Assembly (NCBI RefSeq): GCF_000709795.1
Contig: NZ_KL503802.1
Location: 310,001 to 374,000, forward strand
Direction: 5' to 3'
DNA length: 64,000 nt
Source: Bartonella bacilliformis Ver097
GTDB taxonomy: Bacteria > Pseudomonadota > Alphaproteobacteria > Rhizobiales > Rhizobiaceae
Made by a program: the position numbers and the translations under genes
Notes under the pieces: generated by a model
What the model was told of the DNA's origin: nothing
The model's input: only the letters and a program-made list of their open reading frames with translations
Databases searched by the model: none
In this document: in pieces, positions 1-64,000 of the stretch
Numbering within the stretch: position 1 is the stretch's first letter
How the letters are laid out: the number at the start of each line of letters is the position of its first letter

Positions 1-839
1 TGCGCAAAGGGGTGGAAGATGTGCTGGAAGAAAATGGCTATAAAAATGGTGACAATTTAGAACTGACCTTTTTATCGGCACAGGGTAACATTTCTACAGC
101 AACACAAATTGCACGGAAATTTGCTGGTGATAAACCTGATGTTATTGTTGCAATCAGCACTCCTTCAGCGCAGACAATATTGGCAGCAACAAAAGAAATT
201 CCCATTGTTTTTTCTGCAATTTCTGATCCTGTTGAAGCAAAATTAGTGTCTTCACTTTTAAAGCCTGGTGGCAATGTAACAGGGGTTTCTGATCGTGCAG
301 ATGTTGCAGAGAATCTTAAACTTTTAAAAGAAATAAAACCAAATTTAAAAAAATTAGGTTACCTCTATAATGCATCTGAGGTTAATTCTGTTTCTACACT
401 TAAGGTGTTAAAAGAATTAGCAGATAAAATGGGGATTGAAGTTATTAGTTCATCAGCACCAAGATCTTCTGATGTTCAAGCGGCAACGCGAGCTTTGATT
501 AATAAGGTAGATGTTATTTTTGTTCCCACTGACAATACGGTTATTGCTGTTTTAGAAGGCGCAACAAAAATTGCCCTTGAAACCAAAACGCCTTTGTTTA
601 CTTTAGATTCTAATTCTATTGGGCGCGGGCCTTTTATAATGCAAGGCGTTAGTTATTATAATGTAGGGGTTGATACCGGAAAATTGGTTTTGCGTATTTT
701 AAATGGCGAAAAACCAGGCGATCTTGATGTTGTACAAGCAGATAACAAGAATATTCAAGTTGATAGAAAGATCATTGAAAAACTTGGTATTATCTTACCA
801 CAAACAGTTCTTGAACGCATTACAGAAGTTGTGGAATAG
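1..839 (+). CDS. ABC transporter substrate-binding protein (TrpX/COG2984 type), 5' end outside window
   Basis: This is the solute-capture subunit of an ABC importer. The frame is already open at base 3 (codons for R-K-G precede a GTG that could be mistaken for a start), so the signal peptide and N-terminus lie upstream of the window. What remains is a type 1 periplasmic-binding-protein fold with the family's phrases: KPDVIVAISTPSAQ, PIVFSAISDPVEAKLV, and PGGNVTGVSD. The end matches the usual C-terminus, so only about 50 residues should be missing. A permease and an ATPase follow on the same strand, forming a three-gene importer of the class predicted to carry aromatic or other amino acids. 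The substrate is not determinable from sequence. Family confidence is high. Confidence 0.9.
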   Translation, partial: RKGVEDVLEENGYKNGDNLELTFLSAQGNISTATQIARKFAGDKPDVIVAISTPSAQTILAATKEIPIVFSAISDPVEAKLVSSLLKPGGNVTGVSDRADVAENLKLLKEIKPNLKKLGYLYNASEVNSVSTLKVLKELADKMGIEVISSSAPRSSDVQAATRALINKVDVIFVPTDNTVIAVLEGATKIALETKTPLFTLDSNSIGRGPFIMQGVSYYNVGVDTGKLVLRILNGEKPGDLDVVQADNKNIQVDRKIIEKLGIILPQTVLERITEVVE

Positions 840-890
840 ATTTCTGTAATTAGGCTCTTATGGAGATGAGATTGGGGATATGATATCTGA

Positions 891-1784
891 ATGAATATAT
901 TTGCTTTTTGGGGAGCTGTAGAATTAGGTCTTATTTACGCTTTTGTTGCTATTGGGGTTTATCTGTCGTTTCGAGTTTTAGACTTTCCTGATTTAACGGT
1001 TGATGGTTCGTTTCTTCTTGGTTCGTGTGTTTGTGGCGTTTTAATTCTTTCAGGTGTTAATGCGTGGGTTGCTATGTTGTGCGCTTTTGGTGCAGGTATG
1101 GTTGCTGGTTTGTTAACGGCTTTGTTAAATGTGCAATTTGGTATTTTAAATCTTTTAGCCTCAATTTTAACGATGTCAGCGCTTTATACGATTAATCTTC
1201 GTATTATGGGGATTCTAGGAGGAGCTAACATTAATTTAGCACTTGCAGATACAGCTTTGACACCTTTTTACGGTTTGTTTGGTTTGTCTGATCTTTTTAT
1301 CCGTCCCCTTTTTGTTGGGTGTGTTTTATTTATCGTGACCTTTTTAATTTGGCGTTTTTTAACCAGTGAAGTTGGTCTTGCTATGCGGGCAACAGGGGTG
1401 AATCCGCGCATGGCTAAAGCACAAGGGATCCATACCGCGGCATTGATTTATTTGGGTATGGGGCTTGCAAATGCGTGTGTTGCTTTTGGAGGGGCTTTGT
1501 ATATCCAAACAGCAATTGCTACAGATATTACAGGGGGAGTTGGAACTATTGTTTTCGGTTTAGCAGCAGTCATTATCGGTGAAACTTTATTCCGTACACG
1601 CAATATTTTTTGGATTATTGTCAGTTGTATTATGGGATCTGTTTTTTACCGTGTTGTTGTACAATTTGCCTTTGAAGCAAGCGGTATAGGCATTGATACA
1701 TCGACAGATCTTCAGCTCATTACAGCATTATTGGTTATGTTGGCTCTGATTGTACCGCGTTATTTGGGGAAGGGATCAACATGA
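891..1784 (+). CDS. ABC transporter permease (COG4120 type)
   Basis: Inner-membrane channel subunit of the importer whose binding protein precedes it. The 297-residue product is strongly hydrophobic throughout, with roughly eight predicted membrane segments and the sequence FRVLDFPDLTVDGSF typical of this branched-chain-permease-like family. A mid-protein cytoplasmic loop (EVGLAMRATGVNPRMAKAQG) is the usual coupling region contacting the ATPase. It starts at ATG 51 bases after the binding-protein stop. Its last four bases overlap the ATPase start (ATGA), which indicates translational coupling. Family assignment is firm; the substrate is unknown. Confidence 0.92.
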   Translation: MNIFAFWGAVELGLIYAFVAIGVYLSFRVLDFPDLTVDGSFLLGSCVCGVLILSGVNAWVAMLCAFGAGMVAGLLTALLNVQFGILNLLASILTMSALYTINLRIMGILGGANINLALADTALTPFYGLFGLSDLFIRPLFVGCVLFIVTFLIWRFLTSEVGLAMRATGVNPRMAKAQGIHTAALIYLGMGLANACVAFGGALYIQTAIATDITGGVGTIVFGLAAVIIGETLFRTRNIFWIIVSCIMGSVFYRVVVQFAFEASGIGIDTSTDLQLITALLVMLALIVPRYLGKGST

Positions 1785-2575
1785 TTGAACTTTCTCATGT
1801 TGGGGTTGTTTTTAAACCGAACACACCTCTAGAAAAACGCGCTTTAATTGATATTAATCTCAAAATTAATCAGGGGGGATTTGTCACAGTTATTGGTTCA
1901 AATGGTGCTGGTAAATCGACTTTGCTGAGTGTTGTATCAGGAGTACTTCTTCCTACAGAAGGGCGGATGATGATCGATGGACATGATGTTTCTCGTCAAT
2001 CAATTCGTGAACGAGCTGGTAGGGTTGCTTGTGTTTTCCAAGATTCACTAATGGGGAGCTGTGCTTCTTTGACTATTGAAGAAAATTTAGCTCTTGCAGC
2101 TTTGCGGGGAAAGCGTCGAGGTTTTTATTCAGCGTTAAGACGTGAAAAACGACAATTTTTCCGCGAGAAAATTGCCCAGTTAGGACTTGGTCTTGAAGAC
2201 TGTCTGCATAACCGTATGGATAGTTTGTCAGGTGGGCAGCGGCAAGCTGTCTGTCTTATCATGGCTACCTTAGCTCATGCGGATGTTTTATTGCTCGACG
2301 AACATACTTCAGCATTAGATCCAGGAATGGCTGATTTTGTTATGGGTTTGACCAAAAAGATTGTTGAAGAGAATCAATTAACCACTATTATGATAACGCA
2401 TTCTATCCGTCAGGCTCTTGATTATGGGGATCGCACACTGATGTTGCACGGAGGAGAAGTCGTTTTAGATATTTATCAAGAAGAGCGTAAAGGTTTGAAA
2501 ATGAGTGATGTGATGGGTATGTTTCAAAAAGTTCGTGGGATTGTTCTTGATGATGATAAACTTTTAATGGAATAA
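1781..2575 (+). CDS. ABC transporter ATP-binding protein (COG1101 type)
   Basis: ATPase that powers the upstream permease. The 264-residue protein has a Walker A motif GSNGAGKST (about residues 39-47), a Q-loop in VFQDS near 85-89, the ABC signature LSGGQ (149-153) and Walker B LLLDE (170-174). Walker B continues into the HTSALD stretch characteristic of this subfamily, and a switch His lies in MITHS. The start overlaps the permease stop by four bases. The next gene, holA, begins only five bases after its stop, so it may be cotranscribed although functionally unrelated. Confidence 0.93.
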   Translation: MIELSHVGVVFKPNTPLEKRALIDINLKINQGGFVTVIGSNGAGKSTLLSVVSGVLLPTEGRMMIDGHDVSRQSIRERAGRVACVFQDSLMGSCASLTIEENLALAALRGKRRGFYSALRREKRQFFREKIAQLGLGLEDCLHNRMDSLSGGQRQAVCLIMATLAHADVLLLDEHTSALDPGMADFVMGLTKKIVEENQLTTIMITHSIRQALDYGDRTLMLHGGEVVLDIYQEERKGLKMSDVMGMFQKVRGIVLDDDKLLME

Positions 2576-2579
2576 TCAT

Positions 2580-3623
2580 TTGGCTCAAAAGAAAGCGCAT
2601 GAAGTTAACCATTTTCTAACGCATTTTTCGCGTTCTTTTCCTATTGTTTTAATTTACGGTCCCGATCGCGGTCTTGTTTGTGAACGTGTACAGCGTTTTA
2701 TCAAACTCACACAAATAGCCACAGATGATCCTTTTGCAACAGTTCGTCTTGATGCTGCTGAAATTGATAAAGATCCTGCACGATTAGGAGATGAAGCACG
2801 CACTTTATCGCTTTTTGGTGGTGACCGTTTGGTATGGGTGTCAAATGGCGCTAACCAAAAAAATTTTCTTGAAGCTCTTAAGCTTTTAATTGCAGAACCT
2901 CCGGAAAAAAGTTTTATTTTAATTGAAGCAGGAGATTTGAAAAAAGGAATAGGGCTGCGCAATATTATTGAAATGGCATCAGTTGCAATGGCTTTGCCTT
3001 GTTATGCAGATGATGTTCGTTCTTTGGATACACTGATTGATGAAGTTTTAGAAAGCTTCAAGATGACTCTTTCTTTAGAAGCACGGAGAGGCTTATATGA
3101 AAGTTTAGGGGGTGATCATCTTGTTTCGCGCCGTGAATTAGAAAAGCTATGCCTTTATGCTTTAGAAAAGCGTCATATTACTCTTGAAGATGTCAAATCT
3201 GTGGTGAGCGATGTGAGTGCTTTTTCTCCTGATGAAGTGATTGATGCTATTTTATTGGGAGATGGTAAAGAGTTTGAAGCTCATTTTAGCCGATATGTAG
3301 CTATGCACAATACACCTTTTTTGATTTTAAGCACAGCACAAAGGCATTTTCAACAGTTGCAAATTTTGCGTTATCAGGTGGAAATTGAACGGAAAACGGC
3401 TTTTGCCGTTATGTCTCAAGCGCGACCACTGATTTTTTTTCAGCGGAAAAAGACAATTGAAAAAGCTTTGAAATATTGGACACTGGAAAAAATTTCTTAT
3501 GCTATGGAAAAAATTCAGTGTGCTCTTTTAGAAAGTCGTAAAAATCCACTTTTGAGTGAAGCCATTATTCATAAAGTTTTATTGGAACTGGTCTTTATGA
3601 TACGATGCCAAATGTCATCTTAA
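2580..3623 (+). CDS. holA: DNA polymerase III delta subunit
   Basis: Delta is the clamp-loader subunit that opens the beta sliding clamp during replication. The 347-residue product has the family features: an N-terminal P-loop-like region (PIVLIYGPDRGLVCERVQRF), an acidic stretch with DPFATVRLDAAE, then GDRLVWV and a helical C-terminal collar domain (SRRELEKLCLYA). I take the TTG at 2580 as start because the following residues (MAQKKAHEVNHFL) match the family N-terminus. It lies five bases after the ABC ATPase stop. In many relatives holA follows leuS-lptE; here it follows a transporter, so the ancestral neighbourhood has been rearranged. Confidence 0.9.
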   Translation: MAQKKAHEVNHFLTHFSRSFPIVLIYGPDRGLVCERVQRFIKLTQIATDDPFATVRLDAAEIDKDPARLGDEARTLSLFGGDRLVWVSNGANQKNFLEALKLLIAEPPEKSFILIEAGDLKKGIGLRNIIEMASVAMALPCYADDVRSLDTLIDEVLESFKMTLSLEARRGLYESLGGDHLVSRRELEKLCLYALEKRHITLEDVKSVVSDVSAFSPDEVIDAILLGDGKEFEAHFSRYVAMHNTPFLILSTAQRHFQQLQILRYQVEIERKTAFAVMSQARPLIFFQRKKTIEKALKYWTLEKISYAMEKIQCALLESRKNPLLSEAIIHKVLLELVFMIRCQMSS

Positions 3624-3759
3624 AAGTTTTGAGCTATGTTTGTGTAGAATTTTTTTTGATCATTGCAAAAGTGAATGTTTTAACCAATAATTAAAGCAAT
3701 GATTTTTTGATAAAGCTCAGATAAATTTAAAGAAAAATATCATTGGGAAGTATAGAAAT

Positions 3760-4617
3760 TTGATCAAGAATATATCGTTATGTTATCATATTCTTATCAA
3801 CGCCATTAGTCATTATTGGCGTGGTGATGGCAGTGCTTTTGCAAGCCATGTTGCGCTTTCAGGACTTTTGGCATTTTTCCCTTTTTTTATTTTTGGAACG
3901 TTTCTTGCTGGTTTTATTGGGGCTTTTACCTATACACCACAAAAAATTGCAGCACTTGTCCAGTTATTGCCAGATGCAATTACAGAACCTTTGATGAAGG
4001 AAATCATTAATGTTTTAACTATTCAGCGCAGGGATGTTTTAACACTTTCTGTTTTTGGAGCCGCTTATTTTTCTTCCAATGGGATAGAAGCTTTGCGGAC
4101 AGCCTTAAATAAAGCTTACCGTGTTGTAGATTATCGTAGTTTTGTTTTTTGCCGTTTTCAAAGTTTGTTTTTTGTCATGATTGGAGCGATTGGTCTTGTC
4201 ATTATTAGCTTTTCATTAGTGTTGGCGCCTGTACTGGTTAAAATGATGCAGCAACATTCCCCCTTCATTACTGAATATGTTGGTGTTATTCGTCTGTGGC
4301 GTTACACGATCGCGATGATTGTTTCATTGATAAGTCTTCTTATTGTTCATAAATGGTTGCCTGCAGGAAAGCGGAAATTAATTAATATTTTACCAGGGAT
4401 TGTGGTGACAATGTTTGCTTGGTTTTTGGCGTCGATGGCTTTTGCACATTATTTAAATTTAACAATGCTTAATTATGTTTCGACCTATGCGGGATTAGCT
4501 TCTATCATGGTTGCTATTATTTTTTTATATATGCTAAGTGCAATTTTTATTTTGGGAGGTGAAATCAACGCAGCCATTATGTTGTATCGGGATCGTTTAC
4601 AACACTCCAATGAATAA
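3760..4617 (+). CDS. YihY/BrkB-family inner-membrane protein
   Basis: A 285-residue polytopic membrane protein of the YihY/virulence-factor-BrkB family, once mislabelled ribonuclease BN. It shows about six hydrophobic segments and the family phrases FASHVALSGLLAFFPF near residues 27-42, SSNGIEALRTALNKAYRV in the middle, and LLIVHKWLPAGKRK before the last pair of helices. The start is TTG at 3760, preceded by GGGAAG at good spacing. Its biochemical role is not established. It is followed after 18 bases by a DUF188 protein on the same strand, so the two are probably cotranscribed. Confidence 0.88.
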   Translation: MIKNISLCYHILINAISHYWRGDGSAFASHVALSGLLAFFPFFIFGTFLAGFIGAFTYTPQKIAALVQLLPDAITEPLMKEIINVLTIQRRDVLTLSVFGAAYFSSNGIEALRTALNKAYRVVDYRSFVFCRFQSLFFVMIGAIGLVIISFSLVLAPVLVKMMQQHSPFITEYVGVIRLWRYTIAMIVSLISLLIVHKWLPAGKRKLINILPGIVVTMFAWFLASMAFAHYLNLTMLNYVSTYAGLASIMVAIIFLYMLSAIFILGGEINAAIMLYRDRLQHSNE

Positions 4618-4635
4618 AAGAAGCAAGAGAGTGTT

Positions 4636-5133
4636 GTGTTAATTAGAAATCAAGAGCAAGATACACAAACAAAACCTGCTATCATTTTGTTGGTTGATGC
4701 TGATGCTTGTCCTGTAAAATCTGAAATTTACCGTGTTATGAATCGTTATCAGCTCAAGACATTTATTGTAGCAAACCATTTTTTATCTCTTCCAAATGAA
4801 TCCCTTCTTGAAAGGGTTATTGTGTCTCAAGGGCCTGATTGTGCAGATAATTGGATTGTTGATCATGTCCATCAGACAAGTATTGTTATCACGAGTGATA
4901 TTCTTTTGGCAGCGCGAGTTGTGCAAGCGGGCGGAGTTTGCCTTTCACCGACAGGACGTGTTTTTGATATCAACTCAATTGGTCAAGCTTTGGCTATGCG
5001 TAATTTGATGGAAGATTTGCGCGAACAAGGCTGTGTGACGGGTGGACCCCGTCCTTTTTGTCGCAAAGACCGTTCCGCTTTTTTATCTGCTCTAGATTTA
5101 GCAATACAGCGCTTAAAAAGGTGCGAGTATTAA
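4636..5133 (+). CDS. YaiI/YqxD (DUF188) family protein
   Basis: A soluble 165-residue protein of the YaiI/YqxD family, which has a PIN-like fold with conserved aspartates. Visible motifs are LLVDADACPVKSEIYRV near the N-terminus, IVTSDILLA-like VITSDILLAARVV, GVCLSPTGRVFD and a C-terminal GGPRPFCRKDRSAF; these are diagnostic for the family. A nuclease-like activity is suggested by the fold but unproven. The start is GTG at 4636; the conserved core begins about 16 residues later, so the exact start is uncertain. It ends one base before the convergent tlpA-like gene. Confidence 0.88.
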   Translation: MLIRNQEQDTQTKPAIILLVDADACPVKSEIYRVMNRYQLKTFIVANHFLSLPNESLLERVIVSQGPDCADNWIVDHVHQTSIVITSDILLAARVVQAGGVCLSPTGRVFDINSIGQALAMRNLMEDLREQGCVTGGPRPFCRKDRSAFLSALDLAIQRLKRCEY

Positions 5134-5134
5134 A

Positions 5135-5833
5135 TTATTTTATTTTTTCAATAACAGCTTTTATCAGTGCTTTCGCATCTTCATTGGCCCATGGCGCAGA
5201 GCCATTTAGGGAAGCAATGAGACGGCCCTCTTTATCGATCAAGAGTGTAACCGGAAGTCCCATAGCGAGCCCTTGTTTGCGGATATTACGAAAAATATTC
5301 ATTGTTTTGTCACGATAATAAACCAAATGATCTGCCTGGACTTCGCGTAAAAATTTTTGAATTTTTTCAGGAGACGCTGTTGTATCAACATTAATCGCGA
5401 TAACATCAAAATTGTCTCCCCCCATATCACGTTTTAATTGCGCTAATTCTGGCATTTCCATACGGCATGGTGTGCACCAAATGGCCCACAGATTGATGAG
5501 TACTGGTTTTCCGTTAAATTCGAGAAGTTTATGGTCTTTTCCCTGAATATCTTTAAAAGAAAGCTGGTTCATGTCATAGAAATTATCAGCGAATCGTATA
5601 TGACTAAAAAAGCCTTGAGCAGCTTTTTTGATCGCTGCTATTTCTTTCAGGTATGTTGTGTTGGAGTTTATTTCTTGCGCTTTGGCCTTTGAAATAAAAT
5701 TGGCAACAAAAGTACCTCTCGTGCTATTGTGGTTTATTGTTGCGTATAAACTTAAGGCAATGATAAAGGATGCAATAAAGAATTGCATTTTTTTATTCTT
5801 GTTTTTTCGGCTGATAAAAATTTGAAAAATCAT
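5135..5833 (-). CDS. tlpA: TlpA-like thiol:disulfide interchange protein
   Basis: Membrane-anchored periplasmic thioredoxin. The 232-residue product starts with a basic segment and a single hydrophobic anchor (about residues 16-33). A thioredoxin fold follows with the redox motif WCTPC (Cys120 and Cys123) in the context [17 protein letters not shown]. The cis-proline region reads [13 protein letters not shown]. In alphaproteobacteria TlpA keeps the copper centre of cytochrome oxidase reduced during assembly, which fits the SURF1 gene elsewhere in the window. The start is supported by AAGGA eight bases upstream. It is divergent from argH with only 33 bases between start codons, and convergent with the DUF188 gene. 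Confidence 0.88.
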
Positions 5834-5866
5834 AATTTTTGTCCTTTTAGAGAGTACTTGCAGGTT

Positions 5867-7267
5867 ATGACGGGTGATAAGTTAAGTAATGAAATGTGGG
5901 GTGGTCGTTTTGCAACAGGTCCTGCTGCAATTATGGAAGAAATTAATGCTTCTATTGATTTTGACCAAAAACTTTATCGGCAAGATATTGAAGGTTCATT
6001 GTCTCACGCAGCAATGTTAGCGCAAACGAAGATTATTTCACACTCTGATTATGAAAAAATTGTTCATGGTTTGCAACTTATTCATCAAGAAATTGAAACA
6101 GGCTCCTTTACCTTTTCACGCAAGCTTGAAGATATTCATATGAATATTGAAGCACGGCTTAGCGAATTAATTGGTCCTGTGGCAGGGCGTTTGCATACCG
6201 CGCGTTCACGCAATGATCAAGTTGCTGTTGATTTTCGATTGTGGATGCGTGAGGCAGTACAGAAAATAGCGCAAGCTTTAAAGGGTTTGATGGAGCAATT
6301 ACTTGTGCGGGCAGAACAGCACGCAGATACAGTGATGCCGGGTTTTACCCACTTACAAACCGCACAGCCCGTCACATTTGGCCATTATATGATGGCTTAT
6401 GTTGAAATGTTTGGTCGAGATTTATCACGGATGCGTGATGCCATTGAGCGCATGAATGAATCGCCTTTGGGGGCTGTTGCTTTGGCAGGAACGGGTTTCC
6501 CAATTGATCGTTTTATGACAGCACAAGCACTCGGTTTTCGCGAACCAACACGTAATTCGATTGACAGTGTGTCTGATCGTGATTTTGCATTGGAATTTTT
6601 AAGTGCTGGTGCTCTTTGTGCTACGCATCTTTCACGTTTAGCAGAGGAAATTGTTCTTTGGTCGAGCGCGCAATTTCATTTTATTCGTTTATCGGATGCT
6701 TTTTCAACGGGTTCATCCATTATGCCACAAAAGAGAAATCCCGATGCTGCTGAGCTTGTGCGAGCTAAGGCAGGGCGGTTGAATGCTGCATTGATAGGGC
6801 TTTTAACCGTGATGAAAGGATTACCGCTTGCCTATTCAAAAGATATGCAAGAAGATAAAGAATATGTGTTTGATGGGGTTTTGAATCTGGAATTGTCATT
6901 GGCAGCAATGACGGGGATTATCAGCGATCTTGAAGTTAACAAAGAAGTCATGAAACAAGCTGCTGGTTCTGGTTATGCTATTGCCACCGATTTAGCGGAT
7001 TGGTGTGTGCGTGAATTAGGGCTGCCTTTTCGTGAAGCTCACTATATTACAGGATGTGCTGTGGCTTTGGCAGAACAAAAAAAATGCAGTCTTCATGAGT
7101 TATCATTAGATGAGTTTCAAACTTTCCATCCAGATATAAACGCAACTGTTTTTGATGTTTTGACAGTTAAAAAATCTGTTGAAAGTCGCAAAAGTTTTGG
7201 AGGAACAGCACCTTCAGAAGTGCTTCGCCAAGTTGCTTATTGGAAACAGCGTCTTGTAACTGCCTAA
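5867..7267 (+). CDS. argH: Argininosuccinate lyase
   Basis: Splits argininosuccinate into arginine and fumarate, the last step of arginine synthesis. The 466-residue protein has the fumarase/aspartase superfamily signature [12 protein letters not shown] (about residues 282-293), the catalytic His in [10 protein letters not shown] (His162), and the N-terminal WGGRF that begins the conserved fold. The frame is open 28 codons further upstream, but ATG 5867 gives the family-typical N-terminus ([15 protein letters not shown]). It heads a small cluster with lptM and lysA, a common arrangement in alphaproteobacteria. Length and motifs look intact. Confidence 0.96.
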
Positions 7268-7325
7268 GGATTTTATTTTCAACCCAATAATGGAAGTAAG
7301 TTATTAAGATGAGAGAGAAGGGCGT

Positions 7326-7505
7326 ATGAAAACACTTGTGAGGACTGTAATCATTGCTCTTTTTTGTCCCATTGTTTTTATTGGATGTGGGCGCAAAGGT
7401 GCGCTTGAAAGATCTCCCTCAACAGTAGTGGAGTCTTCGCAAGAAGAATTTATTTCTAAAAATAAAGCCGATAAAGTTTTCATTCTCGATCGATTGATAA
7501 AATAG
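7326..7505 (+). CDS. lptM: LptM-like small lipoprotein
   Basis: A 59-codon reading frame with a basic start (MKTLVRT), a hydrophobic stretch and a lipobox ending in FIGC at Cys21, followed by GRKGALE. That order (lipobox, G-(C)-G-x-K-G) is the hallmark of the LptM/YifL lipopeptide family, which in E. coli binds the LPS transport protein LptD and helps its maturation. The position between argH and lysA also matches relatives. It ends eight bases before the lysA start, so it is likely in the same transcript. The C-terminal half is variable and carries no recognisable domain. Confidence 0.8.
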   Translation: MKTLVRTVIIALFCPIVFIGCGRKGALERSPSTVVESSQEEFISKNKADKVFILDRLIK

Positions 7506-7513
7506 GGGTTTTT

Positions 7514-8788
7514 ATGAATTTTTTTTCTTATCATCAGGGTGAATTACACGCTGAAGGTCTCTCGCTCTCTACCCTCGCACAGGATGTAGGAACACCCTTT
7601 TATTGTTATTCTGCTGGTGCATTGGTTGCGCATTTTAAAGAATATCAAGATGCATTTCACGATATGCCGAGTCTTATTGCTTATGCGGTGAAAGCTAATT
7701 CCAATCAAGCTGTTTTGCGGATTTTAGCCGCAAAGGGAGCAGGAGCTGATGTCGTGTCAGAAGGTGAATTGCGGCGTGTGCTTGCTGTTGGGATTGTGCC
7801 TCAGCGCATTGTTTATTCTGGTGTTGGAAAAACAGTGAGAGAGATAGATTTTGCTCTTTCTCAAGACATTTTTTGTTTTAATGTTGAATCAGAACCAGAA
7901 CTTGAACAATTATCAGCACGTGCTGTTGCTTTATCAAAGACGGCGCGTATTTCATTGCGCATTAATCCTGATATAGATGCTAAGACTCATAAGAAAATTA
8001 CAACTGGCAAGTTTGATAATAAATTTGGTATTCCGTTGTCGTTGGCGTGTAGTGCCTATAAAAAAGCAGCGCAATTGCCGGGTTTACAAGTCTGTGGGAT
8101 GGATATGCATATCGGCAGTCAGATTTGTGATTTAAAACCGTTTGAGGATGCGTTTCTGATTGCTGCCGATTTTGTCCGTCATTTATGGCATGAGGGCTAT
8201 ATGATCACCCATATAGACATAGGGGGTGGGCTTGGCATTGCTTATCATCCCGAACAAAATATGGTTCCATCTCCTGCTGATTACGCGGCGTTGGTGAGAA
8301 AACATATTGCTCCTTTAGGGATTAATATTATTTTAGAACCTGGGCGTAGTCTTACTGGTCATGCTGGCGTGTTGGTAACATCTGTCACATATTTAAAAAG
8401 AGGAGAAGGACGAAATTTTGTTATTGTGGATGGTGCAATGAATGATTTTCTTCGCCCAACACTTTATGATGCTTGGCAGACAGTTTTGCCCGTCAAAAAA
8501 GCACTGAAAGATGCTCCTTTGATCACGGCAGATATTGTCGGTCCAGTGTGTGAAACGGGTGATTATTTAGGGTTAAATCGCTCATTACCGATGGTTTCTG
8601 CCGGTGATCTTTTGGCGATTACAGGAACAGGGGCTTATGGTGCAGTGATGGCAAGTACTTATAATAGCCGATTGTTAGTGCCAGAAGTTTTGGTACACAA
8701 TACGCGTTATGATGTTATTCGGCCACGTCTTGATTATGAGCAATTAATGGGATTAGATCACATTCCAGATTGGATTGAGAACTTTTAA
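7514..8788 (+). CDS. lysA: Diaminopimelate decarboxylase
   Basis: PLP-dependent enzyme that converts meso-diaminopimelate to lysine. The 424-residue protein shows the PLP lysine in IAYAVKANSN (Lys60), the phosphate-binding IDIGGGLGI, EPGRSLTGHAG, and the C-terminal VCETGDYL with the active-site Cys contributed to the dimer partner. Length is normal. It begins just after lptM and shares its transcript with argH. It is intact, so the last step of lysine synthesis is retained. Confidence 0.96.
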   Translation: MNFFSYHQGELHAEGLSLSTLAQDVGTPFYCYSAGALVAHFKEYQDAFHDMPSLIAYAVKANSNQAVLRILAAKGAGADVVSEGELRRVLAVGIVPQRIVYSGVGKTVREIDFALSQDIFCFNVESEPELEQLSARAVALSKTARISLRINPDIDAKTHKKITTGKFDNKFGIPLSLACSAYKKAAQLPGLQVCGMDMHIGSQICDLKPFEDAFLIAADFVRHLWHEGYMITHIDIGGGLGIAYHPEQNMVPSPADYAALVRKHIAPLGINIILEPGRSLTGHAGVLVTSVTYLKRGEGRNFVIVDGAMNDFLRPTLYDAWQTVLPVKKALKDAPLITADIVGPVCETGDYLGLNRSLPMVSAGDLLAITGTGAYGAVMASTYNSRLLVPEVLVHNTRYDVIRPRLDYEQLMGLDHIPDWIENF

Positions 8789-8823
8789 ATATTTTATGAT
8801 CTTATCTCTATTAAACTTTAATG

Positions 8824-8850
8824 CAATAATTTGTTTGATAGAAATTATTG
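8824..8850. terminator. Inverted repeat after lysA
   Basis: Perfect 9-base arms CAATAATTT (8824-8832) and AAATTATTG (8842-8850) around a 9-base loop, 36 bases after the lysA stop and 26 before the next start. The arms are AT-rich and no long T tract follows, so it is a plausible but weak terminator; it could instead be a regulator site. Confidence 0.4.
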
Positions 8851-8875
8851 TGTATGAGTTTTATGATGTTAACGC

Positions 8876-11323
8876 ATGGTTATCAAAAAGGATAAGTGTT
8901 CGTCTATGAGTGATGAAAACATCAAAAGATGCATCATGATAAGGCTTTTGGGGGTGCGCTTTTTAGCTTGGTGTATCTTATGTTTTGAACGAATCTGGCC
9001 GCGCCTTTTGCCGTTTTTTTTGGCTTTGAGCTTTTTATGCTCGCTGAGTTGGTTGGGCATTTTTAATGTTCTCCCTTATGGGTGGCATTTATTTTTTCTT
9101 GGTCTTATATTGTTTGTTGCTGTGGGCAGTCTATTTTTGCTTGCGGATTTTCGCTTTCCTACAGCAAAAGAAGTTGATCGTCATATTGAGCAGAAAAGTG
9201 GCCTAAAAAATCAACCCTTAAGCGTTCAAACGGATCGTTTATGTTCTGAAAATGATAAAGGTTTTAGCGCGGTTATTTGGCGTGAACATCAACGCCGCAT
9301 GGCAGAGGATTTGCGCTATGTGCGAAGCGGATTTGCTTACCCCAATAGTGCTAACCATGATCCTATGGCTTTGAGGTTTTTGTTTGTTCTACTTTGTGTG
9401 TGTGCTTTCAGTTTCTCCTTTGGTTCATCAGGAGGGCGCTTGCAGGACACATTTGATTTACGCTCCATGGTCAATGAATCATCAATGCGGGTTGATGCTT
9501 GGGTCACACCACCCTCTTATACGAATGTTGCCCCCATTTATTTAACACGAAGTGAGATAAAAAATTTTTCCATTCCTGAAGGGAGTGAGGTGGTTGTCCG
9601 TGTTGTTGATGGATCTGGTGTTACAGTAAAGGCAGTATCTAAAGAGGATGGACGTAAAGTTTTGCTTTCTCAAAAAAGAGAAAAGACAGCTTTGAATGAT
9701 TCCATTGTTCATTTTGAAACACGGTTAGAACGCTCCATAAATTTATCCTTTTCATCACGTTATCAACAACAACAATGGCATTTAGACGTGGTGAAAGACC
9801 AAATGCCAACAATCCGTTGGCTTGAAAAACCAGAGCGGATTTCAGCTGGGGCATTGGAGTTGCAGTATGAAATGGATGATGATTATGGCGTTATAAATGC
9901 TTTTGTTGCTATAGAGTCTCTTGTTGATTTTGATAAAAACGCAGTTCCTCTTTACCAAGCCCCTCAAATAAAGCTTCTTCTAGCACGTGGTGGAAAGGGA
10001 AAAATGCGAATGGTGCAAGATTTATCGAGCCATCCATGGGCAGGCACGGAAGTTAAGATCACTTTGGTGGTAGAAGATGGTGCTGGCCAAAAGGGGCGTA
10101 GCAAAACCTTTATCATGACATTACCGCAGCGTGTTTTTGCTAACCCTATTGCTCGTGCAGTCAATGAACAACGCCGTTTATTAGCTCTTAATGCTTCTGC
10201 GCGCGAGCGTGTACTCGATATGCTTGCTGCTTTGCTTGTTCGTCCAGAAAATGGTGTACAAAATTCAATCAATATTCTTGCATTACAGAGTGCGTGGACA
10301 AGGCTGTCGATAGCACAAACAGAAGATGAATTGCGTGATGTGGTTCATTATTTGTGGCAGATTGCCATAGCGATTGAGGGTGATCAGTCAGAGTCTGCTC
10401 AGCAAAAACTAAAACAAGCACAAATGGCTCTGCGGGATGCATTGCGCCGTGGTGCTTCAGGAGTAGAAATTGAACGCCTTATGGCTGATTTACGACAGGC
10501 TATGGATGATTATATTCGTGCTTTGGCTGAAAAAGCACCAGAAAATAGCGACTTTAATAATAAGGCGAATCTTTCTGAAGATAGTCTGCACAAAAAGCTC
10601 GATTCGATTGAGAAAATGGCTCAAATAGGGTCTTCTTCTTCTGCTGAACAGCTTTTGGATGAAATTGAACAAACACTTGATCATTTGCGTGTTCAAAAAA
10701 GCAATCGAGATCAAGAGCAAAAGAATACGCAAACAACAAAGATGAAAAAGATGATTGATAAACTTGGTGATGTGATGCGCCGTCAGCAGGAAATTCTCAA
10801 TGATACACATCGTTTAGAAACAGAAAAACGACGTGGGGAGATTGTTACACAAGAGAAGAGTGAGGCTTTGGTAAAACGTCAAGCTCAATTACAGTCTGAA
10901 TTATCGGTGTTAGAAAAGGAATTGTCAGAGCAAAGTTTTGAAAAGGGTGGTGTGTTGAAAGAGGCAGAAGAGAAAATGAATTCTGCAAAGGCTGCCCTTG
11001 GTCGTGGAAACTACGAGACATCTGTAAAAAATCAATCAGATGTTTTAGAATCTTTGCGACAAGGTGCACAAAATATTTTACAAAAAATGCGTGAAGCGTT
11101 GAAACAATTTGAAGATATGCAAAATGCTATTGAGTCTCAAGATCCATTAGGACGTCCCCTACCTTCAGACAGTGATCGGGGAAAAGACGGTAAAACTATG
11201 TCTCAGGAAGGTGATAAGACGCGGGCACGGCAAATTCTGGAAGAAATTCGCAAGCGTCTCAACAAGGACCATCTTTCTGAAGAAGAAAAGAATTATCTTG
11301 AAAGGTTGTTGTATTTTCACTAA
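8876..11323 (+). CDS. DUF4175/TIGR02302 family membrane protein
   Basis: A large (815-residue) protein of the TIGR02302 family, found in alphaproteobacteria next to lysA and of unknown function. The N-terminus holds three hydrophobic segments (about residues 24-46, 53-85 and 165-180), followed by a periplasmic-type beta-rich region (DAWVTPPSYTNVAPIYL, typical of the family). A long charged, helical, coiled-coil-prone C-terminal part is rich in Q, E, K and R. It ends in NYLERLLYFH, where relatives end in a similar ERLL motif. The start is ATG 8876, with a second ATG at 8906 (MSDENIK) as an alternative. No sign of damage. Confidence 0.82.
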   Translation: MVIKKDKCSSMSDENIKRCIMIRLLGVRFLAWCILCFERIWPRLLPFFLALSFLCSLSWLGIFNVLPYGWHLFFLGLILFVAVGSLFLLADFRFPTAKEVDRHIEQKSGLKNQPLSVQTDRLCSENDKGFSAVIWREHQRRMAEDLRYVRSGFAYPNSANHDPMALRFLFVLLCVCAFSFSFGSSGGRLQDTFDLRSMVNESSMRVDAWVTPPSYTNVAPIYLTRSEIKNFSIPEGSEVVVRVVDGSGVTVKAVSKEDGRKVLLSQKREKTALNDSIVHFETRLERSINLSFSSRYQQQQWHLDVVKDQMPTIRWLEKPERISAGALELQYEMDDDYGVINAFVAIESLVDFDKNAVPLYQAPQIKLLLARGGKGKMRMVQDLSSHPWAGTEVKITLVVEDGAGQKGRSKTFIMTLPQRVFANPIARAVNEQRRLLALNASARERVLDMLAALLVRPENGVQNSINILALQSAWTRLSIAQTEDELRDVVHYLWQIAIAIEGDQSESAQQKLKQAQMALRDALRRGASGVEIERLMADLRQAMDDYIRALAEKAPENSDFNNKANLSEDSLHKKLDSIEKMAQIGSSSSAEQLLDEIEQTLDHLRVQKSNRDQEQKNTQTTKMKKMIDKLGDVMRRQQEILNDTHRLETEKRRGEIVTQEKSEALVKRQAQLQSELSVLEKELSEQSFEKGGVLKEAEEKMNSAKAALGRGNYETSVKNQSDVLESLRQGAQNILQKMREALKQFEDMQNAIESQDPLGRPLPSDSDRGKDGKTMSQEGDKTRARQILEEIRKRLNKDHLSEEEKNYLERLLYFH

Positions 11324-11610
11324 CGAAAGCGCTTTTCTTATAGTATTTTTTTTGGAAAAAGTGCATTCTTTCATAAAAAGCAGATAGGAAGTGCTCGTAT
11401 AGAAGAAGTTTTATTGGAAGAGAAGACGCAAAGGGGAATAATAATGAAGTTATTAAAGTCATGACAACATTGTTGAGATGATTTCATCATTTGGATTTAA
11501 AGAATAAAGTATGAAAGGTATCATTCTTGAAAAGAAGAGATGAAATCTCCATAAACTAAATCTATGAAGATCTGCACTATTTAAAATTTTTTTCTACACG
11601 GTACATTACA
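11324..11610. other. Spacer without a recognisable gene
   Basis: 287 bases between the DUF4175 gene and the methyltransferase. Only short open stretches occur and none resembles a known protein. In several relatives gloB lies divergent to this methyltransferase; I could not see any convincing remnant of it on the minus strand here. Confidence 0.5.
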
Positions 11611-12345
11611 TTGGATATAATCACACTGAGAGATTTTTATGCTTCTCCGCTCGGTATGCGGGTGCAGACGACGCTGTGTGAACAACTTAATATAAAGTGG
11701 TCAAATCTTGATGATAAACGCGTCTTAGGTTTGGGTTATGCTTTGCCTTATCTTGCTGCATTGCATGCACGTGCACAACAATGTTTTGCTTTTATGCCAG
11801 CTAATCAAGGTGTGACACCCTGGCCTTGTGCGGATAAGGTTGCGACAGCGCTCGTTTTTGAAGAAGATTTGCCTCTTCCTGATGCTTCAGTAGATTGTAT
11901 TTTATTGATCCATGCTTTGGAATATAGCGAAAATGCACGGGAAACGCTCAATGAAATATGGCGTATTTTGGCTCCTAATGGTCATTTGATTGTTATTGTT
12001 CCTAATCGTTGCGGATTGTGGGCACGCAATGATCGCACGCCTTTTGGCTATGGCCAACCCTATAGTCGACAACAAATTGTTCGTTTATTTGAAGAAACAA
12101 ATTTTATTGTCAGGTCTGTGCAAGAAATTGTGCATTATATACCTTTTGCTGGGCGTGTTTCGCGATTATTGTCACTTTTCTATGAACCTTTGGCGCGCTA
12201 TCTGTTTCCTTATTTTGGTGGACTGTTAATGTGTCAGGTCCAGAAACGTGTTTATCAAGGTCTATTTGTGCAGCGCCGCCAATCACGACGTGTGTTCATT
12301 CCTGTTTTATCACCACAAGCTCGTGAAAAATGTACATCATCTTAG
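11611..12345 (+). CDS. Class I SAM-dependent methyltransferase
   Basis: A soluble 244-residue protein with a class I methyltransferase core. The motif I region is KRVLGLGYALPYLAAL (about residues 37-52), an acidic loop of the SAM pocket follows, then LPLPDASVDCILLIHALEYS and the post-motif ILAPNGHLIVIVPNR. The first glycine-rich motif departs from the classic GxGxG, which is usual in this alphaproteobacterial family. The substrate is unknown. The start is TTG 11611, which gives MDIITLRDFYASPLGM, the usual N-terminus. Intact; weakly named. Confidence 0.82.
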   Translation: MDIITLRDFYASPLGMRVQTTLCEQLNIKWSNLDDKRVLGLGYALPYLAALHARAQQCFAFMPANQGVTPWPCADKVATALVFEEDLPLPDASVDCILLIHALEYSENARETLNEIWRILAPNGHLIVIVPNRCGLWARNDRTPFGYGQPYSRQQIVRLFEETNFIVRSVQEIVHYIPFAGRVSRLLSLFYEPLARYLFPYFGGLLMCQVQKRVYQGLFVQRRQSRRVFIPVLSPQAREKCTSS

Positions 12346-12486
12346 TCTTCTCCTTTATTGTAGGAAGAGAAAATTGAGGTCAGAGCTTATGTGTTGAGCC
12401 ATGAGAGTAAAAAATAAAAATTAAAATAGTGGCTTCCTTTAACGATTCTAGGTAATGCTCTTTGCTAAAGATTAAAACAGTATTCC

Positions 12487-13173
12487 TTAAAGGTTAAGGC
12501 GGTATCCATTTTGATCTGTGATGAGGATTTGTGCATTCGCGGGATCTTTTTCGATTTTTTTTCGCAGGCGATAAATATGCGTTTCTAATGTATGGGTAAC
12601 AATCTGTTCGTTATAGCCCCAAATCTGTTCTAATAAGGTTTCGCGGCTGATGACTTGGTTTTTCCTTGTGCAATAGAGATATTTAAGAATTGCAGATTCT
12701 TTTTCTGTAAGACGAATGTGATTATTCTGCTGATCAATGAGAAGTTTTCGTCCAGGTTTAAAATTATAGGGTCCGATATGAAAAACTGTATCTTCATTGT
12801 GTTCATATTGACGCAGTTGAGCACGGATGCGCGCTAATAATACAGCGAAGCGGAAGGGCTTTGTTACGTAATCATTAGCGCCCACTTCAAGATTTAACAG
12901 ATTATCACAATTGGTGTCGTCACGAGTGATCATGATAATAGGAGCACGAAATCTTTGTTGACGTATCGTGGTGACAGGAGTATGGTCATCAAGGTTAGAA
13001 AATTCAACATCAATAATGATAAGATTAATTCTTTTTTCTTGAGTTATTGTGATTCCTTCTTCAGCTGTTTTGGCTTGCAGGATTTCAAATTCCTTATATA
13101 TTTGCAATTGTTCTACCAAAATGTGACGTAGATTATCATCCTCCTCAATGATTAAAAGATTATAATCGCTCAT
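12487..13173 (-). CDS. cenR: CenR-like two-component response regulator
   Basis: OmpR-class DNA-binding response regulator, 228 residues. The receiver domain (1-118) has acidic residues E10-D13, the phospho-acceptor Asp55, Thr83 and Lys105 in YVTKPFRFAVLLARIRAQLR. The C-terminal winged helix carries RLTEKESAILKYLY and THTLETHIYRLRKKIE, matching the alphaproteobacterial CenR regulator of envelope homeostasis. The start at 13173 is chosen because AAGGA lies seven bases upstream; an ATG 21 bases earlier lacks a site. The loop after Asp55 reads VEFSNLDD instead of the usual LPDMDG type. No histidine kinase is adjacent. It is divergent from a YkuD-domain gene. Confidence 0.82.
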   Translation of the reverse strand: MSDYNLLIIEEDDNLRHILVEQLQIYKEFEILQAKTAEEGITITQEKRINLIIIDVEFSNLDDHTPVTTIRQQRFRAPIIMITRDDTNCDNLLNLEVGANDYVTKPFRFAVLLARIRAQLRQYEHNEDTVFHIGPYNFKPGRKLLIDQQNNHIRLTEKESAILKYLYCTRKNQVISRETLLEQIWGYNEQIVTHTLETHIYRLRKKIEKDPANAQILITDQNGYRLNL

Positions 13174-13203
13174 TTTTTTTCCTTGTAAAAGCATGTTTGG
13201 ATT

Positions 13204-13812
13204 ATGGTTTTGAAAGTAGTTTCACGAAAAATGAGATTTCATGCAAGTAGAATTAAAAAGGAAATTGTAAAAAAGAAGACTCGCGTGACTCTCATAACCG
13301 TTCGTCGGCAGGTGCGCATAGCAGGCAGGCATACACGGGGTATCCTTTGTATAGGTCAGCATCGTTTATTTTGCGCTCTAGGACGCTTTGGTGTTTCTGC
13401 TTTTAAACGTGAGGGCGATGGAGCGACACCTTTGGCGAAGATGCGCTGTTTAAGAGGATTTCGAGGCAATTTTTATCGGTCCTTACCGCGTTCAGCTTTA
13501 TCTTTTCGCCGTATTCGAGCTCATGATGGTTGGTGTGATGCAAGTGGGGACACCAATTATAATCGTTTTGTCCGCCTTCCTTATCCTAAAAGTGCTGAAA
13601 AAATGCAGCGTGAGGATGATCTTTATGCAATTTGTCTTATTCTCGATTGGAATATTACAGAACGAAAAATGGCAAAAGGAAGTGCTATTTTTATGCATTT
13701 AGCGCGAGACAATTATCAGCCGACAGAAGGATGTATTGCGCTTTCCCGCCGTGATATGGAGCGGTTGCTGCCCTATATAAGCCAACGAACAAAAGTTGCG
13801 GTTTTAGCTTAA
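13204..13812 (+). CDS. YkuD/L,D-transpeptidase-like protein (COG3786 type)
   Basis: A 202-residue protein with the L,D-transpeptidase (YkuD) fold, which acts on peptidoglycan peptides. The catalytic region near the C-terminus is HLARDNYQPTEGCIAL, with His165 and the nucleophile Cys177. The TEGC variant of SHGC is normal for COG3786 members. No signal peptide is evident; the first 35 residues are very basic, so translation may begin at ATG 13231 or later. It starts 30 bases from the CenR-like regulator on the opposite strand, which makes shared regulation plausible. Its stop overlaps the end of the convergent EVE gene by four bases. Confidence 0.82.
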   Translation: MVLKVVSRKMRFHASRIKKEIVKKKTRVTLITVRRQVRIAGRHTRGILCIGQHRLFCALGRFGVSAFKREGDGATPLAKMRCLRGFRGNFYRSLPRSALSFRRIRAHDGWCDASGDTNYNRFVRLPYPKSAEKMQREDDLYAICLILDWNITERKMAKGSAIFMHLARDNYQPTEGCIALSRRDMERLLPYISQRTKVAVLA

Positions 13813-14237
13813 AGCATTTCTAGTTGAAGGCCACCCATAGCACAAATTTCTTTCCATTCCTCTTCTGTAACGGGTTGTACTGATAATCGCATAGCTTTAA
13901 CCAGTGTCATCGTATTTAATTTTGGATTGGCTTTGATCTGTTTTAGTGAAACAGGGTTTGGCATATCACAGATAGCGCGAATATCCACACATTCCCAGCG
14001 TGGATCAGATGTTGTTGAATCAGGGTGCGTTTCAGCACAGATTTCTACAATGCCAACAATCTCTAGCCCTTTGTTGGAATGATAAAAAAAACCCTTATCA
14101 CCGTATTTCATGGCGCGCATGTTGTTGCGGGCTTGATAGTTGCGCACGCCATCCCATGGTTCTCCATCAAGGCCTTTTTTCTTTTGCATGGTCCATGACC
14201 ATTTATCGGGTTCGGATTTAAAAAGCCAATAAGCCAC
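13809..14237 (-). CDS. EVE-domain protein
   Basis: A 142-residue protein made of one EVE domain, a PUA/YTH-like fold that binds modified bases in RNA or DNA. Diagnostic sequences are MAYWLFKSEPDKWSW at the start, WDGVRNYQARNNMRAMK, and GDKGFFYHSNKG, with an aromatic pocket typical of the family. Its target is not known. It lies downstream of tsaD on the same strand (88 bases apart), consistent with the frequent association of EVE genes with tRNA or translation genes. Confidence 0.9.
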   Translation of the reverse strand: MAYWLFKSEPDKWSWTMQKKKGLDGEPWDGVRNYQARNNMRAMKYGDKGFFYHSNKGLEIVGIVEICAETHPDSTTSDPRWECVDIRAICDMPNPVSLKQIKANPKLNTMTLVKAMRLSVQPVTEEEWKEICAMGGLQLEML

Positions 14238-14325
14238 GAAAAGCTCCTTTTCATAAAGTTTGATGCGGTTTCAGATTTTTATGAATGCTCTAATAGTTTT
14301 TATGTGTATTGTGTTTTTGATCTCT

Positions 14326-15420
14326 TTACACTTTTGCTCCACGGCGCCCTGTTCCGATTAAAGGCGAAGCGTTTTCATCTAACGGCCAACGTGAACGGGG
14401 AGCAATATCAAGCGGGCTTGTTTGCCCCCGTGCTATTCTCTCTGCACCAGCAAAAGCAATCATGGCAGCATTATCCGTACACAGAGAGGGAGGGGGGGCG
14501 ATAAATTCAAAACTATGTTGATGGGCAAGATTTTGTAGAGTTAAACGGATGGCCTGATTAGCAGCAACGCCGCCGGCAACAACAAAAGCTGGATGGCGGT
14601 GCTCTTGGCTATGAGAAGAAGGATATTGGCTAGTGAAATATTGCAAAGCCAAGTGAACACGATCTTGCAATGTATCGATGACAGCAGCTTGAAAACTTGC
14701 GGCGATGTCTGAAACGTCCTGTTCTGAAAGAGGAGCCATAGCTGTTGCTGCTTGTCGAACAGCGGTTTTCAGACCAGAAAAAGAAAAGTTGAGTTGTTTG
14801 TTTCCTTTTAAAGGTCGTGGCAGAGGGATGCGATTTTTGTCTCCCAAAAGAGCAGCCTTTTCAAGAGCTGGGCCACCAGGATAGGGAAGGCCTAAGAGTT
14901 TTGCGGTTTTATCAAAAGCTTCTCCCAAGGCATCGTCAAAGGTTGTTCCTAGACGCTGATAATTGCCTACTCCATGAACAAGGATCATTTGTGTATGGCC
15001 ACCTGAGACCAGAAGCAATAAATAAGGAAAAGTGACTTGATGGGTAAGAACAGCTGTTAACGCATGACCTTCGAGATGATTAACAGCAATGAAGGGTTTT
15101 CCAGTGGCAAAAGCCAGTGCTTTTGCACTCATTAGGCCAACTAAAAGCCCCCCTATCAAACCGGGGCCACCGGTGACAGCAATCGCGTCAATCTCTTTCA
15201 GTGTTGTTTTAGCTTTTGCGAGTGCTTCGAGGATTAGAGTGTCGAGAATTTCAACATGGGCGCGTGCTGCGATCTCAGGCACAACACCGCCATAAGGCGC
15301 GTGATCTTCGATTTGGCTCCAAACGATATTGGAAAGAATATGACTTTTTCCTTTTAAATTGTGTTCAATAACAGCGGTAGCAGTTTCGTCACAACTTGTT
15401 TCTATTCCCAACAGGCGCAT
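14326..15420 (-). CDS. tsaD: tRNA N6-adenosine threonylcarbamoyltransferase TsaD
   Basis: Catalyses the last step of t6A formation at position 37 of ANN-decoding tRNAs. The 364-residue protein has the ASKHA-type fold with [18 protein letters not shown] at the start, the metal-binding His pair in NHLEGHAL, the substrate loop LLVSGGHTQ, and the C-terminal [10 protein letters not shown] and [12 protein letters not shown]. All key motifs are intact. In relatives the divergent neighbour is hemC; here a 386-base spacer follows instead. Confidence 0.96.
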
Positions 15421-15806
15421 TATAGGCTAAACCTTATGTTTAAAAATTCTTTAAGAGTGATCGGTATCACGGACAAATAAAGATGCAAAGTGCTTCTCTT
15501 AAAGTTGGCTCTTATAAGCGTCAATAGGCATATAATTTTTGTGCTATGTTTATGTATGACTCATCACTGTTTTTCTGTGTTTTGTGCTACATATTAGTAT
15601 TGGTATGTTTAAAGTCTTTCGATCAAGAGGGGGCTGGCCTTAAACGTATCTCGTGAGAATGAACAATCGAATAATTGATCTACGGTATCAATTCTTAGTC
15701 AATAGGATGTAAGACAGAGCCTGTAGCCATAGGAAGCGTTTGGCTCTTAAAGTTTCTTTCATTTTATTATTTTATTATCAGCAATGAGAGAGAAAAAGAG
15801 ACAGTC
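15421..15806. other. Eroded spacer where hemC/hemD are expected
   Basis: 386 bases between tsaD and the mitofilin-like gene. In Brucella and Rhizobium relatives I expect hemC and hemD here. Apart from a ten-codon hemC-like start (annotated separately) all frames are closed by many stops. An 11-codon stretch from 15620 (DQEGAGLKRIS) is vaguely like a HemC C-terminus, but that is too weak to call. The last 60 bases contain the leader and start region of the next gene. Confidence 0.5.
15483..15512 (+). pseudogene. hemC: Possible hemC (porphobilinogen deaminase) start remnant
   Basis: An ATG 63 bases from the divergent tsaD start opens the ten codons MQSASLKVGS before drifting into KRQ and a stop. 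Rhizobial HemC begins with a similar MQTAS...LKIGTRGS, in this position and orientation. With so few residues, chance resemblance is possible. The match of both sequence and synteny is what supports it. Confidence 0.4.
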
Positions 15807-17159
15807 ATGGTAGATTCTTCAAAACCGAAAGAAAATCCACATTATAAAGGTGTTAAACGTGAGACACCTGTTATTGAGCATGAAGCAATACGTGATGATT
15901 CAGAGAAAAAAACACAAAATTTAGCAGAATCTTCAACATTGCAGGAGTCCATTACAATGAAAAAGCCTAGCAAGAAAAAGGAAAAGAGCCGGTGCTCTTT
16001 TGGTGTGGCTTTGGTGTGTTTACTCATTTCAGGGATTGTGAGTGCTGTAACGACATTAAGTCTTTTGATAGGGTTTCAACGAGATGGTTCTCTTTTCCCT
16101 TTTCTAAGCAGACATAATTCTGCAACAGAGCAAGCTTTGCAGATGGCGAAAACCACACAAAATCAATTAAAATCAACAGAAAGCCAATTGACACATCTTC
16201 TCCAAGAGCTTGATCTGTTGAAAACAGATGTTTATTCTGTGTCGCAAAGTGTCTCTCTTTTTGAAAAAGAGATGAGTCTTAAAGCAGAAGTCGGAAAAGA
16301 TGTGGCAGATTTAGAGAAAAAAGTGGTTGCTCTTGAAGATCAGATGCAAGCTGTAGTCGAAATGTCAAAAGATATGAAAGCAGCTCTTTTATCACATAAT
16401 TTTGAGGATACTCAAAGTAGAAATGCCTTACAAGAAGAAAATAAAAAAACTCTAACAGTTTTAGGACAAAAAGTTATACTTCTTGAAGAGCATATAAAAA
16501 ATTTGGCTGAGATGTCAAAGAATAGGTCAGCTTCGTTGACGGAAAACAATATAGCAAATGATTTAATGGAATTGAAAAAACAGCTCAACACTTTGCAAGA
16601 AAATATGGCAACGAAGAGTGGTGAAGGAAAAGCTGTAGACATGCAAATACTTATGGCAGTCAGTGCTTTAAAAAATGCTGTAATGCAGGGCGGACCTTTC
16701 ATTGATGAGTTAGAAGCCGTACAAAATTTTTTCCCTGCATTGCCTGGGCTTGAGATTTTACAAAAAAAAGCACGAACAGGTTTTTCCAATTCTACGAAGC
16801 TTGCTCATGATTTTGCAGCTATTGCTGATATCATTGTTGGTTTGCAAAATATTGTTGCGCCAGATGCTGGTTTTTTTGCACAGATTTTGGCATGGGTAAA
16901 AGGTCTTTTTGTTACACGGCCAGTTGGCAATATTGCAGGGACAACAATGGAAGCAATTGTCGCACGGATGGAAGCTGCTATTCAGGAAGGTAACTATGAA
17001 AAAGCCTTAGCAGAATGGGAAACTTTACCTAAGAACGCTCAAGATGCTTCAGCCGATTTTGCAAAACAGCTTAAGCAAAAGCTCTCTGTTCGTAATATTT
17101 TACAAGATTTGTTAACTTCTATTCAACAAGGGCGTTTTGAGACTAGAAAAAGTAAGTGA
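15807..17159 (+). CDS. Mitofilin-like (COG4223) membrane protein
   Basis: A 450-residue protein with a charged cytoplasmic N-terminus, one membrane segment at about residues 65-90, and a long periplasmic coiled-coil region (about 110-270). A helical C-terminal domain contains PFIDELEAVQNFFP and VARMEAAIQEGNYEKALAEWETLP. This is the alphaproteobacterial mitofilin family, related to the Mic60 component that shapes mitochondrial cristae. It overlaps or abuts hemY, its invariable partner in relatives. The coiled-coil part varies between species. The ATG at 15807 is the first in frame. Confidence 0.82.
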   Translation: MVDSSKPKENPHYKGVKRETPVIEHEAIRDDSEKKTQNLAESSTLQESITMKKPSKKKEKSRCSFGVALVCLLISGIVSAVTTLSLLIGFQRDGSLFPFLSRHNSATEQALQMAKTTQNQLKSTESQLTHLLQELDLLKTDVYSVSQSVSLFEKEMSLKAEVGKDVADLEKKVVALEDQMQAVVEMSKDMKAALLSHNFEDTQSRNALQEENKKTLTVLGQKVILLEEHIKNLAEMSKNRSASLTENNIANDLMELKKQLNTLQENMATKSGEGKAVDMQILMAVSALKNAVMQGGPFIDELEAVQNFFPALPGLEILQKKARTGFSNSTKLAHDFAAIADIIVGLQNIVAPDAGFFAQILAWVKGLFVTRPVGNIAGTTMEAIVARMEAAIQEGNYEKALAEWETLPKNAQDASADFAKQLKQKLSVRNILQDLLTSIQQGRFETRKSK

Positions 17160-18763
17160 GATCAAGGGTAATGATACGTGTTGTGGTGTATAGTTTTGCT
17201 GTTTGTGTGTTGGGTGCTCTTTTTGGATGGGTTGCGAACCACAATAGCATTGTTATCATTACATTTTTGCAAACGCGGTTTGCTATTTCTTTGTTAACAC
17301 TTGTAAGTGTGTCTATTGTGCTCTTGGTTATGCTGGCCCTTATCTGGTGGCTGTTGCGTGGTCTTTTTTTTGCTCCTAATACTTTGCGTCATTATTTTTC
17401 TACACGCCGCCAAAAAAAAGGTCGTGAAGCGCTTTCACAAGGGCTTCTTGCTGTTTTTTCTGGTGATTATGTCACGGCAAAAAAAATGGAAACATGTGCT
17501 TTAAAATATCTTGCAAATAATCATGAGCCGTTGATGAAGCTTTTACAGGCTCAAACCTTGTTTTTACAAAAGGATTCTATTCGCGCCATTGGTTTTTATG
17601 AAGAAATGCGACAAGAGACGCCAACAAAACTTGCTGGGCTTTATGGTCTTTATCGTGAAGCTGTGGCTATGAAAGAGGATGAAGCAGCACAGCATTATGC
17701 AGAAGAAGCGCTGGCTTTATCGCCAACACTTTTATGGGCTCATCAAGCTGTTATTGATCGGTTGAGTGCTGAGGGGCAATGGGATAAAGCACTTGATGTT
17801 TTTGGAAAAGCACAAAAGGCTTTACCCCGTGCTGACCGTTGGACTGCAGAGCGTAATCACACATATGCCTTGTTATTAAGTGGGCAAGCGCTTCAGCTTT
17901 TCAAAACCCATCCTGTCAAAGCGCGTACAGCTATTTTAAAAGCACATAAATTACTGCCTGATTTTGTGCCGATAACAGTGATTGCAGCTGATATTCTTTA
18001 TAAGTTCAATGAAGTACATAAGGCTGATAAAATCATTTTCAATGCTTGGAAAAAAAACCCCCATCCTGACCTGGGTGCATGTTATCTTGAGAATGAGGAA
18101 AGAGCCGTTGAGCGATTGAAAAAGGCTAAAAAATTGGCTTCTTATAATGAGGATACTTTTGAATCAGCGTTTCTTGTTGCAAAGGCTGCTTTGGATGCAG
18201 GTGAAGTGGCATTTGCGAGAGAACAAGCACAAAAAGCCCTTCAACGTCATCCCCGTGAAAGCGTTTATTTATTATTGGCGGATATCGAAGAAGCACAAGG
18301 CAATAATCAGCTATTGGTGCGTCAATGGCTTTCATTGGCGTTGCGTGCAGAGCGGGATCCTACATGGATGTGTGATGGAACGCTTTTTTCTTCTTGGTCA
18401 GCGGTATCTCCGATAAGCGGGCGATTGGGTTGTTTTGAATGGAAAGCACCGCCACGTAGGCTTCCTTTAACATTAGAAATCGATCCTATAGAACCAAAAG
18501 ATGTTGGTGATGTTGGTCCTATGGTGCTAAATGTCGATCCTGTAATGGCTGAAAAGGAAGAAAAAGAGGATATTGTGACGGAAATAACTTTCGTTAACGA
18601 TGAACTCTTAAATGAAATTTCACCTATAAAAGATGGTTTTTTGCCTCAAAATTCAGCTAAGAAAAAAATTGGCAATCAGACACGTTTAAATGTTGATGAT
18701 CCAGGAGTGAAAATAGCAGAAAGAGATATGCTTTCATCGAAAGAGCAATTTCGAGCGTTATAA
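17156..18763 (+). CDS. hemY: HemY-like TPR membrane protein
   Basis: A 535-residue inner-membrane protein with two N-terminal hydrophobic segments (about residues 8-27 and 40-63) followed by tetratricopeptide repeats, such as ALDVFGKAQKALPRADRWTAERN and the EAQGNNQLLVRQWLSLAL region. It is the alphaproteobacterial HemY family, named from linkage to heme genes. Its biochemical role is unclear and it is not protoporphyrinogen oxidase. The GTG at 17156 overlaps the upstream stop; ATG 17171 preceded by AAGGG is an equally good start. It is retained although hemC and hemD are not seen here, arguing for a role not tied to heme synthesis alone. Confidence 0.82.
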   Translation: MRSRVMIRVVVYSFAVCVLGALFGWVANHNSIVIITFLQTRFAISLLTLVSVSIVLLVMLALIWWLLRGLFFAPNTLRHYFSTRRQKKGREALSQGLLAVFSGDYVTAKKMETCALKYLANNHEPLMKLLQAQTLFLQKDSIRAIGFYEEMRQETPTKLAGLYGLYREAVAMKEDEAAQHYAEEALALSPTLLWAHQAVIDRLSAEGQWDKALDVFGKAQKALPRADRWTAERNHTYALLLSGQALQLFKTHPVKARTAILKAHKLLPDFVPITVIAADILYKFNEVHKADKIIFNAWKKNPHPDLGACYLENEERAVERLKKAKKLASYNEDTFESAFLVAKAALDAGEVAFAREQAQKALQRHPRESVYLLLADIEEAQGNNQLLVRQWLSLALRAERDPTWMCDGTLFSSWSAVSPISGRLGCFEWKAPPRRLPLTLEIDPIEPKDVGDVGPMVLNVDPVMAEKEEKEDIVTEITFVNDELLNEISPIKDGFLPQNSAKKKIGNQTRLNVDDPGVKIAERDMLSSKEQFRAL

Positions 18764-18846
18764 AATTATCGTAGCTATTGTTGACAGACGTAATTTGCGT
18801 ATGCATTTAGAATGCCCAATTATGTTATAAAGCGATTAATTGAATT

Positions 18847-19614
18847 ATGTTTTTTGTAGAACAATATTTAGATCACAAACAAAAGGACAATAAACCAAAA
18901 ATTGCAATCGTTCTTCATCGTCCATCTGGGGGGATGGGTTATCTGGGATCTTTTTTGCAACAGAGTGGTTTTGCTCTTGATATTTATTGTCCTATTTTGG
19001 GACAAAAACTTCCCGATACATTAGAACATCATGCTGGTGTTGTTATTTTAGGTGGGCCGATGAGTGTAAATGATAGGGATGCATATATTAGTGAGGAAAT
19101 TGATTGGATTTCTCTGTCTTTGAAAGAAAATAAGCCTTTTTTAGGTATTTGTCTTGGAGCACAAATGTTAGCACGAAATCTAGGAGGATGTGTTGAGGCA
19201 AGACGTGATGGATATGTAGAAGTGGGGTGGTATCCTCTGCAGGTGATGCCACAAGGTGAGACAATGATGGATTGGCCAAAAGTGGTTTATCATTTTCATA
19301 ATGAAGGAATTTATGATTTGCCTAAAGACGTTATTCTGTTGGCAACAGGGCAGACATATCCTGTACAAGCATTCTGCTATGGAGATAAAGCATGGGGTTT
19401 GCAATTTCATCCTGAATTAACACGTATGATGATACGAAATTTGGTGATGCATTTGGCTAAAAATTTGACTCAAAAGGGTGTTCAACCTGCTTTTATGCAT
19501 TTTGAAGGTTACTCAATGTATGGCCAGACTTTGCATAAGTGGTTTAAAAATGCATTGCAACGGATTTTTGGTGCTTCTTCTGCCTTTTATACGGAAGTTG
19601 AGAGCCATAATTAG
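18847..19614 (+). CDS. Class I glutamine amidotransferase-like protein
   Basis: A stand-alone GATase domain, 255 residues. Motifs are VVILGGPMSVND, the nucleophile Cys in FLGICLGAQMLARNLGG, and the catalytic His-Glu pair in GLQFHPELT; all triad residues are present. Stand-alone proteins like this act as gamma-glutamyl hydrolases or peptidases, or as amidotransferase partners. The substrate cannot be told. It is monocistronic by position, with 83 bases upstream and a long spacer downstream. No clear ribosome-binding site precedes ATG 18847. Confidence 0.85.
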   Translation: MFFVEQYLDHKQKDNKPKIAIVLHRPSGGMGYLGSFLQQSGFALDIYCPILGQKLPDTLEHHAGVVILGGPMSVNDRDAYISEEIDWISLSLKENKPFLGICLGAQMLARNLGGCVEARRDGYVEVGWYPLQVMPQGETMMDWPKVVYHFHNEGIYDLPKDVILLATGQTYPVQAFCYGDKAWGLQFHPELTRMMIRNLVMHLAKNLTQKGVQPAFMHFEGYSMYGQTLHKWFKNALQRIFGASSAFYTEVESHN

Positions 19615-19835
19615 TCTAAAAATCATCATAAAAAATGTTGGATATTCTCTTACTCTATGAAGTGAAACAACATGGAAGTGAAAAAGGCCTTTTTTGTTTC
19701 TGCATGTAGGCTTCTTTCCATTGTTCAGTATTTATTGTCTACACAAGTTAACGCCTAAGTGTAATAATTTGCGCACTTTGTTGTTTTTGTCGGTTTATGT
19801 TGAAAAAATGTAAAAGGTCAACCTGTTTACCGCAA

Positions 19836-19859
19836 CTCCTTTGTAACTCGACAAAGGAG
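19836..19859. terminator. Strong hairpin between convergent genes
   Basis: Perfect 9-base arms CTCCTTTGT and ACAAAGGAG with the 6-base loop AACTCG. It lies between the amidotransferase gene (plus) and the glutamate dehydrogenase gene (minus), 46 bases past the latter's stop. No T tract follows on either strand, so it may protect a 3' end rather than terminate. Confidence 0.45.
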
Positions 19860-19878
19860 CAGGGGAACTAAGTTATTC

Positions 19879-19902
19879 AAGATAGGCTCTCTACACTATC
19901 TT
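19879..19902 (-). terminator. Hairpin just after glutamate dehydrogenase stop
   Basis: Arms AAGATAG (19879-19885) and CTATCTT (19896-19902) with a 10-base loop, starting 3-4 bases past the stop of the minus-strand gene. With the stronger repeat at 19836-19859 it makes a tandem hairpin 3' end. No U-run follows on the minus strand. Confidence 0.4.
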
Positions 19903-19905
19903 TCT

Positions 19906-22900
19906 TTAAGATTGGAAGGTGGTGTTTTTGAGTTGAGCGATCATACTTGCTGCAAAGGTAAAACGAGAAATATTAAGATCACCTTCAATAAGTGCACCAA
20001 TTCGATTGGTCACCGTGTAAATTTGATTTTCTCCTGTTTTGATCCAAACTGCGAGCGGATCATTTTGTTCACCATAATTTTGCAAAATTTTCGTAACAAT
20101 TTGCCGTAAGCTTTCAGCAATATTTTCTTTCGCTTGGCTTAAAGCCATACCATCATAATAATCAAAAATAGGGATGGCTCGGCTTGCTTCATCAATACGG
20201 TTTATGTGAATAATTTGAGCAAGGGAGAAGTAGATTTGTGCTGTTTGAATCAGGTCACTTTTATTTTGTTTTGCAATTAGAGAAATATCACAAATGATCG
20301 AGGCGACTTCCAGGAGAGCTAATTGTTGTGCTAAAGCTTTTGGTGCTCCTTCTTTGCAATAATTTGCTGCTTTTCTTGCAATTTTTTGATGAATGTCTCT
20401 ACCATTGGAGTGTGTAAGCTGTTTTTCAATAACAGTACGGGCCTGTTTGATTGTTTTCACAAGATCTTCCAACGGTGTCGATAAATCCATATGACGTAAA
20501 CCCCAATTAGTTGCTTCAAAGAGCATTGAGGTGATTGCTGCATAGAATTTATTTTGGATAAGACCAGGTATTTTATTATCAAGATTATCAATTTGGTTAG
20601 ATAATTGCGGAATTTCAAAACCATCACGAATAGCAATGAAAACACGAATAATATTTTCAACTTTTTGTCCTGTTTTATCTTGCAGACGATTAACAAAAGT
20701 TGGTCCTCCACGATTGACAATATCATTGGCGACAAGAGTTGCAATAATATGACGGCGCAATTGGTGATTAATGATTTCTTGCTTAAACTGGATTTGCAGT
20801 TGGGTTGGAAAATACCCCAATAAGGTTGAATCAAAATAATGATGGTCAACAATAGGATTGTTGGCAATTTCTTCTTGCAGAGTCAATTTCGCATAAGCCA
20901 AAATAACAGCAAGCTCTGGACGTGTGAGACCCTGATTTTGAGCAAGTCTTTGGCGTAAAACTTGTTCATCAGGTAAAATTTCAACCCGACGATCAAGGAG
21001 GTTTTTCTTCTCTAGATCATTGATAAAGCGTGCTTGATAAGGCAAATCAAGAGCACCTCGTCTTTCCGCTAGTGAGAGAGCAAGAGGTTGCAGATAATTG
21101 TTGCTCAGCACTAATTGCTCAACCTGTGGGGTCATTTCCTTCAAAAGAGCATCACGTGTGTTACGGGTGAGTTTTTTTGCTTGCTGTGCTGATGCGAGAA
21201 CGATTTTGATATTCACTTCAACGTCAGAGCAATTGACCCCTGCAGAATTATCAATAGCATCTGTATTGCATCGCCCACCATTTAAAATATATTCAATACG
21301 GCCGCGTTGAGTAAGACCAAGATTAGCGCCTTCACCAATGACTTTAGCACGAACCTGTTCACCGGTGATGCGCACTGCATCATTGGTACGGTCGCCTACT
21401 TGTGCATTCGTTTCCATTGTTGCACGGATATAAGTTCCGATACCGCCAAACCATAAAAGATCAACAGGTGCTTTTAAAATGGCCGTAATAATTTCAAAAG
21501 GTGTTCCTGTTCGTTTTTCAAAACCAATAACTTGTGCAGCTTCACGGGAAAGAGTGATTGTTTTCGCTGTACGTGGGAAAACACCACCACCTTTTGACAA
21601 TTTTCCTTGGTCATAATCTTGCCAGCTGGAACGGGGAAGTTGAAACAGACGCATACGTTCTGCATAACTTTCAGCGGTATCTGGATCTGGATCGATAAAG
21701 ATATCACGGTGATCAAAGGCAGCGATCAGCTTTGTTTGCTGCGACAATAACAATCCGTTACCAAAGACATCACCCGACATATCGCCAACACCAACGCAGG
21801 TGAAAGGTTTTGTTTGGATATCATGGTCAAATGACTCTCTAAAATGTCTTTTGACAGCTTCCCATGCGCCTTTTGCTGTGATTCCAATCGCTTTATGGTC
21901 ATAACCTGCTGATCCTCCAGAAGCAAAAGCATCATCAAGCCAAAAGTGATTTTCTTGGCTTATAGCATTTGCGGTGTCAGAAAAGGTTGCTGTTCCCTTA
22001 TCTGCAGCTACAACGAAATAGGGGTCGTCGCCATCATGGCGGATCACATTAGGGGCTGCGTTGACTTTGCCATCAACCAGATTATCGGTGATAGATAGCA
22101 GTGCTGCAATATAGCTAATATAGGCTTGTCGTGCGGCTTCTACAACAACGGAACGGTTATCAGTTTGAGGAAGACAATGGGGATAAAAGCCACCTTTTGC
22201 ACCAACAGGGACGATTACTGCATTTTTGACTTGTTGGGCTTTGACCAAGTCGAGCACTTCGGTACGATAATCCAATGCGCGGTCGGACCAGCGAATACCT
22301 CCACGAGCAATAGGACCAAAGCGTAAATGAACGCCTTCAACTTCTGGACCGTAAACAAAAATTTCTCGGTAAGGGCGCGGTTCAGGCAAACCCTCAATTT
22401 GGCGTGGATCCAATTTGGTGGCCAAAATACGTCGCGGGCTCCCATCGGCAAGAGGGGTAAAGGCGTTGGTGCGTAGGCTTGCTGCAATCAAATTACGATA
22501 ACGACGTAAAATAAGATCATCATCCAAACTGGGAACATGCTGTAATTTTTCTTCAATGCGTTGTTGAATGATTATTTCGTTTTTCTGTCGTTCTTCCGCT
22601 GTATGACTTTGATGAAATTTCAAATGAAATAAAGCATAAAGATCCTGAGTAATGTGAGGATAGGCGTTTAAAGTTTTAGCGATACGTTCTTGCGAATAAG
22701 GAATGCCTGCTTGTTGGATATAGCGTCCATAATGGCGCAAAATAACAATTTCGCGCCAATCCAGTTGGGCTGTTTGCGTAAGCGCGTTAAAAGCATCATC
22801 GTCAGCATTTTGGGCCCAAACAGCTTCAAATGTTTCAGCAAGTTTAAGACCATTTTTGTCAAGATTAACACAAATTTGGAAAGAGCTTTCTAGTTGCATA

Positions 22901-24615
22901 TCGTGAAGATACACATATTTTCCATTGCCGTCTGGCAGTTCAAGAGTTTGTTCGGCTATGACGCGGAATCCCATATTTTCAAGGAGTGGTACCCGTTTAG
23001 AAAGAGCAAGCGCTTCATGACGGTGAAATAGCCTGAGAGCAATGGTGTGTTTTTCTTTATGGTGGGTGTGATAAAATGTCACAAAAAGAGGATGTTCATC
23101 ATTAAGATTTAAAATATGAGTTGCATCGTTTATAGCATCTTCCGCTGAAAATAAGTCACGATAGCTGTTGGGAAATTGACTGGCGAGATGTGTTTGCTGA
23201 TCTGTCGCTTTGTGAGCAAGAGCTACAGCTTGGACAGTGTTTTCCCAGTTACGTGTGATCTCGCGAACAGCGTGCTCAAGAGTGGTGCGTTCAATAACAG
23301 GAGCACTTTGGTTGCTTTTACGGTAGATGATATAGTGGATGCGAATCAGTGTACTTTCCAAAAAAAGCGGATAGGATTCAAAGAAATCACCTTCATAGAT
23401 ATCGACAAAATAAGCACCAATTTTTTCACGTTTGCTGCTGCCATATTGATCCCGTGGGACATAGACAAGGACGGAAACAAAACGTCCAAAAGAATCAGCG
23501 TGAGCAAGAACCCGTAAACGGGGACGTTCATCTAATTGCAGGATGAGTTTAGCATTTTCTGTCAGTGTATCCACATCAGAGTGGAACATTTCATCTCTTG
23601 GATAGGTTTCCAAAACACTGATAAGGGCTTTCCCAGAATGGTCAGCCCGATTATATCCAAGACGCTGAATAATGGTTTCAGCTTTTTCTTTTAAGAAAGG
23701 GATTTTTAGAATAGAGTGTGTATAAGCTGAAGATGTAAACAACCCTACAATACGCATTTCTCCGCAAGGAAGTCCTGCTTTATTAAAAATTTTCAGACCA
23801 ATATAATCTAATCGAACAAAGCGGTGTATTTTTGAGCGGCTATTCGCCTTTGTCACGATAAACAAGGCGTCGCTTTCCATAAAGGATAAGAATTCTTGAG
23901 GACTCTCTTCCATATGCGCATTTCCAATAATGCGGATAGAGGCATCTGTAAGAATACCCAATTCAACATCACCAGTGTTAAGAGCTTTATCAGGGTTTTG
24001 GCCTTTAATGAAATCATAAGTGCGCAACCCAAGAAAGATGAAATTATTGTTCATCAACCATTGCAGAAATTCAATAGTTTTTGCACTTTCTTTCTGGTAA
24101 TTTAGTGGCAGGTTTGTTTGATAGGCATGAATGCGCTTTTTGACTTGCTCAAGCATGGGCTGCCAATCTTGCACCGCTGCGTTGACTTGTCCAAGAACTA
24201 AGGTGATCTCATCTTTAAGCTTTTGAGCTTGTTGTTGATTTAAAGCTTCAACATGGATTTGCATCAGACTGATGCGTTTTTCGGCAGCACAATCAAGAAC
24301 AGGATGCGCAATCAAATAAATTTTGTTTATTTGTTGATTGAAGACATTCAAAATAGAATCAAGCAAGAAAGGTTTGTTGTCATTAACCAACGTAACAACA
24401 GTTAAGGGTTTGTCATTACAGGTTAGAGTGTGTTCAAAGCAGACGGTGCTTTCTCCTTCCCGATATTGGTGGAGGGCTTCAGTAGCGATTTTTGCAGCTT
24501 TTTGGAGTTCACTGCTTTTATAGCGGGCTATATCTTCTTCATCTGCATGAGCGAAAAGAATTGATTCTATTTCATTTGGATCTTTCTTAATATCCAGTAT
24601 TTCCTGTTTTGACAT
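19906..24615 (-). CDS. gdhB: NAD-dependent glutamate dehydrogenase (large, GDH2/COG2902 type)
   Basis: Oxidatively deaminates glutamate to 2-oxoglutarate, feeding amino-acid carbon into the TCA cycle. The product is about 1569 residues, the size of the 180-kDa class. It has a long N-terminal regulatory part with ACT-like segments and a central dehydrogenase core: GPIARGGIRWSDRALDYRTEVLDL, VPVGAKGGF with the catalytic Lys, VGDMSGDVFGNG and VIGEGANLGLTQRGRIEY. A helical C-terminal domain follows. The start at 24615 (MSKQEILDI) is chosen because GGGAGGA lies six bases upstream; an in-frame ATG 14 codons earlier has no such site. The gene is intact over its whole length. Confidence 0.93.
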   Translation of the reverse strand: MSKQEILDIKKDPNEIESILFAHADEEDIARYKSSELQKAAKIATEALHQYREGESTVCFEHTLTCNDKPLTVVTLVNDNKPFLLDSILNVFNQQINKIYLIAHPVLDCAAEKRISLMQIHVEALNQQQAQKLKDEITLVLGQVNAAVQDWQPMLEQVKKRIHAYQTNLPLNYQKESAKTIEFLQWLMNNNFIFLGLRTYDFIKGQNPDKALNTGDVELGILTDASIRIIGNAHMEESPQEFLSFMESDALFIVTKANSRSKIHRFVRLDYIGLKIFNKAGLPCGEMRIVGLFTSSAYTHSILKIPFLKEKAETIIQRLGYNRADHSGKALISVLETYPRDEMFHSDVDTLTENAKLILQLDERPRLRVLAHADSFGRFVSVLVYVPRDQYGSSKREKIGAYFVDIYEGDFFESYPLFLESTLIRIHYIIYRKSNQSAPVIERTTLEHAVREITRNWENTVQAVALAHKATDQQTHLASQFPNSYRDLFSAEDAINDATHILNLNDEHPLFVTFYHTHHKEKHTIALRLFHRHEALALSKRVPLLENMGFRVIAEQTLELPDGNGKYVYLHDMQLESSFQICVNLDKNGLKLAETFEAVWAQNADDDAFNALTQTAQLDWREIVILRHYGRYIQQAGIPYSQERIAKTLNAYPHITQDLYALFHLKFHQSHTAEERQKNEIIIQQRIEEKLQHVPSLDDDLILRRYRNLIAASLRTNAFTPLADGSPRRILATKLDPRQIEGLPEPRPYREIFVYGPEVEGVHLRFGPIARGGIRWSDRALDYRTEVLDLVKAQQVKNAVIVPVGAKGGFYPHCLPQTDNRSVVVEAARQAYISYIAALLSITDNLVDGKVNAAPNVIRHDGDDPYFVVAADKGTATFSDTANAISQENHFWLDDAFASGGSAGYDHKAIGITAKGAWEAVKRHFRESFDHDIQTKPFTCVGVGDMSGDVFGNGLLLSQQTKLIAAFDHRDIFIDPDPDTAESYAERMRLFQLPRSSWQDYDQGKLSKGGGVFPRTAKTITLSREAAQVIGFEKRTGTPFEIITAILKAPVDLLWFGGIGTYIRATMETNAQVGDRTNDAVRITGEQVRAKVIGEGANLGLTQRGRIEYILNGGRCNTDAIDNSAGVNCSDVEVNIKIVLASAQQAKKLTRNTRDALLKEMTPQVEQLVLSNNYLQPLALSLAERRGALDLPYQARFINDLEKKNLLDRRVEILPDEQVLRQRLAQNQGLTRPELAVILAYAKLTLQEEIANNPIVDHHYFDSTLLGYFPTQLQIQFKQEIINHQLRRHIIATLVANDIVNRGGPTFVNRLQDKTGQKVENIIRVFIAIRDGFEIPQLSNQIDNLDNKIPGLIQNKFYAAITSMLFEATNWGLRHMDLSTPLEDLVKTIKQARTVIEKQLTHSNGRDIHQKIARKAANYCKEGAPKALAQQLALLEVASIICDISLIAKQNKSDLIQTAQIYFSLAQIIHINRIDEASRAIPIFDYYDGMALSQAKENIAESLRQIVTKILQNYGEQNDPLAVWIKTGENQIYTVTNRIGALIEGDLNISRFTFAASMIAQLKNTTFQS

Positions 24616-24875
24616 AATAGTCCTCCCTCTTTTTGCTTTGGGTCGTTTTTTCCTCACAAAAGTTGGCTTTTACGCCATTATCCCTAGTGTATCATCTTAT
24701 TGACTAAAGGGAAGAGAGATTTACCTTCAGTGATTATAAATTCTTTTCGTTACTTTATAGCAGGAATGATGACATTAAAATGAATAGTTTGTGTGAATGT
24801 TTTATTTTTGTATTCAAGATCATGTGTAAAATGATAAGAACCTAGTCAAGATTTAATAATTAAAGTGACGATATA

Positions 24876-25532
24876 ATGATTTTGCCAGAAAAACTTCTCA
24901 AAGGATACTGGTCCTTTATGGATAATCGTTTTTCACAGGAGAGAGAGCGTTATCAGCAATTAGCAAAAGAAGGACAAAGGCCAGAGACTTTGGTCATCGC
25001 TTGCTGTGATTCTCGTGCCACTCCAGAAACGATTTTTGATGCTTGTCCAGGTGAAATTTTTGTTCTACGTAATGTAGCGAATTTGGTTCCTCCTTTTTCT
25101 CCTGATGATCAATATCACGCAACGTCAGCAGCGATTGAGTTTGCAGTACAGTTTTTAGAAGTCAAACATATTGTTATTTTAGGACATGGGCATTGTGGAG
25201 GGATTCGTACCGTTCTTGATGAAACTTGTAAGCCCTTATCATCAGATGATTTTATTAGCCGTTGGATGAGCCTGTTGACACTAGCAGGAAAAGCTGTTGC
25301 GAGTAATTCATGGATGACTGCAGAAGAACGGCAAACAGCATTGGAACATATTTCTATTCGTTGTTCACTCGAGAATTTAGAGACATTTCCCTGGTTAAAA
25401 ACGCGCAAAGATGAAGGGCTGTTAAAATTGCATGGAGCTTGGTTTGATATTTCAAGTGGTGAATTATGGAGCATGGAACAAGAAACAGGAAATTTTACCC
25501 GTGTTGAAAGCGAATTGCTTTCTCAATTCTGA
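24876..25532 (+). CDS. Beta-class carbonic anhydrase
   Basis: Interconverts CO2 and bicarbonate. The 218-residue protein carries the zinc ligands in ACCDSRATPE (Cys43, with Asp45 and Arg47) and in ILGHGHCGG (His104 and Cys107), the complete beta-class set. The N-terminal LLKGYWSFMDNRFSQERERY matches the proteobacterial clade. Single gene with its own 5' region of about 260 bases shared with the divergent glutamate dehydrogenase gene. Bicarbonate supply would serve carboxylation and purine steps such as the pathway containing purH. Confidence 0.93.
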   Translation: MILPEKLLKGYWSFMDNRFSQERERYQQLAKEGQRPETLVIACCDSRATPETIFDACPGEIFVLRNVANLVPPFSPDDQYHATSAAIEFAVQFLEVKHIVILGHGHCGGIRTVLDETCKPLSSDDFISRWMSLLTLAGKAVASNSWMTAEERQTALEHISIRCSLENLETFPWLKTRKDEGLLKLHGAWFDISSGELWSMEQETGNFTRVESELLSQF

Positions 25533-25640
25533 AAATACTCTCTGTTTCGCCTTCATTCTTGCGTGATAAAATCTTGACAAAGGACAGTTTTTGTTGTTTG
25601 AAACAATGAGCATTTAGTGACAAGAATTAACTTGGAATCA

Positions 25641-25720
25641 CCTACTGGGACCCCGCTTAAGGGTATAAAAAGATCCCAGAGGTCAACACCCGACAGCGCG
25701 TGGCGTTCTCGGGTGCTGTT
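25641..25720 (+). ncRNA. Structured leader upstream of ffh (candidate ffh RNA motif)
   Basis: Two consecutive hairpins lie 57-136 bases before the ffh start. The first has arms CCTACTGGGA and TCCCAGAGG (25641-25650 with 25674-25682, one bulged A) and an inner CCC/GGG helix. The second has perfect arms CACCCGA (25687-25693) and TCGGGTG (25709-25715) followed by a T-rich stretch. The position and two-hairpin layout fit the conserved ffh leader motif reported from comparative RNA searches; I recall this family but cannot run its model. It is GC-rich against an AT-rich background. It lacks the signature bases of 4.5S RNA. Confidence 0.5.
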
Positions 25721-25776
25721 TTGGTTTGCCATGTGGTTTGCTTGTTAGTTTTTGTTACAGAGAAATGAGGTTAGTG

Positions 25777-27324
25777 ATGTTTGAGTCTTTGCAGGAACGT
25801 CTTGGGTCTATTCTGTCCAATTTGACAGGGCGTGGTGCTTTGTCAGAACAAGATGTTGCGACAGCTCTGCGTGAAATTCGTCGTGCCTTGCTGGAAGCTG
25901 ATGTCGCGCTTGATGTTGTGCGTTCTTTCACGGATAGGGTTCGTGAAAAAGCTGTTGGGTCTGCTATTGTTAAATCTATCAAACCAGGCCAGATGGTTGT
26001 TAAGATTGTTCACGATGAACTTGTGAACATGCTTGGAGACGAGAATGTTTTAGGCGATTTTAATGCACCAGCGCCGGTCGTTGTTATGTTGATTGGTTTA
26101 CAAGGCTCAGGAAAGACGACGACAACAGCGAAACTTGCAAAGCGTTTAACTGATAAACATAATAAAAAAGTTTTAATGGCGTCGTTAGATACACGTCGTC
26201 CTGCTGCACAAGAGCAGCTTCGTCAATTAGGGGAACAAGGAGAGCTTGCCAATTTACCAATTATTCCTGGTCAATCGGCTGTTGATATTGCTGTACGTGC
26301 TGTTCAGGCAGCAAAGTTAGGCGGTTATGATGTTGTCCTTTTTGATACGGCAGGGCGTAACCATATTGATGAAGCTTTGATGCTTGAATTGGCAGAGATT
26401 AAGGCTTCTTCTTTACCACATGAAATTTTGTTGGTTGCAGATAGTCTGACTGGTCAGGATGCAGTTCATCTTGCTCGTTCTTTTGATGAGCGGATAGGAC
26501 TTACAGGGATTGTTTTAACACGCATGGATAGTGATGGCCGTGGCGGTGCTGCTCTTTCAATGCGTGCTGTGACAGGGAAACCCATTAAAGCGATCGGTAT
26601 TGGCGAAAAGATGGATGCTTTGGAAGAGTTTCATCCTAGCCGTATTGCGGATCGTATTCTCGGCATGGGTGATATTGTTTCTTTGGTTGAAAAGGCTGCT
26701 GAAACAATTGACCATGAAAAAGCTATGGCTCTTGCCAAAAAAATGCAAGCTGGACAATTCGACTTGAATGATCTTGCAGACCAATTGCAAAAAATGAAAC
26801 AGCTTGGTGGTATGGGAGGCATTATGGGTATGATGCCAGGTCTGGGAAAGATGAAAGATCAAATCACAGCTGCAGGCCTTAATGATGGTCTTTTAGATCG
26901 CCAATTAGCGATTATTGGATCAATGACACGTGAAGAACGTCTCAAGCCTGAAATTTTAAAACATAGTCGTAAACAGAGAATTGCTAGAGGGTCAGGTACG
27001 AGTGCAGCTGATATTAATAAGCTTTTGAAAATGTATCGTCAGATGGCTGATATGATGAAAGCTATGGGCGGAAAAGGAAAAAGCGGTCTCATGGGCAAAA
27101 TGTTAGGGGGATTTGGTTCTAAAATGGGATTAGGGGGGTTGGAGGGAACTGGTGCTCTGCCTGATCTTTCCGGATTTGACCCTAAGCAATTATCAGCGCT
27201 GCAAAAGCAGATTCAAAATAATTCTTTGAGCGAAGGACTGCCTGGTCTTCCAGGGCGAGGCTTAAAGATTCCTGGTCTTCCTGAAGGAAAAGGGATCGTG
27301 CCTCCATCGCTTAAGAAGAAGTAA
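25777..27324 (+). CDS. ffh: Signal recognition particle protein Ffh
   Basis: GTPase that recognises signal sequences on nascent inner-membrane proteins with 4.5S RNA. The 515-residue protein has the N domain (MFESLQERLGSILSNL), the P-loop GLQGSGKTTTT (about 107-117), DTAGR and TRMDSDGRGG. The methionine-rich M domain follows with glycine-rich linkers (GGMGGIMGMMPGLGKM). The start at 25777 is set by GAGG six bases upstream and by the family N-terminus; the frame is open 17 codons earlier. A structured leader precedes it, and a decayed chorismate mutase and rpsP follow. Confidence 0.96.
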   Translation: MFESLQERLGSILSNLTGRGALSEQDVATALREIRRALLEADVALDVVRSFTDRVREKAVGSAIVKSIKPGQMVVKIVHDELVNMLGDENVLGDFNAPAPVVVMLIGLQGSGKTTTTAKLAKRLTDKHNKKVLMASLDTRRPAAQEQLRQLGEQGELANLPIIPGQSAVDIAVRAVQAAKLGGYDVVLFDTAGRNHIDEALMLELAEIKASSLPHEILLVADSLTGQDAVHLARSFDERIGLTGIVLTRMDSDGRGGAALSMRAVTGKPIKAIGIGEKMDALEEFHPSRIADRILGMGDIVSLVEKAAETIDHEKAMALAKKMQAGQFDLNDLADQLQKMKQLGGMGGIMGMMPGLGKMKDQITAAGLNDGLLDRQLAIIGSMTREERLKPEILKHSRKQRIARGSGTSAADINKLLKMYRQMADMMKAMGGKGKSGLMGKMLGGFGSKMGLGGLEGTGALPDLSGFDPKQLSALQKQIQNNSLSEGLPGLPGRGLKIPGLPEGKGIVPPSLKKK

Positions 27325-27403
27325 ATCACAAAGAGAAAACACATATAATGCAGCAAAAAGATGTCAAAATATTTTATGTTTATGTAAGGGTTTCAAAAAT
27401 TGA

Positions 27404-27702
27404 ATGATGGTTTTTATGCAATTATTGATTGACTGTGTGGTCGAGCGTTTTTGGGGTATGCAAGCTGCTGCGTTTTTAAAAACCTCTCTATTGGTTGGCG
27501 ACCTGTCTTATGCAGGGGTATCTTACACAGTACGAGTCAAAGACGTGTTTACATGGCATCTTTACAACCATTGGCCAAAAGCAGTTACCTAGCAGTCATC
27601 TCTGTGCAGATTATGTAAGAAAAATTTTTGAATTTTATTGTGAGGAAAATTATTGATAATCACGGAATAAATACGCTGAAAAGCAAAAAACAAAGAAAAT
27701 AA
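27404..27702 (+). pseudogene. Decayed chorismate mutase (AroQ type)
   Basis: Two recognisable blocks of an alphaproteobacterial chorismate mutase survive in different frames. From 27404 the frame reads into LLIDCVVERFWGMQAAAFLK, aligning with the family's LIHMLAERFRCTQAVGVLK. From 27619 another frame reads EKFLNFIVRKIIDNH, aligning with the C-terminal EKFLNFIVREVIRHH, and closes at 27702. Between them are stops (for example TAA at 27616) and a frameshift. The spacing is about 30 bases longer than in an intact gene. In relatives chorismate mutase sits exactly here, between ffh and rpsP. A functional product is impossible as read. Confidence 0.75.
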
Positions 27703-27743
27703 GTTAAAACGAAAGCCAAAATTGATAACAGGAGAAAAATAAT

Positions 27744-28106
27744 ATGGCCCTAAAAATTCGTTTATCACGTGGAGGTTCAAAAAAACGTCCTTACTACCAT
27801 ATCGTTGTGGCAGATGCACGCAGCCCACGTGATGGACGCTTTCTTGAACGCGTTGGTGCATGGGATCCAATGTTGCCAAAGGATAAGCCACGTGTAAAGC
27901 TTAACGAGGATCGTATCCAACATTGGCTTAATCAAGGGGCTCAACCAACAGATCGTGTTTTGCGGTTTTTGGATGCTGCTGGTTTAAAAAAGCGTCCAAT
28001 ACGCAATAACCCACATAAAGGTGAGCCTGGCAAAAAAGCACAAGAACGGATAGCTGCTGCTAAACAAGCTACCGAAGATGCTAAAGCAGTAGAAGTATCA
28101 GCCTAA
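27744..28106 (+). CDS. rpsP: 30S ribosomal protein S16
   Basis: Small-subunit protein needed for 30S assembly. The 120-residue product starts [24 protein letters not shown], contains [16 protein letters not shown] and the conserved [23 protein letters not shown], then the variable alanine/lysine-rich tail seen in alphaproteobacteria. GGAG precedes the ATG. Usually followed by rimM, trmD and rplS, which here lie about 15.6 kb downstream. Confidence 0.96.
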
Positions 28107-28191
28107 GATAAAGGAAAGCTTTACATATGGTGATTACGATTTGTTTTGGGTAAGCTGATTTTCCTAAAAAGAAACAGAGAGTGTCCTCATT

Positions 28192-28207
28192 AAAAACTTT
28201 AGTTTTT
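28192..28207. terminator. Bidirectional AT-rich terminator between rpsP and the SDHAF4-like gene
   Basis: Arms AAAAAC (28192-28197) and GTTTTT (28202-28207) with loop TTTA, located between two convergent genes; the A and T runs can serve both directions. The stem is short and AT-rich, so its strength is doubtful. Confidence 0.4.
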
Positions 28208-28440
28208 CAAAAGTCTATAGCGCGGCCTTTAATTTCCCAGTCTCCATAGCGAGCAGGATCTTTGCCGCCGCGCCCACCGCTTTCTAAAGGTTTTTTCTCA
28301 TGGGTTTCGTGTTTGCGTCTTTCTGCAGCCTCCTGTAAGGCACGCTGTGCTGCTGGGGAGAGGGAGGAACTTGGCTGAAAGCAAGCTGTATCGTTGTTTA
28401 TTTTCTTATCCTTTTTGTCCATTTTATACCTATGTTCCAT
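28207..28440 (-). CDS. DUF1674 protein, SDHAF4-like succinate dehydrogenase assembly factor
   Basis: A 77-residue soluble protein ending in DPARYGDWEIKGRAIDF, the diagnostic C-terminal motif of DUF1674. This family is the bacterial counterpart of SDHAF4, which binds flavinylated SdhA and helps it join SdhB. The N-terminal half is lysine- and alanine-rich and poorly conserved. An internal ATG at 28422 (MDKKDKK), preceded by AGG, could be the true start. It lies alone between rpsP and htpX, 18 kb from the sdhCDAB operon present in this window. Confidence 0.82.
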   Translation of the reverse strand: MEHRYKMDKKDKKINNDTACFQPSSSLSPAAQRALQEAAERRKHETHEKKPLESGGRGGKDPARYGDWEIKGRAIDF

Positions 28441-28507
28441 TGAAGAATCAGGAAGAAAATACCATCCTATAAGAATGGTTACACTTTAGCATGGAGTTTT
28501 TTAAAGA

Positions 28508-29539
28508 ATGAACATAATGCGCACAACAATGCTTTTAGCTTTTATGACAGTTCTTTTTATGGGAGTTGGTTATCTGGTTGGAGGGGGCAGTGGTATGGTT
28601 GTTGCTCTTTTCATAGCAGGAGCATTAAATTTTTTTTCTTATTGGAACTCGGATAAAATAGTTTTGCGTATGTATGGTGCGCGTGAAGTTGATGAGCATT
28701 CTTCACCTGTATATTATGGGATTGTGACTGAACTGGCTCAAAGAGCCTCTCTTCCACAGCCGAAGGTCTATATTATTGATAATGCACAGCCCAATGCTTT
28801 TGCGACAGGGCGTGACCCACAAAATGCAGCTGTTGCTGCAAGTACAGGGCTATTGAAACAGTTGAGTGCAGAGGAAATTTCTGGGGTTGTGGCTCATGAA
28901 TTAGCGCATATTGAGCATCGCGATACCTTAACGATGACATTGACGGCAACCATTGCAGGAGCGATCTCTATGCTTGGTAATTTTGCTTTATTTATGGGAA
29001 TGAGCGGGCAACGCAATTCTTCAGGGAATTCTCAAGGGGCTGGAATGCTTGGGACTGTTATTGCTTTGTTCGTTGCACCTTTTGCAGCAATGCTGGTGCA
29101 AATGGCGATTAGTCGTACACGTGAATATGCTGCTGATCAGCGGGGAGCTGAAATATGTGGAAATCCTTTGTGGTTAGCTTCAGCTTTGAGAAAAATTTCT
29201 GGGAGTGGACAGACGTTGTATAATGAAGAGGCAGAGAGTAATCCAGCAACAGCCCATATGTTTATTGTTAATCCTTTAAGGGGTGAAGGAACGGACAATC
29301 TTTTCTCTACTCATCCAGCAATTGAAAATCGTATTGCAGCTCTTCACAAGCAAGCAGAAAAGATGGCAAAAGAGGGGAATAAAAGGATGAAATTTGCTGT
29401 AGAGAATGGGCCTTATGGGAAACATGGCAATTTAAAAGATGAAGATCTCAATCCAGAAGCTCAGAATGGTTTTATACATCATCAGAAAAAAAAGATTCTT
29501 CGGCGGGGTACAGACCGCCCCACTTGGCTTCGTCATTAA
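28508..29539 (+). CDS. htpX: Membrane zinc protease HtpX
   Basis: Inner-membrane M48 metalloprotease that degrades misfolded membrane proteins. The 343-residue product has two N-terminal membrane segments (about 6-25 and 30-47), the zinc-binding HELAH (His130-His134), the family phrase [12 protein letters not shown], two further hydrophobic segments (about 143-165 and 178-200), and [15 protein letters not shown] with the third zinc ligand. All catalytic residues are present. A possible heat-shock-type promoter is suggested by ATTGAA at 28439 and CATCCTAT about 18 bases on, which is only tentative. Confidence 0.94.
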
Positions 29540-29628
29540 AATTCAAGAACGGCCTCGATGAGAACATTTTTAAATAAGAAATGTGCGTTAAGGTTTTATT
29601 TTGAAACATGAAATGAGAAAGTGGATGG

Positions 29629-30999
29629 ATGTTTGAAAAGAATGTTCAAGGATTGGCTGTTCGTCAAGTATGTGTCCGTCTTTTAGGTGCGGTACTGGAT
29701 AAGCATACGTCTCTTTCTGGTTTAACAGATCATGAGCATGGACATCCCCTTTATTTGAAGCTTTCATATCGTGATCGTTTATTATGTCGGGCTATTTTGA
29801 TAGCGGCGTTGCGTCATCGAGGCCAGATTCAAGCAGCTTTATCACGTTTTTTAACACGGCCTTTGCCGCCAAAAGCATTTGCACTTCAGCATCTTTTCCA
29901 TATTAGTGCAGCGCAGATTCTTTATCTTGATATTCCTGATTATGCAGCAATTGATTTAGCGGTGCGTGCAGCCAAAATCGATCCTCGTACACGCTGTTTT
30001 TCGGGATTAGTTAATGCTATTTTACGCAATTTTGCGCGTGATGCGATGGTGTTAAAGAGGCAAGCACTTACTTTTAATGAGGTTCCAGATTGGTTTTGGC
30101 AGCTTTTGGTCTCAACTTATGGGGAAGAGAAAACACAGCGGATTTTAGCGATGCAAAGCGAAACACCACCGCTTGATTTGACTGTTAAATCAGACAGTGA
30201 GGGGTGGGCAAAACGACTTGGAGGTGTTGTTTTACCAAATGGTTCGGTTCGTCTAAAAGCTTTGGAGAGCTCTGTTGTCGATTTACCAGGCTATGCAGAA
30301 GGAGCTTGGTGGGTTCAAGATGTTGCAGCCGCTTTACCTGCTCGTTTCTTAGGAGATATTCATGGGAAACGGGTGGTTGATCTTTGCGCTAGTCCTGGAG
30401 GAAAAACGGCGCAATTGGCCTTGCAAGGAGCAGATGTAACAGCAATTGACCTTTCTGCTAATCGATTAAAGCGTTTAACAGCCAATATGCATCGGCTTAA
30501 TTTTTCCGTGAGCTATTGGAATGGTGATGCAAGAAATTTTCATCCTGAAAAGCTTTTTGATGCAGCGCTTCTTGATGCTCCATGCTCTTCTCTTGGAACG
30601 ATCCGCCGTCATCCTGATATTTTATGGACTAAATCACGAGAGGATATCATGAAGCTCGCTGCTGTACAATATGATTTGTTGTTGGCAGCTATTGCTATGG
30701 TCAAAAAGGGTGGGCATATTGTTTTTTCTAATTGCTCACTGGCAAGAGAAGAAGGTGAAGATCTGATTGAGAAGGTTTTATCAACACGCGATGATGTTGT
30801 TTTAGAGCCTATTTTAGAGAATGAATTAGGAGATATGAAGCATGTATTGACAGTTGAAGGCATTGTGCGAACAACACCTGCTGATTTTTGTGGATCTGTG
30901 GAGTTTGCTGATTTTAAGAGTGAAAATTGTTATGCTGAGAACAAATTGTTATTTGGAATGGATGGTTTTTACGCAGCACGTCTCCGGAAAATTTCTTAA
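29629..30999 (+). CDS. rsmB: RsmB-like rRNA (cytosine-5-)-methyltransferase
   Basis: A SAM-dependent m5C RNA methyltransferase, 456 residues. The N-terminal NusB-like domain (about 1-150) contains YRDRLLCRAILIAALRHRGQ. The C-terminal Rossmann domain has VDLCASPGGKTAQLA, LDAPCSSLGTIRRHPDI with the release Cys, and VFSNCSLAREEGED with the catalytic Cys, where the usual TCS is NCS as in other alphaproteobacterial members. Target is probably 16S rRNA C967 by homology; this clade is broad, so the exact site is an inference. It sits between htpX and the heparinase-like gene, a typical rhizobial order. Confidence 0.88.
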   Translation: MFEKNVQGLAVRQVCVRLLGAVLDKHTSLSGLTDHEHGHPLYLKLSYRDRLLCRAILIAALRHRGQIQAALSRFLTRPLPPKAFALQHLFHISAAQILYLDIPDYAAIDLAVRAAKIDPRTRCFSGLVNAILRNFARDAMVLKRQALTFNEVPDWFWQLLVSTYGEEKTQRILAMQSETPPLDLTVKSDSEGWAKRLGGVVLPNGSVRLKALESSVVDLPGYAEGAWWVQDVAAALPARFLGDIHGKRVVDLCASPGGKTAQLALQGADVTAIDLSANRLKRLTANMHRLNFSVSYWNGDARNFHPEKLFDAALLDAPCSSLGTIRRHPDILWTKSREDIMKLAAVQYDLLLAAIAMVKKGGHIVFSNCSLAREEGEDLIEKVLSTRDDVVLEPILENELGDMKHVLTVEGIVRTTPADFCGSVEFADFKSENCYAENKLLFGMDGFYAARLRKIS

Positions 31000-31066
31000 T
31001 TAATATTTCATTTACTAAAATAGTTGACAGTGTATTTTGTTAAGTGAATACAAGGAAAGTAGAATT

Positions 31067-32776
31067 GTGGCGATTGCTGTTAAATATCCTCAAATGAAGG
31101 TAGGAGCCTTTTTTTATAGGATGTTACAAGTATTTTGGCGTTTATGGGTTGGGCCTTTATTTCATGGGCGTTTTTCACGGTTTCGTCCGCAAAAAATTTT
31201 AGCACGCCCCATTGATTTGCATGTTGCGGATCCCATGATGGCGCATGAATTTTACCATGGTCGCTTTTCTTTTTCAGGTCGTATTGTTCAGTCGGGTTCT
31301 GTTTCGCCTTTTGCACTAACATCACCAACCTTGGAATGGGAAGCAGCACTGCATGATTTTCATTGGTTGCGGCATATGACAGCAGCGCGTAGTCAACTGG
31401 CAACAGCCCATGCGCGTTTCTTATTAGAAGATTGGCTTGACCATAGTGGCAAAAAAATTAAAGGACTTCCTTGGAGTGGGGGGGTTGTTGCACGGCGTTT
31501 GATTGCATGGATTTGTCATGCACACATGCTCTTAGAAGGTGCAAGTGAGCAGTTTGAAAAGCGATTTTTAAATGCGCTTGGTTTTCAATTTCGTTATTTG
31601 CGCGTCACGATTTGCAGTATGGAACATAATGATCAACGCTTGCAGGCAGCAATAGCCTTAGCATTTGCGTCTTTAGCTTTACCTCTTTCTGCAACAATGA
31701 AAAAAAAGGTTCAAACCTATTTGAGCCGTGAACTTGCGCATCAAATTCTTGTTGATGGTGGTCATATTTCACGCAATCCTGCTATTGTGTTCAATTTGTT
31801 ACCAGATTTATTATCGTTGCGTCATCTTTATATGCATAGCAATGAAACGGCACCACGTATTTTGATTGATTCTGTTGAGCGTATGTTGCCAGCTTTGAGG
31901 TTTTTTATTCATGAAGATCAAACATTAGCACATTTCAATGGGGTTGGACCTATTGCTCCAGAATGCTTGTCTACAATTTTAGATTTTGATGAAACAGCAG
32001 GAAATCTCTTTAGTCATGCGCGTTATTCAGGATTTCAGCGTTTAAATGCTCATGAAACGACAGTGATCGCTGATACGGGAGAATTTCCACCACGTTCTGT
32101 TGCAGAGCATGCTTGTTCGGGATGTTTGTCATTTGAAATGTCATCTGAGGGACACCGCTTTATAATCAATGCGGGTATTGATCCGTATGGACGTGAAGAA
32201 TATCGGCATTTTGGACGGATTACAGCAGCACATTCAACGGCAACATTAAATGATTCTTCAGTGGGTGTTTTTCGAAAAATAAAAAATAAGGCGTCTTCCC
32301 TTTTGCTGAAAGGGCCTAAAAATATTCAGATACAGCGCATAGAGGATGCCAAAAAAATTGGTTTTATTGCATGCCATGATGGTTATGTGCGACCTTTTAA
32401 TCTTTTGCATGAGCGTGGACTTATTTTGACGACAAATGGCACGATGATTGAGGGGTTTGACCGCTTTTTCATGCCAAACAATGATGAGTCTAAGAACTAT
32501 AAATCTGTTCAAAATGAATCACACAATGTTGCAGTTCGGTTCCATCTTCATCCAAAAATTGAAGTGAGCCGTGAGGATCATTTTGTCCGTTTAGCTGTGG
32601 GAGGTAAATCGGTGTGGCATTTTATGTCTCCTGATGCTGATCTTTACCTTGAAGATTCAATTGATTTTGCTGAATTAACAGGTCCACAACATACACAGCA
32701 GATCGTTTTATACTTCCGCCCTGCAGTACAGGAAAAAGTTCGTTGGCGTTTTACCCGTATAGAATCAAAGAAATAA
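31067..32776 (+). CDS. Heparinase II/III family protein
   Basis: A roughly 569-residue protein with an alpha-helical barrel N-terminal half and a beta-sandwich heparinase II/III domain in the C-terminal half. Visible sequences are LPWSGGVVARRLIAWICHA, RNPAIVFNLLPDLLSLRHLY, and CLSFEMSSEGHRFIINAG leading to AAHSTATLNDSS, the region of the catalytic and metal-binding residues in lyases of this family. The polysaccharide substrate is unknown. The start is GTG 31067, preceded by AAGGAAAG at eight bases; the frame extends ten codons upstream to a TTG without a site. It lies between rsmB and purH, as in other Hyphomicrobiales. Confidence 0.87.
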   Translation: MAIAVKYPQMKVGAFFYRMLQVFWRLWVGPLFHGRFSRFRPQKILARPIDLHVADPMMAHEFYHGRFSFSGRIVQSGSVSPFALTSPTLEWEAALHDFHWLRHMTAARSQLATAHARFLLEDWLDHSGKKIKGLPWSGGVVARRLIAWICHAHMLLEGASEQFEKRFLNALGFQFRYLRVTICSMEHNDQRLQAAIALAFASLALPLSATMKKKVQTYLSRELAHQILVDGGHISRNPAIVFNLLPDLLSLRHLYMHSNETAPRILIDSVERMLPALRFFIHEDQTLAHFNGVGPIAPECLSTILDFDETAGNLFSHARYSGFQRLNAHETTVIADTGEFPPRSVAEHACSGCLSFEMSSEGHRFIINAGIDPYGREEYRHFGRITAAHSTATLNDSSVGVFRKIKNKASSLLLKGPKNIQIQRIEDAKKIGFIACHDGYVRPFNLLHERGLILTTNGTMIEGFDRFFMPNNDESKNYKSVQNESHNVAVRFHLHPKIEVSREDHFVRLAVGGKSVWHFMSPDADLYLEDSIDFAELTGPQHTQQIVLYFRPAVQEKVRWRFTRIESKK

Positions 32777-32944
32777 TTAGTGTCTTTCATGAAGATGCTG
32801 AAAATGATTCTGTTAATCTGGAGAGGTAAAAAGAGGTATGCTATCTATCCTATGAGTATATTTTGATTCAAGCTCTATGGACACACAGATGCAGTCTTCT
32901 TGCTTTGCCTGAATTTTAGCCATTATATTCTTAAGGTTTTTGTC

Positions 32945-34561
32945 ATGGTTGTTGTTTCACAAAATTATCCTACACCTGATTTTCACCGGGTTCGTCGTGC
33001 TTTGCTTTCTGTTTCTGATAAAACAGGTTTGGTTGCATTTGCGCAAGAACTGCACACATATGGAATTGAATTGATTTCAACGGGAGGAACATCTGAAAGC
33101 TTGATAGCGGCTGGTTTGTCGGTGAAAGATGTTTCTGAAGTAACAGGTTTTCCGCAGATCATGGATGGACGAGTAAAAACATTACATCCTTTGATTCATG
33201 GTGGTTTGTTAGGAGTGAGAGACAACCCAAGCCATAAAGCTGCTATGGAAGAGCACGGTATTTGTGGCATTGATCTTGTTGTTGTTAATCTTTATCCCTT
33301 TGAAAAAACTTGGCAATCAGGTGCTGATTCGCAAACGATTATTGAGAATATTGATATTGGTGGGCCTGCCATGATTCGTGCAGCGGCCAAGAATCACGCT
33401 TATACTGGTGTTGTGACAGTTGCGTCTGATTATGATGTTATTTTGGCGGAATTAAAACAGCATGATGGGTGTTTGAGCTTTTCACTCCGTCGTCAGTTAG
33501 CAGCCCGTGCCTATGAACATACGGCTGCTTATGATGCAGCAATAGCCGCTTGGTTTGCGCAAGATTTAGAAGTTGAAATGCCGTCTTGGCAGAATTTTTC
33601 TGGTCATTTTGAAAGCATGATGCGCTATGGGGAAAATCCGCATCAACGGGCAGCATTTTATCGCACTCATGATACCCGTTTTGGGGTTGCGACTGCAAAA
33701 ATTTTGCAGGGTAAAGAGCTTTCTTATAACAATATGAATGACGCAGATGCGGCTTTCGAGTTGGTAGCAGAATTTGATCCCCAAAGAACCGCTGCTGTTG
33801 CTCTTATTAAACATGCCAATCCTTGTGGGGTTGCGGAAGGGCAAAGTTTAAAAGAGGCTTATTTAAAAGCGCTTATGTGTGATAGTGTTTCAGCATTTGG
33901 AGGGATTGTTGCTTTAAATCAACCCCTTGATGAAGAATGTGCAGCAGAAATTGTTAAACTCTTTACAGAAGTGATTATTGCTCCTGATGCAACAGAAGCT
34001 GCATGCAACATTATTGCACAGAAAAAAAATCTTCGTTTATTAATCACAGGGGGGATGCCAGATCCTCGGTGTGGGGGGCTGATGGTCAAAACACTTGCTG
34101 GAGGAGTTTTGGTACAATCACGTGATAACGCTGTTATTGATGATTTTGATTTACAGGTAGTAACAAAGCGGGCACCAAGCCGAGATGAAATGCGTGATCT
34201 GCAATTTGCTTTTCGTGTTGTGAAGCATGTCAAATCAAATGCGATTGTTTATGCCAAAAACAGTGCAACAGTTGGTATTGGTGCTGGTCAAATGAGCCGC
34301 CTTGATTCAGCAAGAATTGCAGTTTACAAGGCTGAAGACAATGCAAAAAGAATGGGTCTCGCAGAATCTCTCACGAGAGGGTCAGTTGTTGCGTCGGATG
34401 CATTTTTTCCCTTTGCAGATGGTTTGATATCCGCTGCTGAAGCCGGTGTAACTGCTGTGATCCAACCTGGTGGGTCTATACGTGATCAAGAAGTGATTGA
34501 AGCCGCTGATGCACGTGGCTTAGCAATGGTTTTCACAGGCGTGCGGCATTTTCGTCACTAG
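32945..34561 (+). CDS. purH: Bifunctional AICAR formyltransferase/IMP cyclohydrolase
   Basis: Performs the last two steps of purine synthesis to IMP. The 538-residue protein has the N-terminal MGS-like cyclohydrolase domain ([57 protein letters not shown]). The C-terminal transformylase domain shows [33 protein letters not shown] and the final [17 protein letters not shown]. All motifs are intact. The ATG at 32945 is preceded by AAGG with eight bases spacing; 15 additional in-frame codons upstream are not expected to be translated. Confidence 0.96.
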
Positions 34562-34725
34562 TTTGGCGATTGTCTTTATTGTTGTCAAAAATCCATAATG
34601 AGAAAAAATATTCATATTTTTCTTTGTGATCAGTGCAAATCAGTTATGCAATTATAGCATACCTCATTTTTTCATTTTGTTCTATTTTAATATCAATGGT
34701 TTAACGTAGAATTTGAGTGAAAAAA

Positions 34726-34878
34726 ATGAACATCTTGCGTTCTTTTAAAAGTTGGTGTCGGTACCGTCGGACAGTGAAAGCGTTGGATAGTTTGTCAACA
34801 TATGACCTTAATGATGTTGGCATTAATCGTGGCGATATTCGTTCAATTGCTAAACGTTTTTCACGTGAATCTTTCTAA
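34726..34878 (+). CDS. DUF1127 small protein
   Basis: A 50-residue basic peptide, MNILRSFKSWCRYRRTVKAL then the family's conserved half with LDSLSTYDLNDVGINRGDI, the YjiS-like DUF1127 motif. An in-frame GTG three codons earlier (34717) is an alternative start. Such arginine-rich peptides are common in Hyphomicrobiales; some affect RNA turnover, phosphate or carbon metabolism, but no role is assignable here. It lies 164 bases after purH with its own spacer. Confidence 0.8.
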   Translation: MNILRSFKSWCRYRRTVKALDSLSTYDLNDVGINRGDIRSIAKRFSRESF

Positions 34879-35206
34879 GATACACCGATAAATAAGATAA
34901 TAGACTTTGGATAACGCGCTGAATTCCTCGTAAGGCAGCGTATATGGTTTTTTATCTGCAAAGTATAATTCTTGTTGCTCCTTCCCGTTGATGTGATGGA
35001 TATAACGGAAGATGCTCAAGAGATAAGAACCATTTTGATATCAATTTTTTTGACGTGCTCTCTTTGATAAAGAGAGAACAAGTCTGCAGTCTGCACTATT
35101 TTATTACATTTTGAAAAAATTATAAAGTCAGCAATATTTTGGGATTTAAGCAAGGATTTTGGGATGTGGTGGGGAAAAGACAGGGAACTTCGTTTAGCAA
35201 AATGAG
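34879..35206. other. Spacer without a gene; one hairpin
   Basis: 328 bases between the DUF1127 gene and the 3' end of the SURF1 gene. No open frame of protein-like composition was found. It contains a perfect inverted repeat CTCTCTTT/AAAGAGAG with a three-base loop at 35058-35076, which might end transcription from either side, although no T-run follows. Confidence 0.5.
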
Positions 35207-36019
35207 CTATTTGTGAGGGATGCTGTTAGCTTTTTTGTAGCATAGCAAGAAAAAAGGAATGCCCAAGGTGCCAATGGCGAGGGTAAACCATGTGATCGCA
35301 TAGATGAGATGGTTATTATAAAAATGGATTACAGTTAGCCCAACAATGGGAAGATTCCCTTGAGAAGCTATTTTCTGTGTTGCATCAATAAAATAAGGGG
35401 CAACATGAGAAAGATCAAGCTTTTGTGCCATAGCGGGGAGTTGGCGCGTATACCAGAGATTTCGGTCAGGGTTGTTTTTGCGAGGAAAAAAACCACCTTT
35501 TTCGCTCATACGTAAAAAACCTATGACTGTCGTTTGTTCGTTGCTGAGCGCGAGGGAATCCGGGGTAAAGTCATTATTTTGCGGCAGTTTTTGATGATCA
35601 AATTGCTGACGTGCATTCATGGGAATAAAGCCACGGTTAACAAAAGTCAGTGTGTTGTCAGCTGTTTGTAAAGGGGTTAAAACCCAGTAGCCGGTGGTAT
35701 TTTGGCTTACAGCGGTGACCAGAATGTTTTTATCTGTCAAAAATTTTCCAGTTAATATAACCGGTCGATATTCATCCTTATTAAAAGTCACATTTGCCCA
35801 TTGGTCTTGGCGAGGAGCTGCAACAGGGGGCAGATGGGTGCGCTGATTGACGTGCGCTATAAGATTTGTTTTCCAATTAAGTCGTTGTACTTGCCAAATG
35901 CCTAAAGCACTAAAGACAAGAAAAAAGAATACGCAAAAAATTCCTCCAAATATAAAGGACAAACTTACTTTTTTATACGGGATTTTCGGTATGGAGTGAT
36001 TTCTATTGATCATGATCAA
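35207..36019 (-). CDS. SURF1 family cytochrome oxidase assembly protein
   Basis: A 270-residue inner-membrane protein with an N-terminal membrane segment (about 20-42) leading into ALGIWQVQRLNWKTNLI. A periplasmic domain follows, with EYRPVILTGKFL and TFVNRGFIPMNAR, and a C-terminal membrane segment near 240-262 precedes the lysine-rich tail. This is the two-helix layout of SURF1 (Shy1), which helps insert heme a into cytochrome oxidase subunit I. No oxidase genes are adjacent, so it has been separated from the usual cox or cyo cluster. Intact in length. Confidence 0.9.
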   Translation of the reverse strand: MIMINRNHSIPKIPYKKVSLSFIFGGIFCVFFFLVFSALGIWQVQRLNWKTNLIAHVNQRTHLPPVAAPRQDQWANVTFNKDEYRPVILTGKFLTDKNILVTAVSQNTTGYWVLTPLQTADNTLTFVNRGFIPMNARQQFDHQKLPQNNDFTPDSLALSNEQTTVIGFLRMSEKGGFFPRKNNPDRNLWYTRQLPAMAQKLDLSHVAPYFIDATQKIASQGNLPIVGLTVIHFYNNHLIYAITWFTLAIGTLGIPFFLLCYKKANSIPHK

Positions 36020-36129
36020 AATCCTTTTAACATGAAGAATTCTTAAAGAAGTATTGTGTATATTTTTTTAAAAAAAGATAGTCGAATGGACTAAACAAGC
36101 TGTGAAGAAATCTTGATTTTATAAAAGGC

Positions 36130-36158
36130 TTGACCTTCTATTACTAACAACTTATAAA
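36130..36158 (+). promoter_or_regulatory. Sigma-70-like promoter of rpmB
   Basis: TTGACC (36130-36135) and TATAAA (36153-36158) are separated by exactly 17 bases. Transcription would start near 36165 and give a leader of about 124 bases before the rpmB ATG. It is the best housekeeping promoter match I noticed in the window. Confidence 0.55.
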
Positions 36159-36288
36159 AATGCAACTTTCCGACGCTGATTATTTAAGGCAATAGAGTGC
36201 TATTCGGAGCAGTGTATGTGTGCGATGTGTCCATTTTATTTTGCTATGTTGGGAATTTAAGGGTTTCTTGAAGTTAAGGGTGAAGTTT

Positions 36289-36585
36289 ATGTCTCGTGTC
36301 TGCGAATTGACAGGAAAAACGGTTCAATATGGTAATAATGTAAGCCATGCAAACAATAAAACACGTCGTCGTTTTCTACCAAATCTTTGCAATGTGACGT
36401 TGATTTCAGAAGTTATGCAGCAAAGTTATCGTTTGCGTATTTCAGCAAATGCTGTGCGTTCTGTTGAACATCGCGGTGGTCTTGATAATTTTTTGACAAA
36501 AGCTGATGATAAGGAATTGTCACAACGTGCACGTTTATTGAAGCATCAAATTGTGAAGAAAAAAGCTGAACAAGCAGCGGCTTAA
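36289..36585 (+). CDS. rpmB: 50S ribosomal protein L28
   Basis: Large-subunit protein of 98 residues. It starts [20 protein letters not shown] and continues [15 protein letters not shown], with the helical C-terminal part [22 protein letters not shown] typical of alphaproteobacteria. ATG 36289 is preceded by AAGGG at good spacing; the frame upstream (23 codons) is leader sequence. A strong promoter lies about 130 bases upstream. Position near cobT-cobS is conserved in relatives. Confidence 0.96.
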
Positions 36586-36709
36586 AGCCCGCGATTAGAT
36601 TCTAATTCTGAACATTTTCTCATTTAAGTGGTTTGTTCACCTGAGAGACGTGCGTCTTCTCCTTGGTCGTTAGCAACGGCAATTGTGTTTGATACTTCAG
36701 GTTAAAAAA

Positions 36710-37357
36710 ATGTCTTCATCAAAGAGATTTTTAGCAAAACAGTATAAGGGCAGGCATATTATTGTTGCTAGTTTTGCTATGTGTTTCACGGTAACGATTT
36801 CTAATTTTTTGGTTCAATATCCGGTTCGTTTTGATATGCATGAGCTCTTGACCTACGGGGCTTTTACCTATCCGCTTGCTTTTTTGATCAATGATTTGAC
36901 AAATCGTTTTTCTGGTCCAACTGTTGCGCGGCGTGTAGTTTATGCTGGTTTTATCGTTAGTTTTGTTGTCTCTTGGGTTGTGGTGACACCACGGCTGGCT
37001 ATTGCTTCGAGTGCAGCATTTTTATTTGGGCAATTGCTTGATATTATTGTGTTCGCCCCTTTACGGCGTCAAACATGGTGGAAAGCACCGTTAGCAGCAG
37101 CGATAACAGGCTCAGCTTTAGATACGGTTTTATTCTTCGCGATTGCTTTTGCAGGCTCTTTTAGCTTTATTGATCAGATGACAGGTTATGTTAGTAGTTC
37201 TATCATTGATCATACAGTGTTTTTTGGGTTTGACGTTCCTGTTTGGTTATCTCTTGCTTTTGGTGATTTTTCAATCAAAATCCTGATGAGTTTATTGATG
37301 CTTTTCCCTTATGGTGTGATAATAAATGTTTTAACACTTTCTCATTTACTAAAATGA
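36710..37357 (+). CDS. yhhQ: Queuosine-precursor transporter (YhhQ/VUT family)
   Basis: A 215-residue inner-membrane protein with about six hydrophobic segments and the family phrases LTYGAFTYPLAFLINDLTNRFSG, FLFGQLLDIIVFAPLRR and the C-terminal SLAFGDFSIKILMSLLMLFPYGV. YhhQ imports queuine or preQ precursors for tRNA anticodon modification. The ATG at 36710 (MSSSKRF) is preferred over an upstream TTG. It lies between rpmB and the cobT gene. Presence suggests the organism salvages the base rather than, or in addition to, making it. Confidence 0.85.
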   Translation: MSSSKRFLAKQYKGRHIIVASFAMCFTVTISNFLVQYPVRFDMHELLTYGAFTYPLAFLINDLTNRFSGPTVARRVVYAGFIVSFVVSWVVVTPRLAIASSAAFLFGQLLDIIVFAPLRRQTWWKAPLAAAITGSALDTVLFFAIAFAGSFSFIDQMTGYVSSSIIDHTVFFGFDVPVWLSLAFGDFSIKILMSLLMLFPYGVIINVLTLSHLLK

Positions 37358-37571
37358 GGTGGAGAGGATAAACTTCTTTGGTCTTCAGCCAATTTTCTCC
37401 TTATTTTTCATTGTTATGAGGAATCAAATCTCATATCATGCATGTATAGGCGTTTGAGATATGTGCAAATATTTTGATGGGCTTTTTTAGAGTTTAAAAA
37501 GCGTAATATAGGCCGATCATTTATTTTTATGTTTTTCTTTTTTAAAGTTTCTGTCAGCAATTTGGCTTTTG

Positions 37572-39467
37572 CTAGTCAAAGAGTGTTGCTAATTGTTGAA
37601 TGATAGCATTGGCGAGTTCTTCAGCATTTGGAATGGTGATTGCGCGTTTATAATGACGCGTTACATCATGACCAATCCCTATAGCCATTAATTCTATAGG
37701 AGAATATGTTTGAATTTCTTGAATAACGGCACATAAATGCTTTTCAAGGTAATTGCCAGGATTAACAGACAAGGTTGAATCATCAACAGGAGCTCCATCA
37801 GAAATGATCATCAGGATACGGCGATGTTCATGCCGTGAGAGAAGGCGTTGGTGCGCCCAAATAAGAGCTTCACCATCGATATTTTCTTTTAATAAACCTT
37901 CTTGCATCACTAAACCTAAATTGCGTCGTGCACGGCGCCAGGGTGTATCAGCACTTTTGTAGATGATATGGCATAAATCATTCAAACGTCCTGGATGAGG
38001 GGGTTTATTTTGCTTTTCCCATTCTTCGCGCGATTGTCCACCTTTCCAAGCTTTAGTGGTAAAGCCCAAAATTTCGACTTTAACACCACAACGTTCAAGA
38101 GTTTGCGCCAAAATATCAGTACAACTTGCTGCAACCGTGATGGGATGTCCTCTCATGGATCCGGAATTATCAATCAGTAAGGAAACAACGGTATCACGAA
38201 ATTGTGTTTCATATTCCTTTTTAAAAGAAAGAGGATACACCGGGTCAATAATAAGGCGTGGCAGTTTTGCTGTATCAAGATATCCTTCTTCAAGATCAAA
38301 ATGCCAAGCACGGTTTTGTTGTGCCATGAGGCGTCGTTGAAGGCGGTTTGCTAAACGTCCAACAATATTTTGAAAATGATTAAGTTGTTGATCAAGAAGA
38401 TAACGCAAATGGTTTAATTCGCTCTTAGAACAAAAATCTGTTGCTTCCAAAACTTCATCAAATTTCTGCGTAAAAATTTTATAATCAGCAAGTTTCTGCA
38501 TAGACTCAGATGTGTGGAGAGTCTGTTTGAATTCACTCGGTTTTTTTTGCCAAACACTGGTATGCTCTTGTTCAATACTTTCATCTGTGCTTGATTGAGT
38601 AGCGTGGGCTTTTCCTTCATCTTGTACATCATTTGTTTGTTCAGTTGTTTTTTGTTCCTCACTTTGCGTGTATTTTGTCTTCTCGTTATATTCTTCGTTT
38701 GTTTGTACGTGTGTATTTCCCTCCTTTGTTTGTTTTTTCACATTGGTATCATCAGACACATCATCTAGTGCTGAGGATATTTTTAAAGAAAACAGTATGT
38801 GACGGACAACACGTGCAAAAGCCTTTTGGTTATAAAGATGATGCGTGAGTTCGTGGAGTTCAGCTGCAGCTTGTTGTTCGATAGTGTGGCGCCATAAGTC
38901 CAGGATCGGGCCAGCTTCTTTTGGGGGAGAACGCTTTGTTATTTTTTCGCGTAATAAAAGAGCAATAGCTTCTTCTATAGGCGCTTCGTCTTGTGTACTA
39001 ATTCTTTGATAATGGGCTCTTTGATATTTATCAGCGAGCATGATTTCAAGATTTTGTGCTATCCCTTCCATAGTCAAAGTGCCAATGGCTTCGATACGTG
39101 TTTGCTCAAGAGCGTCAAAAATAGCGCGTGCTTTGAGTTCTTGTGGGGTGAACTGGGTGTGAATATGGGGGTCATGCCACGCTTTGCGTAAGCCCATGGA
39201 ATCACTTAATCCACGGGTTACCGCAACATCTTTGTGGGTTGCTTTGGCTGGGATCTCTGGTAAACGCACATGTGTATGACTCATCGATGGCTTATAATGA
39301 CCAAAAATAGTCTGAAGAGTGGATGTGCCAGCAATGGCACGCATGCAAGTAGACATAGCTCTTTTAAAAGCTTCAGCATCAAGTTTAAAAGCTTCGCTAT
39401 TAAGGGAGCTGTTGGGTAAGTGATGTTTCAGATTTTGGCTATTATTATCGCTGGCTTTTGAGGCCAT
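37572..39467 (-). CDS. cobT: CobT-like cobaltochelatase subunit
   Basis: A 631-residue VWA-domain protein. The N-terminal half is helical; a highly acidic, low-complexity linker (about residues 240-320, rich in E, T, K, Q) follows. The C-terminal VWA domain has the metal-site motif [11 protein letters not shown] and [13 protein letters not shown]. It is the CobT family, partner of AAA+ CobS in aerobic cobalt insertion into hydrogenobyrinate diamide. The start is ATG 39467; a TTG two codons earlier has an AAGGAA nearby. It lies 14 bases after cobS. No CobN or corrin-ring genes are in the window. Confidence 0.92.
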
Positions 39468-39481
39468 GATCAAGGATTTCC

Positions 39482-40486
39482 TTAAGGCAAGACAGTGTGA
39501 ATCAGTGATTCGGGAAGCTCTTCTCCAAAAGCACGCTGATAAAATTCCGCGACAGTTGCTCGTTCCAATTCATCGCATTTATTCAAAAAGGTTAAGCGGA
39601 AAGCAAAACCAACATTTTGAAAAATTTCAGTATTTTCTGCCCAAGTGATGACAGTACGCGGGCTCATCACTGTTGAAAGATCCCCATTTATGAAAGCTTG
39701 GCGCACCATATGGGCAACATGCACCATTTTTGAAATTGTTTTCTTTCCTTCAGCTGTTTGAAAAGATTTAACTTTTGCAGAAATAATGTCTACCTCATGA
39801 TCATGGGAGAGATAATTTAAGAGTGTCACAATAGACCAGCGATCCATTTGTGCTTGATTAATTTGCTGTGTACCATGATATAATCCTGTTGTGTCTCCAA
39901 GGCCAATGGTATTGGCTGTAGAAAAAAGACGAAATGCCGGATGCGGAGTTATAACACGGCTTTGATCAAGTAAGCTCAGTCGCCCAGAGGTTTCCAACAC
40001 CCGTTGGATCACAAACATAACATCGGGTCTTCCTGCATCATATTCATCAAAGACAAGAGCGACATTATTTTGGTAAGCCCAGGGCAAAATGCCCTCTTGA
40101 AATTCAGTAATTTGCAGACCATCCTTGATAACGATAGCATCTTTTCCGACTAAGTCGATGCGGCTAACATGGCTATCGAGATTAATGCGAATACAAGGCC
40201 AACAAAGACGTGCGGCTACTTGTTCAATATGCGTTGATTTGCCTGTACCGTGATAGCCAGAAACCATAACGCGGCGGTTAAAAGCAAAACCTGCCAAAAT
40301 CGCCAAAGTTGTTTGCGGATCAAAAAGATAATCGGGATCGACATCAGGAACATGTGGGCTTTTTTGACTAAAAGCAGGCACTTGCATATCCGTATCAATC
40401 TTAAAGATATCACGAACGCAGAGCGTGATATCAGGCATGTTTTTGTTGGCAAGATTCGTTTGTGTCATTGTTTTTGAAAGGCTCAT
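39482..40486 (-). CDS. cobS: CobS-like AAA+ cobaltochelatase subunit
   Basis: MoxR-type AAA+ ATPase of about 334 residues. Walker A is GYHGTGKST, Walker [14 protein letters not shown], and sensor-1 follows [11 protein letters not shown]; the N-terminal [17 protein letters not shown] is family-specific. With CobT it forms the ATPase module of the cobaltochelatase. The frame is open 15 codons upstream; [11 protein letters not shown] (40486) or MTQTN (40468) are the likely starts, and no ribosome-binding site decides between them. All ATPase motifs are intact, indicating continued selection. Confidence 0.92.
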
Positions 40487-40738
40487 TATTTTCGCTTTAA
40501 AAAGCATACAAAACATAGAGTATTTATGCAATGCTCACTAATAAAATGAGGCTTCAATGCACAAGGAGCCCTTAATATACATAGTAGTAAGGACAAAGGG
40601 TAAGAGGGATAATGGGTAAGAACAAAAGGGGAAGAGGCTTTGTATTTTATAGTGTTGGTAGAAATTAATTATTGCTCAACGTGAAAGCAGGACTATTTGC
40701 ACAAAAATTGTTTTTTAATTTGTTGATTAACTTATTTT

Positions 40739-41359
40739 TTAACATAAACCAGATTTTTTCAGCAAATTATAGGCGTTCAGAACATCACTAAAACGTTCCT
40801 CTGAAGAGCGGTTGCCACCATTAGTATCAGGGTGGTGCTTTTTGACCAGCTCTTTATATTTTATTTTGATATCTTGAGCTGAAGCATTTGCTTGTAAACC
40901 TAAAGTTTCAAAAGCTTTAGTTTCTAAGGGTTTTAATTTTCGTGTATTTGTTTTGGCTGCATGGCGTTGATTAAAAAGACTAAAGGGATCACGTATACGA
41001 TTTTGATAAGCAGCTGTTCCAGAGCGAATCGTTGCATAGTGAGTAGCAGCTTTTTTTGACGTGCTATTGTTCAATCCGCTAGACCATGTTGGGCGATGTC
41101 CTGTAAGGGCATCTTTTTGAAATTTTGCGATATCTTTATCACTAAGGCCTGAAAAATAATTAAAATTCTTATTGTAAGCACGTACATGATCGATGCAGAA
41201 GAACAAATATTGCCCTTCGCGATTGCGGCCTGCCGGTGCTTTGTGTGCACCTGTTTTTTCACAACTTTCCCATTGACACTGTTGTGTTTCTAATTCAGCC
41301 TGTTTTTTTTTATTGGAGCTGATACGAATTGAATCAAATAATTTAGATGTAATTGTCAT
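40739..41359 (-). CDS. J-domain protein
   Basis: A 206-residue protein with a C-terminal J domain containing the HPD motif in ELVKKHHPDTNGG, preceded by ALETLGL-like ETLGLQANASAQDIKIKYK. The N-terminal half has paired cysteines (CQWESCEKTGAHKAPAGR and FFCIDHVRAYNKNFNYF), a putative metal-binding region typical of this alphaproteobacterial family. As a DnaK co-chaperone its client is unknown. It is divergent from bolA and upstream of cobS on the same strand, a conserved rhizobial neighbourhood. Confidence 0.88.
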   Translation of the reverse strand: MTITSKLFDSIRISSNKKKQAELETQQCQWESCEKTGAHKAPAGRNREGQYLFFCIDHVRAYNKNFNYFSGLSDKDIAKFQKDALTGHRPTWSSGLNNSTSKKAATHYATIRSGTAAYQNRIRDPFSLFNQRHAAKTNTRKLKPLETKAFETLGLQANASAQDIKIKYKELVKKHHPDTNGGNRSSEERFSDVLNAYNLLKKSGLC

Positions 41360-41476
41360 ATTTTTGGTTTATGCAAAATCAACTTGTTTGACAAGAATTG
41401 ACTTTTAAAAAATTTGTTTTCACATGTATTTTATCTGAAAAAAAATAGCGATAATCTCTATTTTGTGTAGGAAAAG

Positions 41477-41755
41477 ATGTCCACTGAAGTTCAAAAAAGA
41501 ATCGAAATAAAATTATGTGAGGCTTTTTGTCCACAAAAGCTTGAAGTGATCAATGAAAGCCATCTTCATGCCGGACATCATCATGGAGACCATGCTTTTG
41601 ATGGCCAAGGTGAAACACATTTTCGTGTGAAAATTCTGTCTTCTTTTTTTTCTGATATGACTCGGGTAGAAATACATCGGGCGATTTATAAAGTTCTACA
41701 AAAAGAATTAACGGAAAATATTCATGCTTTGGCGTTAGAGGTTGAAGGTATGTAA
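41477..41755 (+). CDS. bolA: BolA family protein
   Basis: A 92-residue BolA protein, partner of monothiol glutaredoxins in iron-sulfur handling. It has HLHAGHHHGDHAFDGQGETHFRV, with the conserved His used in cluster binding, and the C-terminal RAIYKVLQKELTENIHALAL helix. Length is normal for the alphaproteobacterial form. Divergent from the J-domain gene with a 117-base gap that must hold both promoters; the 3' end is close to the convergent xerC. Confidence 0.92.
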   Translation: MSTEVQKRIEIKLCEAFCPQKLEVINESHLHAGHHHGDHAFDGQGETHFRVKILSSFFSDMTRVEIHRAIYKVLQKELTENIHALALEVEGM

Positions 41756-41796
41756 TCCTCCGTTTGTGCAAAGCTTTTGTTAAGCTAAAATTTTTA

Positions 41797-42765
41797 TTAG
41801 GCACGAGGATGCGCTTTTTGATAAATGTCTAATAAGCGGTCTGTGTCAATTGCTGTATAGACTTGCGTTGTTGATAAAGAAGCGTGGCCGAGCAATTCTT
41901 GAATAATACGCAAATTTCCTCCACGCGACAAAAGATGAGTTGCAAAAGAATGGCGCAATGCGTGTGGTGTTGCAGTTTTTGGTAATCCAAGGCGAGTACG
42001 TAAATTTTGTACGGCGCGTTGAATGATGGCGGGTTGCAAGGGACCGCCTTTAGTACCGCGAAACATAGGTTGATTGTCTCCTAAAGGGTAAGGGCAGCAT
42101 TTGAGATAAGTCTCGACACTTTCATAAACAGCTTTGATAACAGGGACAAGGCGTGTTTTCCCACCTTTTCCAACGATGGAGAGGCTTGTTACGTTTGGAT
42201 CAGAAAATTGTTTTGGAGTGAGTGCTAGGGCTTCCGATATGCGCATGCCACAGCCATAAAGTAGTGTTAAGACAGCAGCATTACGTGCCGTGATCCATGG
42301 TTCATCTTCTTGTTGATTGCCTTGTTTAACGATATTGAGTGCAGCTTTTATCGTTAAAGTTTTGGGCAGTGATTTTGCATATTTGGGTGTTCGGACAAGT
42401 TTAGCAGCAGGGACATCAACAAGATTTTCTCGGGATAAATAATTGAAAAAAGAGCGTATACTTGCCATATTTCGGCTTAAAGAGCGAGAGCTTACCATTT
42501 GTTTGCGACGATGGGCCATGTAAGAACGTAAATCAGCTACCTGTAAATTGGCAAGGTCATGATATGTTGGCTTTTGCCCTAAATGTTGACACAGAAAAGA
42601 TAAAAATTGCCGTGTATCACGCTCATAGGCTGCTACTGTTCGTGTTGCCATGCGGTGTATGTGAACAAGGCTCTCGAGCCAGCTTTGCCTTGCTGCTAAA
42701 ACAGCGTCATCTGCTGGGACGAGAGAAATATTTTGGCCCTTTTTGCTGTCATTTTTAGGAGTCAT
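41797..42765 (-). CDS. xerC: Tyrosine recombinase XerC
   Basis: Site-specific recombinase that with XerD resolves chromosome dimers at dif. The 322-residue protein has an N-terminal SAM-like DNA-binding domain (SWLESLVHIHRMATRTVAAY) and a catalytic domain with all five active residues visible: Arg in YGCGMRISEAL, Lys in IVGKGGKTRLVP, His and Arg in HALRHSFATHLL, His in LLGHASLSTTQ, and the Tyr nucleophile in TQVYTAI. Residue context suits XerC rather than XerD. It lies two bases from the SapC-family gene upstream, so the two are likely cotranscribed. Confidence 0.92.
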   Translation of the reverse strand: MTPKNDSKKGQNISLVPADDAVLAARQSWLESLVHIHRMATRTVAAYERDTRQFLSFLCQHLGQKPTYHDLANLQVADLRSYMAHRRKQMVSSRSLSRNMASIRSFFNYLSRENLVDVPAAKLVRTPKYAKSLPKTLTIKAALNIVKQGNQQEDEPWITARNAAVLTLLYGCGMRISEALALTPKQFSDPNVTSLSIVGKGGKTRLVPVIKAVYESVETYLKCCPYPLGDNQPMFRGTKGGPLQPAIIQRAVQNLRTRLGLPKTATPHALRHSFATHLLSRGGNLRIIQELLGHASLSTTQVYTAIDTDRLLDIYQKAHPRA

Positions 42766-42767
42766 TT

Positions 42768-43577
42768 TTAGTTTAGAATTTTTTTTCTCTGTTCAAATTT
42801 TGTATCATAAACATTATTCTGTTGCACGGGATGAGAGGTTTGATTTTCAATCTTTCGCGACAGTATTTTAACAAGATTATTCATTGACATAAGGTGAGCA
42901 AAAATTAATCCTAAAAAGCCATTTTTATGCAATTTAGCGAGTTGATGAGCAGATAATTTATTAAGTTTTTCTTCATCAACAATCCAAAAATCTTCTAATT
43001 GTGCAGATATCCCTTTGTCGTTTTTAATGTGGATTGTTTTTTGACTAAAAAGATTCATCTCAACGAGAGCGTCAGTAAATTCAGCCGTTTTTTCCATGGC
43101 TATTTTAAAACTTTCAAGAAAATGAATACGTTCTTCCATAAAGGGTGAAAGAGATCCATCTGAATTGAAAAGATTGGTTCCTTCAACTTCGTTAAATGTT
43201 TCCGGCTGTTGGTCAAAACAAACAGAAAGTTCTTTTTCATTGTGGATTTGTGCAAGAATAAAAGGATAGCGACGAACAAAGGCGGGGATATACATGTTGT
43301 GTTGCCAAGTTTTATCGGCTGTAATGAAGTCATTTTCTTCATTTGAAAGGCCTACAAGAGCAATGGATGTGTAGTGCCGTTTTTGTTGTTCATCTTGTGC
43401 ACTCATAAACAGGATAGGATAGTCTAATGCTGCTTGAAAATATTCACTGCTTGCTAAAGGAAGCCAATGAGTATTCTTTGCGAAAGACATATTGTTTAAA
43501 CTATTGAATTTAAGGTTTTTATGAGTCACCTTATTGAGAGGAATAATATTTTTATAAAAAAGCATAACGTTAGCCAT
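42768..43577 (-). CDS. SapC family protein
   Basis: A 269-residue protein resembling the SapC family (PF07277), named from Caulobacter S-layer genes. Characteristic stretches are HWLPLASSEYFQAALDYPILF, MYIPAFVRRYPFIL, and the C-terminal AQLEDFWIVDEEKLNKLSAHQLAKLHKNG. There is no signal peptide or membrane segment. Function is unknown; an S-layer role should not be assumed here. The start is supported by AAGGAG eight bases upstream. It lies immediately upstream of xerC. Confidence 0.8.
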   Translation of the reverse strand: MANVMLFYKNIIPLNKVTHKNLKFNSLNNMSFAKNTHWLPLASSEYFQAALDYPILFMSAQDEQQKRHYTSIALVGLSNEENDFITADKTWQHNMYIPAFVRRYPFILAQIHNEKELSVCFDQQPETFNEVEGTNLFNSDGSLSPFMEERIHFLESFKIAMEKTAEFTDALVEMNLFSQKTIHIKNDKGISAQLEDFWIVDEEKLNKLSAHQLAKLHKNGFLGLIFAHLMSMNNLVKILSRKIENQTSHPVQQNNVYDTKFEQRKKILN

Positions 43578-43708
43578 AAGACTTCTCCTTCTTATTGCTT
43601 TATTACCATAGAAAGAGGATTTTTCATAAGGTTATTGAATAACAATAAATCTCATAAAAGGTAACAATTGTATAATAGTTTTTCATTTTTTAATAGATAA
43701 TATTGCAC

Positions 43709-44257
43709 ATGGAACATAACAAAAAAGAACTTAATAAAGCAGTTTTGCTTGCTGTTATTAGAGCTGCACATGGCATAAAAGGAGATGTTATTGTTAACTT
43801 ATTGGGTACTGAGCCGCAGCGTTTGAGGACTTATGGGGTTCTTTATGATGATAAAGGGCAACTTTATGAAATTGTATCCATGCGTGTTCACAAAAATAAC
43901 GTGATTGTGCGTTTTAAAGGGGTCAATGATCGTAGTGCTGCGGAGGCTTTAAAGGGAGTTCAGCTTTATATTGAGCGGGACCAATTCGCCGATGATTTAG
44001 ACACGGATGAATTTTACCAAATAGATTTAATCGGGCTTCGTGTGTATGACAATACTAATCAGCTTCTTGGGAAAGTGAGTGGTTTTTTTAATTTTGGAGC
44101 AGGCGATCTTCTTGAAGTGCGTCTGATTTCTCACAAAACAGAATTTATCCCGTTTAGTAAGACAGCTGTGCCGAAAATTTGCGTTGCTTCTGGTTTTCTT
44201 GTGGTGGATCCAGTGGCCGCTGGTTTGTTCAGTGATCTTCATTCATTCAATGATTGA
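43709..44257 (+). CDS. rimM: 16S rRNA processing protein RimM
   Basis: Assembly factor for the 30S head, binding S19. The 182-residue protein has the N-terminal RimM domain (AVIRAAHGIKGDVIVNLLGTEP and RFKGVNDRSAAEALKG) and the PRC-barrel C-terminal domain (FYQIDLIGLRVY, FNFGAGDLLEV, IPFSKTAVPKI). It is followed by trmD and rplS. No clear ribosome-binding site precedes ATG 43709; TTG 43703 is in frame. The usual upstream partner rpsP is located 15.6 kb away. Confidence 0.93.
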   Translation: MEHNKKELNKAVLLAVIRAAHGIKGDVIVNLLGTEPQRLRTYGVLYDDKGQLYEIVSMRVHKNNVIVRFKGVNDRSAAEALKGVQLYIERDQFADDLDTDEFYQIDLIGLRVYDNTNQLLGKVSGFFNFGAGDLLEVRLISHKTEFIPFSKTAVPKICVASGFLVVDPVAAGLFSDLHSFND

Positions 44258-44297
44258 GCATCACATGATCTAGAAAAAGGATAAAAGAGGACATGCT

Positions 44298-45032
44298 TTG
44301 AGCAAATTATCAAAGAAGAAGCAGGTATTGGGAATGACATTTCAAGCACATATTGTAACACTTTATCCTGAAATGTTTCCAGGATTGCTCGGGCATTCTT
44401 TAGCAGGGCGCGCTTTAGAACGGGGAGTATGGTCTCTGAATACGGTGCAGATTAGGGATTTTGCTTTGGATAAACACCATAGCGTTGATGACACACCCGC
44501 TGGTGGGGGAGCGGGTATGGTGATGCGGGCAGATATTTTAACCGCTGCGATTGATCATTGCCCCTCCGATTTACCAAGAATTTTATTAAGTCCGCGCGGG
44601 CGTCCTTTTAACCAAGCTTATGCGCGCTCTTTGGCTTCTGATAGGGGTGTGGTTTTGGTATGTGGTCGTTTTGAAGGCGTGGATGAACGGGTGATACAAG
44701 CGCGAAAATTGGAGGAAATTTCCATCGGTGATTATATTCTTTCAGGTGGAGAAACGGCGGCTTTGGTTCTTTTAGATGCTCTTGTGCGGCTTTTACCCGG
44801 TGTGATGGGGAATCAAGCTTCTGGAGAGTATGAAAGTTTTGAGAATGGATTGCTCGAACATCCTCACTATACACGTCCTCCTGTTTTTGAAGGGTTTGAG
44901 ATTCCGCTTGTGCTAACATCAGGTCATCACAAAGCAATTGCAGACTGGCGTCAAGAGCAGGCTGAAATGTTAACACAGAAACGTCGGCCAGATCTTTACG
45001 CTATTTATAACAAAAATCGCCGGAAAACTTGA
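44298..45032 (+). CDS. trmD: tRNA (guanine-N1-)-methyltransferase TrmD
   Basis: Methylates G37 of CNN-decoding tRNAs to prevent frameshifting. The 244-residue SPOUT enzyme has [54 protein letters not shown] and the knot region [11 protein letters not shown]. The TTG at 44298 has AGAGGA six bases upstream; ATG 44334 (MTFQAH) gives the minimal family N-terminus, with a weaker AGG before it. I keep the TTG but either is possible. Located between rimM and rplS. Confidence 0.94.
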
Positions 45033-45071
45033 TTCATTTTAAAAGATAGTGTACCGTGTAATTCATTTTAA
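45032..45071. repeat. Short direct repeat in the trmD-rplS spacer
   Basis: The 11-mer ATTCATTTTAA occurs at 45032-45042 and 45061-45071, with 18 bases between containing GTGTACCGTGTA. Its location upstream of rplS could make it a regulatory element or slip-generated duplication. Function unknown. Confidence 0.45.
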
Positions 45072-45237
45072 GAAATGCTTTATGATAAAAGGCTTTCTGT
45101 GTATCCAAAAATCAAGAGATAGTGTATTCGCTCCTGTGAAAGCATAGCCTACCGAATGTCTTTGTTGTGTAAGAAGAATTTTTTCGGCGAGAGTTGAGCG
45201 CTCTGACTGTTCGAGAAGAACATGAAGGATGAAAGAA

Positions 45238-45678
45238 ATGAATATTATCGCGCAGCTTGAAGCTGAACAATGTGCAAAAATTGCAGAAAAACGCCAACTG
45301 CCAGCTTTTCAAGTCGGAGATACCGTTCGTGTTATGGTGCGTGTGACAGAAGGAACGCGTACACGCGTGCAGGCCTATGAAGGGGTGTGCATTGCACGTT
45401 CAGGATATGGCTTCAATGAAAATTTTACTGTCCGTAAAATTTCTTATGGTGAAGGTGTGGAACGTGTATTTCCATTTTATTCCCCTTTGATTGAGGGCGT
45501 TGAGCTTGTTCGCCGAGGGAAAGTGCGTCGTGCAAAGCTTTACTATCTTCGTGCTTTAAGAGGGAAGGCTGCGCGTATTGCTGAAAAGAGAGACTACCGT
45601 AAGAAAAATGCACAGATAGTTGAGAAAGAGGTTGCTCCAGATATTGAAGCAAATGTTGAAACAACAACAGCCGAATAA
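45238..45678 (+). CDS. rplS: 50S ribosomal protein L19
   Basis: Large-subunit protein at the subunit interface, 146 residues. Recognisable sequences are [49 protein letters not shown] and [24 protein letters not shown]. The variable glutamate-rich tail is normal in this clade. ATG 45238 has AAGGA at eight bases; the ATG at 45229 overlaps that site and is rejected. A terminator follows. It begins about 205 bases after trmD, so it may have its own promoter. Confidence 0.96.
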
Positions 45679-45717
45679 TTTACAAAAGTTAAATTAGTTT
45701 TTTCTAAAAATTGACAT

Positions 45718-45742
45718 CAAGGGCAGTGTTGGCTGCCTTTTT
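45718..45742 (+). terminator. Rho-independent terminator after rplS
   Basis: A hairpin with GGCAG and CTGCC as core arms, extended by A-T pairs and a six-base loop TGTTGG, is followed by a five-T run. It starts about 40 bases after the rplS stop and is the most canonical terminator in the window. Confidence 0.75.
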
Positions 45743-45857
45743 GCTTTGAGAGACAGGGATATTCAAAAAAGGCTTTTAGAAGATAAAGAAAATCCTTATT
45801 TCGTACTCTGTGGTGAGTAGTGATCTCATGGTCACGGGGGCAGTTTATCGTTTCATC

Positions 45858-45882
45858 GAATCGGCATTTTGTAAAGCGATTC
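45858..45882. promoter_or_regulatory. Inverted repeat, possible regulator site
   Basis: GAATCG (45858-45863) and CGATTC (45877-45882) form perfect six-base arms separated by 13 bases (centre-to-centre about two helical turns), the geometry of a dimeric repressor site. It is about 390 bases upstream of sdhC. No known box is recognised. Confidence 0.3.
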
Positions 45883-46202
45883 AGGATAGCAAGGATGTTA
45901 TGTTATTTTCGTTGCGAGAGTGGTTATAACTGGAGCTACTGTAATTGTGAGGTATTTTTTGATATTTAAAATGTTCTTCACTGTGTTTTAAAAAGTATTT
46001 CTGAAAAAATATATATTTATGTTCAAGAAATAATGTTCATCCTTTGACGTGGAGATAAAATTGTACTAAACAGATTTTGCAGTTTATAGCTGTCTGATAA
46101 TCGGTTTTTTGTGCGTGACCTTTAATCCCGTCATTTAAGTAGCCGACCTGTAATGTGAGCCTTTTATAGGTATCAAATAAGTGGAAATGGCAATGCACTT
46201 GG

Positions 46203-46232
46203 TTGTGTTGTACGAGTTTTTTCGCTTATGAT
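46203..46232 (+). promoter_or_regulatory. Candidate promoter of sdhCDAB
   Basis: TTGTGT (46203-46208) and TATGAT (46227-46232) are 18 bases apart. A start near 46239 gives a leader of about 30 bases to ATG 46270, supporting that codon rather than the frame's earlier ATG at 46228. The -35 match is only four of six. Confidence 0.35.
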
Positions 46233-46269
46233 TGAAGAATGTATTGAAAGCCAGGTCAGGATATATTGT

Positions 46270-46671
46270 ATGACAGAGATAATCACGATGAAGGATCGTC
46301 CTCGTTCTCCCCATGTAACTATTTATCGTTGGTCTATCACAATGGCGATGTCAATAGCACATCGTATAACCGGCATAGCGATTTATTTTGGAATTTCTCT
46401 CCTTGCGATTTGGCTTATGGCCATTGCTTGTGGAGAGGATGCATTTAAAACAGTTAATGAAATTTATGGGTCTTTTTTTGGGCTTTGTGTCTTATTTCTT
46501 TGTACATTTGCTGGGGTTCATCACATGGTGGGCGATATTCGTCACCTTATTGGAGAGTTGAAGCCTTGTCTTCTCGATAAAAAACAGGCCAACTTTATTG
46601 CTTGGGCGAATATTTTTATTTCCTTTAGTGCCACTGTTGTTATTTGGGTTATTGGATATAGTGTTGCTTAG
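46270..46671 (+). CDS. sdhC: Succinate dehydrogenase cytochrome b556 subunit
   Basis: Membrane anchor of complex II, binding ubiquinone and heme b. The 133-residue protein reads RPRSPHVTIYRWSITMAMSIAHRITG (Ser28, His31, Arg32 of the quinone pocket, numbering from 46270), followed by three hydrophobic helices and HHMVGDIRHLIGE with the heme-ligand His. First gene of a complete sdhCDAB operon; sdhD starts 20 bases later. The conserved SPH motif occurs early, so ATG 46288 is an alternative start. Confidence 0.93.
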   Translation: MTEIITMKDRPRSPHVTIYRWSITMAMSIAHRITGIAIYFGISLLAIWLMAIACGEDAFKTVNEIYGSFFGLCVLFLCTFAGVHHMVGDIRHLIGELKPCLLDKKQANFIAWANIFISFSATVVIWVIGYSVA

Positions 46672-46690
46672 CAGGGGTTTAAAGAGAAGT

Positions 46691-47077
46691 ATGAAAAAAA
46701 AAATTCGAACAGAACTTGGAAAAGTGCGTGGTTTAGGGAGTGCGCATAAGGGAACAGAGCATTTCTGGGTGCAAAATTTAACAAGTTGGCTCAATATACC
46801 GCTTTTAATATTTTTTATTATTTTGATGATTTTATTGGCTGGAGAAGATTATAGCACAATTCATGCTCGGCTTTCACATCCCGTTATTTTGGTTTTTATG
46901 GTGTTAATGGTTTTTTCAAATCTTTATCACATGAAACTTGAAATGCAGGTTGTCATTGAGGACTATATTCCGCATAAAATTATCCGGATGTTCTTTCTGA
47001 TTTTGAATATCTCATATTGTTGTCTTATGGGCAGTTTAATTATTTTTGCCCTGTTAAAAATTGCATTAGGGGTTTAA
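46691..47077 (+). CDS. sdhD: Succinate dehydrogenase membrane anchor subunit
   Basis: Second membrane subunit of complex II, 128 residues with three hydrophobic helices. Characteristic are [23 protein letters not shown] at the N-terminus, [22 protein letters not shown] with the heme/quinone region, and a hydrophobic C-terminus. The frame is open 31 codons upstream within sdhC, but ATG 46691 follows AGAGAAG and gives the normal start. It ends five bases before sdhA. Confidence 0.93.
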
Positions 47078-47081
47078 GAGC

Positions 47082-48929
47082 ATGACAAGCAAGAAGGCAT
47101 CATCTCAGGGTACCAAAGCGAAAAATGCCCCTTATCGCTATGTAGATCATGAATTTGACGTTGTTGTTGTCGGTGCAGGTGGTGCTGGTCTGCGTGCAAC
47201 TTTGGGTATGGCTGAGCAAGGTTTAAAGACGGCGTGTATTACAAAAGTTTTTCCCACCCGGTCGCATACGGTTGCAGCACAAGGCGGTATTGCAGCGTCG
47301 CTTGGGAATATGGGGCCTGACAATTGGCAGTGGCATTTATATGATACGGTAAAAGGGTCTGATTGGCTTGGTGATACGGACGCCATGGAATATTTGGTAC
47401 GCAATGCACCTGCTGCTGTTTATGAGCTGGAACATTATGGGGTTCCTTTTTCACGCACGCAAGAAGGAAAAATTTACCAACGTCCTTTTGGGGGGCATAC
47501 GACGGAATTTGGGGAAGGGCCACCGGTTCAGCGCACATGTGCTGCAGCTGATCGTACTGGACATGCTATTTTGCACACGCTTTATGGGCAAAGCTTAAAA
47601 CATAATGCGCAGTTTTTTATTGAATATTTTGCGCTTGATCTCATCATGACCGATGGTGTGTGTACAGGTGTTGTTGCCTGGAATTTGGATGATGGTACAA
47701 TCCACCGTTTTTCTGCCAAGATGGTTGTTCTTGCTACTGGTGGGTATGGGCGTGCTTATTTTTCAGCAACATCAGCTCATACATGTACGGGCGATGGTGG
47801 TGGAATGGTTGCGCGTGCTGGGTTGCCGCTACAAGACATGGAATTTGTACAATTTCACCCAACAGGGATTTATGGTTCTGGCTGCTTAATTACAGAAGGA
47901 GCACGCGGTGAAGGAGGGTATTTGATAAACTCTGAAGGTGAGCGCTTTATGGAGCGTTATGCACCTTCCTTTAAAGACCTTGCTTCACGCGATCTGGTTT
48001 CGCGTTGTATAACGCTTGAAATTCGTGAAGGACGCGGTGTTGGAGCTAAGAAAGATCACATCCATTTGGTGCTTCACCATATTGATCCTGCTATCTTACA
48101 TGAACGTTTGCCAGGAATTTCTGAATCAGCGCGCATTTTTGCCGGTGTAGATGTGACAAAAGATCCAATTCCCATTCTACCGACGGTTCATTATAATATG
48201 GGTGGTATACCTACCAATTATCATGGGGAAGTTTTAAATCCGACATCTGATTCACCTGATCATATTCAACCAGGGTTGATGGCAGTTGGTGAAGCAGGAT
48301 GTGCATCTGTTCATGGTGCTAACCGTTTGGGTTCAAATTCGTTGATTGATCTTGTTGTGTTTGGGCGCGCAGCGGCAATTCGTGCTGGTCAAGTGATTGA
48401 TCGTGGTGCAAAGGTTCCTCCTATTAATGAGGAGGCTGTCGACAAAATTATGGCGCGTTTTGATAAATTGCGCTTTGCGAATGGGCATATCCCAACGGCT
48501 GAGTTGCGTGAAAAAATGCAACGCACAATGCAGGAAGATGCTGCCGTATTCCGTACGTCTGATTCTTTAAAACAAGGATGCCAGCGAATCAGTAAAATTT
48601 GGGAACAGCTTTTTGATCTTAAAGTCACCGATCGTTCAATGATATGGAATTCTGATTTGGTTGAAACATTAGAGCTTGAAAATTTGATGGCTAATGCTGT
48701 CACAACTGTTTATTCCGCAGAAGCACGTTTAGAAAGTCGTGGTGCGCATGCGCGTGAAGATTATCCAGAGCGTGATGATAAAGAATGGCGTCGTCATACA
48801 TTAGCGCACTTGTCCAAAGATGGAGAGGTAACATTATCCTACCGGCCTGTTCATGTTGACCCGTTAACAGCTGAAGAGGATGGTGGGATTGATTTGAAGC
48901 GCATTGTGCCTAAAAAACGTGTTTATTAA
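47082..48929 (+). CDS. sdhA: Succinate dehydrogenase flavoprotein subunit
   Basis: Catalytic subunit that oxidises succinate to fumarate. The 615-residue protein has the FAD motif [14 protein letters not shown] (27-40), the covalent-FAD His62 in [11 protein letters not shown], the substrate loop [23 protein letters not shown], and the catalytic Arg region HTMRAEWRxx-equivalent [11 protein letters not shown]...CxRI. Length is normal and all visible motifs are intact. It sits between sdhD and sdhB and depends on the SDHAF4-like protein at 28.2 kb for assembly. Confidence 0.96.
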
Positions 48930-48944
48930 AGGGGAGAATGAGTC

Positions 48945-49724
48945 ATGGTTCAAATTAAACTTCCCAAAAATTCTCAAGTAAAAGCTGGCAAGGTTTGGTC
49001 AAAGCCTGAAGAGGCAAAACAGCTAACAGAATTTCAGATTTATCGGTGGTCACCGGATGATGATGAAAATCCCCGTCTTGATACCTATTATGTAGATCGT
49101 TCTGCTTGTGGTCCGATGGTTCTTGATGGTCTTTTATTTATTAAAAACCATATTGACCCGACGTTAACACTGCGTCGGTCATGCCGTGAAGGTATTTGTG
49201 GTTCATGTGCTATGAATATTGATGGAACCAATACGCTAGCCTGTACCAAGGGGATGGATGATGTTAAGCATCCGATAAAAGTTTATCCACTCCCTTCTAT
49301 GCCTGTTGTGAAGGATTTGGTGCCTGATTTAAAGCATTTTTATGCACAGCATCGTGTGATTGAGCCTTGGTTGCAAACGGTTTCTCCTGAACCTGCTAAG
49401 GAGTGGTTACAAAGCCATGCCGATCGTCAAAAAATTGATGGTCTTTATGAATGTATCCTTTGTGCGTGCTGTCAAACTTCGTGTCCGAGTTATTGGTGGA
49501 ATGGGGATCGTTATTTAGGGCCTGCTGTTTTGTTACAGGCTTATCGCTGGATTGCAGATTCACGCGACGAAATGCGTGGTGAGCGCCTGGATAATTTAGA
49601 AGATCCTTTCCGACTTTATCGCTGTCATACAATTATGAATTGTATGCAAACATGTCCGAAGGGCTTAAATCCAGCGAAAGCAATTACTGAGATTAAAAAG
49701 CTTATGCTTGAACGCCACCTGTAA
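48945..49724 (+). CDS. sdhB: Succinate dehydrogenase iron-sulfur subunit
   Basis: Carries electrons from FAD to quinone. The 259-residue protein has the [2Fe-2S] ligand set [16 protein letters not shown] and the C-terminal ferredoxin-type clusters [15 protein letters not shown] and [17 protein letters not shown], giving all ligands for the [4Fe-4S] and [3Fe-4S] centres. Last gene of the operon, 15 bases after sdhA. No clear terminator follows immediately. Confidence 0.96.
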
Positions 49725-50192
49725 AATTTTTTGTTACAACATAAAGTTTTTGTCACAATAAAAAACAAAAGGCTAAAATCTTGCTCAAACAAGAATGCTG
49801 CGATGGGTAAGTTTATGGCTTAAACAGCTCTCTGTAGGTTTTTTTCTGATTGGTTAAAAATCAGAGGGTTGAAATTTTGCTCAGGCCATTATTGAGCTTA
49901 AGAAGCTTCTATTTAAGCATATGCCTTTAAAGCTTTTCTGGCTATATGAAGCTAGAGAGGTCAAATCGTTTTTATGCATGGGCTTGTGTAATGTAGTGTA
50001 CACATTTTCTTTTTTCTTTTGAGGTCTCATGTTGAGAGACGACACTCAGATTTGTTTTAAGTGGTTCTTTTAGGCCGTATCACACAAGCGTTTGACCCCT
50101 CTAATTACAGGCCTTGAATTAATCCTGATGGAGCAGACAGTGTCATGAAATAATAAGGGGAGGTATGAAATGAAGGGATCATTTATGCTGAT
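49725..50192. other. Spacer after sdhB
   Basis: 468 bases between the convergent sdhB and ubiH genes. No frame with protein-like composition on either strand. Several small inverted repeats occur, for example CTGATT/AATCAG at about 49850-49868 and GTCTC/GAGAC near 50024-50040, but none has the loop and T-run of a good terminator. Confidence 0.5.
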
Positions 50193-51440
50193 TTAGAGCG
50201 GCAGTCCTTGTAAAAGGCGTGGCATATTGGGGGTAAGACCGGCGGCTTCCTGAATGACCTTTTGTTTTATTTTGGGCATCTGATTAACCAATCCAAGGCC
50301 GATATCACGGAATGTGCGCAAGACAAAAATATCATTAGAAAAAAGTTTATTGAGCCAATCATTACTGAAGGCCATCCGCACAATTTTAGAGCGTCGCCAG
50401 CTTTGATAGCGCTCAAGAGCGACAATTGATCCGATATCAAGACCCAATCGTGCTGTTTCAATAATGATTTGCGCTAAAGCAGCACTGTCGTGCAGCCCTA
50501 GATTTAGCCCTTGTCCAGCAAGAGGGTGGATCGTGTGGGCTGCATCACCGATGAGAGCAAAGCGAGGAGTGATGCAATGGCGTGCTAAGGAAAGAGCTAA
50601 GGGAAATCCTTGGCGTTCGCCATTCCAAGAGCTTTTTCCAAAGCAAGACCCAATGCGTTTTTCAAGTTCTATTGCAAAAAGAGGGACTTCCGCTTTAAGA
50701 TAATATTGAGCAGTTTGATGATCTTCAGTCCATATAATGGTGGATCGATTGCCTTGAAGAGGTAAAAGAGCAAAAGGGCCAGCTGGAAAAAAATGTTGGA
50801 TGGCTTGACCGTGATGAGGTTTTTCATGGTCAACTGTGCAGAGGATGGCTGTTTGTTGATAAAGGTGAGAAAAGCTTTTAAGCCCTGCTTTTTCACGCAG
50901 TTTTGAACGTGCTCCATCCGCTGCAATGAGTAATTGCGTTTGCCAAATATTTCCATTGCTTAAGGTCACAGCCATGTGTTGATCTTTAAGGCGAAAGTCA
51001 ACAACATTAACATTTTCAATGAAAGGGATCTTCAGGTCTTTTGCGCGTTTTCTCAAAGAATTGATGAGCCTTTTATGCTCAATCACAGCAGCAAAGGCTT
51101 CGTTAGGGGCAATATCGCCCTCGAAAGTTAAAAAACTTTGTTTGATGGGATCATTTGGACGTGCATCAGTGATTATCATTGAATGGATGGGTTGAGCGTA
51201 GGGTTTGATCGATTGCCAGCATCTTAACTGTTCAAACATACGAATAGAGGAGGCCGTGATGGCTAGTGCCTGTATGTTTCTAGAGGATGTATTTTTTTGA
51301 GAGCGTGCATCAACAATGTTAATGCGCAATTCAGGTGCAGTCTGCTTGAGTGCGACTGCGAGAGTTAGACCAACGGCTGCACCACCTGCAATCAGGAGAT
51401 CGCAATATTGTGTATTTTCATTAACATCAGAAGAGATCAT
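50193..51440 (-). CDS. ubiH: UbiH/UbiF-family FAD-dependent ubiquinone hydroxylase
   Basis: FAD monooxygenase that hydroxylates the ubiquinone ring. The 415-residue protein has an N-terminal Rossmann dinucleotide motif LLIAGGAAVGLTLAVALK, the DG motif LLIAADGARSKLREKAGLK, and GDAAHTIHPLAGQGLNLGLHD, the FAD-ribityl motif of the family. Which ring position it modifies cannot be told from sequence. It is divergent from ftsK, as in rhizobia. No damage seen. Confidence 0.9.
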   Translation of the reverse strand: MISSDVNENTQYCDLLIAGGAAVGLTLAVALKQTAPELRINIVDARSQKNTSSRNIQALAITASSIRMFEQLRCWQSIKPYAQPIHSMIITDARPNDPIKQSFLTFEGDIAPNEAFAAVIEHKRLINSLRKRAKDLKIPFIENVNVVDFRLKDQHMAVTLSNGNIWQTQLLIAADGARSKLREKAGLKSFSHLYQQTAILCTVDHEKPHHGQAIQHFFPAGPFALLPLQGNRSTIIWTEDHQTAQYYLKAEVPLFAIELEKRIGSCFGKSSWNGERQGFPLALSLARHCITPRFALIGDAAHTIHPLAGQGLNLGLHDSAALAQIIIETARLGLDIGSIVALERYQSWRRSKIVRMAFSNDWLNKLFSNDIFVLRTFRDIGLGLVNQMPKIKQKVIQEAAGLTPNMPRLLQGLPL

Positions 51441-51612
51441 ACTCTTTTCCTCTTGTATGCAGCTTGTTAATTTTGAGATTTAAAGTAGGTATTCATATCA
51501 TTTTTTCGCAGTCTGAAAAAGAAATTGTTATGAGGATGGTTGTGTTTATATTTTTGTGTTATAAATTTTGAGCTAAAATTCTTTGTAAAGGGTTTTGCAT
51601 TTGGGATTGTTT

Positions 51613-54033
51613 ATGCGCCAAGATTCTTCTTCTCATGATTTATCGGCCAACCAATATGGCCAAAGTTCGCGCCTTGTTAAAATATTACTGTACCAAATTG
51701 GTGCTTTCATTGGACTTGGGCTTTTTAGTCTTATCATTTTTTGTGTTGTCTCTTTAGCAACATGGAATGTTGCTGACCCATCATTGACGCGTGCTAATAT
51801 GCATAAGATTACAAATTTGATGGGATGGCCTGGTGCTGTTTTTTCAGATCTTTTTATGCAATTTTTTGGTTTAGCTAGTCTTTGCGTTTTGTTACCGCCC
51901 TTTTTTTGGTCACTTTTGTTGATGGTCTACAAAGATATTCAAAATTTTATGGTTCGCCTTTGCTGGTGGGTGGTTTCAATAATTTGTTTATCTGCTTTTT
52001 TCTCTCTCATAACACCTTTATCATCTTGGACGCATTGGCCATTGCCAATAGGCCTTGGGGGTATTGTGGGTGATAAAGTTATACAGATTATCTCTTCATT
52101 ATTTCCTGTCTTGCCTTCTTTTTTGCAGTATGTGTTATGGAGCTGTTTTTTTGTATTTTCGGGTTTTCTGACAGCTGTTCTTGCTGGCAATGTAGTATGG
52201 CGAAACAAAAACAATAAAAGCAAAAAAACTCGGGGGGTTAAAGCTGTAGAGCCAATCTTTGATATGCCAGAAGAAGTTGAGCATACGGCTAATGAGACAC
52301 GGTTGAGTTTTTTCGCTACAATTTTTGGCGCTATTTTACATTTATTTTATTATCTACAAGCTTGTTATAGCCGTCTTTTTTTGCTTAGCAGAAAGTCTGA
52401 CGAGAAAAATAAAATATTGAACCGCGTTGACCCCGTTTTCTATGATGAAGAGAAAGAGCCTGATTACAAGAAGGTGCCTGTTTCTGCTTCCAAGAGTTCT
52501 GTTAAATCTATAAGGGTTTCTTCAAAAGGTAATTTTACACTTCCTTTTTTGGACTATCTTGCCATTTCTCCATCTGCTGAAAAAAGTACAAAACCTTCCG
52601 CTAAAGCGTTAAAAGAAAATTCTCATGAACTTGAAGCGATTTTGTTGGATTTTGGGGTAAAAGGTAAAATTATTGATGCGCGTCCTGGTCCGGTTGTCAC
52701 TTTATATGAATTCGAACCGGCTGCGGGTATTAAGTCTTCTCGTATTATTGGCTTGGCGGATGATATTGCCCGTTCTATGCGTGCGATTTCAGCGCGTGTT
52801 GCTGTGGTTCCAGGGCGCAATGTGATTGGTATAGAATTGCCCAATGCAACGCGTGAAATGGTTTATTTGCGTGATATTTTGCAATCTCAGGAATTTTTAC
52901 ATAGCAAAGCAAAGTTGATTCTTGCTTTAGGAAAAACAATCGGTGGAGAAACAGTGATTGCGGATTTGGCAAAAATGCCACATCTTTTGGTTGCCGGTAC
53001 GACAGGGGCAGGGAAATCTGTTGCGATTAATACGATGATTTTGTCATTACTTTATCATATGACACCTGAGCAATGCCGTTTAATCATGGTCGATCCTAAG
53101 ATGCTTGAACTTTCAGTGTATGACGGCATTCCGCATTTGTTAACGCCTGTGGTAACAGATCCTAAAAAGGCGGTGATTGCTCTTAAATGGGCTGTGCGTG
53201 AAATGGAAGAACGCTATAGCAAAATGTCCAAAATGGGTGTGCGCAATATTGATAGCTTTAATGCCCGTTTACAAGAGGCAAAAAATCAAGGTGAAACGTT
53301 AACACGTACCATTCAAGTAGGGTTTGATCATGATACAGGTCGGCCACTCCATGAAACAGAGACACTGCATTTAAGTCCTATGCCTTATATTGTTATTATT
53401 ATTGATGAAATGGCCGATCTAATGCTGGTTGCTGGCAAGGAAATTGAAGGGGCGGTACAACGTTTAGCACAAATGGCGCGTGCGGCGGGGATCCATGTGA
53501 TTATGGCAACGCAGCGGCCTTCGGTTGATGTGATTACGGGGACAATTAAGGCGAATTTCCCAACACGTATTTCTTTTTTCGTTAGTTCGAAGATCGATAG
53601 TCGGACAATTCTTGGCGAACAAGGGGCTGAGCAATTATTAGGGCAAGGGGATATGCTTTTCATGATGGGAGGAGGGCGTATTCAGCGTGTTCATGGGCCT
53701 TTTGTGGCTGATAATGAGGTAGAACAAGTTGTTGCGCACCTCAAAGCGCAAGCACAACCAGATTATTTAGAAACAATTACACAAGAAATGACAGATCAGA
53801 ATACAAATGTTACACTTGATTCTTCTTCAGAAAATGACCCCTATACGCAAGCTGTGGCGGTTGTTCTGCGTGATCGTAAAGCTTCAACTTCTTATATTCA
53901 GCGCCGTTTAGGGATTGGCTATAATCGCGCTGCTTCATTGATTGAACGCATGGAAGAAGAAGGGATTATTAGTCCAGCTAATCATGCAGGAAAACGAGAG
54001 ATTTTGGTGCCTCCTGAAGAAGAGATTCTATAA
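51613..54033 (+). CDS. ftsK: DNA translocase FtsK
   Basis: Septal motor that pumps chromosomal DNA and activates XerCD. The 806-residue protein has four N-terminal membrane segments (up to about residue 195), a short linker of charged sequence, and the RecA-like motor with PHLLVAGTTGAGKSVAINTMI (Walker A) and YIVIIIDEMADLM (Walker B). The C-terminal gamma winged helix contains KASTSYIQRRLGIGYNRAA, which reads polar KOPS sites. ATG 51613 has GGGA at six bases; a TTG six codons earlier is less likely. xerC is in the same window. Confidence 0.94.
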   Translation: MRQDSSSHDLSANQYGQSSRLVKILLYQIGAFIGLGLFSLIIFCVVSLATWNVADPSLTRANMHKITNLMGWPGAVFSDLFMQFFGLASLCVLLPPFFWSLLLMVYKDIQNFMVRLCWWVVSIICLSAFFSLITPLSSWTHWPLPIGLGGIVGDKVIQIISSLFPVLPSFLQYVLWSCFFVFSGFLTAVLAGNVVWRNKNNKSKKTRGVKAVEPIFDMPEEVEHTANETRLSFFATIFGAILHLFYYLQACYSRLFLLSRKSDEKNKILNRVDPVFYDEEKEPDYKKVPVSASKSSVKSIRVSSKGNFTLPFLDYLAISPSAEKSTKPSAKALKENSHELEAILLDFGVKGKIIDARPGPVVTLYEFEPAAGIKSSRIIGLADDIARSMRAISARVAVVPGRNVIGIELPNATREMVYLRDILQSQEFLHSKAKLILALGKTIGGETVIADLAKMPHLLVAGTTGAGKSVAINTMILSLLYHMTPEQCRLIMVDPKMLELSVYDGIPHLLTPVVTDPKKAVIALKWAVREMEERYSKMSKMGVRNIDSFNARLQEAKNQGETLTRTIQVGFDHDTGRPLHETETLHLSPMPYIVIIIDEMADLMLVAGKEIEGAVQRLAQMARAAGIHVIMATQRPSVDVITGTIKANFPTRISFFVSSKIDSRTILGEQGAEQLLGQGDMLFMMGGGRIQRVHGPFVADNEVEQVVAHLKAQAQPDYLETITQEMTDQNTNVTLDSSSENDPYTQAVAVVLRDRKASTSYIQRRLGIGYNRAASLIERMEEEGIISPANHAGKREILVPPEEEIL

Positions 54034-54316
54034 AAGTGTATGGAGACATTTTTAAAAAAATTCTTATAAAATAATGGTAAATCCTTCAAAAGTTGCGATA
54101 ACAACAGCATAATATTTCCCAAGATCATTCCTAAAGTCTATTGTTATAGCTCTTGTACAATAAGAATTTTTGTGTCATTTTTTAAACACAATTTTTGAAA
54201 GATTTATGCTGTATTCATTCCATTCTGCTTAGAGTGAAAGTGGGTCCCTGTTATTGTTAAAAGATGTTATTATTTCGCAGATTATGGCATCATTGAGTAG
54301 ATTAGGAGAACGATCT

Positions 54317-54949
54317 ATGAAGGTGTCTTGCTTATCCCTAAACAGAGTTTTAATTGTTTCGGGTATCCTTTATTTTGTTTTGTTCCTGTTTCCCGCTTTT
54401 TCGCAATCTGCTAATCAAGTGGCGCGTGCGCAGGCTATCGCGAATCATTTTGCTGCCATTAAAACGATGACAGGAGATTTTGTTCAGTTTAGTCCAAAAG
54501 GTAAAACGACAAAAGGAACATTTTATCTAGAACGTCCGGGAAAGGTTCGTTTCACTTACCAAGGAGTGCCTTTACAGATTATGGCAGATGGCCAATCTGT
54601 AGGGATTCAAAATCGCGCTCTCAATACTTGGGATCTTTATCAGCTTTCGCAAACGCCAATGAAATTATTGCTCGGGGATACAATTGATATCTCATCAGAG
54701 AATTTATTGGCTTTTCGTCAAGATTCAAAGGTTATAGAAGTTATCTTGCGTGATAAAAGTCTTGGTAAGGGGCAGATCAGGATGATTTTTGATGCCAACA
54801 CTCACGCGTTGCTACAATGGACAATTGTTGATCAGCAAAATTTAGAAACTACTGTTCAGGTTATGAATGTGCGCACTGGGGTTCGGTTTGCTAAGGATAT
54901 GTTCACGATTCCTTATCAAAATATTGCTATGTCACGTCGTCGGAATTGA
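54317..54949 (+). CDS. lolA: LolA-like outer-membrane lipoprotein carrier
   Basis: Periplasmic chaperone that moves lipoproteins from the inner to the outer membrane. The 210-residue precursor has an N-terminal signal sequence (hydrophobic LIVSGILYFVLFLFPAFSQS, with cleavage plausible after the ser-gln-ser region). The mature domain shows MTGDFVQFSPKGKTTKGTFYLERPGKVRFTYQ and TWDLYQLSQTP, the hydrophobic-pocket hallmarks. ATG 54317 is chosen because AGGAGA lies seven bases upstream. xthA follows with overlapping or adjacent codons. Confidence 0.88.
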   Translation: MKVSCLSLNRVLIVSGILYFVLFLFPAFSQSANQVARAQAIANHFAAIKTMTGDFVQFSPKGKTTKGTFYLERPGKVRFTYQGVPLQIMADGQSVGIQNRALNTWDLYQLSQTPMKLLLGDTIDISSENLLAFRQDSKVIEVILRDKSLGKGQIRMIFDANTHALLQWTIVDQQNLETTVQVMNVRTGVRFAKDMFTIPYQNIAMSRRRN

Positions 54950-54954
54950 GATGC

Positions 54955-55770
54955 ATGTTTTTTCGTATTGCGACTTGGAATATTAATTCTATTCGTTTTC
55001 GTCTTGAACAAGTTCTTCGTTATTTGGAATTATGTGCTCCGGATATTTTGTGTTTACAAGAAACCAAATGTCTTGATAATTTATTCCCGCGGGAGGTTTT
55101 TGTATCCGCAGGGTATAAGCATATTACACTAAGTGGTCAGAAAGCTTACCACGGTGTGGCGATACTGTCGCGCTTGCCTTTTATCAGCGTTGAAAAGCGT
55201 TTTTTTTGTCAAAAGGAAGAATGTCGTTACCTTTCGGTTGTTGTTGAACCCTATCAGCAGGCTATACGGATTCATAATTTTTATGTTCCTGCTGGTGGTG
55301 ATGAGCCTGATGTGCAGGTAAATGAGAAATTTCGTCATAAACTCGATTTTTTAGAGGAAATGTCTTCTATTCGAGCTGATCAAGGGGATGGTTTATCATC
55401 TCTTTTAGTGGGTGATTTGAATATTGCACCTTTGGAAGATGATGTGTGGTCTCATAAACAATTGTTAAATGTTGTTAGCCATACACCCATTGAAACTGAG
55501 CGTTTAAAAGCTCTCTGTTCTGAGGGGGGATGGGTTGATTTAATGCGCATGAAATTTCCAGTTCCCACAAAGCTTTATACATGGTGGAGCTACCGTGCAC
55601 GCGATTGGGTATTAGCTAATCGTGGACGGCGGCTTGATCATATTTGGTCCTCTCCAGATTTAGCACCTTTTGTTGAGGATCTTTCGGTTTTTCGTGAAGC
55701 ACGAGGATGGTCAAAACCTTCAGATCACGTGCCTGTGCAATCTGTATTTAATTTTTCACGCAAGGTTTAA
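54955..55770 (+). CDS. xthA: Exodeoxyribonuclease III
   Basis: AP endonuclease and 3'-5' exonuclease in base excision repair. The 271-residue protein has RIATWNINSIRFR, CLQETKC with the metal-ligand Glu, LLVGDLNIAP with the catalytic Asp-Asn pair, and the terminal SDHVPVQS with the catalytic His. TTG 54946 overlaps the lolA stop; ATG 54955 is the likelier start. Intact; length standard. Confidence 0.93.
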   Translation: MFFRIATWNINSIRFRLEQVLRYLELCAPDILCLQETKCLDNLFPREVFVSAGYKHITLSGQKAYHGVAILSRLPFISVEKRFFCQKEECRYLSVVVEPYQQAIRIHNFYVPAGGDEPDVQVNEKFRHKLDFLEEMSSIRADQGDGLSSLLVGDLNIAPLEDDVWSHKQLLNVVSHTPIETERLKALCSEGGWVDLMRMKFPVPTKLYTWWSYRARDWVLANRGRRLDHIWSSPDLAPFVEDLSVFREARGWSKPSDHVPVQSVFNFSRKV

Positions 55771-56153
55771 AGTCATTCTGCAAGGCATAGAAATAAGGTA
55801 AGGTTTGGAATAAATTGTGTGAAGAAAAAAGAACAGGTTACAATGTAAGACAAGCAAGTGTAAGCCAAATAGCAGAAAGTATAGATCGCTGATGAGTCTT
55901 TCAAGTGATGGTTAAAAAAGCTTTTATTTGCGTAGTTTTTTATATTTTCATTTTTATAAGCTAAAGATTTCTATTCACTCTTTAACAGGGGTGTTATGCA
56001 CAAACATCTTATCTTGGGTGTGGAGGATAGGAGTATTTAAATAATTTTGTTTTTAAAAATTGGTATAGATGCAGTATTTTGGAAATAATATTTTGAAAAA
56101 TGAAGCTATTGCTGTAATCAAAAATAGTTGTGTAAAATATATGCTGATATAAG
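55771..56153. other. Spacer before macA
   Basis: 383 AT-rich bases. I see only very short frames (for example a 14-codon ATG frame at about 55997) with no resemblance to a protein family. Likely the eroded remains of ancestral sequence plus the macAB control region; no promoter was convincing. Confidence 0.5.
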
Positions 56154-57455
56154 ATGAGGAATAGGACCTTGTCTTCCGTTAAAGAATTCATAAAACGACA
56201 GGTTCGTTCAAAGAGTGAGTGCATGAAATCCAGTTCAATTATACAATCAATCAGAAAATTGATCAAAAAACGCAAAAAACTTTCTTTTTTTGGGGGTGTT
56301 TTTCTTTTTATCATCTTTATATCGACGATTAATTCTTTTTTCAGCACAGATACGCCTGTTTATATGACAGCAGTGGTGAGGCGTGGTGATATTGAAGACA
56401 CTGTTCTAGCCTCTGGTCTTGTTCGCCCTTATCGATTGGTTGCTGTTGGTGCGCGTGTAACAGGGCGTGTGGTAGCGATGCATGTTACACCTGGAGAAAT
56501 TGTGCAAGAAGGCGATTTGTTAGCAGAAATTGATTCAACAGATCAAGAAAATGATCTGAAGAGAAAAAAATCTGTTTTGTCTAATGCTCAGGCTCGTTTG
56601 GCCGAGCAGGAATCTTACCTCAAACAAGCGCAGGAGACGTTGAAGCGTCAAGAAGACATGATTAGGGAACACGCCATTTCGCGTGTCAATTTTGATGATG
56701 CTGTTGTGCAAGTGAAGATACGTGAAGCTCAAGTTGCTCAATTACAAGAACAGGTTGCGCAAGCACGCATAGATGTGGATAGCGCAGAGGTCAATTTAAG
56801 TTATACGCGGGTAACGGCACCTGCAAAAGGAACAGTGTTAGCAACCGTTGTTGAAGAAGGGCAAAATATTAATGCCTCTCAGTCAGCACCAACAATTGTT
56901 ATTTTAGGCGATTTGTCTAAAATGACAATTAAAGCGCAGATCTCAGAAGCGGATATTCTCAAAGTTCGCGCTGGACAACCTTTGTATTTCAAAGTTTTAG
57001 GCAATTCACAGCGCCGCTATGAAGGAAAGTTAGAGACAGTAGAACCAGCACCAGAATCTATCCGTATGGATGAGAGTATTAATCCTGGTATAGGAACTTC
57101 TAGCTCTTTGTCATCACTAGCAGTTTATTATAATGGACTTATACATGTCAATAATGAGGATAATTTTTTACGCACCTATATGACAGCTCAAATGCATATT
57201 ATCTTAGATAGTGCTAAGAATGTTTTGTTAGTTCCAAGTGATGCTTTGCATGATGAAACACAGGAGCGCAAAGCGTGGGTTCAGGTTCTGGTTGGTGCAA
57301 ACAAGGTAGTAAAAAAACAGGTTGTTGTTGGCATTAACAATAGAGTTATGGCTGAAATTGTTTCAGGGCTTGATGAGGGGGATACAGTGATTATCGGTTC
57401 ACGTGACGGGTTACAAACAGCATCTACTCGCTTACAGATTGAAAGAGAAATGTAA
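56154..57455 (+). CDS. macA: MacA-like periplasmic adaptor subunit
   Basis: Periplasmic membrane-fusion protein of a MacAB-TolC-type efflux system. The 433-residue protein has one N-terminal membrane anchor (about residues 43-65), the lipoyl/biotinyl half YMTAVVRRGDIEDTVLASG, a long coiled-coil hairpin (about 130-230, EQESYLKQAQETLKRQEDMIRE...), the second lipoyl half SYTRVTAPAKGTVL, and a beta-barrel and C-terminal domain. The exact start is uncertain: ATG 56154, or ATG 56223 (MKSSSIIQ) which has a weak site. macB starts two bases after its stop. Confidence 0.88.
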   Translation: MRNRTLSSVKEFIKRQVRSKSECMKSSSIIQSIRKLIKKRKKLSFFGGVFLFIIFISTINSFFSTDTPVYMTAVVRRGDIEDTVLASGLVRPYRLVAVGARVTGRVVAMHVTPGEIVQEGDLLAEIDSTDQENDLKRKKSVLSNAQARLAEQESYLKQAQETLKRQEDMIREHAISRVNFDDAVVQVKIREAQVAQLQEQVAQARIDVDSAEVNLSYTRVTAPAKGTVLATVVEEGQNINASQSAPTIVILGDLSKMTIKAQISEADILKVRAGQPLYFKVLGNSQRRYEGKLETVEPAPESIRMDESINPGIGTSSSLSSLAVYYNGLIHVNNEDNFLRTYMTAQMHIILDSAKNVLLVPSDALHDETQERKAWVQVLVGANKVVKKQVVVGINNRVMAEIVSGLDEGDTVIIGSRDGLQTASTRLQIEREM

Positions 57456-57457
57456 GC

Positions 57458-59461
57458 ATGAGAACAGAAGGTGTGGATGCTGTCCTTGTTTTAGAGGATG
57501 TAATGCGTGAGTTTCAAGCAGGTGAAACGTCTGTTCCGGTATTGAAAAACATCAATCTAACCATTCAGCGTGGTGAAATGGTGGCGATTGTTGGCGCTTC
57601 TGGTTCAGGAAAATCAACGCTCATGAATATTTTGGGGTGTCTTGATCGACCAACTTCAGGCCGTTATTGGGTTTCTGGAAAAGAAATAGCTTCACTTTCA
57701 GTCGATGAATTGTCGGCTTTGCGGCGTAATCATTTTGGATTTATTTTTCAACGTTACCATTTATTAGGCGCATTAACAGCGCTTGGCAATGTTGAAATGC
57801 CAGCGATTTATGCGCGATGTGCCCCCGAGGCAAGAAAAATACGTGTACAAAGCTTGTTAACTCGCTTAGGCATGAGCGATCGGATGGAGCATTATCCAAA
57901 TCAGCTTTCCGGTGGGCAGCAACAACGTGTGTCTATTGCCCGTGCTTTGATGAATAATGCAGACATTATTCTTGCTGATGAACCAACGGGTGCCTTAGAT
58001 AGTCAGAGTGGTGAAGAAGTTTTGCGTATTTTGAGTGAGCTTCATCAAGAGGGGCACACCATTATTATTGTGACTCATGATATGCGTGTGGCTGAAAGAG
58101 CAGAGCGTATTATTGAGATTAGAGATGGGGAAATTATTGCTGATAATGTGTCATCAGTTCAAAAGATACAGGAAGAAGATAAAATAACGGATGATGTTCA
58201 GTTTTTTAATGCAGTAGACTCTGTGCACACTGATAAACCGCTTGGTTTTGTGCATTTTTTTGTCGATCTTTTTCGTGAAGCTTTTATGATGGCGTTGTTA
58301 GCTATGAATGCACACCGGATGCGGACTTTTTTAACAATGCTTGGGGTCATTATCGGTATTTTTTCTGTTGTTGCAATGGTTGCATTAGGAACGGGGACAC
58401 AACAGCAGCTGCTTGAAACTTTTAAAGGGATGGGGACAAATACATTAACAATTATGCCGGGGAAAGACATATCCGATAGGCAGTCAGGAAAGATCACTAG
58501 TTTGGTTGAGGCCGATGCAGAAGCATTGTCTCAGTTACCCTATGTTGCAGGTGTAACACCCCAAATTGCAGCAAATTCAACGGTTAATTATGGTTCTATT
58601 GAAGTCAATTCTATGGTGATGGGTGTAAGAGAACAGTTTTTTCTGACACAAGGGTTCAAACTTGTTGAAGGGCAGATATTTGATCGGCAAAGTGTTCATG
58701 ATCGGGCTGTTGATTTGGTTATTGAAAAGGAAGCTATTGCGCTTCTATTTCCTCATAGTGATGAAAGCCCTATTGGGAAAATAGTCCTTGTGGGGCAAGT
58801 GCCAGCTCGGATTATTGGTGTTGTGAAACCGGCTCAAGAGTCTCATTCAGTTTCCAATACAATACAGATTTATATGCCTTATACAGCTCTGCAAACTCGT
58901 TTTCTTGGAACGACAGAGGTGCGTGCTATAATGCTTAAGATTGCGGATCATGTTGATACAAAATTAGCGGAGGAAGCTGTCGAACGTTTCTTAACGGGAC
59001 GGCATGGTCAGAAGGATTTTTTTATTAGAAATTCAGCATCATTTATTGAGCAAATTATGACAGGGACAAGAATTGTTACGGCTTTAATCACCTCCATAGC
59101 AACCATTTCATTAATCGTTGGGGGGATTGGGGTCATGAATATCATGTTGGTAACTGTTGCAGAGCGGATCAGTGAGATTGGTGTACGTATGGCTGTTGGT
59201 GCACGTCAGAGTGATATTTTGCATCAATTTTTAATCGAAGCTATTTTGGTTTGTGCTATCGGAGGGGGAATAGGAATCTCTTTAGGACTTGCCCTTGGTG
59301 GGTTATTTACCTTTTTTAATTCACCTATCCATTTGATGTACACGCCCAGTTCCATCATTATAGCTTTTGTTTTTTCAGCATTTATCGGAATATGTTTTGG
59401 TTTTTTCCCAGCGAGGAAGGCTTCTCAGCTTGATCCTATTGTTGCTCTTGCACGTGATTAA
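57458..59461 (+). CDS. macB: MacB-like ABC exporter
   Basis: ABC exporter that drives MacA-TolC efflux of macrolides, peptides or heme precursors in other bacteria. The 667-residue protein fuses an N-terminal ATPase domain (Walker [15 protein letters not shown] signature [17 protein letters not shown], Walker [12 protein letters not shown]) to a membrane domain. That domain has one TM near residue 280, a large periplasmic domain and three C-terminal TMs (FtsX-like region [32 protein letters not shown]). It begins two bases after macA. Substrate is unknown here. Confidence 0.92.
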
Positions 59462-59543
59462 TCGGCCAATTTAAAACAAGATAACAGGCGGGTGAGTTTT
59501 AAATTATAGGGTTGCAAGGATAGGATATATTGGACAGCATTAG

Positions 59544-59915
59544 GAGTCTTTTTGTGGTGACATGGATAAGAATAAACCCGTATTGCATACCGATATTGTA
59601 ATATGCGATGCCGACAATATTGTAATAATTGAGTATAAGCATTCCAATAAGAAATTTTGACTAAAATCTGTAAAAATCAATGTCTAAGAGAAGAAGAGTT
59701 ACGTGGCTTTCTGACACAAACTTGATGACCAAATTTGCTTATTTTCTCAAATAAGGAAAGCAGGGAGCTCTCTTGCTTTTCAAATCATTGCCTCAATAGA
59801 GCAAAGGAAAGGATTATTAGTTATAATAGAAGGAAAAAATTCAAGCTTTATAGGAGGTGAAGAAAAAGTTCAACTTTTAGTCTTCTTAAGAGCGTATAAA
59901 AGAGTCAGTTCTTAA
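59544..59915 (+). pseudogene. Decayed unidentified gene after macB
   Basis: A conceptual protein can be followed through two frame changes. From 59562 ATG the frame reads MDKNKPVLHTDIVICDADNI and on to VIIEYKHSN, stopping at 59658. A second frame from 59660 reads TKICKNQCLREEELRGF to 59722. The first frame then resumes from 59715 with LDDQICLFSQIRKAG and LLVIIEGKNSSFIGGEEKVQ, closing at 59913. The pieces look protein-like and have no competing gene. The DIVICD...IEYK part recalls an E-x-K nuclease strand, but that is speculative. I could not name a family. Confidence 0.5.
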
Positions 59916-59942
59916 TGTCTTGCAAGAAAAATTCTGGCAAGA

Positions 59943-60560
59943 TTAGTTCTGTGTAGATTGGAAAGCAGATCTGATTTGAAAGCCAATATTTTTTATATAT
60001 TCAGAGGCCAACATACGTATTTTATTGAGTTGTTTAACCTTGTCTTGGGTAACATTTTCCTTAATAGGGTAAGCAATGAAATTTATATCAGGCATTAAAT
60101 ATCTCAGTTCAAGCAGAGAGCGTGCTATATGATAATCATGAGTGACGATATAGAGCGTTTTGTAATTGTGTTTTTTGATCCAAACAGCACTTTCTTCAGC
60201 ATTGCTTTTCGTATTGGTTGCTTGGTAGCCCAGGTCAACACAACATTCAAAAAGCTGTGGGTCAACATGCATGTTTTGGACAAATCTGTTGGGATGAAAT
60301 GTTGCGTTAACCCCGCTGATTAAGAGTCGCGAACCAAGGCCTTGTTTCAGCAGACGCAATCCTGTTTCTATACGTCTCTCTCCACCTGTCAGAACAATAA
60401 TGGCATCAGCTTTGGATAATGAAACAGGGGGATAAAGTTTGTCGACTTTTTCAGAAAAAATAACGAAATGTGTACCCATGATAAGAAAGAGACTTAAAAG
60501 ACAAAAAGCTGCTGGTGGGCAATAACGAAAAAAGTGCTTAAAAAATTTCATAATTTCCAT
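59943..60560 (-). CDS. YdcF/SanA-like DUF218 membrane protein
   Basis: A 205-residue protein with one N-terminal hydrophobic segment (about 12-32) and a periplasmic DUF218 domain: ADAIIVLTGGERRIETGLRLLKQ, LLISGVNA, NAEESAVWIKKHNYKTLYIVTHDYHIARSLLELRY. This family is linked to envelope or vancomycin sensitivity. In relatives it follows ftsEX and precedes plsC; no plsC is seen here. Start is the ATG at 60560 or 60551. Confidence 0.85.
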   Translation of the reverse strand: MEIMKFFKHFFRYCPPAAFCLLSLFLIMGTHFVIFSEKVDKLYPPVSLSKADAIIVLTGGERRIETGLRLLKQGLGSRLLISGVNATFHPNRFVQNMHVDPQLFECCVDLGYQATNTKSNAEESAVWIKKHNYKTLYIVTHDYHIARSLLELRYLMPDINFIAYPIKENVTQDKVKQLNKIRMLASEYIKNIGFQIRSAFQSTQN

Positions 60561-60687
60561 GGGATATTAGAGGATATTGAGGATGAGAATCTTTTTAGAA
60601 TGAAAAAATCTTACTATCAGAACAATGATGGCACCAGCAGGAGTATCGGTTATTGATGAGAGATTTCGTATATTGTGAAGCATGGCA

Positions 60688-61662
60688 TTAAAATAAACTA
60701 TTTGCGGATTGGTTGATTTTTTTTAGTTGTGTTAAAATGGTAATGCGGCTGGTTAGCATGGTGAGAAGAGACACAACAAGAATAAGGCTAAAAATTTTCC
60801 CATAAGTAGTGAAGGTGATAGAAACATAGCCAAATAAAGCGGTGATCTGCTCACTTTCGGCTGTCCCCAAATTGTGATGTGTCCAAAAAGAAAAAATATG
60901 AAAGAGCACTAAGCTTGCTACGCCGCCATGAAAGGCACCACGCAATGCAGTTTTAAAGAAATGTCTGTCAAACTGTTTCGCAATGAAGTGGGGTTCAGCA
61001 CCAATGAAATATAAGACATGGATAATGTGAGAATTTTCTGCAAGAGCATTGCGTGTTGCAAAGATAATCGTGAGCATTAATGAACCCAAGACCAGTGTTA
61101 AAAGTGCAAAACCGATAAAAACAGTTGTGTGTGCCATTTTTGTAAAATGATGCACCCAGGAACGATGATCATTAAATTGACCTCCTGGGATTTTTGTTTT
61201 AATGGCTTCATTGATTGCGTGAAAATCAATATTTTCACCCTTGTTCAGTGTGACGATAATTAGCCGAGGTAAGGGCAATTGATCAAGCGCTAAGTCTGTT
61301 CCAAACCAAGGTTCAAGCAATTTTTCAGTAGCAGCTTGGTCCATAATGATGGCATTTTGTACACCATGAAATGTTTTGACCAATTGAACGGCATCACGTA
61401 GATTTTGTTCTATATCGATGGTATCAACAGGGTGTATTTGGATCGTTGCTTCATGACTGATTTGATTGCTCCAATTGTGAGCTGTACGCTGCACCAAATC
61501 AACACAGTTTAAGGTAAGACTTGAAAGAAATGTCATGATCGCAATAACAGCAACCAAAGCTTGTCCAGAAATATTGCTGTTAGGAACGATTGGCGATTTT
61601 GTTATCTTATCATGTTTAAAAATTGCTTTTTGCAAACCGAAAGTGCGAAGAGATTTATTCAT
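60688..61662 (-). CDS. ftsX: Cell-division ABC transporter permease FtsX
   Basis: Membrane subunit of FtsEX, which regulates peptidoglycan hydrolases at the septum. The 324-residue protein has a cytoplasmic N-terminus, one TM near 33-52, a periplasmic loop (QIHPVDTIDIEQNLRDAV...), and three C-terminal TMs with LALPRLIIVTLNKG-like and NSHIIHVLYFIGAEPHFIAKQF sequences. The start ATG overlaps the ftsE end by eight bases, indicating tight coupling. Sequence is more diverged than FtsE, as usual. Confidence 0.9.
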   Translation of the reverse strand: MNKSLRTFGLQKAIFKHDKITKSPIVPNSNISGQALVAVIAIMTFLSSLTLNCVDLVQRTAHNWSNQISHEATIQIHPVDTIDIEQNLRDAVQLVKTFHGVQNAIIMDQAATEKLLEPWFGTDLALDQLPLPRLIIVTLNKGENIDFHAINEAIKTKIPGGQFNDHRSWVHHFTKMAHTTVFIGFALLTLVLGSLMLTIIFATRNALAENSHIIHVLYFIGAEPHFIAKQFDRHFFKTALRGAFHGGVASLVLFHIFSFWTHHNLGTAESEQITALFGYVSITFTTYGKIFSLILVVSLLTMLTSRITILTQLKKINQSANSLF

Positions 61663-62314
61663 GAATAGTCATCCGTCCCTCATGGAGAATCATGCGTCGT
61701 GCTTCAACTTGTTCCATCAAGGAAACATCATGTGTTGCAATGATGATAGCTGTTCCGAAACGGTTTAATTCAATAAATAAACGCAAGAGGCGTTTTGCTA
61801 AAGGCAAATCAACATTTCCTGTTGGTTCATCGGCTAAAAGGATTTCAGGTTGATCAATGATCGCACGCGCAATGGCAACTCTTTGTTTTTCACCTCCTGA
61901 AAGAACGGGGGGTAAAACATGGATCTGATGACCAAGCCCAACCCATTTTAAAAGATCTTCTACTTCACTGCGATAGGTTGCTTCTTCTTGGCCTTTAATG
62001 CGTAAAGGCAAAGAGACATTTTCATAAGCAGTCAGATGATTGAGTAAATGAAAATCCTGAAAGACAACACCAATGCGTTTTCGCAAAGCAGGCAGTTCTT
62101 TTTCTTTAAGGAGGGCTGTGTCTTTTCCAAATAAATCAATATGGCCGCGGGTTGGTTTGATGGCAAAAAACATGAGGCGCATCAATGATGTTTTGCCTGC
62201 TCCAGAGGCTCCCGTCAGAAACTGAAAGGACCCACGGGGAATGTGAAAGCTCATATCACGCAAAACTTCAGGCCCCATTCCATAGCGCAGGCCAACATTT
62301 TCAAAACGAATCAC
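61655..62314 (-). CDS. ftsE: Cell-division ATP-binding protein FtsE
   Basis: ATPase of FtsEX. The 219-residue protein has Walker A LTGASGAGKTSLM, the Q-loop VFQDFHLL, the ABC signature LSGGEKQRVAIARA, Walker B ILLADEPTGNVD and the switch His in ATHDVSLM. Length and motifs are normal for FtsE. It is the first gene of the minus-strand ftsE-ftsX-ydcF run, overlapping ftsX by eight bases. Confidence 0.94.
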   Translation of the reverse strand: MIRFENVGLRYGMGPEVLRDMSFHIPRGSFQFLTGASGAGKTSLMRLMFFAIKPTRGHIDLFGKDTALLKEKELPALRKRIGVVFQDFHLLNHLTAYENVSLPLRIKGQEEATYRSEVEDLLKWVGLGHQIHVLPPVLSGGEKQRVAIARAIIDQPEILLADEPTGNVDLPLAKRLLRLFIELNRFGTAIIIATHDVSLMEQVEARRMILHEGRMTIHE

Positions 62315-62448
62315 TTTGAGGCCTCATTTTTTTATCTTGAAACATTGTTGGTGTTTCTTTGATTTTTTTCACCATTTTTATTATTTCCATTTCACGGTTT
62401 TGAATTTTTTCCCTCTTTTCCTTTTGTTTACATTGTTGAGAGGAAATA

Positions 62449-62464
62449 CTTAATTTTAATTAAG
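62449..62464 (-). terminator. Inverted repeat after acs
   Basis: Seven-base arms CTTAATT and AATTAAG with a two-base loop, 13 bases beyond the stop of the minus-strand acs gene. AT-only and without a U-run of note; a weak terminator candidate. Confidence 0.35.
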
Positions 62465-62476
62465 CGTGCTGATGTG

Positions 62477-64000
62477 TTAAGCGGTTTCCTTTATATTTTG
62501 GCGATTGGCAATAAGGTTATCAATAATTTGTGGTTCAGCAAGCGTTGAAATATCGCCTAGATTATAAAAATCATTAGCAGCAATTTTGCGTAAGATGCGT
62601 CTCATGATTTTTCCCGATCGTGTTTTGGGTAAGTGAGGCGCAAATTGAATTTTATCCAATGTTGCAATAGATCCAATTTCCTGCCTAACATGCTGAATCA
62701 GATTTTGATGTAACGTTACACTCGGTTGTGTTCCGGCCATTAAGGTTACAAAGCTATAAATGCCCTGCCCTTTAATGGGGTGAGGATATCCAACAACCGC
62801 TGCTTCTGAAACAGCAGGGTGTGAAATGAGCGCTGATTCAATTTCAGCTGTTCCTAACCGGTGTCCAGAAACATTGAGAATATCATCAACACGCCCTGTA
62901 ATCCAATAATAACCATCTTTATCACGCTTACACCCATCCCCTGTAAAATATTTTCCTTTATAGGTAGAGAAATAGGTTTCAACAAAGCGTTGGTGGTTAT
63001 TATAAAGGGTGCGCATTTGGCCAGGCCATGAATCGACGATACAGAGATTGCCTTCTGCTTCTCCTTGTAGGACATTTCCTTGCAGATCAACAAGTTGAAC
63101 TTGAACGCCAAAGAAGGGGTGTGTAGCTGATCCTGCTTTGAGTTTTGTTGCACCCGGCAAGGGTGTGATAATATGGCCCCCTGTTTCTGTTTGCCACCAT
63201 GTGTCAAGAATAGGGCAGCGGCTGTCGCCAACTGTGTGGTAGAACCATTTCCATGCTTCCGGATTAATGGGTTCTCCCACTGTCCCCAAAAGACGTAACG
63301 ATGTTCTTTGAGAGCGTTTGACAAAAGAATCCCCTGCACCCATTAAAGCACGGATAGCCGTTGGTGCCGTGTAGAATATATTGACTTTATGCTTATCCAC
63401 GATTTCCCAAAATCTTCCTTCATCAGGAAAGGTGGGGGAGCCTTCAAACATTAACGTGGTAGCACCGTTACATAAAGGCCCATAAACTAGATAAGAGTGA
63501 CCGGTGATCCACCCAATGTCAGCGGTACACCAGTAAATTTCACCAGGGTGATAATCAAAAACATACTGATGGGTCATCGAGGCATAGACGAGATAGCCGC
63601 CTGTCGTATGCAAGACACCTTTTGGTTTTCCTGTTGATCCTGAGGTATAAAGAATAAAGAGAGGATCTTCAGCATTCATGTGTTCTGGTGGGCAATCGAG
63701 TGTAGCATGGGGCATTTCTTCATGATACCAAAAATCACGTCCATTAACCCAGTGAATGATTTTGCTTGTGCGCCGTATCACCATGACTTGAGTCACATTC
63801 ACATTTTGGCGTGCTGCGATATGAATGGCACGATCCACATTATCTTTTAAGGGAATCATTTTATCACCACGCAGAGCATGATCAGCGGTAATGATAAAGG
63901 TGGATTGTCCATCAATAAGGCGCCCTGCTATTGCTTCAGGAGAGAAACCAGCAAAAATAACTGAATGAATAGCGCCAATGCGAGCACAAGCGAGCATGGC
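62477..64000 (-). CDS. acs: Acetyl-CoA synthetase, 5' end outside window
   Basis: Activates acetate to acetyl-CoA. The visible 507 residues of about 650 include [23 protein letters not shown] (adenylation motif), [64 protein letters not shown] and the acetylation-lysine region [16 protein letters not shown] near the C-terminus. The frame is open to the last base, and the ATG at 63997 is internal; the N-terminal substrate-binding part lies outside. With the NAD-GDH it points to amino acids and acetate as carbon sources. Confidence 0.95.

Follow-up and report, generated by a model that had tools for sequence, protein, structure and literature searches.

Retention of the CobS-CobT AAA+/VWA pair without the cobaltochelatase subunit CobN in Bartonella bacilliformis and across the alphaproteobacteria

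Bartonella bacilliformis Ver097 was found to keep an intact CobS-CobT pair in a genome that shows no sign of B12 making or use, and the same retention without CobN recurs across the alphaproteobacteria. We propose, with a probability of about 0.65, that CobST is a MoxR-like AAA+/VWA remodelling machine that works independently of B12 on a putative, probably metal-related client. The independence from B12 comes from the genomic data and is very likely, much firmer than the metal-related nature of the client, which is probable from the phenotypes of Caulobacter cobT and from analogy.

Results

An intact cobS-cobT pair beside J-protein and BolA genes

The window, which is the whole 64-kb stretch of DNA analysed, belongs to a genome of 1,394,706 bases in 6 contigs that is called 100% complete; its nearest sampled relative is G436. 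On the minus strand, cobS (39482..40486, from an ATG) encodes an AAA+ ATPase in which the Walker A, Walker B and sensor motifs are all intact. It is followed after a gap of 14 bases between its stop and the next ATG by cobT (37572..39467, minus strand), the product of which has an N-terminal CobT domain, a linker and a C-terminal VWA domain with an intact MIDAS motif. The open reading frame of cobT spans 37572-39473, with the ATG at 39467 and an alternative TTG, six bases upstream of it, also open. CobS scored 631 bits against TIGR01650 (cut-off 558.6) and CobT 854 bits against TIGR01651 (cut-off 759), both of which are NCBIfam equivalog models with their own cut-offs, and the Pfam families PF06213 and PF11775 were also matched by CobT. 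Most of each protein is covered by its match to solved CobS and CobT chains, and the best CobS identity among the named genomes was 89% (B. vinsonii). Directly upstream of cobS lies a gene for a zinc-finger J-domain protein (40739..41359, minus strand; PF00226 at residues 149-202), and bolA (41477..41755, plus strand; PF01722) is divergent from it. The first-pass annotation had described an intact AAA+/VWA pair beside a J-protein and BolA, and the family models and coordinates confirmed this. A gene for a queuosine-precursor-type transporter (36683-37357) sits between rpmB and cobT, and a match to it was present in the fetched stretch of 60 of the 61 Bartonella loci.

The locus resembles the aerobic cobaltochelatase CobNST in that its CobS and CobT subunits are present above the equivalog cut-offs. 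It differs in that neither the large substrate-binding subunit CobN nor CbiC of the corrin pathway that supplies the substrate was found in the genome. With MoxR-like AAA+/VWA pairs it shares the arrangement of an AAA+ protein with intact Walker A and B motifs (CobS) adjoining a VWA protein with a MIDAS motif (CobT).

The search for B12 functions covered the whole genome. The profile PF02514, which covers CobN and also the Mg-chelatase large subunit, gave 0 matches and 0 candidates in the genome, window included. There was no match for the corrin gene CbiC/CobH (PF02570), by which the corrin pathway was probed, for the B12-binding domain PF02310 or for the cobalamin riboswitch RF00174. The earlier statement that no CobN or corrin gene occurs in the 64-kb window was borne out for CobN and CbiC, and the genome-wide search that had been proposed alongside it left both without a match.

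CobST is often kept without CobN

CobT was detected in 61/61 Bartonella genomes, above the family cut-off in 60 of them, and CobN in only 13/61. In none of the 13 CobN-positive genomes does cobN stand near cobT: by coordinates read by eye, the two are on different contigs or over 800 kb apart. A single Bartonella genome, G442 (L157:3097-4991), has a cobT split by a frame change in the linker, at about residue 289. The two halves are both conserved, and the split may be an error or a real loss.

We then considered the class as a whole, sampled with 387 alphaproteobacterial genomes of completeness 90 or more. CobT was found in 302 of them, a few matches being weak, and was absent from 85, many of which are small genomes; PF02514 (CobN and its relatives) was found in 168 and CbiC in 149. 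When the three were tabulated together, 143 genomes had CobT, CobN and CbiC, 22 had CobT and CobN without CbiC, four had CobT and CbiC without CobN, and 133 had CobT with neither; CobN without CobT occurred in three, and 82 had none of the three. The PF02514 matches of the 22 CbiC-negative genomes may represent the large subunit of Mg-chelatase, in phototrophs, or relatives of CobN that serve a different function. CobS was present in 79 of the 80 genomes searched among the 133 (the first 80 by handle number), 63 times above the cut-off, and in 9 of the 80 searched among the 85 CobT-negative genomes (six strong matches, one fragment at a contig end and two trivial ones). Hence CobS and CobT are largely present or absent together across the class, and CobST is often kept without CobN, the reverse, CobN without CobT, being rare (the three genomes above). 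Four CobS matches (G084, G101, G114 and G151) contain in-frame stops, TGA in two and TAA in two, which might reflect recoding, decay or error.

A cobN hidden in an assembly gap was considered and set aside, since the assembly of the window's genome is rated 100% complete and the same pattern occurs in at least 16 single-contig assemblies among the 133. The pair had been presented at first as a survivor in a genome that is losing pathways; its retention stood, but a view of it as a quirk of one genome did not, as the pattern is class-wide (133/387 genomes). On a tree of 102 concatenated CobS and CobT rows, a quick tree with some long branches, the presence of CobN required 19 changes of state, of which at least 10 are imposed by starred branches, in a count that does not separate gain from loss and in which draft genomes may hide a cobN. 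The tree omits five class loci (L217, L235, L262, L268 and L308) where cobS or cobT is missing nearby. In four of these, all from CobN-less genomes, the fetched stretch contains cobS but no cobT; in L308, which is CobN-positive, cobT is present and no cobS is nearby. CobT is present in all five genomes, indicating that the pair is separated there.

CobST might still aid the use, salvage or repair of imported B12 in species that do not synthesize it. A B12-binding match was retained in 112 of the 133 genomes with CobT but neither CobN nor CbiC, so that a link to B12 use is excluded for a minority only. The control genome of Caulobacter vibrioides fits this explanation as well, having CobT over the cut-off, a CobS match, a B12-binding match and a B12 riboswitch, with no CobN (PF02514) and no CbiC match. 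Against it, no B12-binding match was obtained from 21 of the 133 genomes, one of which is the window's, and from eight more the match was weak; the window's genome has no match for the B12 riboswitch either. The function of CobST would then have to differ between lineages. We regard the imported-B12 explanation as quite unlikely.

The neighbourhood of cobST is shared by genomes with and without CobN

A total of 160 loci were fetched by place (60 from Bartonella, 68 from CobN-less and 32 from CobN-positive genomes of the class) and the window was added to them. The 68 were picked for spread among the 79 with CobS, and the 32 came from the best-scoring CobT rows; the CobN-less loci represent 56 family codes. 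Among the 160 loci with a CobS, cobT follows in 155; of the other five, one is the split copy, and in four no cobT lies within the fetched stretch. A J-protein gene lies upstream of cobS, on the same strand and within 700 bases, in 60/61 Bartonella and 84/100 class loci. It is directly upstream in 47/48 CobN-less and 13/13 CobN-positive Bartonella loci, and in 58/68 and 26/32 class loci, respectively. Similarly, bolA is found upstream on the opposite strand within 3 kb of cobS in 60/61 Bartonella loci (47/48 CobN-less, 13/13 CobN-positive) and 76/100 class loci (52/68 CobN-less, 24/32 CobN-positive). The order of J-protein gene, cobS and cobT is thus mostly alike with or without CobN.

The J-protein was matched in all 80 named-genome loci, a set picked for CobS similarity. 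It carries an N-terminal finger of the pattern C-x4-C ... C-x2-H, and residues C28, C33, C55 and H58 together with the HPD at 176-178 were conserved in 85/85 rows. An R-P-T-W motif is also present class-wide, and Pfam names only the J domain of this protein. Its AlphaFold model was poor (mean pLDDT 67.6, pTM 0.32). Of 80 CobT-negative genomes, 49 encode the N-terminal domain, some of these being as small as 0.9 Mb, and it was detected in 44 of the 73 that also lack CobS, indicating that the J-protein has a life of its own. A J-protein dedicated to CobST is therefore not supported, as 49 of the 80 CobT-negative genomes tested (of 85) have it. Regarding the chaperone-like neighbourhood proposed in the first-pass annotation, the J-protein is a true neighbour but is not exclusive to CobST.

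The conserved neighbourhood of the class loci (L217-L316) is wider still, taking in 2-6 kb around cobS. Upstream it holds a CNNM/CorC-type membrane protein and genes judged by eye to resemble aroB and aroK; downstream comes a phytase-like esterase, and rpmB lies on the opposite strand. No clear client candidate was found among the commonest neighbours of the class loci.

The company of rpmB bears on another possibility, that CobST serves ribosome or RNP assembly as a bacterial counterpart of the AAA+/MIDAS machine midasin/Rea1. When CobS itself was excluded, midasin was the top match of CobS among solved structures (E 1e-26), stronger than the CbbQ/NorQ-type solved chains, which gave weak sequence matches only. 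An rpmB (L28) match was present in the stretch of 60/61 Bartonella and 53/100 class loci, and the mitochondrial AAA+/VWA protein VWA8 is reported to co-migrate with mitoribosome intermediates (PMC10743472). Nevertheless, rpmB stands on the opposite strand in 51 of 52 class cases, the midasin match spans only part of the AAA+ domain, and we found no functional support for such a role in bacteria, which makes it very unlikely in our view. VWA8 resembles CobST in combining AAA+ and VWA domains in one machine of unsettled function, and its authors linked it to metal insertion and respiratory complexes (PMC10743472); unlike the CobST pair, it is a single eukaryotic protein.

CobS and CobT remain under constraint without CobN

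The Walker A motif GxHGTGKS and the Walker B motif DEYD of CobS were invariant in 69/69 CobN-less rows, and the MIDAS residues DNSGS and SDG of CobT in 65/65. For comparison, we took the columns that never vary in 31 CobN-positive rows (143 in CobS, 164 in CobT). Only 1/143 and 7/164 of them, respectively, fell below 80% in the CobN-less rows, a larger and more diverse set in which 66/143 and 58/164 were strictly invariant. The mean conservation of CobT was lower in the CobN-less rows in every region, including the last hundred residues (0.80 vs 0.88). A lost CobN-specific surface was sought through these conserved columns, few of which were strongly lost at class level.

The persistence of the motifs and of most CobN-positive-conserved columns, as if the working geometry were unchanged, would suit a chelatase that inserts metal into another tetrapyrrole or ligand by means of a large subunit unrecognisable as CobN. 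Yet PF02514, although it takes in both CobN and the Mg-chelatase large subunit, yielded not even a candidate in the window's genome. Moreover, the 22 neighbour clusters seen most often at the class loci all have median lengths no greater than that of CobT, far below the size of a large subunit. A hidden chelatase of this kind is accordingly judged unlikely.

To gauge selection within Bartonella, median pairwise dN/dS (NG86) was calculated from pairs with dS of 0.1-1.2 in 60 loci, the split L157 being left out. In CobN-less Bartonella the medians were 0.084 for CobS and 0.158 for CobT, compared with 0.070 for L28, 0.079 for the J-protein, 0.125 for XerC and 0.163 for SURF1. In CobN-positive Bartonella, where only 25-32 pairs were usable, they were 0.021 for CobS and 0.031 for CobT, with 0.059 for L28, 0.022 for the J-protein, 0.064 for XerC and 0.101 for SURF1. 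Without CobN, the values for CobST rose more than those of L28, XerC and SURF1, and about as much as those of the J-protein, BolA and QueT; these medians come from non-independent pairs, and the two groups may differ in population size. CobS and CobT of Bartonella are thus under purifying selection without CobN, less tightly than with it, and part of the constraint on CobST may have gone with CobN.

This weaker constraint in CobN-less Bartonella, the one broken cobT (G442) and the absence of CobT from 85/387 class genomes could be taken as signs of a vestigial CobST that is being lost and persists through its neighbours. A remnant would hardly be expected to leave 60 of 61 Bartonella cobT genes above the family cut-off at dN/dS values of 0.08-0.16, or catalytic residues invariant in 69 CobS and 65 CobT rows without CobN, and the CobN-less loci fetched span 56 family codes. 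We rejected hitch-hiking, which is highly improbable given the dN/dS values, the invariance of the motifs and the repeated retention.

Discussion

The role beyond B12 synthesis that the first-pass annotation had suggested for CobST is supported by the B12-free genome, by the occurrence in Bartonella (CobT in 61/61 against CobN in 13/61), by the 133/387 class genomes, by purifying selection and by the reported phenotype of Caulobacter cobT (PMC12004947). In open-licence literature, outside which most subscription papers lie, we found no statement that CobST is kept without CobN across the alphaproteobacteria. The nearest published parallel is a remark that ChlI/ChlD-like products occur in genomes without chlH or cobN, their function being called unexplored (PMC9227772). 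Those pairs lack a large subunit too, but belong to other protein families and other bacteria, and the passages concerned contain no discussion of CobST without CobN.

Pairing of an AAA+ ATPase with a MIDAS/VWA protein is shared by CobST with NorQ-NorD and RavA-ViaA, although these are different families by sequence. The genes norQ and norD are located with the genes of their client, whereas beside cobST no client is evident. MoxR AAA+/VWA pairs of the NorQ-NorD and RavA-ViaA kind are described as inserting metal into, or modulating, respiratory enzymes (PMC13036017, PMC3893208, PMC10585395), and for NorQD a role in driving the insertion of metal into its client, nitric oxide reductase, is reported (PMC13036017). 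A mention of CobS was not found in two papers on NorQD.

In Caulobacter, copper and EDTA phenotypes of cobT are in print, and the gene is not strictly essential as insertions were scored (PMC12004947). Such phenotypes suggest a client that is sensitive to metal. Neither cobS nor cobT was found in the main text of gene-essentiality papers on Sinorhizobium, R. sphaeroides and Zymomonas, and cobS was not found in that of the R. leguminosarum paper. The papers on R. sphaeroides and R. leguminosarum do describe, in general terms, an effect of cobalamin synthesis genes on growth.

In the remodelling machine that we favour, CobST would no longer serve, or would never have served only, the insertion of cobalt into corrin. 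CobS would hydrolyse ATP in a ring and CobT would carry the client through its MIDAS/VWA domain, so that the machine may open or reshape a protein, most likely a metalloprotein, for the insertion, repair or removal of metal. Models for such an action would be NorQD on nitric oxide reductase and, as proposed, RavA-ViaA on respiratory enzymes; in species that have CobN, this subunit would be a second client. More tentatively, at somewhat less than even odds, CobST may have been first a general, ancestral metalloprotein-remodelling machine of the alphaproteobacteria, with CobN-dependent cobalt insertion as a side job. If so, CobST would be misnamed, and wrongly read in print as a B12 enzyme, in roughly one in three of the sampled genomes.

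Comparative and metagenome studies have treated CobS and CobT as genes of B12 synthesis (PMC2667541, PMC8269236), and CobT misleads as a marker of B12 synthesis in the 133/387 alphaproteobacterial genomes that lack CobN and CbiC. In B. bacilliformis, cobT is described as a predicted target of 4 of 19 infection-specific small RNAs, which was taken as bearing on B12 synthesis (PMC7717549), and this finding may be read differently. A widespread and conserved AAA+/VWA machine with a putative client is thereby exposed, and Caulobacter, where CobN and CbiC were not found and cobT has a metal-stress phenotype, offers a ready model organism for it.
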